The notes under the pieces were generated by a model. That model was not told the DNA's origin and did not search any database. It was given only the letters and a program-made list of their open reading frames with translations. DNA of 53,499 nt from Candidatus Bathyarchaeota archaeon (GTDB lineage: Archaea > Thermoproteota > Bathyarchaeia > 40CM-2-53-6). How positions within the stretch are numbered: the first letter of the stretch is position 1; each line of letters starts with the position of its first letter. Location of the stretch: the NCBI GenBank assembly GCA_005881615.1, contig VBBR01000036.1, forward strand, positions 4,847 through 58,345, in the 5' to 3' direction. The translations under genes were made by a program, and so were the position numbers. Below, piece after piece: positions 1-53,499 of the stretch.

Positions 1-70
1 TGGTGTTAGGCGGGTTACTCTATTGCAGAGGCGGTTGTGGACTGCGGACCCTCATCGTCGGTATCAAGGG

Positions 71-1075
71 CTAGATGAAGAAGACGAAGGTCACGAAGCA
101 TATCATCATGAGCAGTATTGCATGCTTCAGCCCGTCTTTGAGGTAGCCTGTCGCCATCTTTCCACCGACTAGTCCTGCGAAGAGAGCTTCGATCATTGCC
201 ATGTACAGGAATACCGTTGTTATCTTGTCTAAGGGGAGACTGATGAAGTTGAACCCTACCCCCCCAATGCCTCCCCCGCCACCACCGAAGTTCGTGTTGG
301 CCAGTTGTTTGAAGAAGCTCGAGATGAGTAGGTAGACGGTGACAAGGAAGACTGCGAAACTGATGTACATGACTCCGATGAAAGGTCTTAGAGTGGCACG
401 CCTCTTTCTCTCCAAGTACTGGATCTCTTGCACGTGCTTGGCGACGGATTCCATGCTCTCCTGGATGTCTCCTCCGGACTTGTTGGCCTCTGCGATAAGC
501 ATCGAACTTCGCCGAGAGAGAGTTGTACCGGTCGCATCAGCAAAGTATTGCAGGGCCCTTTCTAACGGGACCCTGAAGCTGATCTTTGCAATTAGCTTCT
601 TGAGTTCCTTCGTCAAGGGACCGTAATCACGTTCCGAGGAGATTTCGATAGACCTGGTCAGGGTCATGCCACTTCTACCTGCGTCAGCAATGTCTCGGAT
701 GAGGTGTGGAATGTTGTTATCGATAGAGTCTCGTCGCTTGGACTCTGCAAGATAGACTAGGGCCGGAGGTATGAGCGCGACGATTCCTCCCAGTAGGAGG
801 AAACGGTCGATGCTGAACTTGCCAACTAAGCCAGCAATCGGAACGCTTGGCGTAGGCCCGAAGAGAGCGATCTCAACTATTCCCCAGAAGAAGATTCCAG
901 CGAAGATTATTCCGCTGAAGACCCAAACTAGTTTACGGGTGATCTTGCTAAAGATCCCCCCCAGTCCGCCTCCGCCGCCCGAATCGTCTTTGATTTTTTT
1001 AACTTTCTTGGCGGGGACTGCGGCGTCTGAGCCCTGTGGGGCCGGTGCCGGTGCTGGTTCGTTTGGTTGTGACAT
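71..1075 (-). CDS. FlaJ/TadC-type (T2SF family) membrane protein
   Basis: 334 aa; multiple hydrophobic segments, T2SF-like core (DIADAGRSGMTLTRSIEISS...RALQYFADATGTTLSRRSSMLIAEANKSGGDIQESMESV); downstream of a FlaI-like ATPase. Confidence 0.8.
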   Translation of the reverse strand: MSQPNEPAPAPAPQGSDAAVPAKKVKKIKDDSGGGGGLGGIFSKITRKLVWVFSGIIFAGIFFWGIVEIALFGPTPSVPIAGLVGKFSIDRFLLLGGIVALIPPALVYLAESKRRDSIDNNIPHLIRDIADAGRSGMTLTRSIEISSERDYGPLTKELKKLIAKISFRVPLERALQYFADATGTTLSRRSSMLIAEANKSGGDIQESMESVAKHVQEIQYLERKRRATLRPFIGVMYISFAVFLVTVYLLISSFFKQLANTNFGGGGGGIGGVGFNFISLPLDKITTVFLYMAMIEALFAGLVGGKMATGYLKDGLKHAILLMMICFVTFVFFI

Positions 1076-1087
1076 TTTCTTGTTTCC

Positions 1088-2596
1088 CTAACCTTTCGGC
1101 TGCATAGTATCCAGGATGAAGAGGAACATTACGCCGCATATTGGTATGAGGATGAAGGCTAAGAGGTACATGAAAGAGAACACATCTATCCCTCCCAGAT
1201 TACCTCCTATAGAGGCCATGATCGAGAGCATGACGACGAGCATTAGGGGGAAGGCGATGAGCATGAGCACGTATGTCTCAGCAATGATTCCCAGGGTATC
1301 GAGGAATGCTTGGACTGAGAGAGCTCGTTTCTGGAACAAGTGGTCTGTTATTCCTTGGAAGAACTTCTTCATGTCACCACCGGTCCTGATGACCCCTGCG
1401 AAGCCTCGCAGAAGGTCTTGGTAATTTGCTGAGGGTGAGCGCTCTACCTCAGCGTTCATAGCGTTGATGACATCGTAGCCGAGAAGGTCGATTCTTCCGA
1501 TCACATTCGCAATCTCGTCGGAGAGCATGAACTTAGGATCCTTCTCAGAAGTGGATCTCAGTATCCGCTCGGGCGTGACCCCCGCGGATGCGAGAACTGT
1601 CATGTAGCTTGCAGTGAACGGCAGGAAATTGTCTAACCGTTGCCTCCGGGACCCGACTTTCATGGATGGGAGTATGTAGAAGAATCCAAGAATTGCGGCG
1701 CCAGTCACTACCGCGAGCCCAATCGAGAGTAGAACGCTCAGGAGAACGGATGTTATCGAGAATGTGAGACCGAATGCGCTTCCGAGGCCTAGATTGAGGA
1801 TGAGGAACCATACGAAGAAGGATAATCCTCCTCCCACCAAGGCGAAGAAGACCATGCTGCTAACATAGGCCTTGTACCCAATCTTCATTCCAGCTAGAGA
1901 GAGAACCTGTTTGAGACCGCTAAAGATCGGTAGTAGTCTGCCTATTTTTCTGCCAAGTAGACCGTAGGTGAAGTAGGAGAAGCCTTGCTTCTCTTCTGGG
2001 GGAAGCGCAATTCCTCCCTTCTTGCCCTTTTCACCCTGTTCCATGAAGCGACGCATTCTAGTTCGATAGTCTCCCATGTGGAGTACGGCTTTCTCGTAGA
2101 CGAAACTGCTGTAGATCGCACCTAGGGGTGAGAGGAGGACGATTTCGATAATTACCCACGGTGGGGTAGTTGCGGTTAACGGGAAGAACATGCTGGAGAC
2201 GATTGAGATTGGAATTGATAATGGGATGCTGATCAACCACTTGTGCTTCTTCAGCACGGGGATGTTGAAGTTGTACAGTATGGCGAAGAAGGACCCGGCT
2301 ATCAGCAGATAGGTGATTGGGACGAGCTGCTGAACGGCACCGGTGTTAGGGTCCGTGTACCAGGTGCATCCGCAGATCGCGCCCATTCCTCTGAAAAGCA
2401 GCGTGACGAACGAGAGTACGACTGTTGCTCCGGCCCATGACTTGCTTGTCTCGAAGAGATTCTTCTTTGCCGTGTAGAGGCCTAGGGACACTAAGCCGAT
2501 GAATCCAAGTAGTACCACGAGAATATCGTTAGAGTTCGTGGTCAGGATCTGGCCTAGCGGTCCCAGGAATGGGAGGATGGGATCAATTAGACTCAT
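1088..2596 (-). CDS. FlaJ/TadC-type pilus assembly membrane protein
   Basis: 502 aa, many TM helices, T2SF-like motif (LDNFLPFTASYMTVLASAGVTPERILRS); abuts the ATPase gene. Confidence 0.82.
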   Translation of the reverse strand: MSLIDPILPFLGPLGQILTTNSNDILVVLLGFIGLVSLGLYTAKKNLFETSKSWAGATVVLSFVTLLFRGMGAICGCTWYTDPNTGAVQQLVPITYLLIAGSFFAILYNFNIPVLKKHKWLISIPLSIPISIVSSMFFPLTATTPPWVIIEIVLLSPLGAIYSSFVYEKAVLHMGDYRTRMRRFMEQGEKGKKGGIALPPEEKQGFSYFTYGLLGRKIGRLLPIFSGLKQVLSLAGMKIGYKAYVSSMVFFALVGGGLSFFVWFLILNLGLGSAFGLTFSITSVLLSVLLSIGLAVVTGAAILGFFYILPSMKVGSRRQRLDNFLPFTASYMTVLASAGVTPERILRSTSEKDPKFMLSDEIANVIGRIDLLGYDVINAMNAEVERSPSANYQDLLRGFAGVIRTGGDMKKFFQGITDHLFQKRALSVQAFLDTLGIIAETYVLMLIAFPLMLVVMLSIMASIGGNLGGIDVFSFMYLLAFILIPICGVMFLFILDTMQPKG

Positions 2597-4200
2597 TATG
2601 GGGTGGCTCCTGAAGGTGATTGGACCATCTTCTCGCGCTTGACCCGATCCAAGAGCTGTTGCGGATTGACGTAGTAGGTGCGTATGACTTCAACGACATC
2701 TTTGAAATCGCGGATGTTGTTCCGGACCATCCATTCGAGGACGAGGCGTCTGTTGTTGAGCTCCTCCATCACTTCCTCATGCTTGTAACCGTGACGTTTC
2801 ATGATGTTCTCAAGAACATAGCTTCGTCCATAGAACACGTACGTGTCCGTTTTTGGATTCCACTTGAAGACATCGTTGGTTAACACATCTTTCGTGGTGG
2901 GATCCAGTCCGACGACCTCTGCAATGTTGACCATGCGTCGGACGCTCTTGTCGCCCACCTGGACTCTGGTCTGGACCCCGATGACATCGATAGTCGGGAT
3001 TAGGGGTCGGGGTATGTTCATGGGTTCGCTTTCGAGACGATGGATTGCGGCTTCGGCTGAATCGGCGTGTAGCGTTGCGAGGCCTCCGTGACCAGTGGCA
3101 ATTGCTTGCATCAGGGTGTAGGCTTCATTGCCTCTGACCTCTCCGACGATGATGTACTCAGGGCGCTGCCTCATAGCGTTCTTGAGCAAGTCGAAGAGTG
3201 TGATCTCGGAGACTTCGCCTGTTACGCCGAATCCTGTTCTGACGACGGATGATAGCCAGTTTTCGTGGGGTAATTGGATTTCAGATGTATCCTCGATTGA
3301 GACGATCTTTGCGTTGGGCTTGATGAACATTGCAAGAGTGTTGATGCAGGTTGTCTTTCCTGAGGCTGTACCGCCCACGACGATGACCGAGGCTTGTTTC
3401 TCGATGATGTACCAGTACCATGCCGCCATCTCCGCAGACATTGTATTGTAGATTATCAGGTCCGAGCAGGTGAGAGGTCTCTCTCTGAACTTTCGTATCG
3501 TGAAGGTTGATCCGCGTCTGGTGACCTCTTTCTCGTAGGTCATCTGGACTCGGCTACCGTCTGGTAGCGTGGCGTCCAGGACCGGTTGGGCAATGGATAT
3601 GGCCCGGCCGGTCATGTAGCTGAGTTTGAGGATGAACTTGTCAAGCTCTTCCGAAGTGTTGAAGATAACGTTGGTCGGTATCGATTCATGTTTTCGATGC
3701 CATATGTAAATGGGTATTCCCATGCCGTTGCAGGAAATATCCTCGATCCAGGGATCCCGCATCAACGGGTCTATCTTGTCGAAGTGCACAAAGTCCCGGA
3801 TAATGTAGTACATCAAACGGTCTAGAGCGTCAGGCGTGATCTTGATCTTGTAGTTCTTGATGATCTTCTCGACAAGTTTCCTAATGTAAGCTGCAGCGTT
3901 CTCGTTGCCGCCTAGCCTCTTAACGTCAACGTCCAGTTCTTCGACGAGGAGCTCGCCGATCTCCCTGAGCTTCTTCTTCTCATCATCGCTCAGCTGCACC
4001 TCCACTATCTGGTACTTGATCGCGCCATCTTCTTTAACGATCCGGACCTTTGCATAGGGCGCGTTTACATCGTATTGTTCCAGAACGGGTGTGTCTGATG
4101 CTTTCTTCATCAGATCTATGGTCATCTTTTCGTATTCCATCAGCATGCCGACAATGTTGTCTATCTTGTCGGTTTTCTCGGGCTTTGCGGTTTTTGACAT
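2596..4200 (-). CDS. Type II/IV secretion system ATPase (FlaI/GspE/VirB11 family)
   Basis: Walker A GGTASGKTT, IVSIEDTSEIQLPHENW, RPEYIIVGEVRGNEAYTLMQAIATGHGGLATLHAD. Confidence 0.93.
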   Translation of the reverse strand: MSKTAKPEKTDKIDNIVGMLMEYEKMTIDLMKKASDTPVLEQYDVNAPYAKVRIVKEDGAIKYQIVEVQLSDDEKKKLREIGELLVEELDVDVKRLGGNENAAAYIRKLVEKIIKNYKIKITPDALDRLMYYIIRDFVHFDKIDPLMRDPWIEDISCNGMGIPIYIWHRKHESIPTNVIFNTSEELDKFILKLSYMTGRAISIAQPVLDATLPDGSRVQMTYEKEVTRRGSTFTIRKFRERPLTCSDLIIYNTMSAEMAAWYWYIIEKQASVIVVGGTASGKTTCINTLAMFIKPNAKIVSIEDTSEIQLPHENWLSSVVRTGFGVTGEVSEITLFDLLKNAMRQRPEYIIVGEVRGNEAYTLMQAIATGHGGLATLHADSAEAAIHRLESEPMNIPRPLIPTIDVIGVQTRVQVGDKSVRRMVNIAEVVGLDPTTKDVLTNDVFKWNPKTDTYVFYGRSYVLENIMKRHGYKHEEVMEELNNRRLVLEWMVRNNIRDFKDVVEVIRTYYVNPQQLLDRVKREKMVQSPSGATP

Positions 4201-4205
4201 GATTA

Positions 4206-4994
4206 TCAGATCACTCTGCCGAATGTCTCGGCCATGACTCCTCTGTCTGTGATTGAGAACGGCAGGAGCATTGGGCGCAGCTGTGCTCTCCTCATCTTGT
4301 AAAACCGAAGCTTTCCCTCTAAGTGCTCAGACTCAAGCTCGAATTCAACAACGACATCAGACATGTGCGATAAAGTCGCGACAACATGTGGATCGTGGAT
4401 GTCCGACAAGATGGGCATGAAGACGAGGCCGTTTCGCTGATGAATCTGGCTGCCTAGAATCTCCAAGAGCTCACGTACAGATGCGGCGTCATGATTGACC
4501 AGCAGGTCCGAGAGTGAATCTATCATTACTATGTCTCCTTCATCCAGTTGTGACAGTATCTCCCTCCGGAGTGTCACAAAGAGGTCGGAGCCAAGACTTC
4601 TCGAACCGGGACTCATTGCCCCGGGCCCGAGCAAACCCGCGCCCATTGATCCTGGCCCGTGACCCCCTTGTTGGAGGGACTGCACTCTTGGACTGTATGC
4701 GTCAATAAAGGTCCACTGTCTCCCTTGTTCCATTTCGCTGGTATCCCATTCGTAGACCATCATTTCTTCTCTGATGTATGCGGGGTCTCTGACGATTGTG
4801 AAATAGAAAATTCGATGCCCCTCTGTGCCCAAGAGATAAGCGATCTGCTGGCAGAAGAGACGAACAGGACCTTCCTGGTTGCTGATCAGGAGTACAGTGC
4901 TACCGGCCGGTATTCCACCGCCCAGTTTCTCGTCTAGGCCACCCATTCCTACCCGGATTCGGCGGATTCTCTCCGGGGGTCTAGCTCTAATCAA
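4206..4994 (-). CDS. KaiC/FlaH-like RecA-fold protein with degenerate Walker A
   Basis: GMGGLDEKLGGGIPAGSTVLLISNQEGPVRLFCQQ: KaiC-like start but no GK[ST]; Walker B-like GDIVMIDSLSDLL. Confidence 0.7.
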   Translation of the reverse strand: MIRARPPERIRRIRVGMGGLDEKLGGGIPAGSTVLLISNQEGPVRLFCQQIAYLLGTEGHRIFYFTIVRDPAYIREEMMVYEWDTSEMEQGRQWTFIDAYSPRVQSLQQGGHGPGSMGAGLLGPGAMSPGSRSLGSDLFVTLRREILSQLDEGDIVMIDSLSDLLVNHDAASVRELLEILGSQIHQRNGLVFMPILSDIHDPHVVATLSHMSDVVVEFELESEHLEGKLRFYKMRRAQLRPMLLPFSITDRGVMAETFGRVI

Positions 4995-6024
4995 CCTGTT
5001 TCGCCTTGAAGATTGCGCGCCTCAATCGCTTGGTGACCTCAGGCTCTGACTTGATCTCGATCCCGTTTTCGTTGATGATGAAGGGATGTTGATATTGAGA
5101 GTGAGAGGTGCCGCGCATTTTGGGAATCTCGATTTTTCGAGAGCGCACCTTCATGGAGAACGAGTCCTCCTCGAGCGAGTTTCCTTCGAGAGCGTTCTGT
5201 TCAAGTGTCGTTTCGCCGCTAACACTCTCTTCGAGGTTGTGGTGAAGCCTGATCATTCCGTCGACCACGTATTCCTCGACAGACTTGCGTCCTTGGTTGG
5301 TCGTCTCAGCTTGTCCGCTGACGAGCAATGTGGTGCAGCCGAAAGATTTGAGAATCATGGTAAGTCGCTGTATGAGACTTCTGAGATCCACTTGGGTAAG
5401 TTCCAGACTCATCGCGTCTAGTGAATCTATCACCACTCTGCGAGCGTTTACGGTTTGTATGGCGTTCTGGATCTCGTATAGTAATGATTCCAGGGTGAAA
5501 GGTCGCGGTACGACATACCGTTCACCGCTGCTAAGCCCGAGCCGGCTGGAAATCGCGTCTAAGACTATTATGTTGCCGTTGTCCTCGTATGTCTGTATGT
5601 TCCAGCCGAAGCTGTTGTACATGTTTTCTCGGAGCTGCTGAGGAGTTTCTTCTAGCACGACGTAGATCCCGTTTTCGTTGTACTTTGATATCCCGTTGTA
5701 GAGAAACTGTGTTGAGAAGATTGTCTTGCCTGCACCTGCAGGACCGCCTAAGAGGTAGACCCTGTCGCGGATGAGCCCGCCGCCAACGATCTGGTCGAAA
5801 CCGGGAATTCCTGACGGTATTCTCTGGAGCTGTTGGAGTTGAGGGCGCGCTGGTTGCTGTTCTTGTGGTGGGGGAGTTGGAGCGTATCCTGAGTTGTCGT
5901 ATCCCTGGTTCTCATAGGAACCGGACTCGTAACCAGTGTAGCCTTGTGAGGGGTCGTATTGCGAGGGGTCCTGGTATGAGTAAGGGTCGTTGTTTGCTGG
6001 CTGTCCCTGGTCATCATAACTCAT
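4987..6024 (-). CDS. KaiC/FlaH-like ATPase with Q/Y/G/P-rich N-terminal low-complexity region
   Basis: IPGFDQIVGGGLIRDRVYLLGGPAGAGKTIFSTQFLYNGI; N-terminus MSYDDQGQPANNDPYSYQDPSQYDPSQGYTGYESGSYENQGYDNSGY. Confidence 0.85.
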   Translation of the reverse strand: MSYDDQGQPANNDPYSYQDPSQYDPSQGYTGYESGSYENQGYDNSGYAPTPPPQEQQPARPQLQQLQRIPSGIPGFDQIVGGGLIRDRVYLLGGPAGAGKTIFSTQFLYNGISKYNENGIYVVLEETPQQLRENMYNSFGWNIQTYEDNGNIIVLDAISSRLGLSSGERYVVPRPFTLESLLYEIQNAIQTVNARRVVIDSLDAMSLELTQVDLRSLIQRLTMILKSFGCTTLLVSGQAETTNQGRKSVEEYVVDGMIRLHHNLEESVSGETTLEQNALEGNSLEEDSFSMKVRSRKIEIPKMRGTSHSQYQHPFIINENGIEIKSEPEVTKRLRRAIFKAKQVD

Positions 6025-6043
6025 TAGCCATCCCAGGTCTCAC

Positions 6044-7162
6044 TCAACATGTGCCCGGATAACCAGCAGTGCTCTTGAAGTCCATGAATGGGATTGTCTC
6101 TCCTTGAGGCTGGTTCTGGTAGATGTAGTAGAATCCGATGAAGGTTAGCCAATTGTCCTGAGTGTTTCCCAAGTTAATGCCACCCGTCCCGCTTTGGCTT
6201 GTGCCGCCAAAATAGACTGGTGTCTTGGCGGCTGCTCCGTTCGCAGGGGCCGGAGGCAGATAGTATGGGTTGCCGACAGGAACGGGATTCTGGTTGTATG
6301 GGGTGATAGAAGCCGGATTGATGCTTGTTGGCGAGACTATCCAGGTTCGGACGAATTGTCCGAAACCGTTGGCGCTGTACGGCTGCATCTCCATCATAGT
6401 GCTGGCTTCCAATGTTACTCCACTGTTGGTTGCTGTGTTCGCGACCTCCACCCAATACACCATAGTGGTTGAAGTGGGAACACAGAAGGCTGATTGGGAT
6501 TGAGTTTGGGAGCCTTGGGTGAAGTTGAAGGACTTGAAGTCGAAATAGATTGACAGGGGTCCGATGTTGGTGACGAATTGTCCCCCTGGATTGTTACTAT
6601 TTACATTCACTGGCCAAGGGTAGAAGAAGCTGAACAAGCGACCTCTTGTGGTGCTTAGTATAACCTTGTATCCGCTTCCGTCGTTCAACGTCAATCCGTT
6701 GACATGGATGAGTTGGTAGATCACGCCTGCCGCTACATTTCCGTTTGTAAAGTAACAGAGGCCATTGCCTGCGCAGTTTTGGGTGCCCGATCCCGTATCA
6801 ACTATGCATGAGCCTTGGCTGTTGGGATCGCTGCTGGTACAGTGGGTACCCCCAGTCGGAGAAATATTAGTAATGTAGATTCTTGCGATGCTGACTGTGG
6901 TGCCGCCTAGATTGTTGACTGGGATGTTGAAGCTTGTGCTGGTGAAGTTCTGCGCCCCGGGATTTGTAGGGACTAGGTTTTCAGAAATGGCGAGTTGATC
7001 GTTCTGGTTCATCGAGCGAAGTGTCGTATTGTAGTTGTCGTATTGGATGAAGCCCCACAGCATCAGGTTAAATCCCATAAGTATGAGAATGACGAAGAAT
7101 AGTCCCCCGAATACGGTGCTCATGCCCTTCTTTGCACGGACGAATCGTCTGTAGATCGTCAT
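6044..7162 (-). CDS. Archaellin/type IV pilin-like protein
   Basis: N-terminus RAKKGMSTVFGGLFFVILILMGFNLMLWGF resembles a class III signal peptide (KKG|MSTV + hydrophobic helix). Confidence 0.65.
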   Translation of the reverse strand: MTIYRRFVRAKKGMSTVFGGLFFVILILMGFNLMLWGFIQYDNYNTTLRSMNQNDQLAISENLVPTNPGAQNFTSTSFNIPVNNLGGTTVSIARIYITNISPTGGTHCTSSDPNSQGSCIVDTGSGTQNCAGNGLCYFTNGNVAAGVIYQLIHVNGLTLNDGSGYKVILSTTRGRLFSFFYPWPVNVNSNNPGGQFVTNIGPLSIYFDFKSFNFTQGSQTQSQSAFCVPTSTTMVYWVEVANTATNSGVTLEASTMMEMQPYSANGFGQFVRTWIVSPTSINPASITPYNQNPVPVGNPYYLPPAPANGAAAKTPVYFGGTSQSGTGGINLGNTQDNWLTFIGFYYIYQNQPQGETIPFMDFKSTAGYPGTC

Positions 7163-7166
7163 GTGT

Positions 7167-7637
7167 CTATGACACCCAAGTTGTCGCTACGACGGTACCT
7201 CTAGATGTCGCAACGGTTACTTTCTGAATGTCTCCATGTGCCGGAGCTGAACCTGTAATAGTATTCACCATCGAGAAGCCATAGACTTGTGTGACGTTGA
7301 TGACCCGAGAGACGCCGGTCTGTGACCCGTTAAGATATAGGCTGACGACAGTGAATGGTATTGTTCCTACATTGCGAACGTATATGTTGATGAGGCTCGA
7401 TCCGAAGTAGACGTTTTCTACTGATACTCTTTCCTGGTTGGCTATGCTGCGGCTGGAGAACCAGTACCCTGCGCCTCCCTGGTAGGCTCCGAAGCTGGAA
7501 ATCGCCCACACGAAAAGGAGAGAACTTAGACTAACAACTATGACAAGCATGGTCAGATTGGCCATGATCGTACTGATGCCCCGCCTTGACCTGCGGTTCT
7601 TCTCAATACGATTCTTCGCCCATTTTGCTAGATTCAT
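7167..7637 (-). CDS. Type IV pilin-like protein
   Basis: NRRSRRGISTIMANLTMLVIVVSLSSLLFVWA: class III signal peptide (RRG|IST). Confidence 0.75.
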   Translation of the reverse strand: MNLAKWAKNRIEKNRRSRRGISTIMANLTMLVIVVSLSSLLFVWAISSFGAYQGGAGYWFSSRSIANQERVSVENVYFGSSLINIYVRNVGTIPFTVVSLYLNGSQTGVSRVINVTQVYGFSMVNTITGSAPAHGDIQKVTVATSRGTVVATTWVS

Positions 7638-8392
7638 TCTTTCTTCTCTCCAGTGCTACCTATCGATACGTGTTCGACCGAGACTTGGAAGTTCAAGCCT
7701 GACATCTCAAAGGGTTCTAGAGATAAAGCCCCACTGTTTCTTTCGCCCTTGCACATTGGTACCAGGCTAGAGTTCGAGTCCGAAGGAATTCCAATCCCTG
7801 CTGGATGGACATTCTAGTCCAACTTATGACATCGACGAATGCAATTGTGTGATCGAGGATCTGTCGATTCAACTTTTGTTTGCGATCGTCGATTAGCGGA
7901 AGAACTGGTTTAATTGAACCCAATTGTCGCGGAATGTTCAACTCTGAGAACTGGTAGAATCTCAGATTCTTGTCGAGTGCGTCAATTGTCAAGGAGAACA
8001 CTTCCCATATTTCTCAAACATCTATTATCAAATGTTGTAGGTTTGTGATGCCTAAGTGCGCAGCCTTCATCGGAATGATCTCCTAAGTGATACGTTCCCG
8101 GAAGGTGAGTAGGTATTCTGCACCGGTAGTATGGCTCTCCAAGGATGACAGCCCCTCTGCACAAGTAGCAACGCTCAAAGAAACGACGACACAGCCATAC
8201 GGTCAACATTGGCCGTCATTCTCACGGAATCGTCTTTTTCCGGGAGCTTACGGTTGCTTTCGGCTCTCGACATGGCCCACTTAGTCGTGGCCATTTTCCA
8301 AGCCTTCCGAAGCTTCTGGTTTTACCGATATGGATCGGTTTTCAAAAAACGGGGAAGTTCAAACCGGGCATCAAGACCCACCAAGCGTAGGC

Positions 8393-8893
8393 TCACCTTG
8401 TTACCGAGAAAGTGAACTGGTTGTTTCGCGTGGTAATCATCAGTATTGTGTACGAGTAGCCAGACGTGAATGTGTAAGCTGAGCCTGACAAGGTGCAGCC
8501 GCTGCAACTGCTTCCTATAGGGAAGTTAATCGCAACGCTCTTGTTGGGGGCTATCGTTGGTCCCGCGCCGGTGGCGTAACTGTATTGATACGAGTTGCCG
8601 TTCGAGTCTTTCACATAGTACGTTTGGATTGTTGCGTTCGCCGTTCCTAGGTTATTGATGTACGCTGTCATATTAGTGCCGTTTGAGAATGCTCCAGAAT
8701 TCGTAACGTAGTTCAAGTTCTCTTGGCCCGTAGTGGGATGTACTAGTAAGGTGCCGAGTAGTCCTGTCGACCAGGCGTAGACCATGACGGATGCAACGAC
8801 GACGATGACGACCATGAGTAGTGCTGCAAGAATCGTGTCAATGCCTTTCTTGTTGTTGAGACATTTACGAATTGATTTCATTTCTTGGCTCAC
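8393..8893 (-). CDS. Archaeal type IV pilin-like protein (paralog A)
   Basis: NNKKGIDTILAALLMVVIVVVASVMVYAWSTGLLGTLLVHPTTGQENL; tandem paralog of 8898-9398. Confidence 0.8.
   Translation of the reverse strand: MSQEMKSIRKCLNNKKGIDTILAALLMVVIVVVASVMVYAWSTGLLGTLLVHPTTGQENLNYVTNSGAFSNGTNMTAYINNLGTANATIQTYYVKDSNGNSYQYSYATGAGPTIAPNKSVAINFPIGSSCSGCTLSGSAYTFTSGYSYTILMITTRNNQFTFSVTR
8736..8821. repeat. 86-bp tract identical to 9253-9338 (paralogous pilin N-terminal helix)
   Basis: Direct sequence comparison: ggatgtactagtaaggtgccgagtagtcctgtcgaccaggcgtagaccatgacggatgcaacgacgacgatgacgaccatgagtag at both sites. Confidence 0.95.
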
Positions 8894-8897
8894 CTGT

Positions 8898-9398
8898 TTA
8901 CCGGGTCACCGAGAACGAGAATTGGGTGTTCCGTGAAGTCACCATGGTGATAGTGTAAGAGTAGCCTGAGGTGAATGTGAAGGCGTTTCCGGTCAGAGTG
9001 CAGGAAGATCCACAGCTCGTGTTGATGAGGACGATGATTCCCCTCACTTGGTTCGGAGCGATCACTGGAGGTGCATTGGGTGCTGCCCACGATATCCGTG
9101 AATACTGGTTTCCGCTGGAGTCTTTGACAAAGTAGCTGGTGAGAGTAACGTTTACTGTGCCGAGTTCTCGAATGTTCATTGTAACGTTCTGGCTGTTGAA
9201 GAAAGTGCAAGGGCTACATGCCTCAAGGGCCAAATTCTCTTGGCCTGTGGTAGGATGTACTAGTAAGGTGCCGAGTAGTCCTGTCGACCAGGCGTAGACC
9301 ATGACGGATGCAACGACGACGATGACGACCATGAGTAGAGATGCGAGTATAGTGTTGATGCCTTTCTTGTTCCCTGTTATTTTTTCCAATTTTTTCAC
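8898..9398 (-). CDS. Archaeal type IV pilin-like protein (paralog B)
   Basis: GNKKGINTILASLLMVVIVVVASVMVYAWSTGLLGTLLVHPTTGQENL; shares N- and C-termini with paralog A. Confidence 0.8.
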   Translation of the reverse strand: MKKLEKITGNKKGINTILASLLMVVIVVVASVMVYAWSTGLLGTLLVHPTTGQENLALEACSPCTFFNSQNVTMNIRELGTVNVTLTSYFVKDSSGNQYSRISWAAPNAPPVIAPNQVRGIIVLINTSCGSSCTLTGNAFTFTSGYSYTITMVTSRNTQFSFSVTR

Positions 9399-9531
9399 TC
9401 CTTGTAGTTTCCCTGTGGGCTCGTCCCAACCCTTTTCCCAGATTGAACCGAAGCCGGGGCTACGCGAGAAGGCGCGCTTGATTGGCTCGCTGGTACCGTG
9501 GTTCTGTAATGGAGGTTTCTAGGGGCGTTGT

Positions 9532-9786
9532 TCATGCGTGATCTCTTCCTGCTATACTGAGCCTGGTGTCTGTGTGGTCTACCCAGAAGACCCAGGACTT
9601 TGTCGTCTTCTGACCGCTGATGACGCCCTCCACTACGAGCTCGAGGAGCAGTGCCTTGGTGCTTTCCCAGTTTTTGAGCCCTGACTTGATCCGGACGTTT
9701 TCCACGTCCATTGGTATTGGTGCGCCAGAGAGAACGTGCAGTATTCGGTCGCGTAAGGTATCCTTCGATCTGTTCAATCGACTCAT
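9532..9786 (-). CDS. Small winged-helix-like protein
   Basis: MSRLNRSKDTLRDRILHVLSGAPIPMDVENVRIKSGLKNWESTKALLLELVVEGVISGQ; internal ATG preferred over the 9921 start. Confidence 0.55.
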   Translation of the reverse strand: MSRLNRSKDTLRDRILHVLSGAPIPMDVENVRIKSGLKNWESTKALLLELVVEGVISGQKTTKSWVFWVDHTDTRLSIAGRDHA

Positions 9787-10004
9787 TTTGCTCTCTAGCT
9801 CTGGGGTCGTGGTGTGGATATCGCCCACAAGCCACTGACTACACCCAAGGCCGCATCGAACATAGGCATCATGTAACTTCGAAAATTGTCGAATAGTTAC
9901 ATGGACACTCGCGTGTATCAATCCCGAGAGAGAACCGGATATCCCCGGCAGTAATCGGGGAAAAACCCGTAGGGATGGTAGTTGTGTATCTTGCTATACC
10001 GTGA

Positions 10005-10919
10005 CTAGCGAGCTTTAGCTTTGACTACTTCCTTCTGTTGTGGTTGTGATGGCCAGAGCTGGTCGAACATTTTCTCGTGCGCTTTCACCAGCAACGGATC
10101 ATTTGTCCATGTAGCTACATCTTGTCCTGTCGCTACGTTTGTATCGTCAGGGATGTCTTCTGTGAAGATAATCTCTGCAGAGTCGGCGGTGAGGAATTTT
10201 ACCATCGGGCCGGCTGAGTTTCTGACTTCTATGACTTCTCCTAGTTCTCTTGCTACACTCTGGTTAGTCTGGTTTATCGGTGCTGCGACTCTGACCTTGG
10301 CTCCTCGTTCAGCGGCTTTCTCGAGAACTTCTGAGTGAGCTTTGTAGATTCTCACTAGCCCGTTCGCTGTGGTTGTGAAGAAAACGTTGACCTTGGCTTC
10401 GCCGATCATGTCTTGGACGCGCTTGTAGACCTTGTCTCTGCCTCTAACGCTCCAGAGATCGTATCTCTCGTATGGTTTCTCCGTATAGACGTATCTTGAG
10501 GATTCGAACGCCATAGCCAGGTTTTCGACGACCTGGACGCATTCCGTTGTCTCTTTGTTGAGTTTCTCGACTAGCGGTATGAGTACGTCGTTTAGCGAGA
10601 CGGCCATGTACCTTTCTGGTTTGCCTGGTACGATCCGCAACAATCCCTTACTTTCTAGTCCGCGGATGGCGCCGTAGGTTTTTGGCCTCGGAACTTTGCC
10701 GAGGAAGCTGATCTCGCTGGCGTTTCTGGGCCCCATCTTTGTCAGTACGACGTAGATCCGGGCTTCGTACTCTGTCAGTCCTAATTTCATTAGGGACTGT
10801 ACGCTGAATTCGTCTGCGGCCAACACTTTCACTCCTAGGCTTCTGTCGTTGTCGTTTGCGACGGGATTTAAAATAGACGATGTCATTATGAAACCCCCAC
10901 GGCTCTGAAAAAGAGCCAC
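10005..10919 (-). CDS. TrmB-family transcriptional regulator
   Basis: LGLTEYEARIYVVLTKMGPRNASEISFLGKVPRPKTYGAIRGLESKGLLRIVPGKPERYMAV. Confidence 0.88.
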   Translation of the reverse strand: MALFQSRGGFIMTSSILNPVANDNDRSLGVKVLAADEFSVQSLMKLGLTEYEARIYVVLTKMGPRNASEISFLGKVPRPKTYGAIRGLESKGLLRIVPGKPERYMAVSLNDVLIPLVEKLNKETTECVQVVENLAMAFESSRYVYTEKPYERYDLWSVRGRDKVYKRVQDMIGEAKVNVFFTTTANGLVRIYKAHSEVLEKAAERGAKVRVAAPINQTNQSVARELGEVIEVRNSAGPMVKFLTADSAEIIFTEDIPDDTNVATGQDVATWTNDPLLVKAHEKMFDQLWPSQPQQKEVVKAKAR

Positions 10920-11698
10920 ATCAGCAAATCACCAATCACAACGGTCACGACCAGGCTCGCAGTCATGAATACTAGATGAGGAAGACCAGGGGTAACCCAG
11001 ACACCATCCGAGAATAGCCCCTGATCCTTGTATCCCTGAAGCCCTGCCACAAGTTTGTCTCGTTCCTCATCTACAGAAGAAACGAGATGCAGGTGTCTCA
11101 CAGGCCGAGAATCAACAACAGCCACCTGTTCCGCCGGGTACAGATGTGTGCTGGATTGCAGCACATTGAAACTGGTCTTGTACGAAGTCAGAAGAACCAA
11201 AGCTTTTCTCAAAATCGATTCTTTCTCGAACCCTTGAAAGAGACCCTTGCCCGCGGAAGACCTCGACAGTACGTTCTTTCCCAATAGAATGAACATCATA
11301 CTGATAGAGAGCAGGAACGAGTTGACAAGAATCGCGATTGGAAACGGATAGAAAACCAGCGGACCTTGCCAAAGCGGAGAGAGAAAAGCCGGAGCAACTG
11401 GAAGAGCGAGAGCGATACACATCAAGGCTTTGCTGTCAGCTCCACCCATCGCTCCGAACTGGAAGAGAAGGAACGCGACCACAATGGTCGCTGCGGCAGA
11501 GACGAGGAGAATCACGGCCGTATCCGGGGAAAAAACGATTCGCCCTATGAACAAGACGGCTGCTATGGGAGCGTAGATTATCCAGAATCTATTGGAGACC
11601 TCTCGAGTCTTCAGATCGCTGAGTGACGCCACTATGAGCACTCCCAAGCTGATAATGAGAGCTGCCAGATCGATGCTCGACGGCGTAGCGGTACTCAT
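10886..11698 (-). CDS. A24 prepilin peptidase (PibD/FlaK-like)
   Basis: SDLKTREVSNRFWI and FGAMGGADSKALMCIALALP (A24 aspartate motifs); multiple TM; overlaps the TrmB gene. Confidence 0.85.
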   Translation of the reverse strand: MSTATPSSIDLAALIISLGVLIVASLSDLKTREVSNRFWIIYAPIAAVLFIGRIVFSPDTAVILLVSAAATIVVAFLLFQFGAMGGADSKALMCIALALPVAPAFLSPLWQGPLVFYPFPIAILVNSFLLSISMMFILLGKNVLSRSSAGKGLFQGFEKESILRKALVLLTSYKTSFNVLQSSTHLYPAEQVAVVDSRPVRHLHLVSSVDEERDKLVAGLQGYKDQGLFSDGVWVTPGLPHLVFMTASLVVTVVIGDLLMWLFFRAVGVS

Positions 11699-11756
11699 CG
11701 ACTTTCAGTTTTCCCGCTTTACATTGGAATCGGGCATATCAGTTCTGAAACCAACA

Positions 11757-12971
11757 CTAGTGATGGTCGGTACTACTCAGCATGGTTCCGCTAACCTTCG
11801 CAAGGTGGGTTGGCTTCGAGGCATCGACTCCAGGGATTACCGTAGGCGTCGGGTTCCCAATCAACGCTTCAGCTGCCTCGCCTTTTGAACGGTCGAACCT
11901 CAACCGCCCACACCGTGAGATGTTTATCGCAGCAACCACATCACGGTCGACCCAAATCTCACACTTCCAGCACCGAAGAGCTCTTCTTGGTCTGCCGTCC
12001 GATTGGAGTCTCTCCCCGTATTTCGGACAGATGCTACTGGTCCCAAATGTCTCACGTCTCGACAAACGTACAACGGGTAAACCTATCCAAGCCGCTTTAT
12101 ACTCGATCTGAGATTGAGCCTTGCCAAATGACCATCCGTTCATCCTCCCTCGGAAGCTCTTCCCCTGCCAGTTTCCCTTTCGGTAGAGTCGTCGTATCCC
12201 GCGGATGCTCTCTAATACAACTGCCTTCTTTTCTTCGAACGCTCGGTGCACAATCGATTTCGTGGCATTGTGAAGGAGATTAAGGGCACGGTTTTGTCGG
12301 CGCTTACCATATTTCATCGCAAGCCTCTGCCCGATCCGGCGATCGTTTCTCTTGAAGGACGATACTATGCTCACGGTTGTGTTGGCTATTTCAACGGCCA
12401 TAGACAGATCGTATTGGATAACTGTCTCTTCGTCTCCGCAAGTCAAGTTGCGCAGGTTTCGGTCAACACCTACCGTGCCTGTGCACTCAAGCGTCACAAC
12501 CTCCTTTGAGATACAGAGACTCAGTGTGGTAGCAGTAAGTGTGAAGGAGCGCACACGCAGGGTTTTGTCGGATAGTACTAAGGCGGTATGCTTCGTCAGA
12601 GGAATTGTTTCGTATGCCTTTCGGCCTATCGGTATTTGCAAGTGACCATTCTGAATCTTGAAGTTGTAGCACGAGATCAGCAGGGGCTTAACTGCGTATG
12701 GACTCTTTGTAGCGAAACCTCTCCTCAGAGATTTCTTTCTTGAGGCCAAGATACCTGCGGCTCGGGATATTGCACAGAGCTTGTAGCAGGATGGAGAAGG
12801 GTAGCCCTTGAGCTCTCTGTATGAGAGGAGGCACAGACTCTTGAGGGACGAGACATTCTGCGAAAGCCCGATCACTATGCATCGATTTACCATTCTTCTG
12901 AATAAGTCGAGAAGTTCCAGAACCTCGGTCGACGGAGAATAGTTCTGCTTTACTGACTTTTTTGCAAGCAC
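11757..12971 (-). CDS. tnpB: TnpB (IS200/IS605-type RNA-guided nuclease)
   Basis: RuvC-like residues GVDRNL, VLESIRGI, VDRDVVAAINI; zinc-finger segment SSICPKYGERL...RCWKCEIW with one expected Cys replaced by Tyr. Confidence 0.88.
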   Translation of the reverse strand: MLAKKSVKQNYSPSTEVLELLDLFRRMVNRCIVIGLSQNVSSLKSLCLLSYRELKGYPSPSCYKLCAISRAAGILASRKKSLRRGFATKSPYAVKPLLISCYNFKIQNGHLQIPIGRKAYETIPLTKHTALVLSDKTLRVRSFTLTATTLSLCISKEVVTLECTGTVGVDRNLRNLTCGDEETVIQYDLSMAVEIANTTVSIVSSFKRNDRRIGQRLAMKYGKRRQNRALNLLHNATKSIVHRAFEEKKAVVLESIRGIRRLYRKGNWQGKSFRGRMNGWSFGKAQSQIEYKAAWIGLPVVRLSRRETFGTSSICPKYGERLQSDGRPRRALRCWKCEIWVDRDVVAAINISRCGRLRFDRSKGEAAEALIGNPTPTVIPGVDASKPTHLAKVSGTMLSSTDHH

Positions 12972-13114
12972 AGGGCACCGATTCTGGAACGCGCCCAGTT
13001 AGGTCGAAGAGAGACCCGAAAATGAATCAGCACAGGCCTCCCTAACTTCATAAGGTGTTCGGCCGAAAGCTTAAAACTGAACAGCCCAGACCTCAAACTC
13101 GGCTGTTCCAAAAA

Positions 13115-13348
13115 ATGCCTATGGCTTTCGTTCTGATAAAGGCCGAGATCGGATCCGAAGACCAAGTCGTCAAGGAACTAAAGTCGGTTCCACAGGTCAA
13201 AGAGGCTTACATGGTCTACGGAGTATACGACATCGTCGCAAAGGTCTCTGCTGACACCATGGACAAGCTGAAAGAGATCATCACCTGGAAAGTACGCCAT
13301 CTCAATAAGGTAAAATCCACTCTCACTATGATAGTGATCGAGAACTAG
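13115..13348 (+). CDS. Stand-alone Lrp/AsnC ligand-binding (RAM) domain protein
   Basis: MAFVLIKAEIGSEDQVVKELKSVPQVKEAYMVYGVYDIVAKVSADTMDKLKEIITWKVRHLNKVKSTLTMIV. Confidence 0.9.
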   Translation: MPMAFVLIKAEIGSEDQVVKELKSVPQVKEAYMVYGVYDIVAKVSADTMDKLKEIITWKVRHLNKVKSTLTMIVIEN

Positions 13349-13384
13349 TACAGCCCTCAAGTCCTATTCTTAGACTCCACTTTC

Positions 13385-14761
13385 ATGGAATCTCGCCCAG
13401 TGCTAACTGAGTTTCACATCGGAATCGACGACACCGATTCAAGACTCGGAGGATGCACTACATACACTGCGACTGTTCTCTTCCAAGAATTAGTATCGAA
13501 GGGATTCAAACCCCTCGATTTCCCCTGGCTGGTCAGGCTTAACCCTAACACTCCTTGGAAAACGCGAGGAAACGGAGCCATCTCACTACACTTCGTTCTC
13601 GAAGAAGAACAACTGCAAGAGGTCAAGAAAATAGCTGTTGCAGTTGTCGAACGGACTACCGACCTCAACCAGCGGTCAACAGACCCAGCTGTTGTATTCC
13701 TCAAAGGTCTGGTACCAAGTCCATTGGGTGAATTTTCTATGCGAGCACTGCACGATATTCTATCCGTCAAAGAAGCTCGACACATCGCCAATGCAGTAGG
13801 CGCGGAAACCCACTTGCTCAAAGGGTCCCGGGGACTCGTCGGAGCATTAGCAAGTGTTGGAGCCGAATTCGGCCAAGATCACACTTTTGAGATCATAGCG
13901 TATCGAACGCATGAAAATCGTGGGAGTGTAAGAAGGGTGAACCAAGATTCTGTTCGACAGATGGACGCGATGTATCGGGGATCGACTTTCAACAATATTG
14001 ACCCTGAAACAGGGCGAGTGCTCATTTGCCCCCACGGCCCGGACCCTGTGCTATTTGGAATCCGGGGCGAGGACCCTGCCAATCTCGTAAACGCGTGCGC
14101 GCTAGTTGGCGTTGAAGAACAGGTTGAAAGGATCATGGTCTTCAAGACCAACCAGGGCACAGACGCCCATCTCAATTGTCGTAGGACCATTCGGGTCCTC
14201 CGACCCTATCAGTCTACTGTGATTGCCGGAACGATAAGCGATACCCCTCGGATTATTCGAGGAGGCCACACAATTTTCGAAACAAGCGACGAGACAGGAT
14301 CGATCGACTGCGCAGCCTATAGCAAGACCGGAACTATGCGCGAAACCGCTACCCACCTAATCCCTGGAGACATGGTCATTGTTTCAGGTGGAATTCGCCT
14401 TCGGCGGATCGGAGAATTGACTCTGAATGTTGAAAAGCTGGAAGTAACAGGATTGGCTAATGCAATCCGGTGGGAAAACCCTCTTTGTTCAGACTGCGGA
14501 ACACGCTGCGAATCCATGGGTAATGGTCAGGGCTTCCGATGTAGAAAATGCAACCTCCATTTCCGAAAAGCGTCTAAGAGCCCAAAGTCGGAACCTCGGG
14601 CGATCATGCGTGGAATATATCTCCCACCACCTAGAGCGCATCGTCACTTGACGAAGCCCGCCTCAAGGTACGGGTTCCGCACACCAAAACCTTCCAATGC
14701 TAGTCGTGCTATAATTGACTCAACATTAGGGTCGTTGGTTTCTGTTCCTGTTGTTTCGTAA
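13385..14761 (+). CDS. tiaS: tRNA(Ile2) 2-agmatinylcytidine synthetase TiaS
   Basis: FHIGIDDTDSRLGGCTTYTATVL N-terminus, LVRLNPNTPWKTRGNGAI, OB-fold region, C-terminal zinc ribbon CSDCGTRCES...CRKC. Confidence 0.9.
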   Translation: MESRPVLTEFHIGIDDTDSRLGGCTTYTATVLFQELVSKGFKPLDFPWLVRLNPNTPWKTRGNGAISLHFVLEEEQLQEVKKIAVAVVERTTDLNQRSTDPAVVFLKGLVPSPLGEFSMRALHDILSVKEARHIANAVGAETHLLKGSRGLVGALASVGAEFGQDHTFEIIAYRTHENRGSVRRVNQDSVRQMDAMYRGSTFNNIDPETGRVLICPHGPDPVLFGIRGEDPANLVNACALVGVEEQVERIMVFKTNQGTDAHLNCRRTIRVLRPYQSTVIAGTISDTPRIIRGGHTIFETSDETGSIDCAAYSKTGTMRETATHLIPGDMVIVSGGIRLRRIGELTLNVEKLEVTGLANAIRWENPLCSDCGTRCESMGNGQGFRCRKCNLHFRKASKSPKSEPRAIMRGIYLPPPRAHRHLTKPASRYGFRTPKPSNASRAIIDSTLGSLVSVPVVS

Positions 14762-14868
14762 TCCAAGGGCATCCATAGGATTTTCGCCATCTCAAGTCTG
14801 CCATGCGGAGCTCAAAGTTGGTTTGCCAGACTGTTGCGGCCTAGTTCTGGTGAACTTTACTGCGCAGA

Positions 14869-16119
14869 TTACCAACAGGGAGGACAGATTCTGTTTTCTA
14901 GGCGTGACTGCATTGGCAGTCCAAGCCCTACGGAAAAGTAGAGGTATCCATCCACAAAGTTGGCGTGTGACGAGACGAAGATGAAGTAGATGTAGTTCCA
15001 CGGGAGTGGGAACGATGAAGCAGGCGGAGTCCAGCCCATCGTAATCTGGGCCATATCTCCAACCGGAATTATGATCGGAAGCTTTGTGCAGTTCAAGGAC
15101 TGTGTTGTTCCACACTGGACCTGGTGTCCAGAAGCAAGCTGCCACGTTAGGTTGCCGGCCAATGGGATATTGGTCATGTAGGCTGAGACAAACTTCACTG
15201 GTATCGATCCTGTGTTCAAGACGTCCACCTCGACGTTGCCGATGCAGACGCCTTGGCTCCCGCCCGAGATTATGTTGTATCCGGTGCCGCACCAGCCGTT
15301 GGTGCCGTATTTTGCAACGCCGTTCACGGTATTCGAGGCAACTACGACAACACCGTTTTGGTCAAGGTCAAGACTCCCTACCGTATTGCCGATTATCGAA
15401 CCCTGATCGGCGCTTTCAACCTCCAGCCTCCCGGAAACATGATTCCCTACGAAAAAGGTCTGATGACCAACCTCGTTCTCCACCTGTCCAGTTACGGTCG
15501 AGTTAGTCATGGTGAACGTGCCCCCACTACCACCACCGTACATTGCAGAGCAGCAACCGTCATGGGGTATTGACAAATTGCCGGAGGTGTTGAGTGAACT
15601 CCCTGAAATATTGGTGGCTTGTACGTTGTACAAGCCCGTCCATCCGTAGACGTTAGCGTTCCTCAGGGTTATGCTTTGTGAGTAATTGCCGATCAAATCC
15701 CCGTTAATGGTGGCTCTTACCACGGTCAAGTTGGCACCAGTCATCACAAACACGTTGTGAACTGATGCGGTAATCACGCAGACGCCATTGATCGGGACAA
15801 TGACGTCCCCAGAGTATGGTGACGTAATGGACCCGTTGCATGTCGTGAATGGACTCGAAGGGGAACATCCTATGGGCGACCCCGTGCACGAATCCACGGT
15901 CTCGGGTATCCTTTGGACAAATGTTGCGAATTGGCCTCGTACCGTATTGAATTTTTCTGAGTATGCGGCGCCTGCATTATCTTGGCCAGTTTGGGATGTG
16001 AAGGTGGGCACTACCCAGACGTAGATGATTGTGGACATGATTATTACGATGACAACCATCAATACTTCTGCGACGATCGGCGCCATTCCCTTTCGTGAGC
16101 GACGGAACGAGGAGAGCAC
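14869..16119 (-). CDS. Type IV pilin-like protein with possible parallel beta-helix domain
   Basis: RRSRKGMAPIVAEVLMVVIVIIMSTIIYVWVV signal; internal N/T/S-rich beta repeats (ANLTVVRATINGDLIGNYSQSITLRNANVYGWTGLYNVQATNISGSSL...). Confidence 0.65.
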   Translation of the reverse strand: MLSSFRRSRKGMAPIVAEVLMVVIVIIMSTIIYVWVVPTFTSQTGQDNAGAAYSEKFNTVRGQFATFVQRIPETVDSCTGSPIGCSPSSPFTTCNGSITSPYSGDVIVPINGVCVITASVHNVFVMTGANLTVVRATINGDLIGNYSQSITLRNANVYGWTGLYNVQATNISGSSLNTSGNLSIPHDGCCSAMYGGGSGGTFTMTNSTVTGQVENEVGHQTFFVGNHVSGRLEVESADQGSIIGNTVGSLDLDQNGVVVVASNTVNGVAKYGTNGWCGTGYNIISGGSQGVCIGNVEVDVLNTGSIPVKFVSAYMTNIPLAGNLTWQLASGHQVQCGTTQSLNCTKLPIIIPVGDMAQITMGWTPPASSFPLPWNYIYFIFVSSHANFVDGYLYFSVGLGLPMQSRLENRICPPCW

Positions 16120-16511
16120 GGCTACTCACTAGTCGTTACGTCACTTCGTAGCAAAAGGAGCGTGTTACACGTGCTAGGGTCTCTTCAGGACAGCCCTAGT
16201 TTCTCGCTCTTGCTTTTCTCCGGAGGCTCTTGAGGGGAACGAAGGAACCCTCACCTGAAGAGCAATGATCATTTTCACGGGCTCCAAGGTAAGGCTATGA
16301 CAGGAGCACCTCTGGTTTCGCTTGGGGGATTTTTCCATTTTCAATCCACGTCCCAAGACATCTCTTCTCGCCGAACACGCTTCCCGTAATTTGGGAGGCT
16401 AGGGCGCGGATGAAGTGACAACTCGAAGCCAAACCTGAACAGGGTCGCAAAGATGGCTTTGTTCGAGGGCATGGAAAAGAAGAAAAGCACGTCATCTGAA
16501 GCTCCGGGCGT

Positions 16512-16638
16512 AGCGGGGTGGGGTAGCCAGGTTTAACCCGCAGGGCTCATAACCCTGAGATTGATCGATGCGAGTTCGATCCTCAAGCGGTGGTTCGAAG
16601 GGCCCGTGTGGGACCCGAAAATCCACCCCCCGCTACCA
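16512..16638 (+). tRNA. Initiator tRNA-Met (CAT) with two non-canonical insertions/introns, CCA encoded
   Basis: Acceptor AGCGGGG/CCCCGCT + ACCA; anticodon arm CAGGG-CTCATAA-CCCTG; insertion ~16562-16587 in variable region and ~16599-16620 in T loop; A1:U72 and GGG/CCC anticodon stem fit an initiator. Confidence 0.85.
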
Positions 16639-16671
16639 AGGTTAGCGACTTACTGGTTTCACTCGGAAGTG

Positions 16672-17322
16672 TCAGGGTTCATTAACGCTGTCCACATGAA
16701 GAACCGGCGTGAGGCGGATCTGATTGGTGCCATCAATCACTATGTGCGGACGATCTACAATTATGCTTGTTGTCATCTGACCACTTATTCTGGCGTCCGG
16801 GGTTAGTGGGACTTTCAGCATTTCACTCGGGACGCCGACTGTTTTGACGCTGACCAACCCTGACCAGTCTTTGACCGCCGCTACCGCATTGGAGACATGC
16901 AGCCGGATCATCGTAATGTTTTCCGCGGGAATCTCGGCGGAAGCGATCAGAGCCAAGACATTGGTGGGTTTGAGCAAGTCTATTGTGGTAGTAGTCCAGT
17001 GTGGGATTGGCACCCAACTATCGTTCGGGTCCCCGCTCTTGTGCAGCGAAGCAGAGTCGATTGTGACGTTAAGGCTGACTATGTTGGCGGCGGGTTTCCC
17101 GGATGATTGGATGACGCGCGGAGTCGCGGACGAGAACGCAACTTGAGTAGCTATCGGCTGATTGCTTAGTATATCCGATTGTATACCGGAAAAGTAGATT
17201 GAAAGAGTACCGTCTTTAGCCAGAAATGGAGCGGGTACCACTTGGAAAGCGGCTATCGTTGACCCGGCTATGAGCAGGCCGAAAAGGCCGTAGATAACCA
17301 TCCTTCTGGTTGCTAGGTCCAC
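16672..17322 (-). CDS. DUF4382-like secreted/membrane-anchored protein
   Basis: N-terminal TM, then LSIYFSGI...VSLNVTIDSASLHKSGDPNDSWVPI...TTIDLLKPTNVLALIASAEIPAENITMIRLHV. Confidence 0.55.
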   Translation of the reverse strand: MDLATRRMVIYGLFGLLIAGSTIAAFQVVPAPFLAKDGTLSIYFSGIQSDILSNQPIATQVAFSSATPRVIQSSGKPAANIVSLNVTIDSASLHKSGDPNDSWVPIPHWTTTTIDLLKPTNVLALIASAEIPAENITMIRLHVSNAVAAVKDWSGLVSVKTVGVPSEMLKVPLTPDARISGQMTTSIIVDRPHIVIDGTNQIRLTPVLHVDSVNEP

Positions 17323-17401
17323 AGTCTATTCCTCCTACGTTAATGTCACTCTGTCAATTAACTCAACGATTTTGAACACCTGTTCTAGATTTTGACGGGT
17401 T

Positions 17402-17854
17402 CTAGGGTCGCTGCCTCCATGTCTTGATGGCTTCAAACCAGAAGATTGCTGAGCCCAGCCCGCCGAAGAGGAGGCCGAAGAACGCGAAGAAATCTACAGT
17501 TACTAGATTTAGTACATAGTAGACGGTTAGGACTGTGAAGAAGACAGCGTAGAGGGAGAATCTGGGCACGAAAAACTGCCCGGGGAGCTTCATGAACTGC
17601 TTTAGAACGTCCACTTTCACCTCTTTGATCAGCTTGTACCCTCCGGGGTCCCTGGAGACGAGGCCGAGGTCTCGGAGCTTGTCCAGATGGTACAACGCGA
17701 GGGTTGGGCTTGAGAAACTCAAGGCCCTCTGAGCCTCACGAACACCGACCGTCTGATTCGACGCGTTCATCACGAACCAGTACACCCTCAATGTATTGCC
17801 TTTGAGCTCGCTCGCAATCCTGTCAGCGCTGACCTCTGTCGAGCCCGAAGACAT
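17402..17854 (-). CDS. Membrane-bound winged-helix regulator-like protein
   Basis: VREAQRALSFSSPTLALYHLDKLRDLGLVSRDPGGYKLIKEVKVDVL then two TM segments; internal ATG preferred. Confidence 0.65.
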   Translation of the reverse strand: MSSGSTEVSADRIASELKGNTLRVYWFVMNASNQTVGVREAQRALSFSSPTLALYHLDKLRDLGLVSRDPGGYKLIKEVKVDVLKQFMKLPGQFFVPRFSLYAVFFTVLTVYYVLNLVTVDFFAFFGLLFGGLGSAIFWFEAIKTWRQRP

Positions 17855-18148
17855 AGAATGCCGCTCCGTTTCTCGGTAGGGACCTGGTGTGGTAGTTAAG
17901 GGTAGGCCAGCCCAACGCATCAGGACGCTTCGTCGAAATATTCTGCTGCCTCCGTAAGCGTCCCATATGGTAAGATGCATCCGTAATGACATTCATGGCT
18001 GGCGCGCTCTCGAGTCGCGGAAAAATACTAAAGGCCCGCGCTTCTCTAGGCTGCTTAATCATCGACGTTGTATATGATAGAGGGCCAGCGATTATCTTCA
18101 TTTCTCGGCGGACTGTTACCGTTGCGCGGAAAAATAGAAGGAAGTTTT

Positions 18149-18697
18149 CTAGGGCAGGTCGAAGCTGAACGTCAATGCGTTCGGGGACATCGCTTCAAAG
18201 CGGACGGTGCTAGGAATCGTGCTCTGAATCATGGACGACACATATTCCTTCGTGAAGATCGAGAAGTTGAGGTTGACATCATGGTGGACTGTGTAGAAAT
18301 GTGTCTTCCCATCATAATGATGCTTACATGCGTCAAAGTGGCTCGACCAGACCTCCATGTACTCAAGGACAGTTCGAGGACTAATCTGTTGAAATAGAAA
18401 TAGAATCTCTTCTCGCCCAGTGGTCTCGCCGAGCTTCCTGGCGATTTCGGCGATCTTGTCCTTTGGCATTGACTGAAACACCTCTCTGAGAAGGTCTTTG
18501 TTGACAGGGAGGAGCTTCAGTCTACCCGCAAATTGTCCCCAGCTCGCGTAGCGGGTGAATATCTGCGTTACGAGGGTATTGAGAGCGACACCGGTCTTCC
18601 GGGCTTCACTTTCAAGAATCAGCCGGAGATTGCTAGGGACCCTGAACGACACTGTTTCAGTCTTGGTCCTTGGTCTGGAAGACCGAGTATGACTCAC
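18149..18697 (-). CDS. Hypothetical protein with RHH-like N-terminus
   Basis: TETVSFRVPSNLRLILESEARKTGVALNTLVTQIFTRY looks ribbon-helix-helix-like; remainder unassigned. Confidence 0.55.
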   Translation of the reverse strand: MSHTRSSRPRTKTETVSFRVPSNLRLILESEARKTGVALNTLVTQIFTRYASWGQFAGRLKLLPVNKDLLREVFQSMPKDKIAEIARKLGETTGREEILFLFQQISPRTVLEYMEVWSSHFDACKHHYDGKTHFYTVHHDVNLNFSIFTKEYVSSMIQSTIPSTVRFEAMSPNALTFSFDLP

Positions 18698-19094
18698 AGG
18701 ATCTGCTCCCGGCTAAGAGAGTGCAAGTTTGCAGCAAGTCTCATTCTCTCTTCCACGGAATAAAGCCTTTCTCTCAAGAAAAAGGTAAAATCATTCTTTG
18801 GACGGTTATGGATACCCTTTGATATACCGACGACCTCTAGCTTTGTTCAATCTGATTATAGCCTCCAGAGAAGCTACGGAGAACAGGGATATCTACGCTC
18901 GCGTCTTGCGAGAGCGTAATCGCAGTGTCGATGAAGAGAAATTCTCGTTATTCCGCACAGCTGAGGCTCGCCGCGCGTACATGGCCGGCTCGTGATGAGC
19001 CCGTGTAAATCTTAGAACACTTCTTCTGTGCCATGCTAAGGTTCTCGAGAACAAAAAGAAAAAGGGAAGAGGAGGCGCGTAGTGCGCACCTGTT

Positions 19095-20924
19095 CTAGCT
19101 TGTCTGTATGGTGAAGATGTATGTTGTTGGGCTTCCCGAGACTGTATGCGTAATGCTGTTTACGTCGGTGAACATCGCATTGATGGTTGCTTGTACATTT
19201 TGTCCAGAGGCGCCGCTGTACGTGCAGGTCAGGCTGAATGTTGCGTCCATGCCTGCTGGCAGGGAACCTTGCAAGGCCAGGGAGTTGCCGCCGGTGCATG
19301 CGATGGAGTTAGCTGTTCCGGAGACTGTGAGCGAGCCGCTAAGTGTCACAGGAGCTCCATAGTTGTGTATTTTGAACGTGTATACAACCGTCCCGCTGCC
19401 GAGCGTAGGATCATCGTTGGTTGGCGTGTTGGTGAAATCGAATGCCGTTATTTTCGGGATGCTCAAGACGAGCAGAGTCTCGTTGGCGTCGCCGCAGCCG
19501 GTTGAGACGGTGTTACCGTTCCGCGGGCCTGATGGGTTGTAGGTTGCAGTCCAGGCATAGTAGCCTGTAGCCGACGGAGTGAAGGGCCCGGAAGTGGCCA
19601 TCTGTGGAGATGCGCCTGGACCAATACTCACAGTATTGGGGCTGAACGGCGTGACGAGACTGCTGGAAGTGCAGGATGCAGACGTTGGAGGCGAGCTGAA
19701 TGGACCGTAGACGTTGAAGGTCACAGTGCCACTGACAGTCGAAGCTGTAGTCAACGTCACTGTTGCAGTGTCAGTCGCGGAACCACCGAAGGGTATGGGT
19801 GAGGGTGAAACGTTTGTCGATATCGTTGCTGTTGGGCAAGTTGCGAGGGCACCTTCAGCGTAATCCATCAGAGTAGCTGTGAGTGAAGGGGAGGTCCTAG
19901 TGTCGAAGATGAACCTGTTGATGCAGGGTGCGTTTTGGCCGAGCAGTCCGGTGAGGTCTATTCCTACTTCGAAGAACTCCGCTGTGGCCAGTGTGTTCGG
20001 AGCTGAAGTCTTGTCCTGGGTAGACCATGGTGTTGAGATGGGGCCGGTGTTCGACCTAGCGCAGACATTGGCCGTGACTGGAGCGACTGTACAATCAGCA
20101 CCGCCTGTAGCGGTAATGTTCATCAATCCAAGTGGATTAGCTTTGCTAACGCCGACCCATTCGAATAGGTTGAGTGTGGTAACAGATCCGCCCGTGGAGA
20201 ACTCGCCCACAGCGAGAATGTCACCTACTACGTGTACGCCAGTAAAGCTTACAGCTCCTTTGCTGCTGGAACACGACACCGTCGGGTCTTGTAGCAGCCA
20301 GAGGCCTAAATCGCCGGCGCCATTGTTCGCAAAGCGTTCGAATCCTCCGTAGACCAGCAAGTGGCCGGTCCTACTACCAGACTGTGGTACTATCGCGAAG
20401 CTGTAGGCATGCAAGATGTCATCCTTAGGAGTAATATTGTTCGACGGGGTACACGCCCAGTTGGCGCTAATGTCAAGAGTGTCTTTGCTTCCTGTCGTGT
20501 AGGTTGTGGTGTCGCTGACAGAGTGTGGTCCATCATTTACCCAGTGAGCGTCTAATCCTCCTAGCGGCAGAGGATTTGTTGTGCCAGTAGAGGAGAAGAG
20601 CCCTGTTCCGCCAGGGCCGTTGCCCCAGTCCGTCGGAAGGGCCGTGGTTGCATCTTTGACAATGTTTCCGTCCAGCTCGAAGACTCCCGCGTTACCCACA
20701 TCAGATAGCGCGAACGCCCTCGTGAAGAGTGGTACCGCGATCGCCAGTGTCATCAGCGTTACTATGATGGCAGCTTGTATGTACCGTTTCGAAACCAGCC
20801 ATTTTGTTGTTTGCGAAATATCTCCAATTGTTGACAAAGATTTTCTGTTCGAGGTAGAACCAGAGGCGTTAAAGAATGCGAGCAATTGAGTGCATGAAAG
20901 ATCCCATTTCTGAACACAACGCAA
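19095..20924 (-). CDS. Large secreted protein with Ig/DUF11-like beta domains
   Basis: N-terminal hydrophobic segment (YIQAAIIVTLMTLAIAVPLFTRAFA); TATVTLTTASTVSGTVTFNVYGPFSSPP and VVYTFKIHNYGAPVTLSGSLTV segments; start uncertain. Confidence 0.65.
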   Translation of the reverse strand: MRCVQKWDLSCTQLLAFFNASGSTSNRKSLSTIGDISQTTKWLVSKRYIQAAIIVTLMTLAIAVPLFTRAFALSDVGNAGVFELDGNIVKDATTALPTDWGNGPGGTGLFSSTGTTNPLPLGGLDAHWVNDGPHSVSDTTTYTTGSKDTLDISANWACTPSNNITPKDDILHAYSFAIVPQSGSRTGHLLVYGGFERFANNGAGDLGLWLLQDPTVSCSSSKGAVSFTGVHVVGDILAVGEFSTGGSVTTLNLFEWVGVSKANPLGLMNITATGGADCTVAPVTANVCARSNTGPISTPWSTQDKTSAPNTLATAEFFEVGIDLTGLLGQNAPCINRFIFDTRTSPSLTATLMDYAEGALATCPTATISTNVSPSPIPFGGSATDTATVTLTTASTVSGTVTFNVYGPFSSPPTSASCTSSSLVTPFSPNTVSIGPGASPQMATSGPFTPSATGYYAWTATYNPSGPRNGNTVSTGCGDANETLLVLSIPKITAFDFTNTPTNDDPTLGSGTVVYTFKIHNYGAPVTLSGSLTVSGTANSIACTGGNSLALQGSLPAGMDATFSLTCTYSGASGQNVQATINAMFTDVNSITHTVSGSPTTYIFTIQTS

Positions 20925-21377
20925 GCAATTGCATTTTTCCCAATCTATCTACGGCAACATAGTTGCAGATTCAGAAAGATTGAGCCTCCAGCGGATGTAT
21001 GGGAAGATGTTCGGATTACGCTAGAGAGCCTATAACTTGCGCATCCTTTCCTCTCATTTGTTTTGGGTGCATCTCGCAGCTGGCCTCTTCGGCACCCGGG
21101 ACCAGGCGTGCCTAGAGGATACCTCTTTCGCAAAGACCGGATAGCGTTCCCTTGGAACGCATTTTTGAACCATCAGCAAGCAAGTGCAAGAAAACGGAGT
21201 CGCTGAGTGAAAACGTATACAACATTCTAGTTCCATTCAGGGGGTTTGCCAACTGTAATCACGAGGGGCCCGCGACTGCCGGCCGCTTTGTTTCGCAGGA
21301 CTGAAGTCGATTCTCTTGGTTTCAGATAAACCGCGGAGCTTAAAGCGCGAGATCACTTCTGCAAATGTTGAGCGTAG

Positions 21378-22406
21378 TTGAAGGCCGTGCGGTTTCACGA
21401 GTTCGGCGGGCTTGAGAAGTTGCGATTCGAAGAAGCCCCCGAACCGCATATCAGCCCGACAGAAGCTCTAGTAAGAGTTAGAGCCTGTGCACTGAACCAT
21501 CTGGACATTTGGGCAAGAGGGGGGACAAGGAGCGAGAGGATTCCCCTGCCTCATATATCGGGCTCAGACATCTCTGGAGAGATTGCCGAGCTCGGCAATC
21601 TTGTCAGCGGACATTCTAAGGGCGAGAAGGTCTTGATTGTCCCAGGAATCAGCTGTGGGATCTGTGATTACTGCAGCAACGGCTGGGACAGCCTATGCGA
21701 TTCATACAAGATTGTCGGTTACGAGACCCAGGGTGGCTATGCTGAGTTTGTTGCTGTTCCTGGAGCGAATGTTCTTCCTATTCCTGACAAGTTCAGTTTC
21801 GAGCAGGCTGCCGCTGTCCCCCTTGTCTTCTTGACTGCTTGGCATATGCTTGTGACCCGAGCACACTTGACGCCTGGAGAGACGGTTCTCGTGTGGGCAG
21901 TAGGAAGTGGAGTTGGAAGTGCCGCAGTGCAAGTTGCTAAACTCTTAGGCGCGAAAGTGATTGCTACCGTTGGGAGTGACGTGAAGAAGGAGAAGGCTCA
22001 GAAGCTTGGAGCAGATTTCGTTCTCAACCATCATATTCAGGACATACCCAGCGAAGTCAAACGCCTAACTAATGGACGAAAGGTCAATGTTGTTTTCGAC
22101 CATATCGGAGAGGCAACATGGGAGAAGAGTATGAAGTCCATGGCTCCCGCAGGACGGTTAGTCAACTGTGGGGTCACCAGCGGCGGGAAGGCTGAGATCG
22201 ACATCCGATACGTTTTCGTCAAGCAGTTTTCCCTCATGGGATCCTTTATGGGGGGACGAGGAGAGCTCCTCAAAGTCCTCAGCTTCTTCGAAGATGGAAA
22301 ACTCAAGCCGGTGCTCGACTCAATCTTTCCGCTCATGGAAGCCGCGAAGGCTCAGGAACGAATGGAAAAGAGCCAACACTTCGGGAAGATAGTCCTCAAG
22401 GTGTAA
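21378..22406 (+). CDS. Zn-dependent alcohol dehydrogenase / MDR family oxidoreductase
   Basis: MKAVRFHEFGGLEKLRFEEAPEP, CALNHLDIWARGG, GISCGICDYCSNGWDSLCDSY, GVGSAAVQVAKLLGAKVIATVGS; TTG start. Confidence 0.92.
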   Translation: MKAVRFHEFGGLEKLRFEEAPEPHISPTEALVRVRACALNHLDIWARGGTRSERIPLPHISGSDISGEIAELGNLVSGHSKGEKVLIVPGISCGICDYCSNGWDSLCDSYKIVGYETQGGYAEFVAVPGANVLPIPDKFSFEQAAAVPLVFLTAWHMLVTRAHLTPGETVLVWAVGSGVGSAAVQVAKLLGAKVIATVGSDVKKEKAQKLGADFVLNHHIQDIPSEVKRLTNGRKVNVVFDHIGEATWEKSMKSMAPAGRLVNCGVTSGGKAEIDIRYVFVKQFSLMGSFMGGRGELLKVLSFFEDGKLKPVLDSIFPLMEAAKAQERMEKSQHFGKIVLKV

Positions 22407-22456
22407 TGGGATTCAACAGCTACGCCCTAGTCCGTGCAAAATCCGTTCATAACGGG

Positions 22457-22805
22457 GTTCTGTTAACTTATCGTTGGATAGGTTAACTTGCTCTCATCGA
22501 CTCCAGGGATTACCGTCGTCGTCGGGTTCCATTTCATCGCTTCAACTGGGAGCCCTTCCGCCTCAAGCCCACTCAGGGTCTTTCTTGGCCTGGAACGGTC
22601 GAACCTCAACCGCCCCCAGAACAGGCACTAAGCCTATCATCTATTGTAAGCCTCTCTCACACCCGTAAGCCTCCTTCCAGGTCAATAGACCATTCACAGG
22701 CCTCTTACACAGGCGCTCATACACGACGACGCACCACCATACTCCCTCTGCAAAATAATAGTTTGAGGCCCGTGAAAGTACGATCCAGCGAAGAGTTAAC
22801 AGAGC
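22457..22805. mobile_element. TIR-bounded non-autonomous element copy 1 with TnpB C-terminal tail
   Basis: Ends TCTGTTAACT / AGTTAACAGA; flanking direct repeat TCATAACGG on both sides; about 98.6% identical to copy 2; minus-strand frame GRLRFDRSRPRKTLSGLEAEGLPVEAMKWNPTTTVIPGVDESKLTYPTIS*. Confidence 0.85.
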
Positions 22806-22862
22806 TCATAACGGTAAAGTGCAATGCGGCCCGGGTGTTAGAGACCGAGAAAGGCTGACACC

Positions 22863-23255
22863 ATGAAGACAAACCCATTGACCGATGTTTCCGCGGAAAA
22901 ATCCATCGCACGTGAGCTGGCAAAGCGCCGAGCCTTCATTGTCCTGTTTATCGTGTCGATCGAGATTGTTGGAGCCTTCATAGGCTTAGAAGGCGACATG
23001 CTCGCTCATGCGCTAGACGATTACGCGATTCTAGCAATATCGGTCGTAGCACTCGTAGTGATTGGGGCCATGTGGAAGAAGCAGTCGCTTGCTGGTCTAA
23101 GGAAGCAGCACAACATTTTGCTCGCCCTCCTTATCGTCGCATTAGTATTCCAGATCTACGCATTTGTCGCAGAGGCCAACGATCCTACTGATCTTGGGAA
23201 TGAGTATCCTTCCTTGACCATTCTGGTCTTAATGGTAATCAACAAGTTCATCTGA
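22863..23255 (+). CDS. Small multi-TM membrane protein
   Basis: 130 aa with several hydrophobic segments; ATG just downstream of element copy 1. Confidence 0.6.
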   Translation: MKTNPLTDVSAEKSIARELAKRRAFIVLFIVSIEIVGAFIGLEGDMLAHALDDYAILAISVVALVVIGAMWKKQSLAGLRKQHNILLALLIVALVFQIYAFVAEANDPTDLGNEYPSLTILVLMVINKFI

Positions 23256-23324
23256 CGGGCGACGCGAATCGTATGATGAACGAGGAATCGTCTGATAGGT
23301 CGATAGTGTTGATCTGGTTGCGGC

Positions 23325-23495
23325 CTACTCTGGTACTGAGGTTGTAATGAGTTTTCCATCGACGACTTTGACGAATAGGTAGCGGTTGTCTCTGAGAATG
23401 ACGGTCACTTCATTCTCCCCCTCTTCAATCTCCAAGATTTCTTGTCCTCTGATCCCGTCATATTTTGCCAAAGTGAGATTCGCCTGCTTCATCAT
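23325..23495 (-). CDS. Small hypothetical protein (about 56 aa, below the ORF-track cutoff)
   Basis: MMKQANLTLAKYDGIRGQEILEIEEGENEVTVILRDNRYLFVKVVDGKLITTSVPE*; protein-like composition. Confidence 0.5.
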   Translation of the reverse strand: MMKQANLTLAKYDGIRGQEILEIEEGENEVTVILRDNRYLFVKVVDGKLITTSVPE

Positions 23496-23554
23496 TCCGA
23501 TGATCTGGCCACATAAAGATGACGGCTGTCATTTTGCGGTGAAATCGGAAAAAC

Positions 23555-24112
23555 TCAGGCGATCTGAATTTTCAGAGGAAGCGATTTCCCAGAAGCTTCT
23601 CCTCGCTCTGTGAAAACGTGCTTGCCCCACTTGGCGCTAACGTTGGCTCCTAGAGTGTGATTGCCCTTCCCAAGTGAGCTTGCTGGGAGCTCGAAGCTCC
23701 GCGTCACGTTGAACATCATCTCTCTCGCTTCCTCCTCAGTTTTCGGATAGAGAATCGTCTCGAATTCTGTTGCCACAGTCATCCAGACTCGATGAGGAAG
23801 CTCGGGGTTTCGCGTCCAGAAGAAAACTGCCCTCCGAACGAATTTCTCTTCTTTCAACGGCTTAGGAAGCAAGCGAAGCCTAGACTTGCGGAGTTCAGCC
23901 TTGAAGGCCATCCGCAGCCCACCGTCATGCTGGTCGTAGGCAGCTTCCCAGAATTTCTGATGAAAGTTTCGGCGGACGACGCCGTCAAGCCGGAAACCCA
24001 CAGTGAAGGCAAGATTATCGTCAACCTTAGCGTTAGACGGCGAGCACTTGACTGTAACATTCTCGATACGCGCCCAGCTACCGGCGTCCTGCTTCACAAC
24101 AGATTTCTGCAA
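23555..24112 (-). CDS. Hypothetical protein
   Basis: 185 aa clean ORF with protein-like composition; no recognised family. Confidence 0.55.
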   Translation of the reverse strand: MQKSVVKQDAGSWARIENVTVKCSPSNAKVDDNLAFTVGFRLDGVVRRNFHQKFWEAAYDQHDGGLRMAFKAELRKSRLRLLPKPLKEEKFVRRAVFFWTRNPELPHRVWMTVATEFETILYPKTEEEAREMMFNVTRSFELPASSLGKGNHTLGANVSAKWGKHVFTERGEASGKSLPLKIQIA

Positions 24113-24233
24113 TTTTTTCTCACTAGGCCCGAGGATGGCGGTCTTGCGCTTCCACGCTGAAAAACCTTGGCATCAGCACTCGACTCTCTGAAGCGATTAT
24201 AAGAACAGCCCGTAACGGACATCTGAGATAGCC

Positions 24234-26081
24234 ATGTCATCAAACCGTCCGAGATATGGTTTCGATCGATACTCTAGCGTACGCATAGCCTATGGACCAA
24301 GCTTCGCGCCTGATGGTCAGCATATCTCGTTCATCAGTGACATTACCGGAGTCCCGCAAGCCTGGATTCTAGACCTTGCAACAAGTCGAATAGACCAGTT
24401 GACACTGTTCAACGAGCGCGTTTCTTCGGCCGTCTTTTCGCCGACCGGCCAAAACCTAGGACTCTCGATGGACCCTGGAGGCGGCGAGAAGCACCAAGTA
24501 TGGACTTTGGACATGGAGAATCTCGCGGCGAAGAAATTGACCGTTGGAGACGATTGGATCCGCGTCATCGGCTCCTTCTCTCCTAGCGGTGAGTCGGTGT
24601 GCTATGCGTCAAACGAGAGAGATGAGAAATTCTTCGACATCTACACAAGCGTTCTTGTGAGCGGAGAGAAGAATCTCGTCTACCAGAACGACGCTACGAA
24701 CTATCCCTTGGACTGGGTAGACAAAGATCGAATTCTCTTCACAAAGGCAAACACCAACCTAGACAATGATCTCTATCTGCTCTGGCCTGAAACGGGGGAG
24801 ATAGCTCACCTCACAAAGCACTCCGGTGAAGCGAGCTTTGACTATGCTGGCCATGCCAAAGACATGAGCACGTTGTATGTTCTGACAAGCAAAGATCGGG
24901 AATTCCTCCAGCCCGCTACTATCGATGTTGGAACCGGACACTTGGATTATCTGATCGAAGAGGACTGGGACGCGATAGGTGGGAGTGTCTCCCATGATAC
25001 TCGCTTGCTAGCGTACTTCCGGAACGTCGACGGGGCTAGCAGATTGCATATTTACGACCTGGAGAAGAAACAGGATTCTGTGGTTGATGGTCTTCCTCTA
25101 GGGGCTTTTGAGTCGCCTGTAGTTTCGGGCCGCAACCTAATGGATTGGAGCCCTGATTCCAAACGTCTCGTGTTCAGCTTCCAGGGCCCGAAGCACAACC
25201 TGAACCTCTGGCTCTACGATGTTGAAGACAATTTGGTTAGGCAAGTCACGTTTGCCCCGACCGGGGCCATTCCAACTTCAAATCTCGTCGAGCCCGAAGG
25301 TTTGAGATTTCCCAGTTTCGACGACCTCGTCATTCCTGTGTGGGCCTACCGGCCGGCTAGTCGTCGAGAATCGCTGCCAACGGTTGTCTTTGTCCACGGG
25401 GGCCCGGAAAGCCAAGAGACTGCCCGGTTCAACGTCATCATCCAATACCTGGTCAACCGCGGCTTCCTGGTCCTGGCCCCGAACGTGCGTGGTAGCACAG
25501 GCTATGGCAAGAAAGGCGTCCATCTGGATGATGTCGATAAGCGCCTCGACTCTGTTCGGGACCTAGAATATCTAGTAAAGTGGGCGGTTGGAAAAGGCCT
25601 CGCAAAGCAAGACAGAGTAGGAATCGTAGGCGGCAGCTACGGCGGCTTCATGGTTCTGTCGGCAATAACAGAATACCCGGACATATGGGCAGCTGGAGTT
25701 GATCTCGTAGGCATCGCGAATTTTGAGACGTTTCTGGAAAACACGGCGCGCTGGAGACGACACTTGAGAGAGGCAGAATACGGTAGCCTCGAAAACGACA
25801 GGGAACTTTTCAAACGGATCTCACCAATCCACAAGGTGGACAAGATCCAGGCGCCCCTGCTGGTAATCCATGGGGCCAACGATCCCAGAGTCCCAGTAGG
25901 GGAAGCGGAGCAGATAGTGGAGAGATTGAAAGAACTTGGAAGACACGTCGAATTTTTGAGATTCGAGGACGAGGGACATGGGATCGCGAAGATCCCGAAC
26001 AGGATCAAAGCCTACACTGCGATCGGCGACTTTCTAGAACGGACCTTGCTTGCTGCAGACAAACCGTCGCCGAATATGTAG
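24234..26081 (+). CDS. S9-family peptidase (acylaminoacyl/dipeptidyl peptidase) with TolB-like propeller
   Basis: VVFVHGGPESQE, VGIVGGSYGGFMVLSAI (GxSxGG), VIHGANDPRVPVGEAEQIVERLKELGRHVEFLRFEDEGHGI. Confidence 0.93.
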   Translation: MSSNRPRYGFDRYSSVRIAYGPSFAPDGQHISFISDITGVPQAWILDLATSRIDQLTLFNERVSSAVFSPTGQNLGLSMDPGGGEKHQVWTLDMENLAAKKLTVGDDWIRVIGSFSPSGESVCYASNERDEKFFDIYTSVLVSGEKNLVYQNDATNYPLDWVDKDRILFTKANTNLDNDLYLLWPETGEIAHLTKHSGEASFDYAGHAKDMSTLYVLTSKDREFLQPATIDVGTGHLDYLIEEDWDAIGGSVSHDTRLLAYFRNVDGASRLHIYDLEKKQDSVVDGLPLGAFESPVVSGRNLMDWSPDSKRLVFSFQGPKHNLNLWLYDVEDNLVRQVTFAPTGAIPTSNLVEPEGLRFPSFDDLVIPVWAYRPASRRESLPTVVFVHGGPESQETARFNVIIQYLVNRGFLVLAPNVRGSTGYGKKGVHLDDVDKRLDSVRDLEYLVKWAVGKGLAKQDRVGIVGGSYGGFMVLSAITEYPDIWAAGVDLVGIANFETFLENTARWRRHLREAEYGSLENDRELFKRISPIHKVDKIQAPLLVIHGANDPRVPVGEAEQIVERLKELGRHVEFLRFEDEGHGIAKIPNRIKAYTAIGDFLERTLLAADKPSPNM

Positions 26082-26194
26082 ATCCTCTCTGTCCAATCGT
26101 TCTTACCCAAACTAGAATGGGAAAGAGCGGGATAGAGACTCCCGTAGCTCTTCGATTTCCAAGCAAAAATGCTTTGGAAGCTGTTTTTCCGGGT

Positions 26195-27859
26195 TTAGGT
26201 GCCGGTTATGGGTTCGATGTGTACGGCGCTGCAGCCGCATCCGTCGGCGTGCTTTCCGCGTCGTAGTTGTCCGCGGTAGAGTCGTGATTCGAGTTTCTCG
26301 CCATTCTTCTTCTCCCACTCTTCCACGCTGATACCGTACTTTTTCTGTATGCGGTCACGGTACCATTCGGGGATGACGTTGAAGCTGCAGAACGGAATGA
26401 TCCTCATGTCTGGTGTGAGGTAGTGTATGTCGCATCGCTGTAGTCGCTCTTCGTCCTGGTTGTACTTGTCTTGGAAGTGCATCATGCCGAGGAACATGCT
26501 TCGGACGTGGAACTGTCCCACTGAGCTGTAGTCGTGTTTCAGCAATGCCCCTACGAGCAGCTTGCTGAGGTTGAGTCCTGCTGGTTGCTTGTCTTTCTCG
26601 ATGAAGCTGTTCAGCTTGGTAATGAATTTTGCAGCGACCAAGTATTTGTTTGTGCCCGAGTTCAGCTCGTCTGTCTTCTCGTCAAGGTACTCGAATAGTC
26701 CTTTGAGATCGACGAAGGAGGTGATTGGGACCATCTTCCTGGTGTCTTTGTCCTCGAACACGTATGTTCCAGCGCCGCACGCGAAGTGTATCGACAGCTC
26801 GTACTGGGGTCGCTTCGTGAATGCTTCCACGAAGTGGGTTACTGGTGAGCAGCTTGGGACTGGGAACCACGCGTCTCGTGGAATCTCTCCGTTGGTCTGC
26901 TCTTCGATCCTCTCGATGCAGTCTGGAATGGTAATTCGGTACTTTTCCCTCTCTTGCTTTTTCATTCGTCCCGTTAGAGACACTGGCTGGTAGCTGATTG
27001 CTCGGACGATGTCGATGTTTCTCTGGGCGAAGCGGAGTATGCCGCCTAGCTCGTGATCATTGATCGACTTGATGACTGTCGGGACGAGCACTACTCCGAG
27101 GTTTGCCTTTCGGCAACTCTCGATTGTATAGGGTGCTTCCCAGTGGTTCTTCGGGTTGGTCTTCGGACTGACTCCGTCGAAGCTCATGTAGAGGTTGCTG
27201 AGCCCGTTATCGCGTAGGATATGGGCTAGGTTGGGGTTGAGTGCGAGGTTGATTCCGTTCGTATTGAGCTGGATGTGGTCTACGCCCTCTTCTTTGATGA
27301 TCTTGACGATCTCTGGAAGCTCGGGTCGTAGGGTCGGTTCTCCTCCAGTTATCTGGAGCGAGTTTCCTGGGACCGGCCTCTCAGCTTTGAGAGCTCGGAC
27401 CATTTCCTTGACCTGGTCGAGGCTTGGCTCGTATACGTACGCTCCTTCGAGGCCCTTTTTGACATAGAAGAAACAGTACCAGCAGGTCAAGTCGCAACGG
27501 TTAGTAACGATGATATTCGCAAGACCGGTATGGCTGAGGTGATTAGAGCACAAGCCGCAGTTCGCGGGGCATGCGCAACTCTCAATCGGGACGTTCGGTG
27601 CATGGGTTCCTTTGCCGTCAGACCAGTAGGTCGCGAATTTCTGATACATGTCGTACGAGCCGAAGTAGAGCTCTTCTGTCTCACCGTGTTCTGGGCAGGT
27701 CTTAGTCATGAAGACCTTGCCTTCCCGCTCGAAGACGGTGCTTGGCAGAATGCGGTTGCACTCTGGGCAGATGCTTTGCGTTCGGCGAATGAATTGTCCT
27801 ATTTGCTTCTGCGGCGACTGTAGTTCCGCTGGTAGTTCGATTTCTAATAGTGCCATCAT
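26195..27859 (-). CDS. Radical SAM protein, tetraether lipid synthase (Tes)-like
   Basis: CPECNRILPSTVFEREGKVFMTKTCPEHG, CACPANCGLCSNHLSHT, NRCDLTCWYCFF (CxxxCxxC), LQITGGEPTLRPELPEIV; start moved to MMALLEIEL. Confidence 0.85.
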   Translation of the reverse strand: MMALLEIELPAELQSPQKQIGQFIRRTQSICPECNRILPSTVFEREGKVFMTKTCPEHGETEELYFGSYDMYQKFATYWSDGKGTHAPNVPIESCACPANCGLCSNHLSHTGLANIIVTNRCDLTCWYCFFYVKKGLEGAYVYEPSLDQVKEMVRALKAERPVPGNSLQITGGEPTLRPELPEIVKIIKEEGVDHIQLNTNGINLALNPNLAHILRDNGLSNLYMSFDGVSPKTNPKNHWEAPYTIESCRKANLGVVLVPTVIKSINDHELGGILRFAQRNIDIVRAISYQPVSLTGRMKKQEREKYRITIPDCIERIEEQTNGEIPRDAWFPVPSCSPVTHFVEAFTKRPQYELSIHFACGAGTYVFEDKDTRKMVPITSFVDLKGLFEYLDEKTDELNSGTNKYLVAAKFITKLNSFIEKDKQPAGLNLSKLLVGALLKHDYSSVGQFHVRSMFLGMMHFQDKYNQDEERLQRCDIHYLTPDMRIIPFCSFNVIPEWYRDRIQKKYGISVEEWEKKNGEKLESRLYRGQLRRGKHADGCGCSAVHIEPITGT

Positions 27860-27957
27860 ATACCACTCTGAGTAGTAAATACGCGTAGCGGCACCAGTAT
27901 TAATGCTTTTGACACCAGTCACAAGATGAAATAGGGTACAACCCTGAGGGGTGTTTC

Positions 27958-28359
27958 ATGCCTGTTCCGGGCTCTCTCAAGCGCCAACCAGTAAACAAGA
28001 GCGAGATCGCTCAGCTTCTGGAACACCAATTCAATCTCCCAGCAATGGAAACGCTTGCCTATCTTCAGATGCTCGAACGAGACAGCGTTGGAGTAGATGA
28101 GCTCGCTGAAACTCTCGCCCTCTCAAAAGAGGAGACAAGCGACCTTCTTCAAGCAATGATTAGCAGAGGTCTCATCATACGGGCACCAAGATCAAAAGAT
28201 GCCTTCAGCGCACTTCATCCAAGGATGACAATGACCAACATCTTCAAGATCTACGAGAAGGACCTTGTTCAGTCTCTCAGGGACCGTAGAGCTACAGTTG
28301 ACAGAGTGGTCAACCTCTTGACACCTATCTATGAGGAAAAGAAACCGGATTTGAACTAG
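27958..28359 (+). CDS. Winged-helix / TrmB-like regulator
   Basis: FNLPAMETLAYLQMLERDSVGVDELAETLALSKEETSDLLQAMISRGLIIRA. Confidence 0.7.
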   Translation: MPVPGSLKRQPVNKSEIAQLLEHQFNLPAMETLAYLQMLERDSVGVDELAETLALSKEETSDLLQAMISRGLIIRAPRSKDAFSALHPRMTMTNIFKIYEKDLVQSLRDRRATVDRVVNLLTPIYEEKKPDLN

Positions 28360-28979
28360 GCTTCTTCAGAGGCTTGAGGGGGAAGCGGATTAGGACTGTA
28401 CCGTTTTTTGTCCTTGTTCTCCTGTAGAATATCCGCAAACGGCTCGCCCTCTTCTTCAGACTCAGCCTTTTCGTCAGCTTCCTGAGACTGGGTGCTCTCC
28501 TCAGCTGAAGAATCCTCTGCGGCTAGGTTCGTTTCGTCCATGGATTCCGTTGGAGATGGGTTCGCTTCGACCGGCACAGTAGGAGGAACGTCCGGAGCCG
28601 GGTGTGCCAGTGTCTCTGCTAAAGGGGTCTCGGGAACGACCGCGATTGCAGTGGACTCCTCGGCAGAGGCCTCAAGCGACGGCTCCTCCGGCTCGTCAGA
28701 CGGAGCCGTGACGTGTTCTCTTTCCCGAGGGATTATCGCTCGGGGGTCCTTGACACCATAGAACCGGTCTGTGAAGTAAGAATAGACATCTATCGTCTGA
28801 GCAGCGGGATGAGCAGGAAAATCGTCTTTGAGCTGGCAGAGAGCGCAGAGGACCGTTGCGTGTCCAGTCTGCTTGTCAATCGTTACCCTAACAGCTTCTT
28901 CGCCGCATCGTGGGCATGTGAAGACGGTTGGTAGTTTCTTCTTGACGATTCTAACTACTCGGCGTCTTCTTCTCCCCAA
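28356..28979 (-). CDS. Elf1-like zinc-ribbon transcription elongation factor with acidic C-terminal tail
   Basis: MGRRRRRVVRIVKKKLPTVFTCPRCGEEAVRVTIDKQTGHATVLCALCQLKDDFPAHPAAQTIDVYSYFTDRFYG matches the Elf1 layout (MGRRK..., CPxC...CxxC, DVYSxWxD). Confidence 0.8.
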   Translation of the reverse strand: MGRRRRRVVRIVKKKLPTVFTCPRCGEEAVRVTIDKQTGHATVLCALCQLKDDFPAHPAAQTIDVYSYFTDRFYGVKDPRAIIPREREHVTAPSDEPEEPSLEASAEESTAIAVVPETPLAETLAHPAPDVPPTVPVEANPSPTESMDETNLAAEDSSAEESTQSQEADEKAESEEEGEPFADILQENKDKKRYSPNPLPPQASEEA

Positions 28980-38610: not shown

Positions 38611-39756
38611 CTACCTGTCCGCCTCGACCGGCCAGTAATCGATGCTCCACCAGGCCGTGGGCATGTCCGCCAAGCGGTTTCCAATCAGAACTGCCGGTAT
38701 AGCCGCCATGTTTCGATATGATCCCGTAATGTACCTTGCACGGTAAGGCTTGTCCCCTCCCTCTCCGATCAGATAGAAGCTACATTCGCCCCGGGCCGAC
38801 TCGACCCTGCCATACGCGACTCCACGAGGAAGAACTATTGGAGCTTTTCTCCGGATCGGTCCCGTAGGAATCTTCTTGACAATCTGGCGGATTATCTTGC
38901 AACTCTCTCGCATCTCGTCCATATGCACCATCGCCCGGCTGAAGGAATCCCCATCGGGCCTGGTTGAGACTTCGAAAGATAGTTCCGGGTAGGCTGCGTA
39001 TGGTTCGTCCTTGCGAAGATCAGCATCAACACCGGACCCTCGAAGCGTCGGTCCCGTGCATCCCAGTTCGATCGCCTTCTCCTTCGACAGTACCCCGATT
39101 CCCTTGGCTCGGGATGTGAACAGCGGGTTGTTGAAGAATATCCGGTCGTACTCCTTGAGACGTTTCTCGAAATACTCTGTTCTCTTGACAGCCTCCTCGG
39201 CGAATCCAGGAGGAAGGTCGCGCCTGACCCCGCCTGGAACAAGATAGGAGTAGGTGATTCTGGCCCCTGTCAGCTTCTCTGCGAGGTCGATGAACAGCTC
39301 TCTATCTCCAAGGGGCCACATAAACATAGTAGTGTGGCCGAGAAATACGCCGTAAATGGAGAGCCAATAGAGATGGCTCATTATCCGGTTCATCTCGTTC
39401 AGGAGAGTTCTGAGGTACTGTCCTCTCAGCGGGACCTCGACTCCCTGAATCTCCTCGATGGATCTCACCCACGCATGGTTGAGGTTGGAAGCGTCGATGA
39501 TAGAAGGTCTCTCGATGACAGGTATGCTCTTGATGATATTTCTGAGCTCGATAATCTTCTCGATACCCCTGTGGACATAACCCGGGTCCGGTGCAACATT
39601 GACAATAATGTCTCCGTCCACCTCTACGATCAACCGCATGTGTCCGGAGCCAGAATGCTGGGGACCAACGCTCAAGGTGAGCGTCTGAGCGCCAGAGTCA
39701 GAGGTCTCAGTGGACTCAACGGTTGTTAGGGGAACAGGTTTCGATGGTGCTGACAT
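38611..39756 (-). CDS. nuoD: NuoD-like 49-kDa subunit
   Basis: GPQHSGSGHMRLIVEVDGDIIVNVAPDPGYVHRGIEKI; LNEMNRIMSHLYWLS; CTGPTLRGSGVDADLRKDEPY; no [NiFe]-binding CxxC pairs. Confidence 0.92.
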   Translation of the reverse strand: MSAPSKPVPLTTVESTETSDSGAQTLTLSVGPQHSGSGHMRLIVEVDGDIIVNVAPDPGYVHRGIEKIIELRNIIKSIPVIERPSIIDASNLNHAWVRSIEEIQGVEVPLRGQYLRTLLNEMNRIMSHLYWLSIYGVFLGHTTMFMWPLGDRELFIDLAEKLTGARITYSYLVPGGVRRDLPPGFAEEAVKRTEYFEKRLKEYDRIFFNNPLFTSRAKGIGVLSKEKAIELGCTGPTLRGSGVDADLRKDEPYAAYPELSFEVSTRPDGDSFSRAMVHMDEMRESCKIIRQIVKKIPTGPIRRKAPIVLPRGVAYGRVESARGECSFYLIGEGGDKPYRARYITGSYRNMAAIPAVLIGNRLADMPTAWWSIDYWPVEADR

Positions 39757-39763
39757 CGGGAGC

Positions 39764-40246
39764 TCAGTCCGTAGGGAATCGTATGTCCTTCCGGAGTGGA
39801 GGCGGCCCGTCCCAGTTATCGGTCAGAAACAGCTTTTCCAATCTCGGGTGGCCATCAAACTGTATTCCGAACATCTCAAAGCTTTCTCGCTCATAGTTCT
39901 CTACACCCGACCAGACTGAAACTAGAGATCCTACTTTGGGGGCGTTTCTGGGAACTGACTCTTTCAGGTCAAGAACGAGATTCCGCATCTCCTTGGTACG
40001 GATCGATGAAATATGGTAGACTATTTCGAACCTGTTCTCTCGATTGTAGTCGACAGCCGAAACTCCATTCGGATGATCAAAGCTCAACTTGTCCCGCAAA
40101 TATACCGCGACTTCCTTGATCTTTTCGGGCGCAACAGTCACCTCAAGCCTCCCGCGGCGGATGATGTTTGTTTCCTTGATGTCGGTAGGAAAGGCTTCTT
40201 TCAGTTTCTGGACGAGATCATCTTCTCTTTCGTGAGAGAGACTCAT
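39764..40246 (-). CDS. nuoC: NuoC-like 30-kDa subunit
   Basis: FEIVYHISSIRTKEMRNLVLDLKESVPRNAPKVGSLVSVWSGVENYERESFEMFGIQFDGHPRLEKLFLTDNWDGPPPLRKDI. Confidence 0.93.
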   Translation of the reverse strand: MSLSHEREDDLVQKLKEAFPTDIKETNIIRRGRLEVTVAPEKIKEVAVYLRDKLSFDHPNGVSAVDYNRENRFEIVYHISSIRTKEMRNLVLDLKESVPRNAPKVGSLVSVWSGVENYERESFEMFGIQFDGHPRLEKLFLTDNWDGPPPLRKDIRFPTD

Positions 40247-40794
40247 CCCTGCTCATACACCTTTGACCTTCGAATCTTCTCTTGAAGCATGATGATTGCC
40301 TGCTCCAAAGCCTCCGGTCTTGGAGGGCAACCGGGAACGTAGACGTCGACTGGAACGAACTCGTGCGCGCCGTTCACTATGCTGTAGGAATCATGGAATA
40401 GGCCGCCAGACATGGCACAGTCTCCCATTGCGATAACATATCTGGGCAACGCCATCTGGTCGTAAATCATCCGGAGCCGCTTCGCCATCTTCTTCGTGAT
40501 TGTCCCTTCGATCACAATTAGGTCTGACTGTCGGAGAGAACCTATCGGTAGAACTCCGAATCTTTCAAGGTCATGTCGTGCGCCGCTGGCCGCGCCGAAC
40601 TCGGCACTACAGCAGGCCGTTGTGATATTGACTGGCCAGAGAGAATACATCCGGGCCCAATTGACTACATTTCGGATCGGCCCTGTGTCCACAACTTTCT
40701 TGACAAGGTCGCTCAGTTTGCCAACCCAAATGCTAAGCCCTTCTGCGAGCGTCGCCACCGGGTCTTCTTCTTGTGCCGTTCTCTGAGCGGACAA
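40243..40794 (-). CDS. nuoB: NuoB-like 20-kDa subunit
   Basis: NITTACCSAEFGAASGARHDLERFG; MGDCAMSGGLF; VYVPGCPPRPEALEQAI. Confidence 0.95.
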   Translation of the reverse strand: MSAQRTAQEEDPVATLAEGLSIWVGKLSDLVKKVVDTGPIRNVVNWARMYSLWPVNITTACCSAEFGAASGARHDLERFGVLPIGSLRQSDLIVIEGTITKKMAKRLRMIYDQMALPRYVIAMGDCAMSGGLFHDSYSIVNGAHEFVPVDVYVPGCPPRPEALEQAIIMLQEKIRRSKVYEQG

Positions 40795-40982
40795 TTTTCT
40801 TCCAACTGCCAGTTTCTAGCCTGTTTTACCTATTTATCCGCATCTTCACGACTGTAATGCGGTTTTCGTTAGTTCCCGGCGATTCCTCGTGACAAAGCCC
40901 TCGGGCTTAGATAAGGTGGCATCGGTTCGGGTCTTTAACCGAGTGTTTTGTCTAAACCTGTTTTTCTGGGTCTCTTGAATCT

Positions 40983-41381
40983 TCATTTTTCAGGTTTCTT
41001 TTTCCGATATGCCGCGGGGTTGAACAATCCCTCTTTTTCATGGGTTGGTGGCTTGAAGCTCTCGGAGATAAGCAGCTGGAACCCTTCTAGTGCGTTGTCG
41101 ATAACTCCTTTCAGCTCGTCCCCCGCGGAAATGTCATGGGTTACGGCCCCTCTCTGGTTGACGATTTTCGACTGTCTCAATATCTTAGCCATGTCTGCCT
41201 CGGCGAAGCCACAGAGCTTCATGAGACTGATCAAGTAGAAGGAGGTTTTTCCGTCGAGCGATTCTTTGGAAGCACCGATTAGCTTGGCTAGTTCTGCCCG
41301 GTAGATGTTTCCTCGTTTCGATATTGCAGCCTCGACGAGGTCCTCTAGAATCGGCACTGGGACCCGGACGAGGATAGCCAT
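40983..41381 (-). CDS. Hypothetical protein
   Basis: 132 aa clean ORF. Confidence 0.55.
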   Translation of the reverse strand: MAILVRVPVPILEDLVEAAISKRGNIYRAELAKLIGASKESLDGKTSFYLISLMKLCGFAEADMAKILRQSKIVNQRGAVTHDISAGDELKGVIDNALEGFQLLISESFKPPTHEKEGLFNPAAYRKKKPEK

Positions 41382-41575
41382 GTACGACGCCTTTCGGATG
41401 AAATCTATGTATCCGGGAAAGATAAGTTAGGGGGTTGAAAAGAAGTCTGGTACGTTCCACCATGCCTGCTTTGATTCTTGATCCTGAGCTAGTCGAAGTG
41501 TGTGTGTTGAGGAGTGAAGTTAATAGCCTCAACTAGCGCTTTCTATCTTGAGCTGCAGAGTTCGGGGGTTAGAGA

Positions 41576-41962
41576 ATGGCTAAACTGGAAACAACGTGCT
41601 TGCTCGAAAGCTTTCGAAGGTTCATGATAACCAGCACGTGTCGTTCTTTCATTCCAAATGAATATGGCACGGATTTTTCGGTCTTCCCGGAACGGGCCCG
41701 TGAGCTAGGAACGATGTACGTTGAGGCTGAGGACAAGGTGACTCTAGGCCGCGTGAACGATATCAGCTTCGTCCGAGTAAGCTATGTTCTCGGGATCATC
41801 TACAACTCCAAAAGCGGGCACACGCAACTAAAATGGAGACACACGAGAGATGACCAGGGAAGACTGAGCGGCGAGGCAAGCACCAACACGATGGTGAACC
41901 TGTACGAAGCCGGTGCGCTCGACAAAACCTTCATCAGAACCATAGCTGCCCAAATACGCTGA
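41576..41962 (+). CDS. Hypothetical protein
   Basis: 128 aa; ATG; protein-like composition. Confidence 0.45.
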   Translation: MAKLETTCLLESFRRFMITSTCRSFIPNEYGTDFSVFPERARELGTMYVEAEDKVTLGRVNDISFVRVSYVLGIIYNSKSGHTQLKWRHTRDDQGRLSGEASTNTMVNLYEAGALDKTFIRTIAAQIR

Positions 41963-42139
41963 AAACCACACTCCACCGATCTCTCCACCTCGTTTCTTGC
42001 GTCTAGAGTAGAGCGCGGCTCCCGATCCTTGAGCCTGCTCTAAGCGACGTTGCCCATAACGCCGAGCTAGCGCGGGACCGAGTGTTGGCATAGTTACAAT
42101 ACCCTTTATCTCGACCGCGCAAGCCGAAAAATCGAAAGG

Positions 42140-42952
42140 GTGCCTGTGCTGCCGAAGTCGTTCGAAACTGGGATCGATGCGGTGGACAAGGTCCTCCCGA
42201 AGGGCATACCTCGAAACAGCCTCACAATTCTAGCAGGAGACCTAGGAACAGGAAAATCCGTCTTGATGGAGCAACTCCTCTACAGCATGCTGAAAATAGA
42301 GAAAGAGCCTTGCATCTACATGAACTTCGAAGGACCCCCAATAGCGTTACAACAAGACATGGAATCCTTCGGCTGGAACATTGACCGATACCTTGATTCC
42401 GGGCAGCTCAGGTTTCTGGACTGTTTCTCCTTCAGAATGGAACCAACGGAGACTCCGAAATATTCTCACTTCGTCAAGGATCCGAAGGATCTTCACTCTG
42501 TTACGAGCGCGCTTTTCACGATGATGGAAGAGATGAAGATGATGGGAAGAGGAGCCGTCTTCGTCGATTCTTTGACTGAAATGTTTACTCTGGTTCAAGA
42601 AGAGAGACCGCTTGTCTTCCACATGCTTGATGGAGTCAAGTCGTGGAGGGCTAAGGGTCCCAAGGAACGCCTTGTGCCCTTCTTTTGCTCGCACCATACA
42701 CCGCTACGAGCCTACGCCGATCTCGACGATCTACTGTTCTATGTGGTGGATGGAATAGTCGATGTAAGATTCAACCCCGGGTTCGCGGACAGGGGGCTAC
42801 TAGTCAAACAGTTCCGGGTACGGAAGATGAAAGGCGCACCCCATGAAACCTACTGGGTTACATTCCAAGTTACTTCGGACGGAATTGTGGAGGTTCCGCT
42901 CCCAGTGCCTGTACTCACATCGGACAAGCCCCGTACAGGCAAAAAGAAGTAG
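42140..42952 (+). CDS. KaiC-like RecA-superfamily ATPase
   Basis: FETGIDAVDKVLPKGIPRNSLTILAGDLGTGKSVLMEQLLYSML; GRGAVFVDSLTEMF; FRVRKMKGAPHETYWVTFQVTSDGI. Confidence 0.85.
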   Translation: MPVLPKSFETGIDAVDKVLPKGIPRNSLTILAGDLGTGKSVLMEQLLYSMLKIEKEPCIYMNFEGPPIALQQDMESFGWNIDRYLDSGQLRFLDCFSFRMEPTETPKYSHFVKDPKDLHSVTSALFTMMEEMKMMGRGAVFVDSLTEMFTLVQEERPLVFHMLDGVKSWRAKGPKERLVPFFCSHHTPLRAYADLDDLLFYVVDGIVDVRFNPGFADRGLLVKQFRVRKMKGAPHETYWVTFQVTSDGIVEVPLPVPVLTSDKPRTGKKK

Positions 42953-42986
42953 CCCCGGAGAAGCCCTAGGGCTAGAAGGGCTAACA

Positions 42987-43442
42987 GTGCCCACTGCCCA
43001 TCAGCCACCAGTTCATCACGATAACTACCATTCGGTCCCTACTAGCCATGCTTCTCAGCCTAGCGGCGGCCCGAGGATCAAGGTGCCATACTCCAAGAAC
43101 CCGGTTTATGTCGCGGAAGGCTACAGCCCACCTGTAGTCGCTGGCCGCAATTTCGAGTACGAGACGACGCCCCAGAACGCTGCCTACTGGCAGGCACTCA
43201 CCCTTACATATCGACAGTACATGAAGAAAGAAGCTGATACTAGGGGTATTGACCTCCGTCTTCTCCTCGACGAGCGAAGATCAGGAGCTTTCCACTGCGT
43301 CGGATGCGGCAAGCCCATGATCATGCGTGAACTTTTCTCGAACGGTGACAGGGTTTACCAGTGCTGGAATGGAGACTGCGTGAAGAGAATCATACGATAC
43401 CAGTATCAGGCCCAAACTGGGCGCATCATAGAAGTCACCTAG
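42987..43442 (+). CDS. Hypothetical zinc-binding-like protein (GTG start)
   Basis: VPTAHQPPVHHDNYH...FHCVGCGKPMIMRELFSNGDRVYQCWNGDCVKRIIRYQY. Confidence 0.55.
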   Translation: MPTAHQPPVHHDNYHSVPTSHASQPSGGPRIKVPYSKNPVYVAEGYSPPVVAGRNFEYETTPQNAAYWQALTLTYRQYMKKEADTRGIDLRLLLDERRSGAFHCVGCGKPMIMRELFSNGDRVYQCWNGDCVKRIIRYQYQAQTGRIIEVT

Positions 43443-43520
43443 GGATTGAATCCCTTAGGGTTCTCGCCGAAGAGACCCTCACAGAGATCGCCTAGCTAGG
43501 AAGCCTCGAACCCTCGAGGG
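43441..43520. terminator. Cluster of palindromes/hairpins between convergent genes
   Basis: AGGGAT-TGA-ATCCCT; AGGGT TCTC-gccgaa-GAGA CCCT; CCTAGCTAGG; CCTCGA-accc-TCGAGG. Confidence 0.4.
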
Positions 43521-43538
43521 CCTGAGGCTAAGGGTCGC

Positions 43539-43952
43539 TTATCGCATACGGGAAACGTGGTGCGGCTCGATCTTCAGCAGCACCCTCTTCTCGCCTGGCC
43601 TTCTATTCGGATACTTTTCCGCACCAGTGTACTTCATCGCCATCTTGTCGATGTGATCTTCAGCTACGCGTCCAGTTACCTCTTCGATGACACGACCCTT
43701 AATCATCACGAGCTTGTACGGATTTCCTTGTTCTGTTATAGCAAGAGCAACCTGTGGATTCTTCTTCACGTTTCGGTGCTTGACGCGACCCACTGCCGTG
43801 TTGATGAGCACGTATTGACCGTCAGTATCGACCCATGTCGGGGTGACTTGGGGGGAGCCATCTGGGTTCACGGTTGCGAGGAAGATGAAGTTCTTGCCTT
43901 CCAGGATTTTCCTTGCGTCATCATCCAGTTTCGTCATTCTTGACATGATCAA
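43539..43952 (-). CDS. PPOX-class (pyridoxamine 5'-phosphate oxidase-like, possibly F420-dependent) protein
   Basis: DDARKILEGKNFIFLATVNPDGSPQVTPTWVDTDGQYVLINTAVGRVKHRNVKKNPQVALAI. Confidence 0.9.
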   Translation of the reverse strand: MIMSRMTKLDDDARKILEGKNFIFLATVNPDGSPQVTPTWVDTDGQYVLINTAVGRVKHRNVKKNPQVALAITEQGNPYKLVMIKGRVIEEVTGRVAEDHIDKMAMKYTGAEKYPNRRPGEKRVLLKIEPHHVSRMR

Positions 43953-44155
43953 TCCTCGTGGCTGAGTACGTCCCTTTATTGGTTTCTTCGATCGCCCGGT
44001 GGTTCTTCGTCGAACACTTCGGTTCGCTGAAGCAGTTCAATCGCCCGGCTATGTAGAGACAGCTCGATACCTTCGGCTCTCATTCGAAGTTACGTGACAC
44101 TTTAGTCCCGTGTTGGTTGTCGTTCGACAGGTTCTGTTTCGCGGGGAGCAGCCAG

Positions 44156-46285
44156 GTGCCAAAAGCCAAAACGACTAGGTACGCTGTCCTATTCGTTCTC
44201 TCCGCCTTCAGCACACTCGCATTGGGAGGCCTGCCATTGGTTCACGCGCCTACCACTGGTACACAGTACGCGCTCACACCGTTGCCGTTCATATCACAAG
44301 AAGGGTACACGATTACTTTGATTCTAAGTGTTTCTGGAGCTCTTCCCGGAACACAATACCAGTTCAACTTCTATGTTCGAGATCCCTCAACGAAAATATG
44401 GGGTTCCATCGCTGAAAGCTACACAACATCTCTAGGTGAGACTCAGTTCGGCATTATCCTAACATACCCGAGTGCCGCGTTCGTTGGTCGCGGAACAAGC
44501 TCTCTCGTAGGACAGTACGTCGGCTGGGTTAACCAGGCCCAGCCAGCGGTCGCTAGCAATCCCGTCGCCGTGACACCAAGCGGCTTCTATTTCATTCTCA
44601 CCGACAAGACAGAATATCAAAGAACTGAGACAGTCGGAATTAGAGCGAGTGGATACAATTCCTCCGAGACCACAACTATCATCATTAGAACCCAGACAAG
44701 CTCAACCGTGGTGCTCAATGCTACAGCTTTAGCTTCATCTACGGGCCTGGTCACGGGCTCCTGGAAGATTCCTAGAAATGCTGTCCTGGACAACTACGTG
44801 ATCACGATTACGGGCAAGAGTACTGCAAAGAACCCGGCCGATGCTCAAGGTTTCACCGTAAGAGCTGCGACAATGTCGGTTTCGGCGTTGAGCGCGAGCA
44901 AAGCCTCGTATGAGAGAACAGAGACAATGCAATTCTCGTTTTCAGCGCGCTACCCTGACGGTCAATATGCTAATAGTGGAACAGCGTTAGTACTTCTGAC
45001 AGGGGCTGGCGGAAACAGTGTCTCACTTACAACTATCTATGACAGCGTCACTCAGACATTTAACGCAACTTACAAGACTTTTCCCGGCAACCAGACAGGC
45101 ACCTGGACTGCGACGCTTGCGGTCAACGGATTTGATGACGGATTCGGAAACACGGGCCCAGGTACAGCCGTAACCACATCGCCCCAGCTCCAACCTGCCA
45201 CTTTGACGGTCACGATTACTTCCAAGTCTTACTTTGCGATAAGCGAACAGATCAAGTTCAATGCCACAATCCAATAACCTGATCTAACCGAGCTAATCGA
45301 TCAATCTGGCCAAGCAGCCGCCTTCCTCCTATTCTCAGGGGGTGGACACAATGATACGATCACACAGCTAGTCTACGACTCAACCCTCAACCTCTGGGTT
45401 GGAACATACACTCCAGGTACAGAACCTGGAGGACTATGGTCGCTAACCGTGGCCGGGGCTGACCCGGCATCTCCAGCAAATTCCGGAAAGACCACGAAGA
45501 CCATCCAATTACAAGACCGGATACCAGTATCTACTTTCACCTTTACAGGCGGTCCTATTCTCACCTCTTCACCTGTTAGCTTCGACGGAACTACAAGCTA
45601 CGATCCTGACGGAACGATAGTTGGTTACGCGTGGGACTTCGCGGACGGGTCAACCGGATCGGGAGCCACTCCGACTCATAGCTATTCCCTTGCTGGCACG
45701 TACTCGGTGAAGCTCAACGTCACCGACAACAGCGGCTCCACACAAGTTTCTACCCAGACAGTGACCATCACCGACAGACCTCCGACGATCACATTAACAC
45801 AATCCGTGACGACCGCCTCACCTGGACAGGCGGTAGTCCTTACCATTTCAGCTTCTGACCCTGATGGCACTATTGCGACCACGACCGTGAACTGGGGAGA
45901 TGGAACCACCGACACAATTTCTGGCCCTCCAACCACGGACAGTCACACTTATTCATTGGGAAGCGGAACGCCTTCGGCCACCTATACGATCTCCGTGACG
46001 GTGCACGACAACAGCGGATCCACAAGATCTGCGACATCCAACCCGATTGTTGTTCAACAGATCCAGTCGAGTAGTAACGTCTCTTTTCCATTGTATTATT
46101 TCGGAATCCTTGCAGCTCTAATCGCGGCGCTGTTGATCGGCACTTTTCTGGCCTTCAGGAGACATAAGGTAACGCACGCTAGGTTGAAGATTGATCTTGA
46201 GGCCGTCAAGGCGGAAGCAGGCAGGATCGAGAATCAGGAATTCTTCCAGTCGGTGAAAGACCAGTTGAAGAAGGATAAAGAATGA
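44156..46285 (+). pseudogene. Secreted Ig/PKD-domain surface protein with C-terminal TM, interrupted by one in-frame TAA (45275-45277)
   Basis: ORFs 44117-45277 and 45449-46285 share one frame, and the sequence between them is open. Signal-like ATLAVLFVLSAF-type N-terminus (YAVLFVLSAFSTLALGGLPLVHA), PKD motifs YDPDGTIVGYAWDFADGSTGSGATPTHSYSLAGTYSVKLNVTDN, TM VSFPLYYFGILAALIAALLIGTFLAF. Confidence 0.7.
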
Positions 46286-47067
46286 CCAAGGTAATCGCTG
46301 TTCACTCTTTCAAAGGAGGAACAGGAAAAACAACTCTAACCGCAAACTTAGCAGCAATACTCGCCAAGAACCGGAGAGTAGGGGTCATGGATCTGGACTT
46401 GTCCGGACCCGGTTTACACGTGCTCTTTGGCGTGAAAAAGAGCGAGATCAAGGCGACGCTCACAGATATCTTTCTTGGAGATGCAACTCCAGCAGATGTC
46501 GTGATAGATCTGACACAGAGGTTCAACCTCAAGAAAGGAGGACTGTTCTTCTGTCCCGCAAGCAACAAGGTGGAGGACATGCTTCGCCTGCTAAAGTCTG
46601 GTCTGGAAGTCGAAGTATTTCAGGACACAATTCAGAAGGTTGGCGAGCAAAACAAGCTTGACTATATTATAGTCGACACTCATCCAGGGGTCGAGAACGA
46701 TACCGTTCTTGCGATGGGCTGCTGCGACGCTCTGGTGCTTGTTTCTAGGGTCGACCAACAAGACCTCTTTGGAACTGCAGTCATGGTCCTCTTGGCAGAA
46801 ACGTTCGAGAAGCCCACTTTCCTCACCCTCAACATGATCCCGCCAGGTGTCCGGATCAAGGATGCTGTAAAAGTCGGTCAGGAACTGTCCCAGCTGTTCA
46901 GATCACATTTCCTGCAAGCATTCGAGTTCCAGCTCGATGTCATCAACAACCTCAGCAGATCCGTTTTTGTCGTAGACAACCCCGACTCTGCCTTTGCCAA
47001 GAAGGTAACTGAAGCTGTAGATACCTTGGAGAGAGAATTGTCCGGAGCGACAAAGATTGCAAACTAG
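46282..47067 (+). CDS. MinD/ParA-family ATPase
   Basis: MTKVIAVHSFKGGTGKTTLTANLAAILAKNRRVGVMDLDLSGPGLHVLFG; YIIVDTHPGVEND. Confidence 0.93.
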   Translation: MTKVIAVHSFKGGTGKTTLTANLAAILAKNRRVGVMDLDLSGPGLHVLFGVKKSEIKATLTDIFLGDATPADVVIDLTQRFNLKKGGLFFCPASNKVEDMLRLLKSGLEVEVFQDTIQKVGEQNKLDYIIVDTHPGVENDTVLAMGCCDALVLVSRVDQQDLFGTAVMVLLAETFEKPTFLTLNMIPPGVRIKDAVKVGQELSQLFRSHFLQAFEFQLDVINNLSRSVFVVDNPDSAFAKKVTEAVDTLERELSGATKIAN

Positions 47068-47878
47068 CCCCAAGAAATCTACTGGTTACGACCTCCGACG
47101 ACTCGTAGGATCGGTGAATCAGCTCCGTTTCAACGACAACAGGGGAGAAGTGTCCTTCTTTGGGCAAAAAATGATCATTCTGAGGAGAGATGTTATCCGG
47201 ATTATGCGGGAAGCTCTCGAAAGACTGGTCGGAGATCAGTCAGCGCCCTTCCTCTCCTACTTGGCTAGTGGCATAGGCGTGCACGAGGGGAGCATTTTCA
47301 GAGAAAGCATTGGGGCCACGGGCGAGCAGAGCAGGCAGAGTTTGGAAAACCTGGTTCATTCGGCGCTGGAAGACACGAACCTTGGGCTGGGCAAGATCCA
47401 GATCAACGGACTCGATTTCGACAAGAGCAGCGCAAACATAGTTGTAGCCAATTGCTTTGAAGCCACGGAGAGCGGGCCCTCGGAAGAACCTAACTGCATA
47501 TTCACGAGCGGTTTCCTGGCTGGAATATTCGCCGAAGTGCTCGACAAGACAGTTCAAGCAAAAGAGGTCCGCTGTATGTCGCAAGGCGCAACGGAGTGCG
47601 AGTTCCAGATCACCCTTGTCGAAACAGGTGATGGACAAGAAGCGGAAAAGCCAAAAGTGGACCTGAACGAAGTTGATGGTGCGCCGCTGAAGGGAGAGGT
47701 AAAACCGGGCACTGGTGGAGGTTCAACAAGCGCGAAATCGGCGATAGGAACGTCAGAAGGTTCGACAGAAGATCAAACCGAAAAGTCCGACAGCAAGGAC
47801 ATTGATGCTGGAGTCGAGAAAGCGGCCAGAATCGCCAAACACAAACAACACTTCTGGAACAAGTTCAAGAAAGAATAG
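47057..47878 (+). CDS. V4R-domain protein
   Basis: VHEGSIFRESIGATGEQSRQSLENLVHSALEDTNLG...NCFEATESGPSEEPNCIFTSGFLAGIFAEVLDKTVQAKEVRCMSQGATECEFQI; overlaps the MinD gene; TTG start. Confidence 0.85.
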   Translation: MQTSPKKSTGYDLRRLVGSVNQLRFNDNRGEVSFFGQKMIILRRDVIRIMREALERLVGDQSAPFLSYLASGIGVHEGSIFRESIGATGEQSRQSLENLVHSALEDTNLGLGKIQINGLDFDKSSANIVVANCFEATESGPSEEPNCIFTSGFLAGIFAEVLDKTVQAKEVRCMSQGATECEFQITLVETGDGQEAEKPKVDLNEVDGAPLKGEVKPGTGGGSTSAKSAIGTSEGSTEDQTEKSDSKDIDAGVEKAARIAKHKQHFWNKFKKE

Positions 47879-47934
47879 ATAAGTCCGGGCAGATAGATCG
47901 GCAGAAAGTCTCTTGTTTCTACGGTAGCTTCAGG

Positions 47935-48047
47935 CGCCGGGAGTGGGATTCGAACCCACGAGGGCGTGACGCCCAACGGCTGTCGTGTCCTGGCCCTTAC
48001 CTCTTGAGATCTCGAGGCCGTCGCTTTAACCACTCAGCCATCCCGGC
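47935..48047 (-). tRNA. tRNA-Ser (CGA) with anticodon-loop intron
   Basis: GCCGGGA/TCCCGGC acceptor, discriminator G, anticodon arm ACGGC-CTCGAG|intron ~47982-48010|A-GCCGT, long variable arm GGGCGT-C-ACGCCC, T arm GTGGG-TTCGAAT-CCCAC. Confidence 0.9.
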
Positions 48048-48299
48048 GTGAAGCCGGCATTAGGATACCGGTCTTAATCCACTTTCGAACCCAAGGCAGA
48101 CATAGCGAGATTCCTGGCAAGCGCCAGCTGAGAGCGGTTCAATCGGGTCGCGGGATGAGGGCGCCTGGTCAATGTCAAGAATCTACTGATGGCCCAGATG
48201 GCTTGCTAAAGAATCACCGGTCTGGTGGAGTTGAAGAAAGCTAACAAGTTGGATGCGAGACGTGGACTCACCCTCGGGATATCGCCGATTCGATACTTT

Positions 48300-48725
48300 C
48301 TATTTCTTTCCGGTAATTGCTACGCGAGGATTCTCACTAAGCTGAGTGTTGCTAGGTGTTGAGAAGATCGGATCGTTTCGTTGTACCCGCTTTGGATATA
48401 GATGGTCCACGACTACTCGATCTCTGAGCAGGACCATTCTATCTCTGAGGGAGTCTTGATAGTTGAAATCCGCTCTCATTTGGTACTCTTGACAGAGCAA
48501 AGTCATCGTCCTGTAGACGAGAACGCGAGCGCTTGCTCCGAGAGAATCTGTCAGGACCGCGACGACATCGTCAAAGCGAGAAGATATTTCTGACTGTTCA
48601 ATTCCTTTCTTTGCAAGTAGATCGTAGATTACATCGCGAACTGTCGGTCCCATGCCGTCGAGAGCGTTCCGAAAACAGTCGTTCACGGTTTCATGGAACA
48701 GAGTCGAGATCTGGGTGCGCATCAA
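48300..48725 (-). CDS. Hypothetical protein
   Basis: 141 aa: NDCFRNALDGMGPTVRDVIYDLLAKKGIEQSEISSRFDDVVAVLTDSLGASARVLVYRTM. Confidence 0.5.
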   Translation of the reverse strand: MMRTQISTLFHETVNDCFRNALDGMGPTVRDVIYDLLAKKGIEQSEISSRFDDVVAVLTDSLGASARVLVYRTMTLLCQEYQMRADFNYQDSLRDRMVLLRDRVVVDHLYPKRVQRNDPIFSTPSNTQLSENPRVAITGKK

Positions 48726-48940
48726 CTGGTGGCCTAGAACAGAGTATCTCGGAAGGGAACCGGATACACATGTTGTAACAGCGAATTACACTCTCCGGGA
48801 CTGGAGGAAGAGCTGGAATGGACATGAAGTGTTGATTATTCCTAGCCGATAAGAATGGAAAGGGGCGACCATAGTTCGAGGGTACACTCGGTTCGTTCAG
48901 CTGGATCAAGAGCCTGCTCCCGAACGATCGGGATGAAAGA

Positions 48941-49396
48941 ATGGCCAAACGTACAATTCGCGTTCAACGGTTTTATATGCCGTTAACAGGGGCTCATGAG
49001 GAAGGATTTACCTTGGCGGAAGGAAACGTTCGGAAGCTCATCGAGGACGCTAGTTTTCCAAACCAGTGGCCTACAAAGGAGACTCATATTCAACACAAGG
49101 TCCTCTACAAGAACGGAGTGAGCAAAGAGTACGGAGTCCACGGGAGCAACGTCGGTGTGGACTTTGACATTTGCATCGCCGACGGTATCTGCATAACCGT
49201 CTGCCCTGTAAACGTGTTCGACCGGATGGAACTACCCGGAGAACAGGAGAAAATGGACAAGGGCGTCACCAATGACAGTGGAAAGGCACCTTTGGCGAAC
49301 TGGAAAGCTGACCCGGCCCGCGAACAGGACTGTATCTTCTGTCGAGCCTGCGAAATCCAGTGCCCAGTCCAAGCGATCAAGATAACCGAACCCTAG
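48941..49396 (+). CDS. Dicluster ferredoxin (7Fe-like)
   Basis: DFDICIADGICITVCPVNVFD and DCIFCRACEIQCPVQAI. Confidence 0.93.
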   Translation: MAKRTIRVQRFYMPLTGAHEEGFTLAEGNVRKLIEDASFPNQWPTKETHIQHKVLYKNGVSKEYGVHGSNVGVDFDICIADGICITVCPVNVFDRMELPGEQEKMDKGVTNDSGKAPLANWKADPAREQDCIFCRACEIQCPVQAIKITEP

Positions 49397-49723
49397 GAAA
49401 TTCTACTGGAAACGAACAACAGGCAGATCGGACGTCTCTCAGAGCCAGTTTACTTTCAACGTCCTGTCCAGACTGTCCGCTCATGCGTCGTGAGAGCGTT
49501 GACACATATCCCCTTTTTTTCCTGGAAGATTTCATGGGTGGTGGCAGTGATTCCGGGCGAGTCCAGCATGTCAGGGCGTGGTTCTAGCTTTGATGCTAGG
49601 GCGAAACTTGCCTTTTTTTTTCCATTTCCCGAACAATTCTCGGTGAACGATCGGACAGCATCCCAGATTCGAGATCAGGGCTGATAACTGGCGATTTTTC
49701 ACTCCGAGAACTTAGCTAAGAGA

Positions 49724-50131
49724 TCAGGAGTTGATGCGGATCGCTAAGCCGACTGGCTTAGCTTTGCCACGGCTGAATCGTTCGGTAAACCTGATCATTC
49801 TGTACATCATTCCATATTTCCTCTGTAGAAGGGAGAATACGTGTTTAGAGGATTCCGAATTGACCTTTCGAGCTTCCCCTCCGACCCATGCCCCCTTGAC
49901 ATTTCCGCGTATGTTACAAGTAGCGATTCGAACGCGGGGATTGTTGCGTATCCGTTTCACTTTTCCAGCGTCGGAATCAGTACGAAAGAATAGTTCTCCG
50001 TTCTCCTCGACAAACCAGACGGGGGTTCGGACAGGGTCACCTGTCTTCCGGTAAGTTTCGATGCAGATGTATTTCTCGCCGGTGAACTGGGACAACTTGT
50101 CGCCTGCCGCACTCACTGGAGATTGCTCCAC
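49724..50131 (-). CDS. PPOX-class / F420-dependent-like protein
   Basis: TGEKYICIETYRKTGDPVRTPVWFVEENGELFFRTDSDAGKVKRIRNNPRVRIATC. Confidence 0.88.
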   Translation of the reverse strand: MEQSPVSAAGDKLSQFTGEKYICIETYRKTGDPVRTPVWFVEENGELFFRTDSDAGKVKRIRNNPRVRIATCNIRGNVKGAWVGGEARKVNSESSKHVFSLLQRKYGMMYRMIRFTERFSRGKAKPVGLAIRINS

Positions 50132-50144
50132 GGTCGATGCCGCC

Positions 50145-51230
50145 TTAGGGGACGCCGATGGTGTTTCCTACGCCAACGAGGATAATGCTCTCGCCTGGCT
50201 TGGACTTCGATCTGATCTCGTTCTGGACCCTGTTAACGGCTGCATTAACTCCGGTCTTGACTAGAGGGGTGATGGAGGATATGGCCTCTTTTGAGGACAT
50301 TTTGACCACTACCGCCAAGAGAGGGATCTGGTTCTTCGAGGCGCTAGCCTCTATATGATATCGCTCTGTTCCAGGCCCGCCGATAGCAGCGCCAATTCCC
50401 TCTGCAACATCTCCGCTAGGTTCGCCTTCGAACTTCAATGCCGCATCGACCGTAACCACGAGACTTATCGGTCTCGATTCCTGGATCAACTTCTCGACTG
50501 CAAGACCGGGTTTTCCAACGTTTCCTCCGGGTCCCTTTGCTCTGACAACCCAAACCCTTCGACCTTCAAAATCAACATCGTAGACCATTGTGTCCTTGAC
50601 TAGCTCGTTTCCTTGTCGTCCAGCTGTGATCTGGCTTACAACCAAGGGTCCGACACCGTCGCCTATCGGTTCGGCTTTTGCGAAAGCGTCGATTGCTGCA
50701 CCGTAGGCTTCGGCCTCTTCCATGATCATGGGTAGGGCCATTTGGAGCTGTGCGAGCGCCATTATTCCTCCGGTTTTCTTGGCAAGGAGGTAGAAGTGGC
50801 GGACTAGGCGGAACATGCCGTCTAAGCCAATTGAGATCTCGAGTTGGTTGCTGAGAGTGTTCACGTCAGATTCGGTGGCGTTAGGGGCAATCGCCTTGAC
50901 TTCCATTTTCAAATGGTCATCGTACGTATCTAGAACATGTTCTAGTTTTCCGACTATTCCGGAGGGATCGAGGCTTACAGGGGTAATGGTGAAGGAGTTG
51001 TTGAGTCTGTCGATTTTGGTCTCGACGGTCTTCTTGTCCATCTGGAATCGGGATATCGAGTCGACGAATTTTTGGCGGGCGGCTGTTTTGCTTCTTTCCA
51101 GCTTGCCGAGGCTGCGCTTGACGCTGACCAGCTGCCATTGCACTTGGAGGCGTTGCCCGTAGAAGAAGATGAGGAAGAAAGAGGCGAAGTATACGAGGTT
51201 TACTATCTGGCCGAGATCGATAAGAGCCAT
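50145..51230 (-). CDS. DUF1512-like archaeal membrane-anchored protein
   Basis: N-terminal TM then long conserved-looking cytosolic region (VSLDPSGIVGKLEHVLDTYDDHLKMEVKAIAPNA...GAAIGGPGTERYHIEASASKNQIPLLAVVVKMSSKEAISSITPLV). Confidence 0.75.
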   Translation of the reverse strand: MALIDLGQIVNLVYFASFFLIFFYGQRLQVQWQLVSVKRSLGKLERSKTAARQKFVDSISRFQMDKKTVETKIDRLNNSFTITPVSLDPSGIVGKLEHVLDTYDDHLKMEVKAIAPNATESDVNTLSNQLEISIGLDGMFRLVRHFYLLAKKTGGIMALAQLQMALPMIMEEAEAYGAAIDAFAKAEPIGDGVGPLVVSQITAGRQGNELVKDTMVYDVDFEGRRVWVVRAKGPGGNVGKPGLAVEKLIQESRPISLVVTVDAALKFEGEPSGDVAEGIGAAIGGPGTERYHIEASASKNQIPLLAVVVKMSSKEAISSITPLVKTGVNAAVNRVQNEIRSKSKPGESIILVGVGNTIGVP

Positions 51231-51239
51231 GTTACTGTT

Positions 51240-52229
51240 CTACCTTTCCCTTGAAGCGGACACTGCTATAGGAGATTCCTTCAATCTCAGTAAAGCTTTT
51301 CGTTTTGCGTTGAGCCTTATGAAGTCCACTTCAACCTCTTCTTTGATAGCAAGCTTCGAGAGTGCCATCAGAACGTCCTTCATCTGTTTGACCGCGTGGG
51401 ACCCGACCTGTATTATCACGTCGCCCACCCGCATTCCTGCATCGTAAGCTGGTCCTCGCGTGTCCACTTCGACCACCAAGACTCCCGAGTCGGCTGGGAG
51501 GTCGTATCTTCGCGCGATCGCCTGGTTCATGTTGGCTCCTGATATTCCAAGCCATGGGCGGACGACTCTTCCTTTTTCGAGGATTTGCTGGACCACCCAT
51601 TTTATCGTGTTGACGGGGATAGCGAAGCCTACTCCTTGGGCGAATGGAATCATCGCTGTGTTCATTCCAATCATGTTTCCGCCTATGTCAGCGAGGGGTC
51701 CGCCGCTATTTCCGGGATTGATAGCTGTGTCCGTCTGGATGAGCCCTTCGAAGATGAAGTCCGTGCCGGGCAGAGGCCGTCCGAGGGCGCTTACCACTCC
51801 CATGGAGACTGTTGGTCCTCCTTGGAGCCCAAGCGTGTTGCCGATGGCGAGAGCTATTTGTCCAACCTTCAGTTTCTCCGAGTCGCCTAGGCTGGCGGCA
51901 GGGAGATTGGCGGCGTCTACTTTGATTACGGCGATGTCTGTGGAAGCATCTGAGCCTACGACTTCGCCGAGGAAGGTTCTGCCGTCTTTCAGGTGAACCT
52001 GGACTCTTGTCGCTCCATCGATTACGTGATTGTTGGTAATGACGTATCCGTTGCGGTCGATTATTAGTCCGGAGCCTTTTCCTTCGATTGGCACGAGGCC
52101 GTAGCGGAAGTCTCGGGTAACTCGGACACTGTCTATGCTGACAACGCTCTCGGTTAGCCGCTCAACTGCTTCGGTAATCTGGTTCTCAAGCGCAGATAGG
52201 ATTGTTGCTGTCATGTTTAGAGCCCCCAA
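51240..52229 (-). CDS. HtrA/DegP-like serine protease with PDZ domain, no obvious signal peptide
   Basis: VITNNHVIDGA, DASTDIAVIKVDA, TDTAINPGNSGGPL, GVLVVEVDTRGPAYDAGMRVGDVIIQVG. Confidence 0.95.
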   Translation of the reverse strand: MGALNMTATILSALENQITEAVERLTESVVSIDSVRVTRDFRYGLVPIEGKGSGLIIDRNGYVITNNHVIDGATRVQVHLKDGRTFLGEVVGSDASTDIAVIKVDAANLPAASLGDSEKLKVGQIALAIGNTLGLQGGPTVSMGVVSALGRPLPGTDFIFEGLIQTDTAINPGNSGGPLADIGGNMIGMNTAMIPFAQGVGFAIPVNTIKWVVQQILEKGRVVRPWLGISGANMNQAIARRYDLPADSGVLVVEVDTRGPAYDAGMRVGDVIIQVGSHAVKQMKDVLMALSKLAIKEEVEVDFIRLNAKRKALLRLKESPIAVSASRER

Positions 52230-52606
52230 CTTGTCTTTCCCACTGGCGTGATTCTGAGGTATAGCTTCTCGTCTTTCTCTTTGGTCTCAACAAGCCCGGT
52301 GACCTCGAGGCCACGAGGGATTAGCCGGTTGGCTGATTCTAAATCATCGACAAGGAGGGTGATCTTTTCCGCGTCTAGATCTTGGAATCTTGGACTGTAT
52401 TTCAGGTTCCAACCACTCAAGTATAGGTAGCGTCCGTCGAACTCGTAAATTACGGGAACGATGTGGGGTTGGGAGTCCTCACAGACGAACGCGATTCTTG
52501 CCAAGCTTCTCTCCATCAGGTATCGGAATTCTCTCTCGGTGAAACCTCTGACACCGTCTTTATGTCGCATATCTCCGTTAGATTGTTTGTTGCTGATCAT
52601 TTTCAT
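52217..52606 (-). CDS. PPOX-family (pyridoxamine oxidase-like) protein
   Basis: FTEREFRYLMERSLARIAFVCEDSQPHIVPVIYEFDGRYLYLSGWNLKYSPRFQDLDAEKITLLVDD. Confidence 0.85.
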   Translation of the reverse strand: MKMISNKQSNGDMRHKDGVRGFTEREFRYLMERSLARIAFVCEDSQPHIVPVIYEFDGRYLYLSGWNLKYSPRFQDLDAEKITLLVDDLESANRLIPRGLEVTGLVETKEKDEKLYLRITPVGKTSWGL

Positions 52607-52967
52607 TCACCTATTCGTGAAATAGTTGTCCAGCGTATCTTTGTTGGTAGTCATCAGTCGATGAAGCCGAGTCCAACGGCGAGATGTGGGCTCTGGCTCG
52701 AAAGAGCCGACTGGGCCGATGCTGGGTAGAAGGTTGCCATGACCAAGCGTAAAACCCTGACCTGCAAACGGTCTAGCTGGCCCGGTGAATGCCAGGCGAG
52801 AGCCGTGAGGTTCGCGGCCGTCGCGTCTGCATGTGAAGCAATGGTACAGGAACCCCTGACTGAAGGTAATCCTGAAAGTCGATGCCGATGAGTCAAGCCC
52901 CAGATCAAATCGAAGACTTGACAGAACCTGTCGCATCATGTCTGAACTAGCTACTGGTCAGTCACGC

Positions 52968-52976
52968 TTATATACT
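52968..52976 (+). promoter_or_regulatory. Possible TATA box upstream of HxlR-family gene
   Basis: ttatatact ~40 nt upstream of the proposed TTG start at 53012. Confidence 0.4.
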
Positions 52977-53011
52977 TGGTAGTCCGGGGAAACTAAGTGG
53001 GTATTAGTTAG

Positions 53012-53425
53012 TTGAGTAAGTCAACCCAGGTTAACCAGGACATCACGAAAGAGCAGACCGAGGAATGTAAGTTGCTACATTCTGCCTGGAACGATCTGAC
53101 TAAGGTCTGGACCCTTCCGGTGATCCACGCTCTAGGGCTCAAGGAGCCGGCAAGATTCAACGAGCTCAAGAGGAGAATACAGGGGATTAGCGCCACGAGC
53201 CTCGCTGAGAGGCTGAATGAGCTTGACCAGAGAAAGATCATCGAGCGCAAAGTCTACCCTGAGACTCCGCCTAGAGTGGAATACTCCCTCACCAAGAAGG
53301 GGATGGAACTACGTGCTCTCCTAGGCGACCTCGCTGAATGGGTGAAAAAATGGGACAAAGAGGACATTCCGGGCGCGGAAAAGATTCGGGAAGAGAAACT
53401 CCGCCCGATCGCACGCGTCAAGTAA
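53012..53425 (+). CDS. HxlR-family winged-helix regulator
   Basis: LHSAWNDLTKVWTLPVIHALGLKEPARFNELKRRIQGISATSLAERLNELDQRKIIERKVYPETPPRVEYSLTKKGMEL. Confidence 0.92.
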   Translation: MSKSTQVNQDITKEQTEECKLLHSAWNDLTKVWTLPVIHALGLKEPARFNELKRRIQGISATSLAERLNELDQRKIIERKVYPETPPRVEYSLTKKGMELRALLGDLAEWVKKWDKEDIPGAEKIREEKLRPIARVK

Positions 53426-53499
53426 TTTGAACTCTATCAGTCAATGACGATTACCCAGTCAAACATGAGTGTGATCCCAAAGTCCAAGGTCCTGCCTTG

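What the first reader, a model, noticed from the sequence alone, without database searches (positions are those of the whole stretch)
22447..22814. 351-bp element copy 1: TIR/TSD-type element that carries a tnpB tail
Bounded by TCTGTTAACT / AGTTAACAGA inverted ends and a matching flank TCATAACGG on both sides, as for DDE-type insertion. Yet the interior encodes on the minus strand GRLRFDRSRPRKTLSGLEAEGLPVEAMKWNPTTTVIPGVDESKLTYPTIS*, which resembles the C-terminus of the local TnpB (GRLRFDRSKGEAAEALIGNPTPTVIPGVDASKPT), with the stop codon inside the terminal repeat. IS605-type elements do not make TSDs, so this looks like a hybrid or internally deleted element. Because omega-RNA normally overlaps the tnpB 3' end, the element may disperse a guide-RNA scaffold that TnpB could use in trans.
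Basis: partly seen in the sequence, partly recalled or inferred. Interest (0 to 1): 0.75.

Follow-up and report, generated by a model that had tools for sequence, protein, structure and literature searches.

The report
Guide-RNA mini-elements of a TnpB/IS6-type transposon
The repeat is a miniature transposon that keeps the transposase-type ends of one mobile-element family and the guide-RNA end of the RNA-guided DNA cutter TnpB, and its insertion sites suggest that TnpB, made elsewhere in the genome, recognises them; this gives a DNA-duplicating transposon family in archaea that appears to use TnpB without the transposases TnpB is normally found with.

Summary
Full-length parents exist in the same genome: 1275-1281 bp elements with the same inverted ends and exact 8-bp duplications, coding only for an intact TnpB. 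So this is neither IS605-type nor a chance hybrid. The ends match IS6-type (SWIM + DDE) cargo transposons of the same archaeal class (Bathyarchaeia), one in the same genus with 14/14 identical end bases. Two new facts point to function. (1) The tnpB 3' end is a structured RNA with compensatory changes, kept in nearly every mini-element; 37 copies in this genome against 4 intact tnpB genes. (2) In 28 insertions the tnpB-5' side carries Y-T-T-R directly outside the 8-bp duplication (T-R in 27/28; other side 2/28), including all 15 copies without intact tnpB. That is where a TnpB motif (TAM) must lie if the guide starts with the duplication: empty site = TAM + duplication + flank. Best reading: an IS6-type, TnpB-carrying transposon family plus guide-RNA-only derivatives served in trans. 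TnpB cutting, the RNA and the moving transposase are inferred, not shown.

The parts
22456..22806 (-). 351-bp mini-element, copy 1 (tnpB sense on minus strand; RE tip at 22456, LE tip at 22806)
   Evidence: TIR GGTTCTGTTAACTTATCG / AGCTCTGTTAACTCTTCG, exact 8-bp TSD; 98-99% copies elsewhere in the genome
22448..22455 (.). target-site duplication CATAACGG (RE side); with the flank, start of the predicted guide
   Evidence: empty site in G014:C6 and G010:C76
22807..22814 (.). target-site duplication CATAACGG (LE side)
22815..22818 (-). TAM-like motif TTTA (minus strand), directly outside the LE-side duplication
   Evidence: sequence; family statistics
22456..22614 (-). structured RE RNA (predicted omegaRNA scaffold) ending at the RE tip
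   Evidence: covariance model R1 hit G000:C4:27302-27460 (-), E 6.3e-35 (this copy is in the training alignment); covariation
22440..22455 (-). predicted guide, about 16 nt (TSD + flank)
   Evidence: inference from ISDra2 reRNA, about 16 nt of flank (PMC8612924)
29837..30187 (-). 351-bp mini-element, copy 2; TSD AAGTATAG at 29829-29836 and 30188-30195; TAM-like CTTG (minus strand) at 30196-30199; RE RNA 29837-29995
   Evidence: empty site in five or more genomes
11757..12971 (-). tnpB gene of the same clade (404 aa; 61% identical to the TnpB of the full-length element C43)
11784..11908 (-). RE RNA of the local tnpB; RE tip GGTTCCGCTAACC at 11784; left end not recognisable
   Evidence: R1 hit G000:C4:16630-16754, E 8.5e-25 (not in the training alignment)
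52571..52928 (+). third related mini-element (358 bp, diverged left end), TSD TGTCGCAT at 52563-52570 and 52929-52936, TAM-like TTTA at 52559-52562

Best explanation
The finding is a non-autonomous mini-element of a tnpB-only transposon family that moves as an IS6-type DDE element. Shown by sequence: full-length members are about 1.28 kb, have GGTTCTGTTAAC-type inverted ends and 8-bp duplications, and code only for a TnpB with intact RuvC residues; mini-elements keep both tips plus the last 110-160 bp of tnpB, which form a conserved RNA structure; insertions lie with the tnpB-5' side 8 bp downstream of a YTTR motif. Inferred: an IS6-type transposase acting in trans copies them into new sites; TnpB (in trans for the mini-elements) binds the RE RNA, whose guide is the 8-bp duplication plus the following flank; YTTR is the TAM; the RNP cuts the empty allele (TAM-duplication-flank) and repair copies the element in, while occupied sites are spared because only 8 guide bases match next to the TAM. 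Whether YTTR is enriched because only such insertions home, or because insertion itself is aimed there, is open.
For: Full-length parents with TSD and tnpB. TIR/TSD of IS6-type elements: 35 in archaea, mostly of this and neighbouring classes, with exact 8-bp TSD, one in the same genus with intact transposase and GGTTCTG/GGCTCTG tips (G005:C27:4417-7501), one in the same genus with a 14/14 identical TIR and a transposase N-terminal remnant (G011:C31:1179-3453). TAM-like motif: TR next to TSD 27/28 on LE, 2/28 on RE, background 0.10; 15/15 in copies without intact tnpB; held-out copy L089 also fits. IS6-type elements without tnpB show NTTR on only 10/70 sides and instead a TATA-like preference on both sides. 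RNA: 89.7% of pair cells paired against 80.7 shuffled and 21-41 when slid; 142 both-side changes against 57.8. RE half of the 390-bp mini-elements is more conserved (0.81-0.96) than the LE half (0.59-0.78). TnpB: PF07282, PDB sequence matches to TnpB/Cas12f, Foldseek to Cas12f, ISFba1 and ISDra2 TnpB and Fanzor2.
Against: No IS6-type transposase was found in this (89% complete) genome, so mobilisation in trans is indirect. Most covariation comes from one or two subfamily switches, not many independent events. One mini-element (C140, 292 bp) lost the RNA core and still has TSD and motif. Some full-length copies lack a TSD, and these often lack the motif. No RNA or cutting data exist. The AlphaFold model is of low confidence (pLDDT 62).
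Confidence: 0.72

Rival explanations
1. The one-sided YTTR is a target preference of the DDE transposase that moves these elements; it recognises LE and RE differently, and TnpB and its RNA play no part in the site pattern.
For: Several IS6-type elements of the class have TTTG next to the TSD on one side, 10/70 sides for NTTR against a background of 0.069 (p 0.02); LE and RE tips differ (GGCTCTG or GGCACTG against GGTTCTG); in IS605 the TAM is also the transposase target (PMC8612924).
Against: 35 IS6-type elements without tnpB show a weak TATA-like preference on both sides, not a sharp one-sided YTTR; symmetric DDE ends rarely orient insertion; the motif sits exactly where a guide starting with the TSD needs it.
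Confidence: 0.2
2. Promoter capture: insertions downstream of a TATA-like box and start region are kept in the orientation that lets tnpB or the RE RNA be transcribed.
For: Weak A/T pattern at -7 to -12 outside the TSD on the LE side.
Against: The A/T signal is weak (at most 0.15 bits per position) against 0.9-1.5 bits at the motif, whose position is fixed to the base.
Confidence: 0.05
3. The tnpB tail in the mini-elements is a passive relic of internal deletion, with no RNA function.
For: MITEs commonly keep remnants of their parent; one copy has lost the core.
Against: The mini-elements compared keep the RE 100-160 bp while LE similarity to the parent is 23-29 bp or none; the RE half is the most conserved half; helices covary between mini-elements and full-length members.
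Confidence: 0.1

Closest known systems
IS200/IS605 TnpB elements, including IS1341-type tnpB-only elements
   Same: TnpB nuclease gene; structured RNA at the tnpB 3' end; TAM-like motif on the LE side; tnpB-only copies and mini-derivatives.
   Different: These have inverted ends and 8-bp duplications; the motif lies 8 bp from the left end instead of touching it; no Y1 transposase. Bao and Jurka (PMC3627910) state that tnpB-only elements lack TIRs and TSDs.
IS6 family (IS26/IS240), archaeal members with an N-terminal SWIM domain
   Same: GG tips, CTGT motif, 8-bp duplications (PMC7986276); identical 14-bp TIR in the same genus.
   Different: The cargo elements examined carry the transposase and passenger genes, no tnpB; the present family carries tnpB and no transposase.
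Fanzor1 and Fanzor2* in eukaryotic DDE transposons
   Same: RNA-guided nuclease of the TnpB lineage inside TIR/TSD elements, some non-autonomous (PMC3627910, PMC10711439).
   Different: There the TSD is proposed to be part of the RNA scaffold (PMC10711439); here the motif outside the TSD and the unconserved TSD place the TSD in the guide.

Membership tests
IS200/IS605 (including IS1341) | no TIR, no TSD; subterminal hairpins | tested here: not met
   TIRs and exact 8-bp TSDs in most paired copies; single TSD in empty sites
IS200/IS605 (including IS1341) | TAM/target motif directly abutting the left end | tested here: not met
   motif lies directly outside the TSD, 8 bp from LE
TnpB nucleases | RuvC D-E-D triad and Zn-ribbon (TNB domain) | tested here: met
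   D170, E253, D341 invariant in 7 proteins; PF07282 E 1.3e-15; PDB matches
TnpB nucleases | RNA-guided cutting next to a TAM | not testable with these tools
   motif consistent only; needs biochemistry
OMEGA RNA (reRNA/omegaRNA) | structured RNA overlapping the tnpB 3' end and ending at the RE | tested here: met
   covariation; 37 model hits in own genome; no Rfam family matches
OMEGA RNA (reRNA/omegaRNA) | expressed, with flank-derived guide | not testable with these tools
   no RNA data
IS6 family transposon (ends) | TIR with GG tip and CTGT, 8-bp TSD | tested here: met
   PMC7986276
IS6 family transposon | encodes an IS6-type DDE transposase | tested here: not met
   full-length members encode only TnpB; PF13610 absent from own genome; intact in the same genus, G005

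The most novel reading that the evidence does not exclude
The mini-elements are guide-RNA-only selfish elements: each insertion rewrites the guide of a TnpB made elsewhere, so many cheap guide loci share one nuclease and home in trans, on an IS6-type copy-in transposon in which TnpB is uncoupled from the peel-and-paste transposases it normally accompanies, with the target duplication used as the guide's first eight bases.
Probability: 0.5. Interest if true: 0.88.

Novelty: new variant of a known kind. Interest (0 to 1): 0.77.

Why it matters
TnpB's role is usually explained through the excision step of IS605/IS607 transposases. A prokaryotic family with DDE-type ends and duplications, likely moved by copying, would show that TnpB can act purely as a homing nuclease, and would show how its guide can absorb a target duplication (contrast Fanzor, where the duplication is proposed to be scaffold). 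It also predicts a new TAM (YTTR) and natural guide-RNA-only elements, both directly testable.

Tried and rejected
IS605/IS607 origin: rejected by TIRs and TSDs. IS6 transposase in own genome: none. Composite elements with both IS6 transposase and tnpB between one pair of ends: none seen in the elements read. Rfam for the element: no match even at E 10. Single-sequence folding of the 351-bp RE: only z -1.84, so the RNA claim rests on covariation. TIRs of isolated SWIM-DDE genes by blind search: failed until TIR-guided.

Full report
OBSERVATION. The 351-bp element is real. A second copy lies at 29837-30187 (TSD AAGTATAG), and a diverged 358-bp relative at 52571-52928 (TSD TGTCGCAT). For both 351-bp copies other genomes of the genus hold the uninterrupted site with one copy of the duplication.

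WHAT THE FAMILY IS. In the same genome full-length members exist: C43:7414-8688 (1275 bp, TSD ACTTTTTG), C178:8015-9292 (1278 bp, TSD GAATCCCA) and C47 (1281 bp, TSD ATGAAAGG), each with both inverted ends and one gene, tnpB, whose stop codon lies in the end repeat. More occur across the genus. Mini-elements of 147, 180, about 351, about 358-368 and about 390 bp keep both tips and the tnpB 3' end. The class is Bathyarchaeia: G163 contigs match named Ca. Bathyarchaeota records.

WHOSE ENDS. The TIR (GG tip, CTGT) and 8-bp TSD are those of the IS6 family (PMC7986276). In this class and in other archaea, 35 cargo transposons with a SWIM + DDE transposase (NCBIfam transpos_IS6 128.5 bits, cut-off 125, for L192) have GGTTCTGT-type TIRs and exact 8-bp TSDs. 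In the same genus, G005:C27:4417-7501 carries an intact transposase (102.8 bits, below the cut-off) and GGTTCTG/GGCTCTG tips, and G011:C31:1179-3453 has a TIR identical over 14 bp to the tnpB elements, an N-terminal transposase remnant (40% identity over 81 aa) and a Fic-domain gene. Hence mobilisation in trans by an IS6-type transposase is likely; the own genome, 89% complete, shows none.

THE RNA. 53 right ends (full-length and mini) align over the last 150 nt. RNAalifold and a named five-helix structure give 89.7% paired cells against 80.7% in shuffles, 142 cells changed on both sides against 57.8, and 21-41% paired when slid. A helix reads CGGGGC/GCCCCG in tnpB elements and GCTCTC/GAGAGC in mini-elements; the terminal helix also switches. 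Much of this is one subfamily split, so the number of independent events is small. Model R1 finds 37 right-end RNAs in this genome and 59 in G017 (many are training sequences), against 4 intact tnpB genes here. In the 390-bp subfamily the RNA half is the best conserved half.

THE SITE. Elements were chosen by TIR and TSD only. Oriented by tnpB, the base next to the TSD on the 5' side is A or G in 28/28, the next T in 27/28, the next T in 21/28; on the 3' side TR occurs in 2/28 (background 0.10; Fisher p 3e-12). Copies without intact tnpB: 15/15 TR. The TSD itself shows no conservation. A held-out copy (L089) fits. IS6-type elements without tnpB show NTTR on 10/70 sides (background 0.069) and instead a TATA-like preference on both sides. 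Full-length copies without TSD often lack the motif.

MECHANISM. In ISDra2 the RNA ends in about 16 nt of the flank and the TAM lies 5' of the target (PMC8612924). Here guide = RE flank = TSD + flank, so the empty site must read TAM-TSD-flank; the YTTR motif is found exactly there. An occupied site offers the TAM with 8 matching bases only. TnpB would cut empty alleles and let repair copy the element in, as the gene-drive work on IS605 in plasmids proposes (PMC11870625). For mini-elements this needs TnpB in trans. Steps shown: structure, sites, intact TnpB residues. Steps inferred: expression, binding, cutting, TAM identity, transposase.

COMPARISON. It works like an IS605-type TnpB element but is not a member of that family (TIRs, TSDs, offset motif). 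Its ends are IS6-like but it encodes no transposase. Fanzors in eukaryotic DDE elements are the nearest precedent, with the TSD proposed as scaffold rather than guide (PMC10711439). Literature searches found no report of TnpB in IS6-type elements, within an open-access library only.

VERDICT. Observation confirmed; interpretation partly supported and extended. New variant of a known kind, interest 0.77.

Noticed in passing
L048/L016 (G000:C120) and L085 (G014:C9): The same orthologous site (83% identity over 3.5 kb of flank) holds a 391-bp mini-element in one species and a 1319-bp element of a different tnpB subfamily in the other, with the same TAM-like motif and nearly the same TSD.
   Followed up: partly
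L018 (G000:C94) and L078 (G004:C27): Shared target sequence GTCTATTCAATTC beside two elements in opposite orientation: a possible insertion hot spot.
   Followed up: no
L244-L323, L191-L203: IS6-type SWIM-DDE elements of archaea carry cargo between their ends, such as restriction-modification-like and other defence-like genes, and insert next to TATA-like sequences, sometimes directly beside another element's end with the same TSD.
   Followed up: partly
window 11757-12971: The local TnpB has a tyrosine in place of a Zn-ribbon cysteine (CPKYG against CPRCG) and no recognisable left end; it may be decaying although the frame is open.
   Followed up: no
window 47935-48047 (-): tRNA match of 113 bp to a 71-position model, so probably an intron-containing tRNA.
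   Followed up: no
G011:C31:1179-3453 (L183): IS6-type element of the same genus carrying a Fic-domain gene and a ribbon-helix-helix-like gene, with its transposase truncated.
   Followed up: partly
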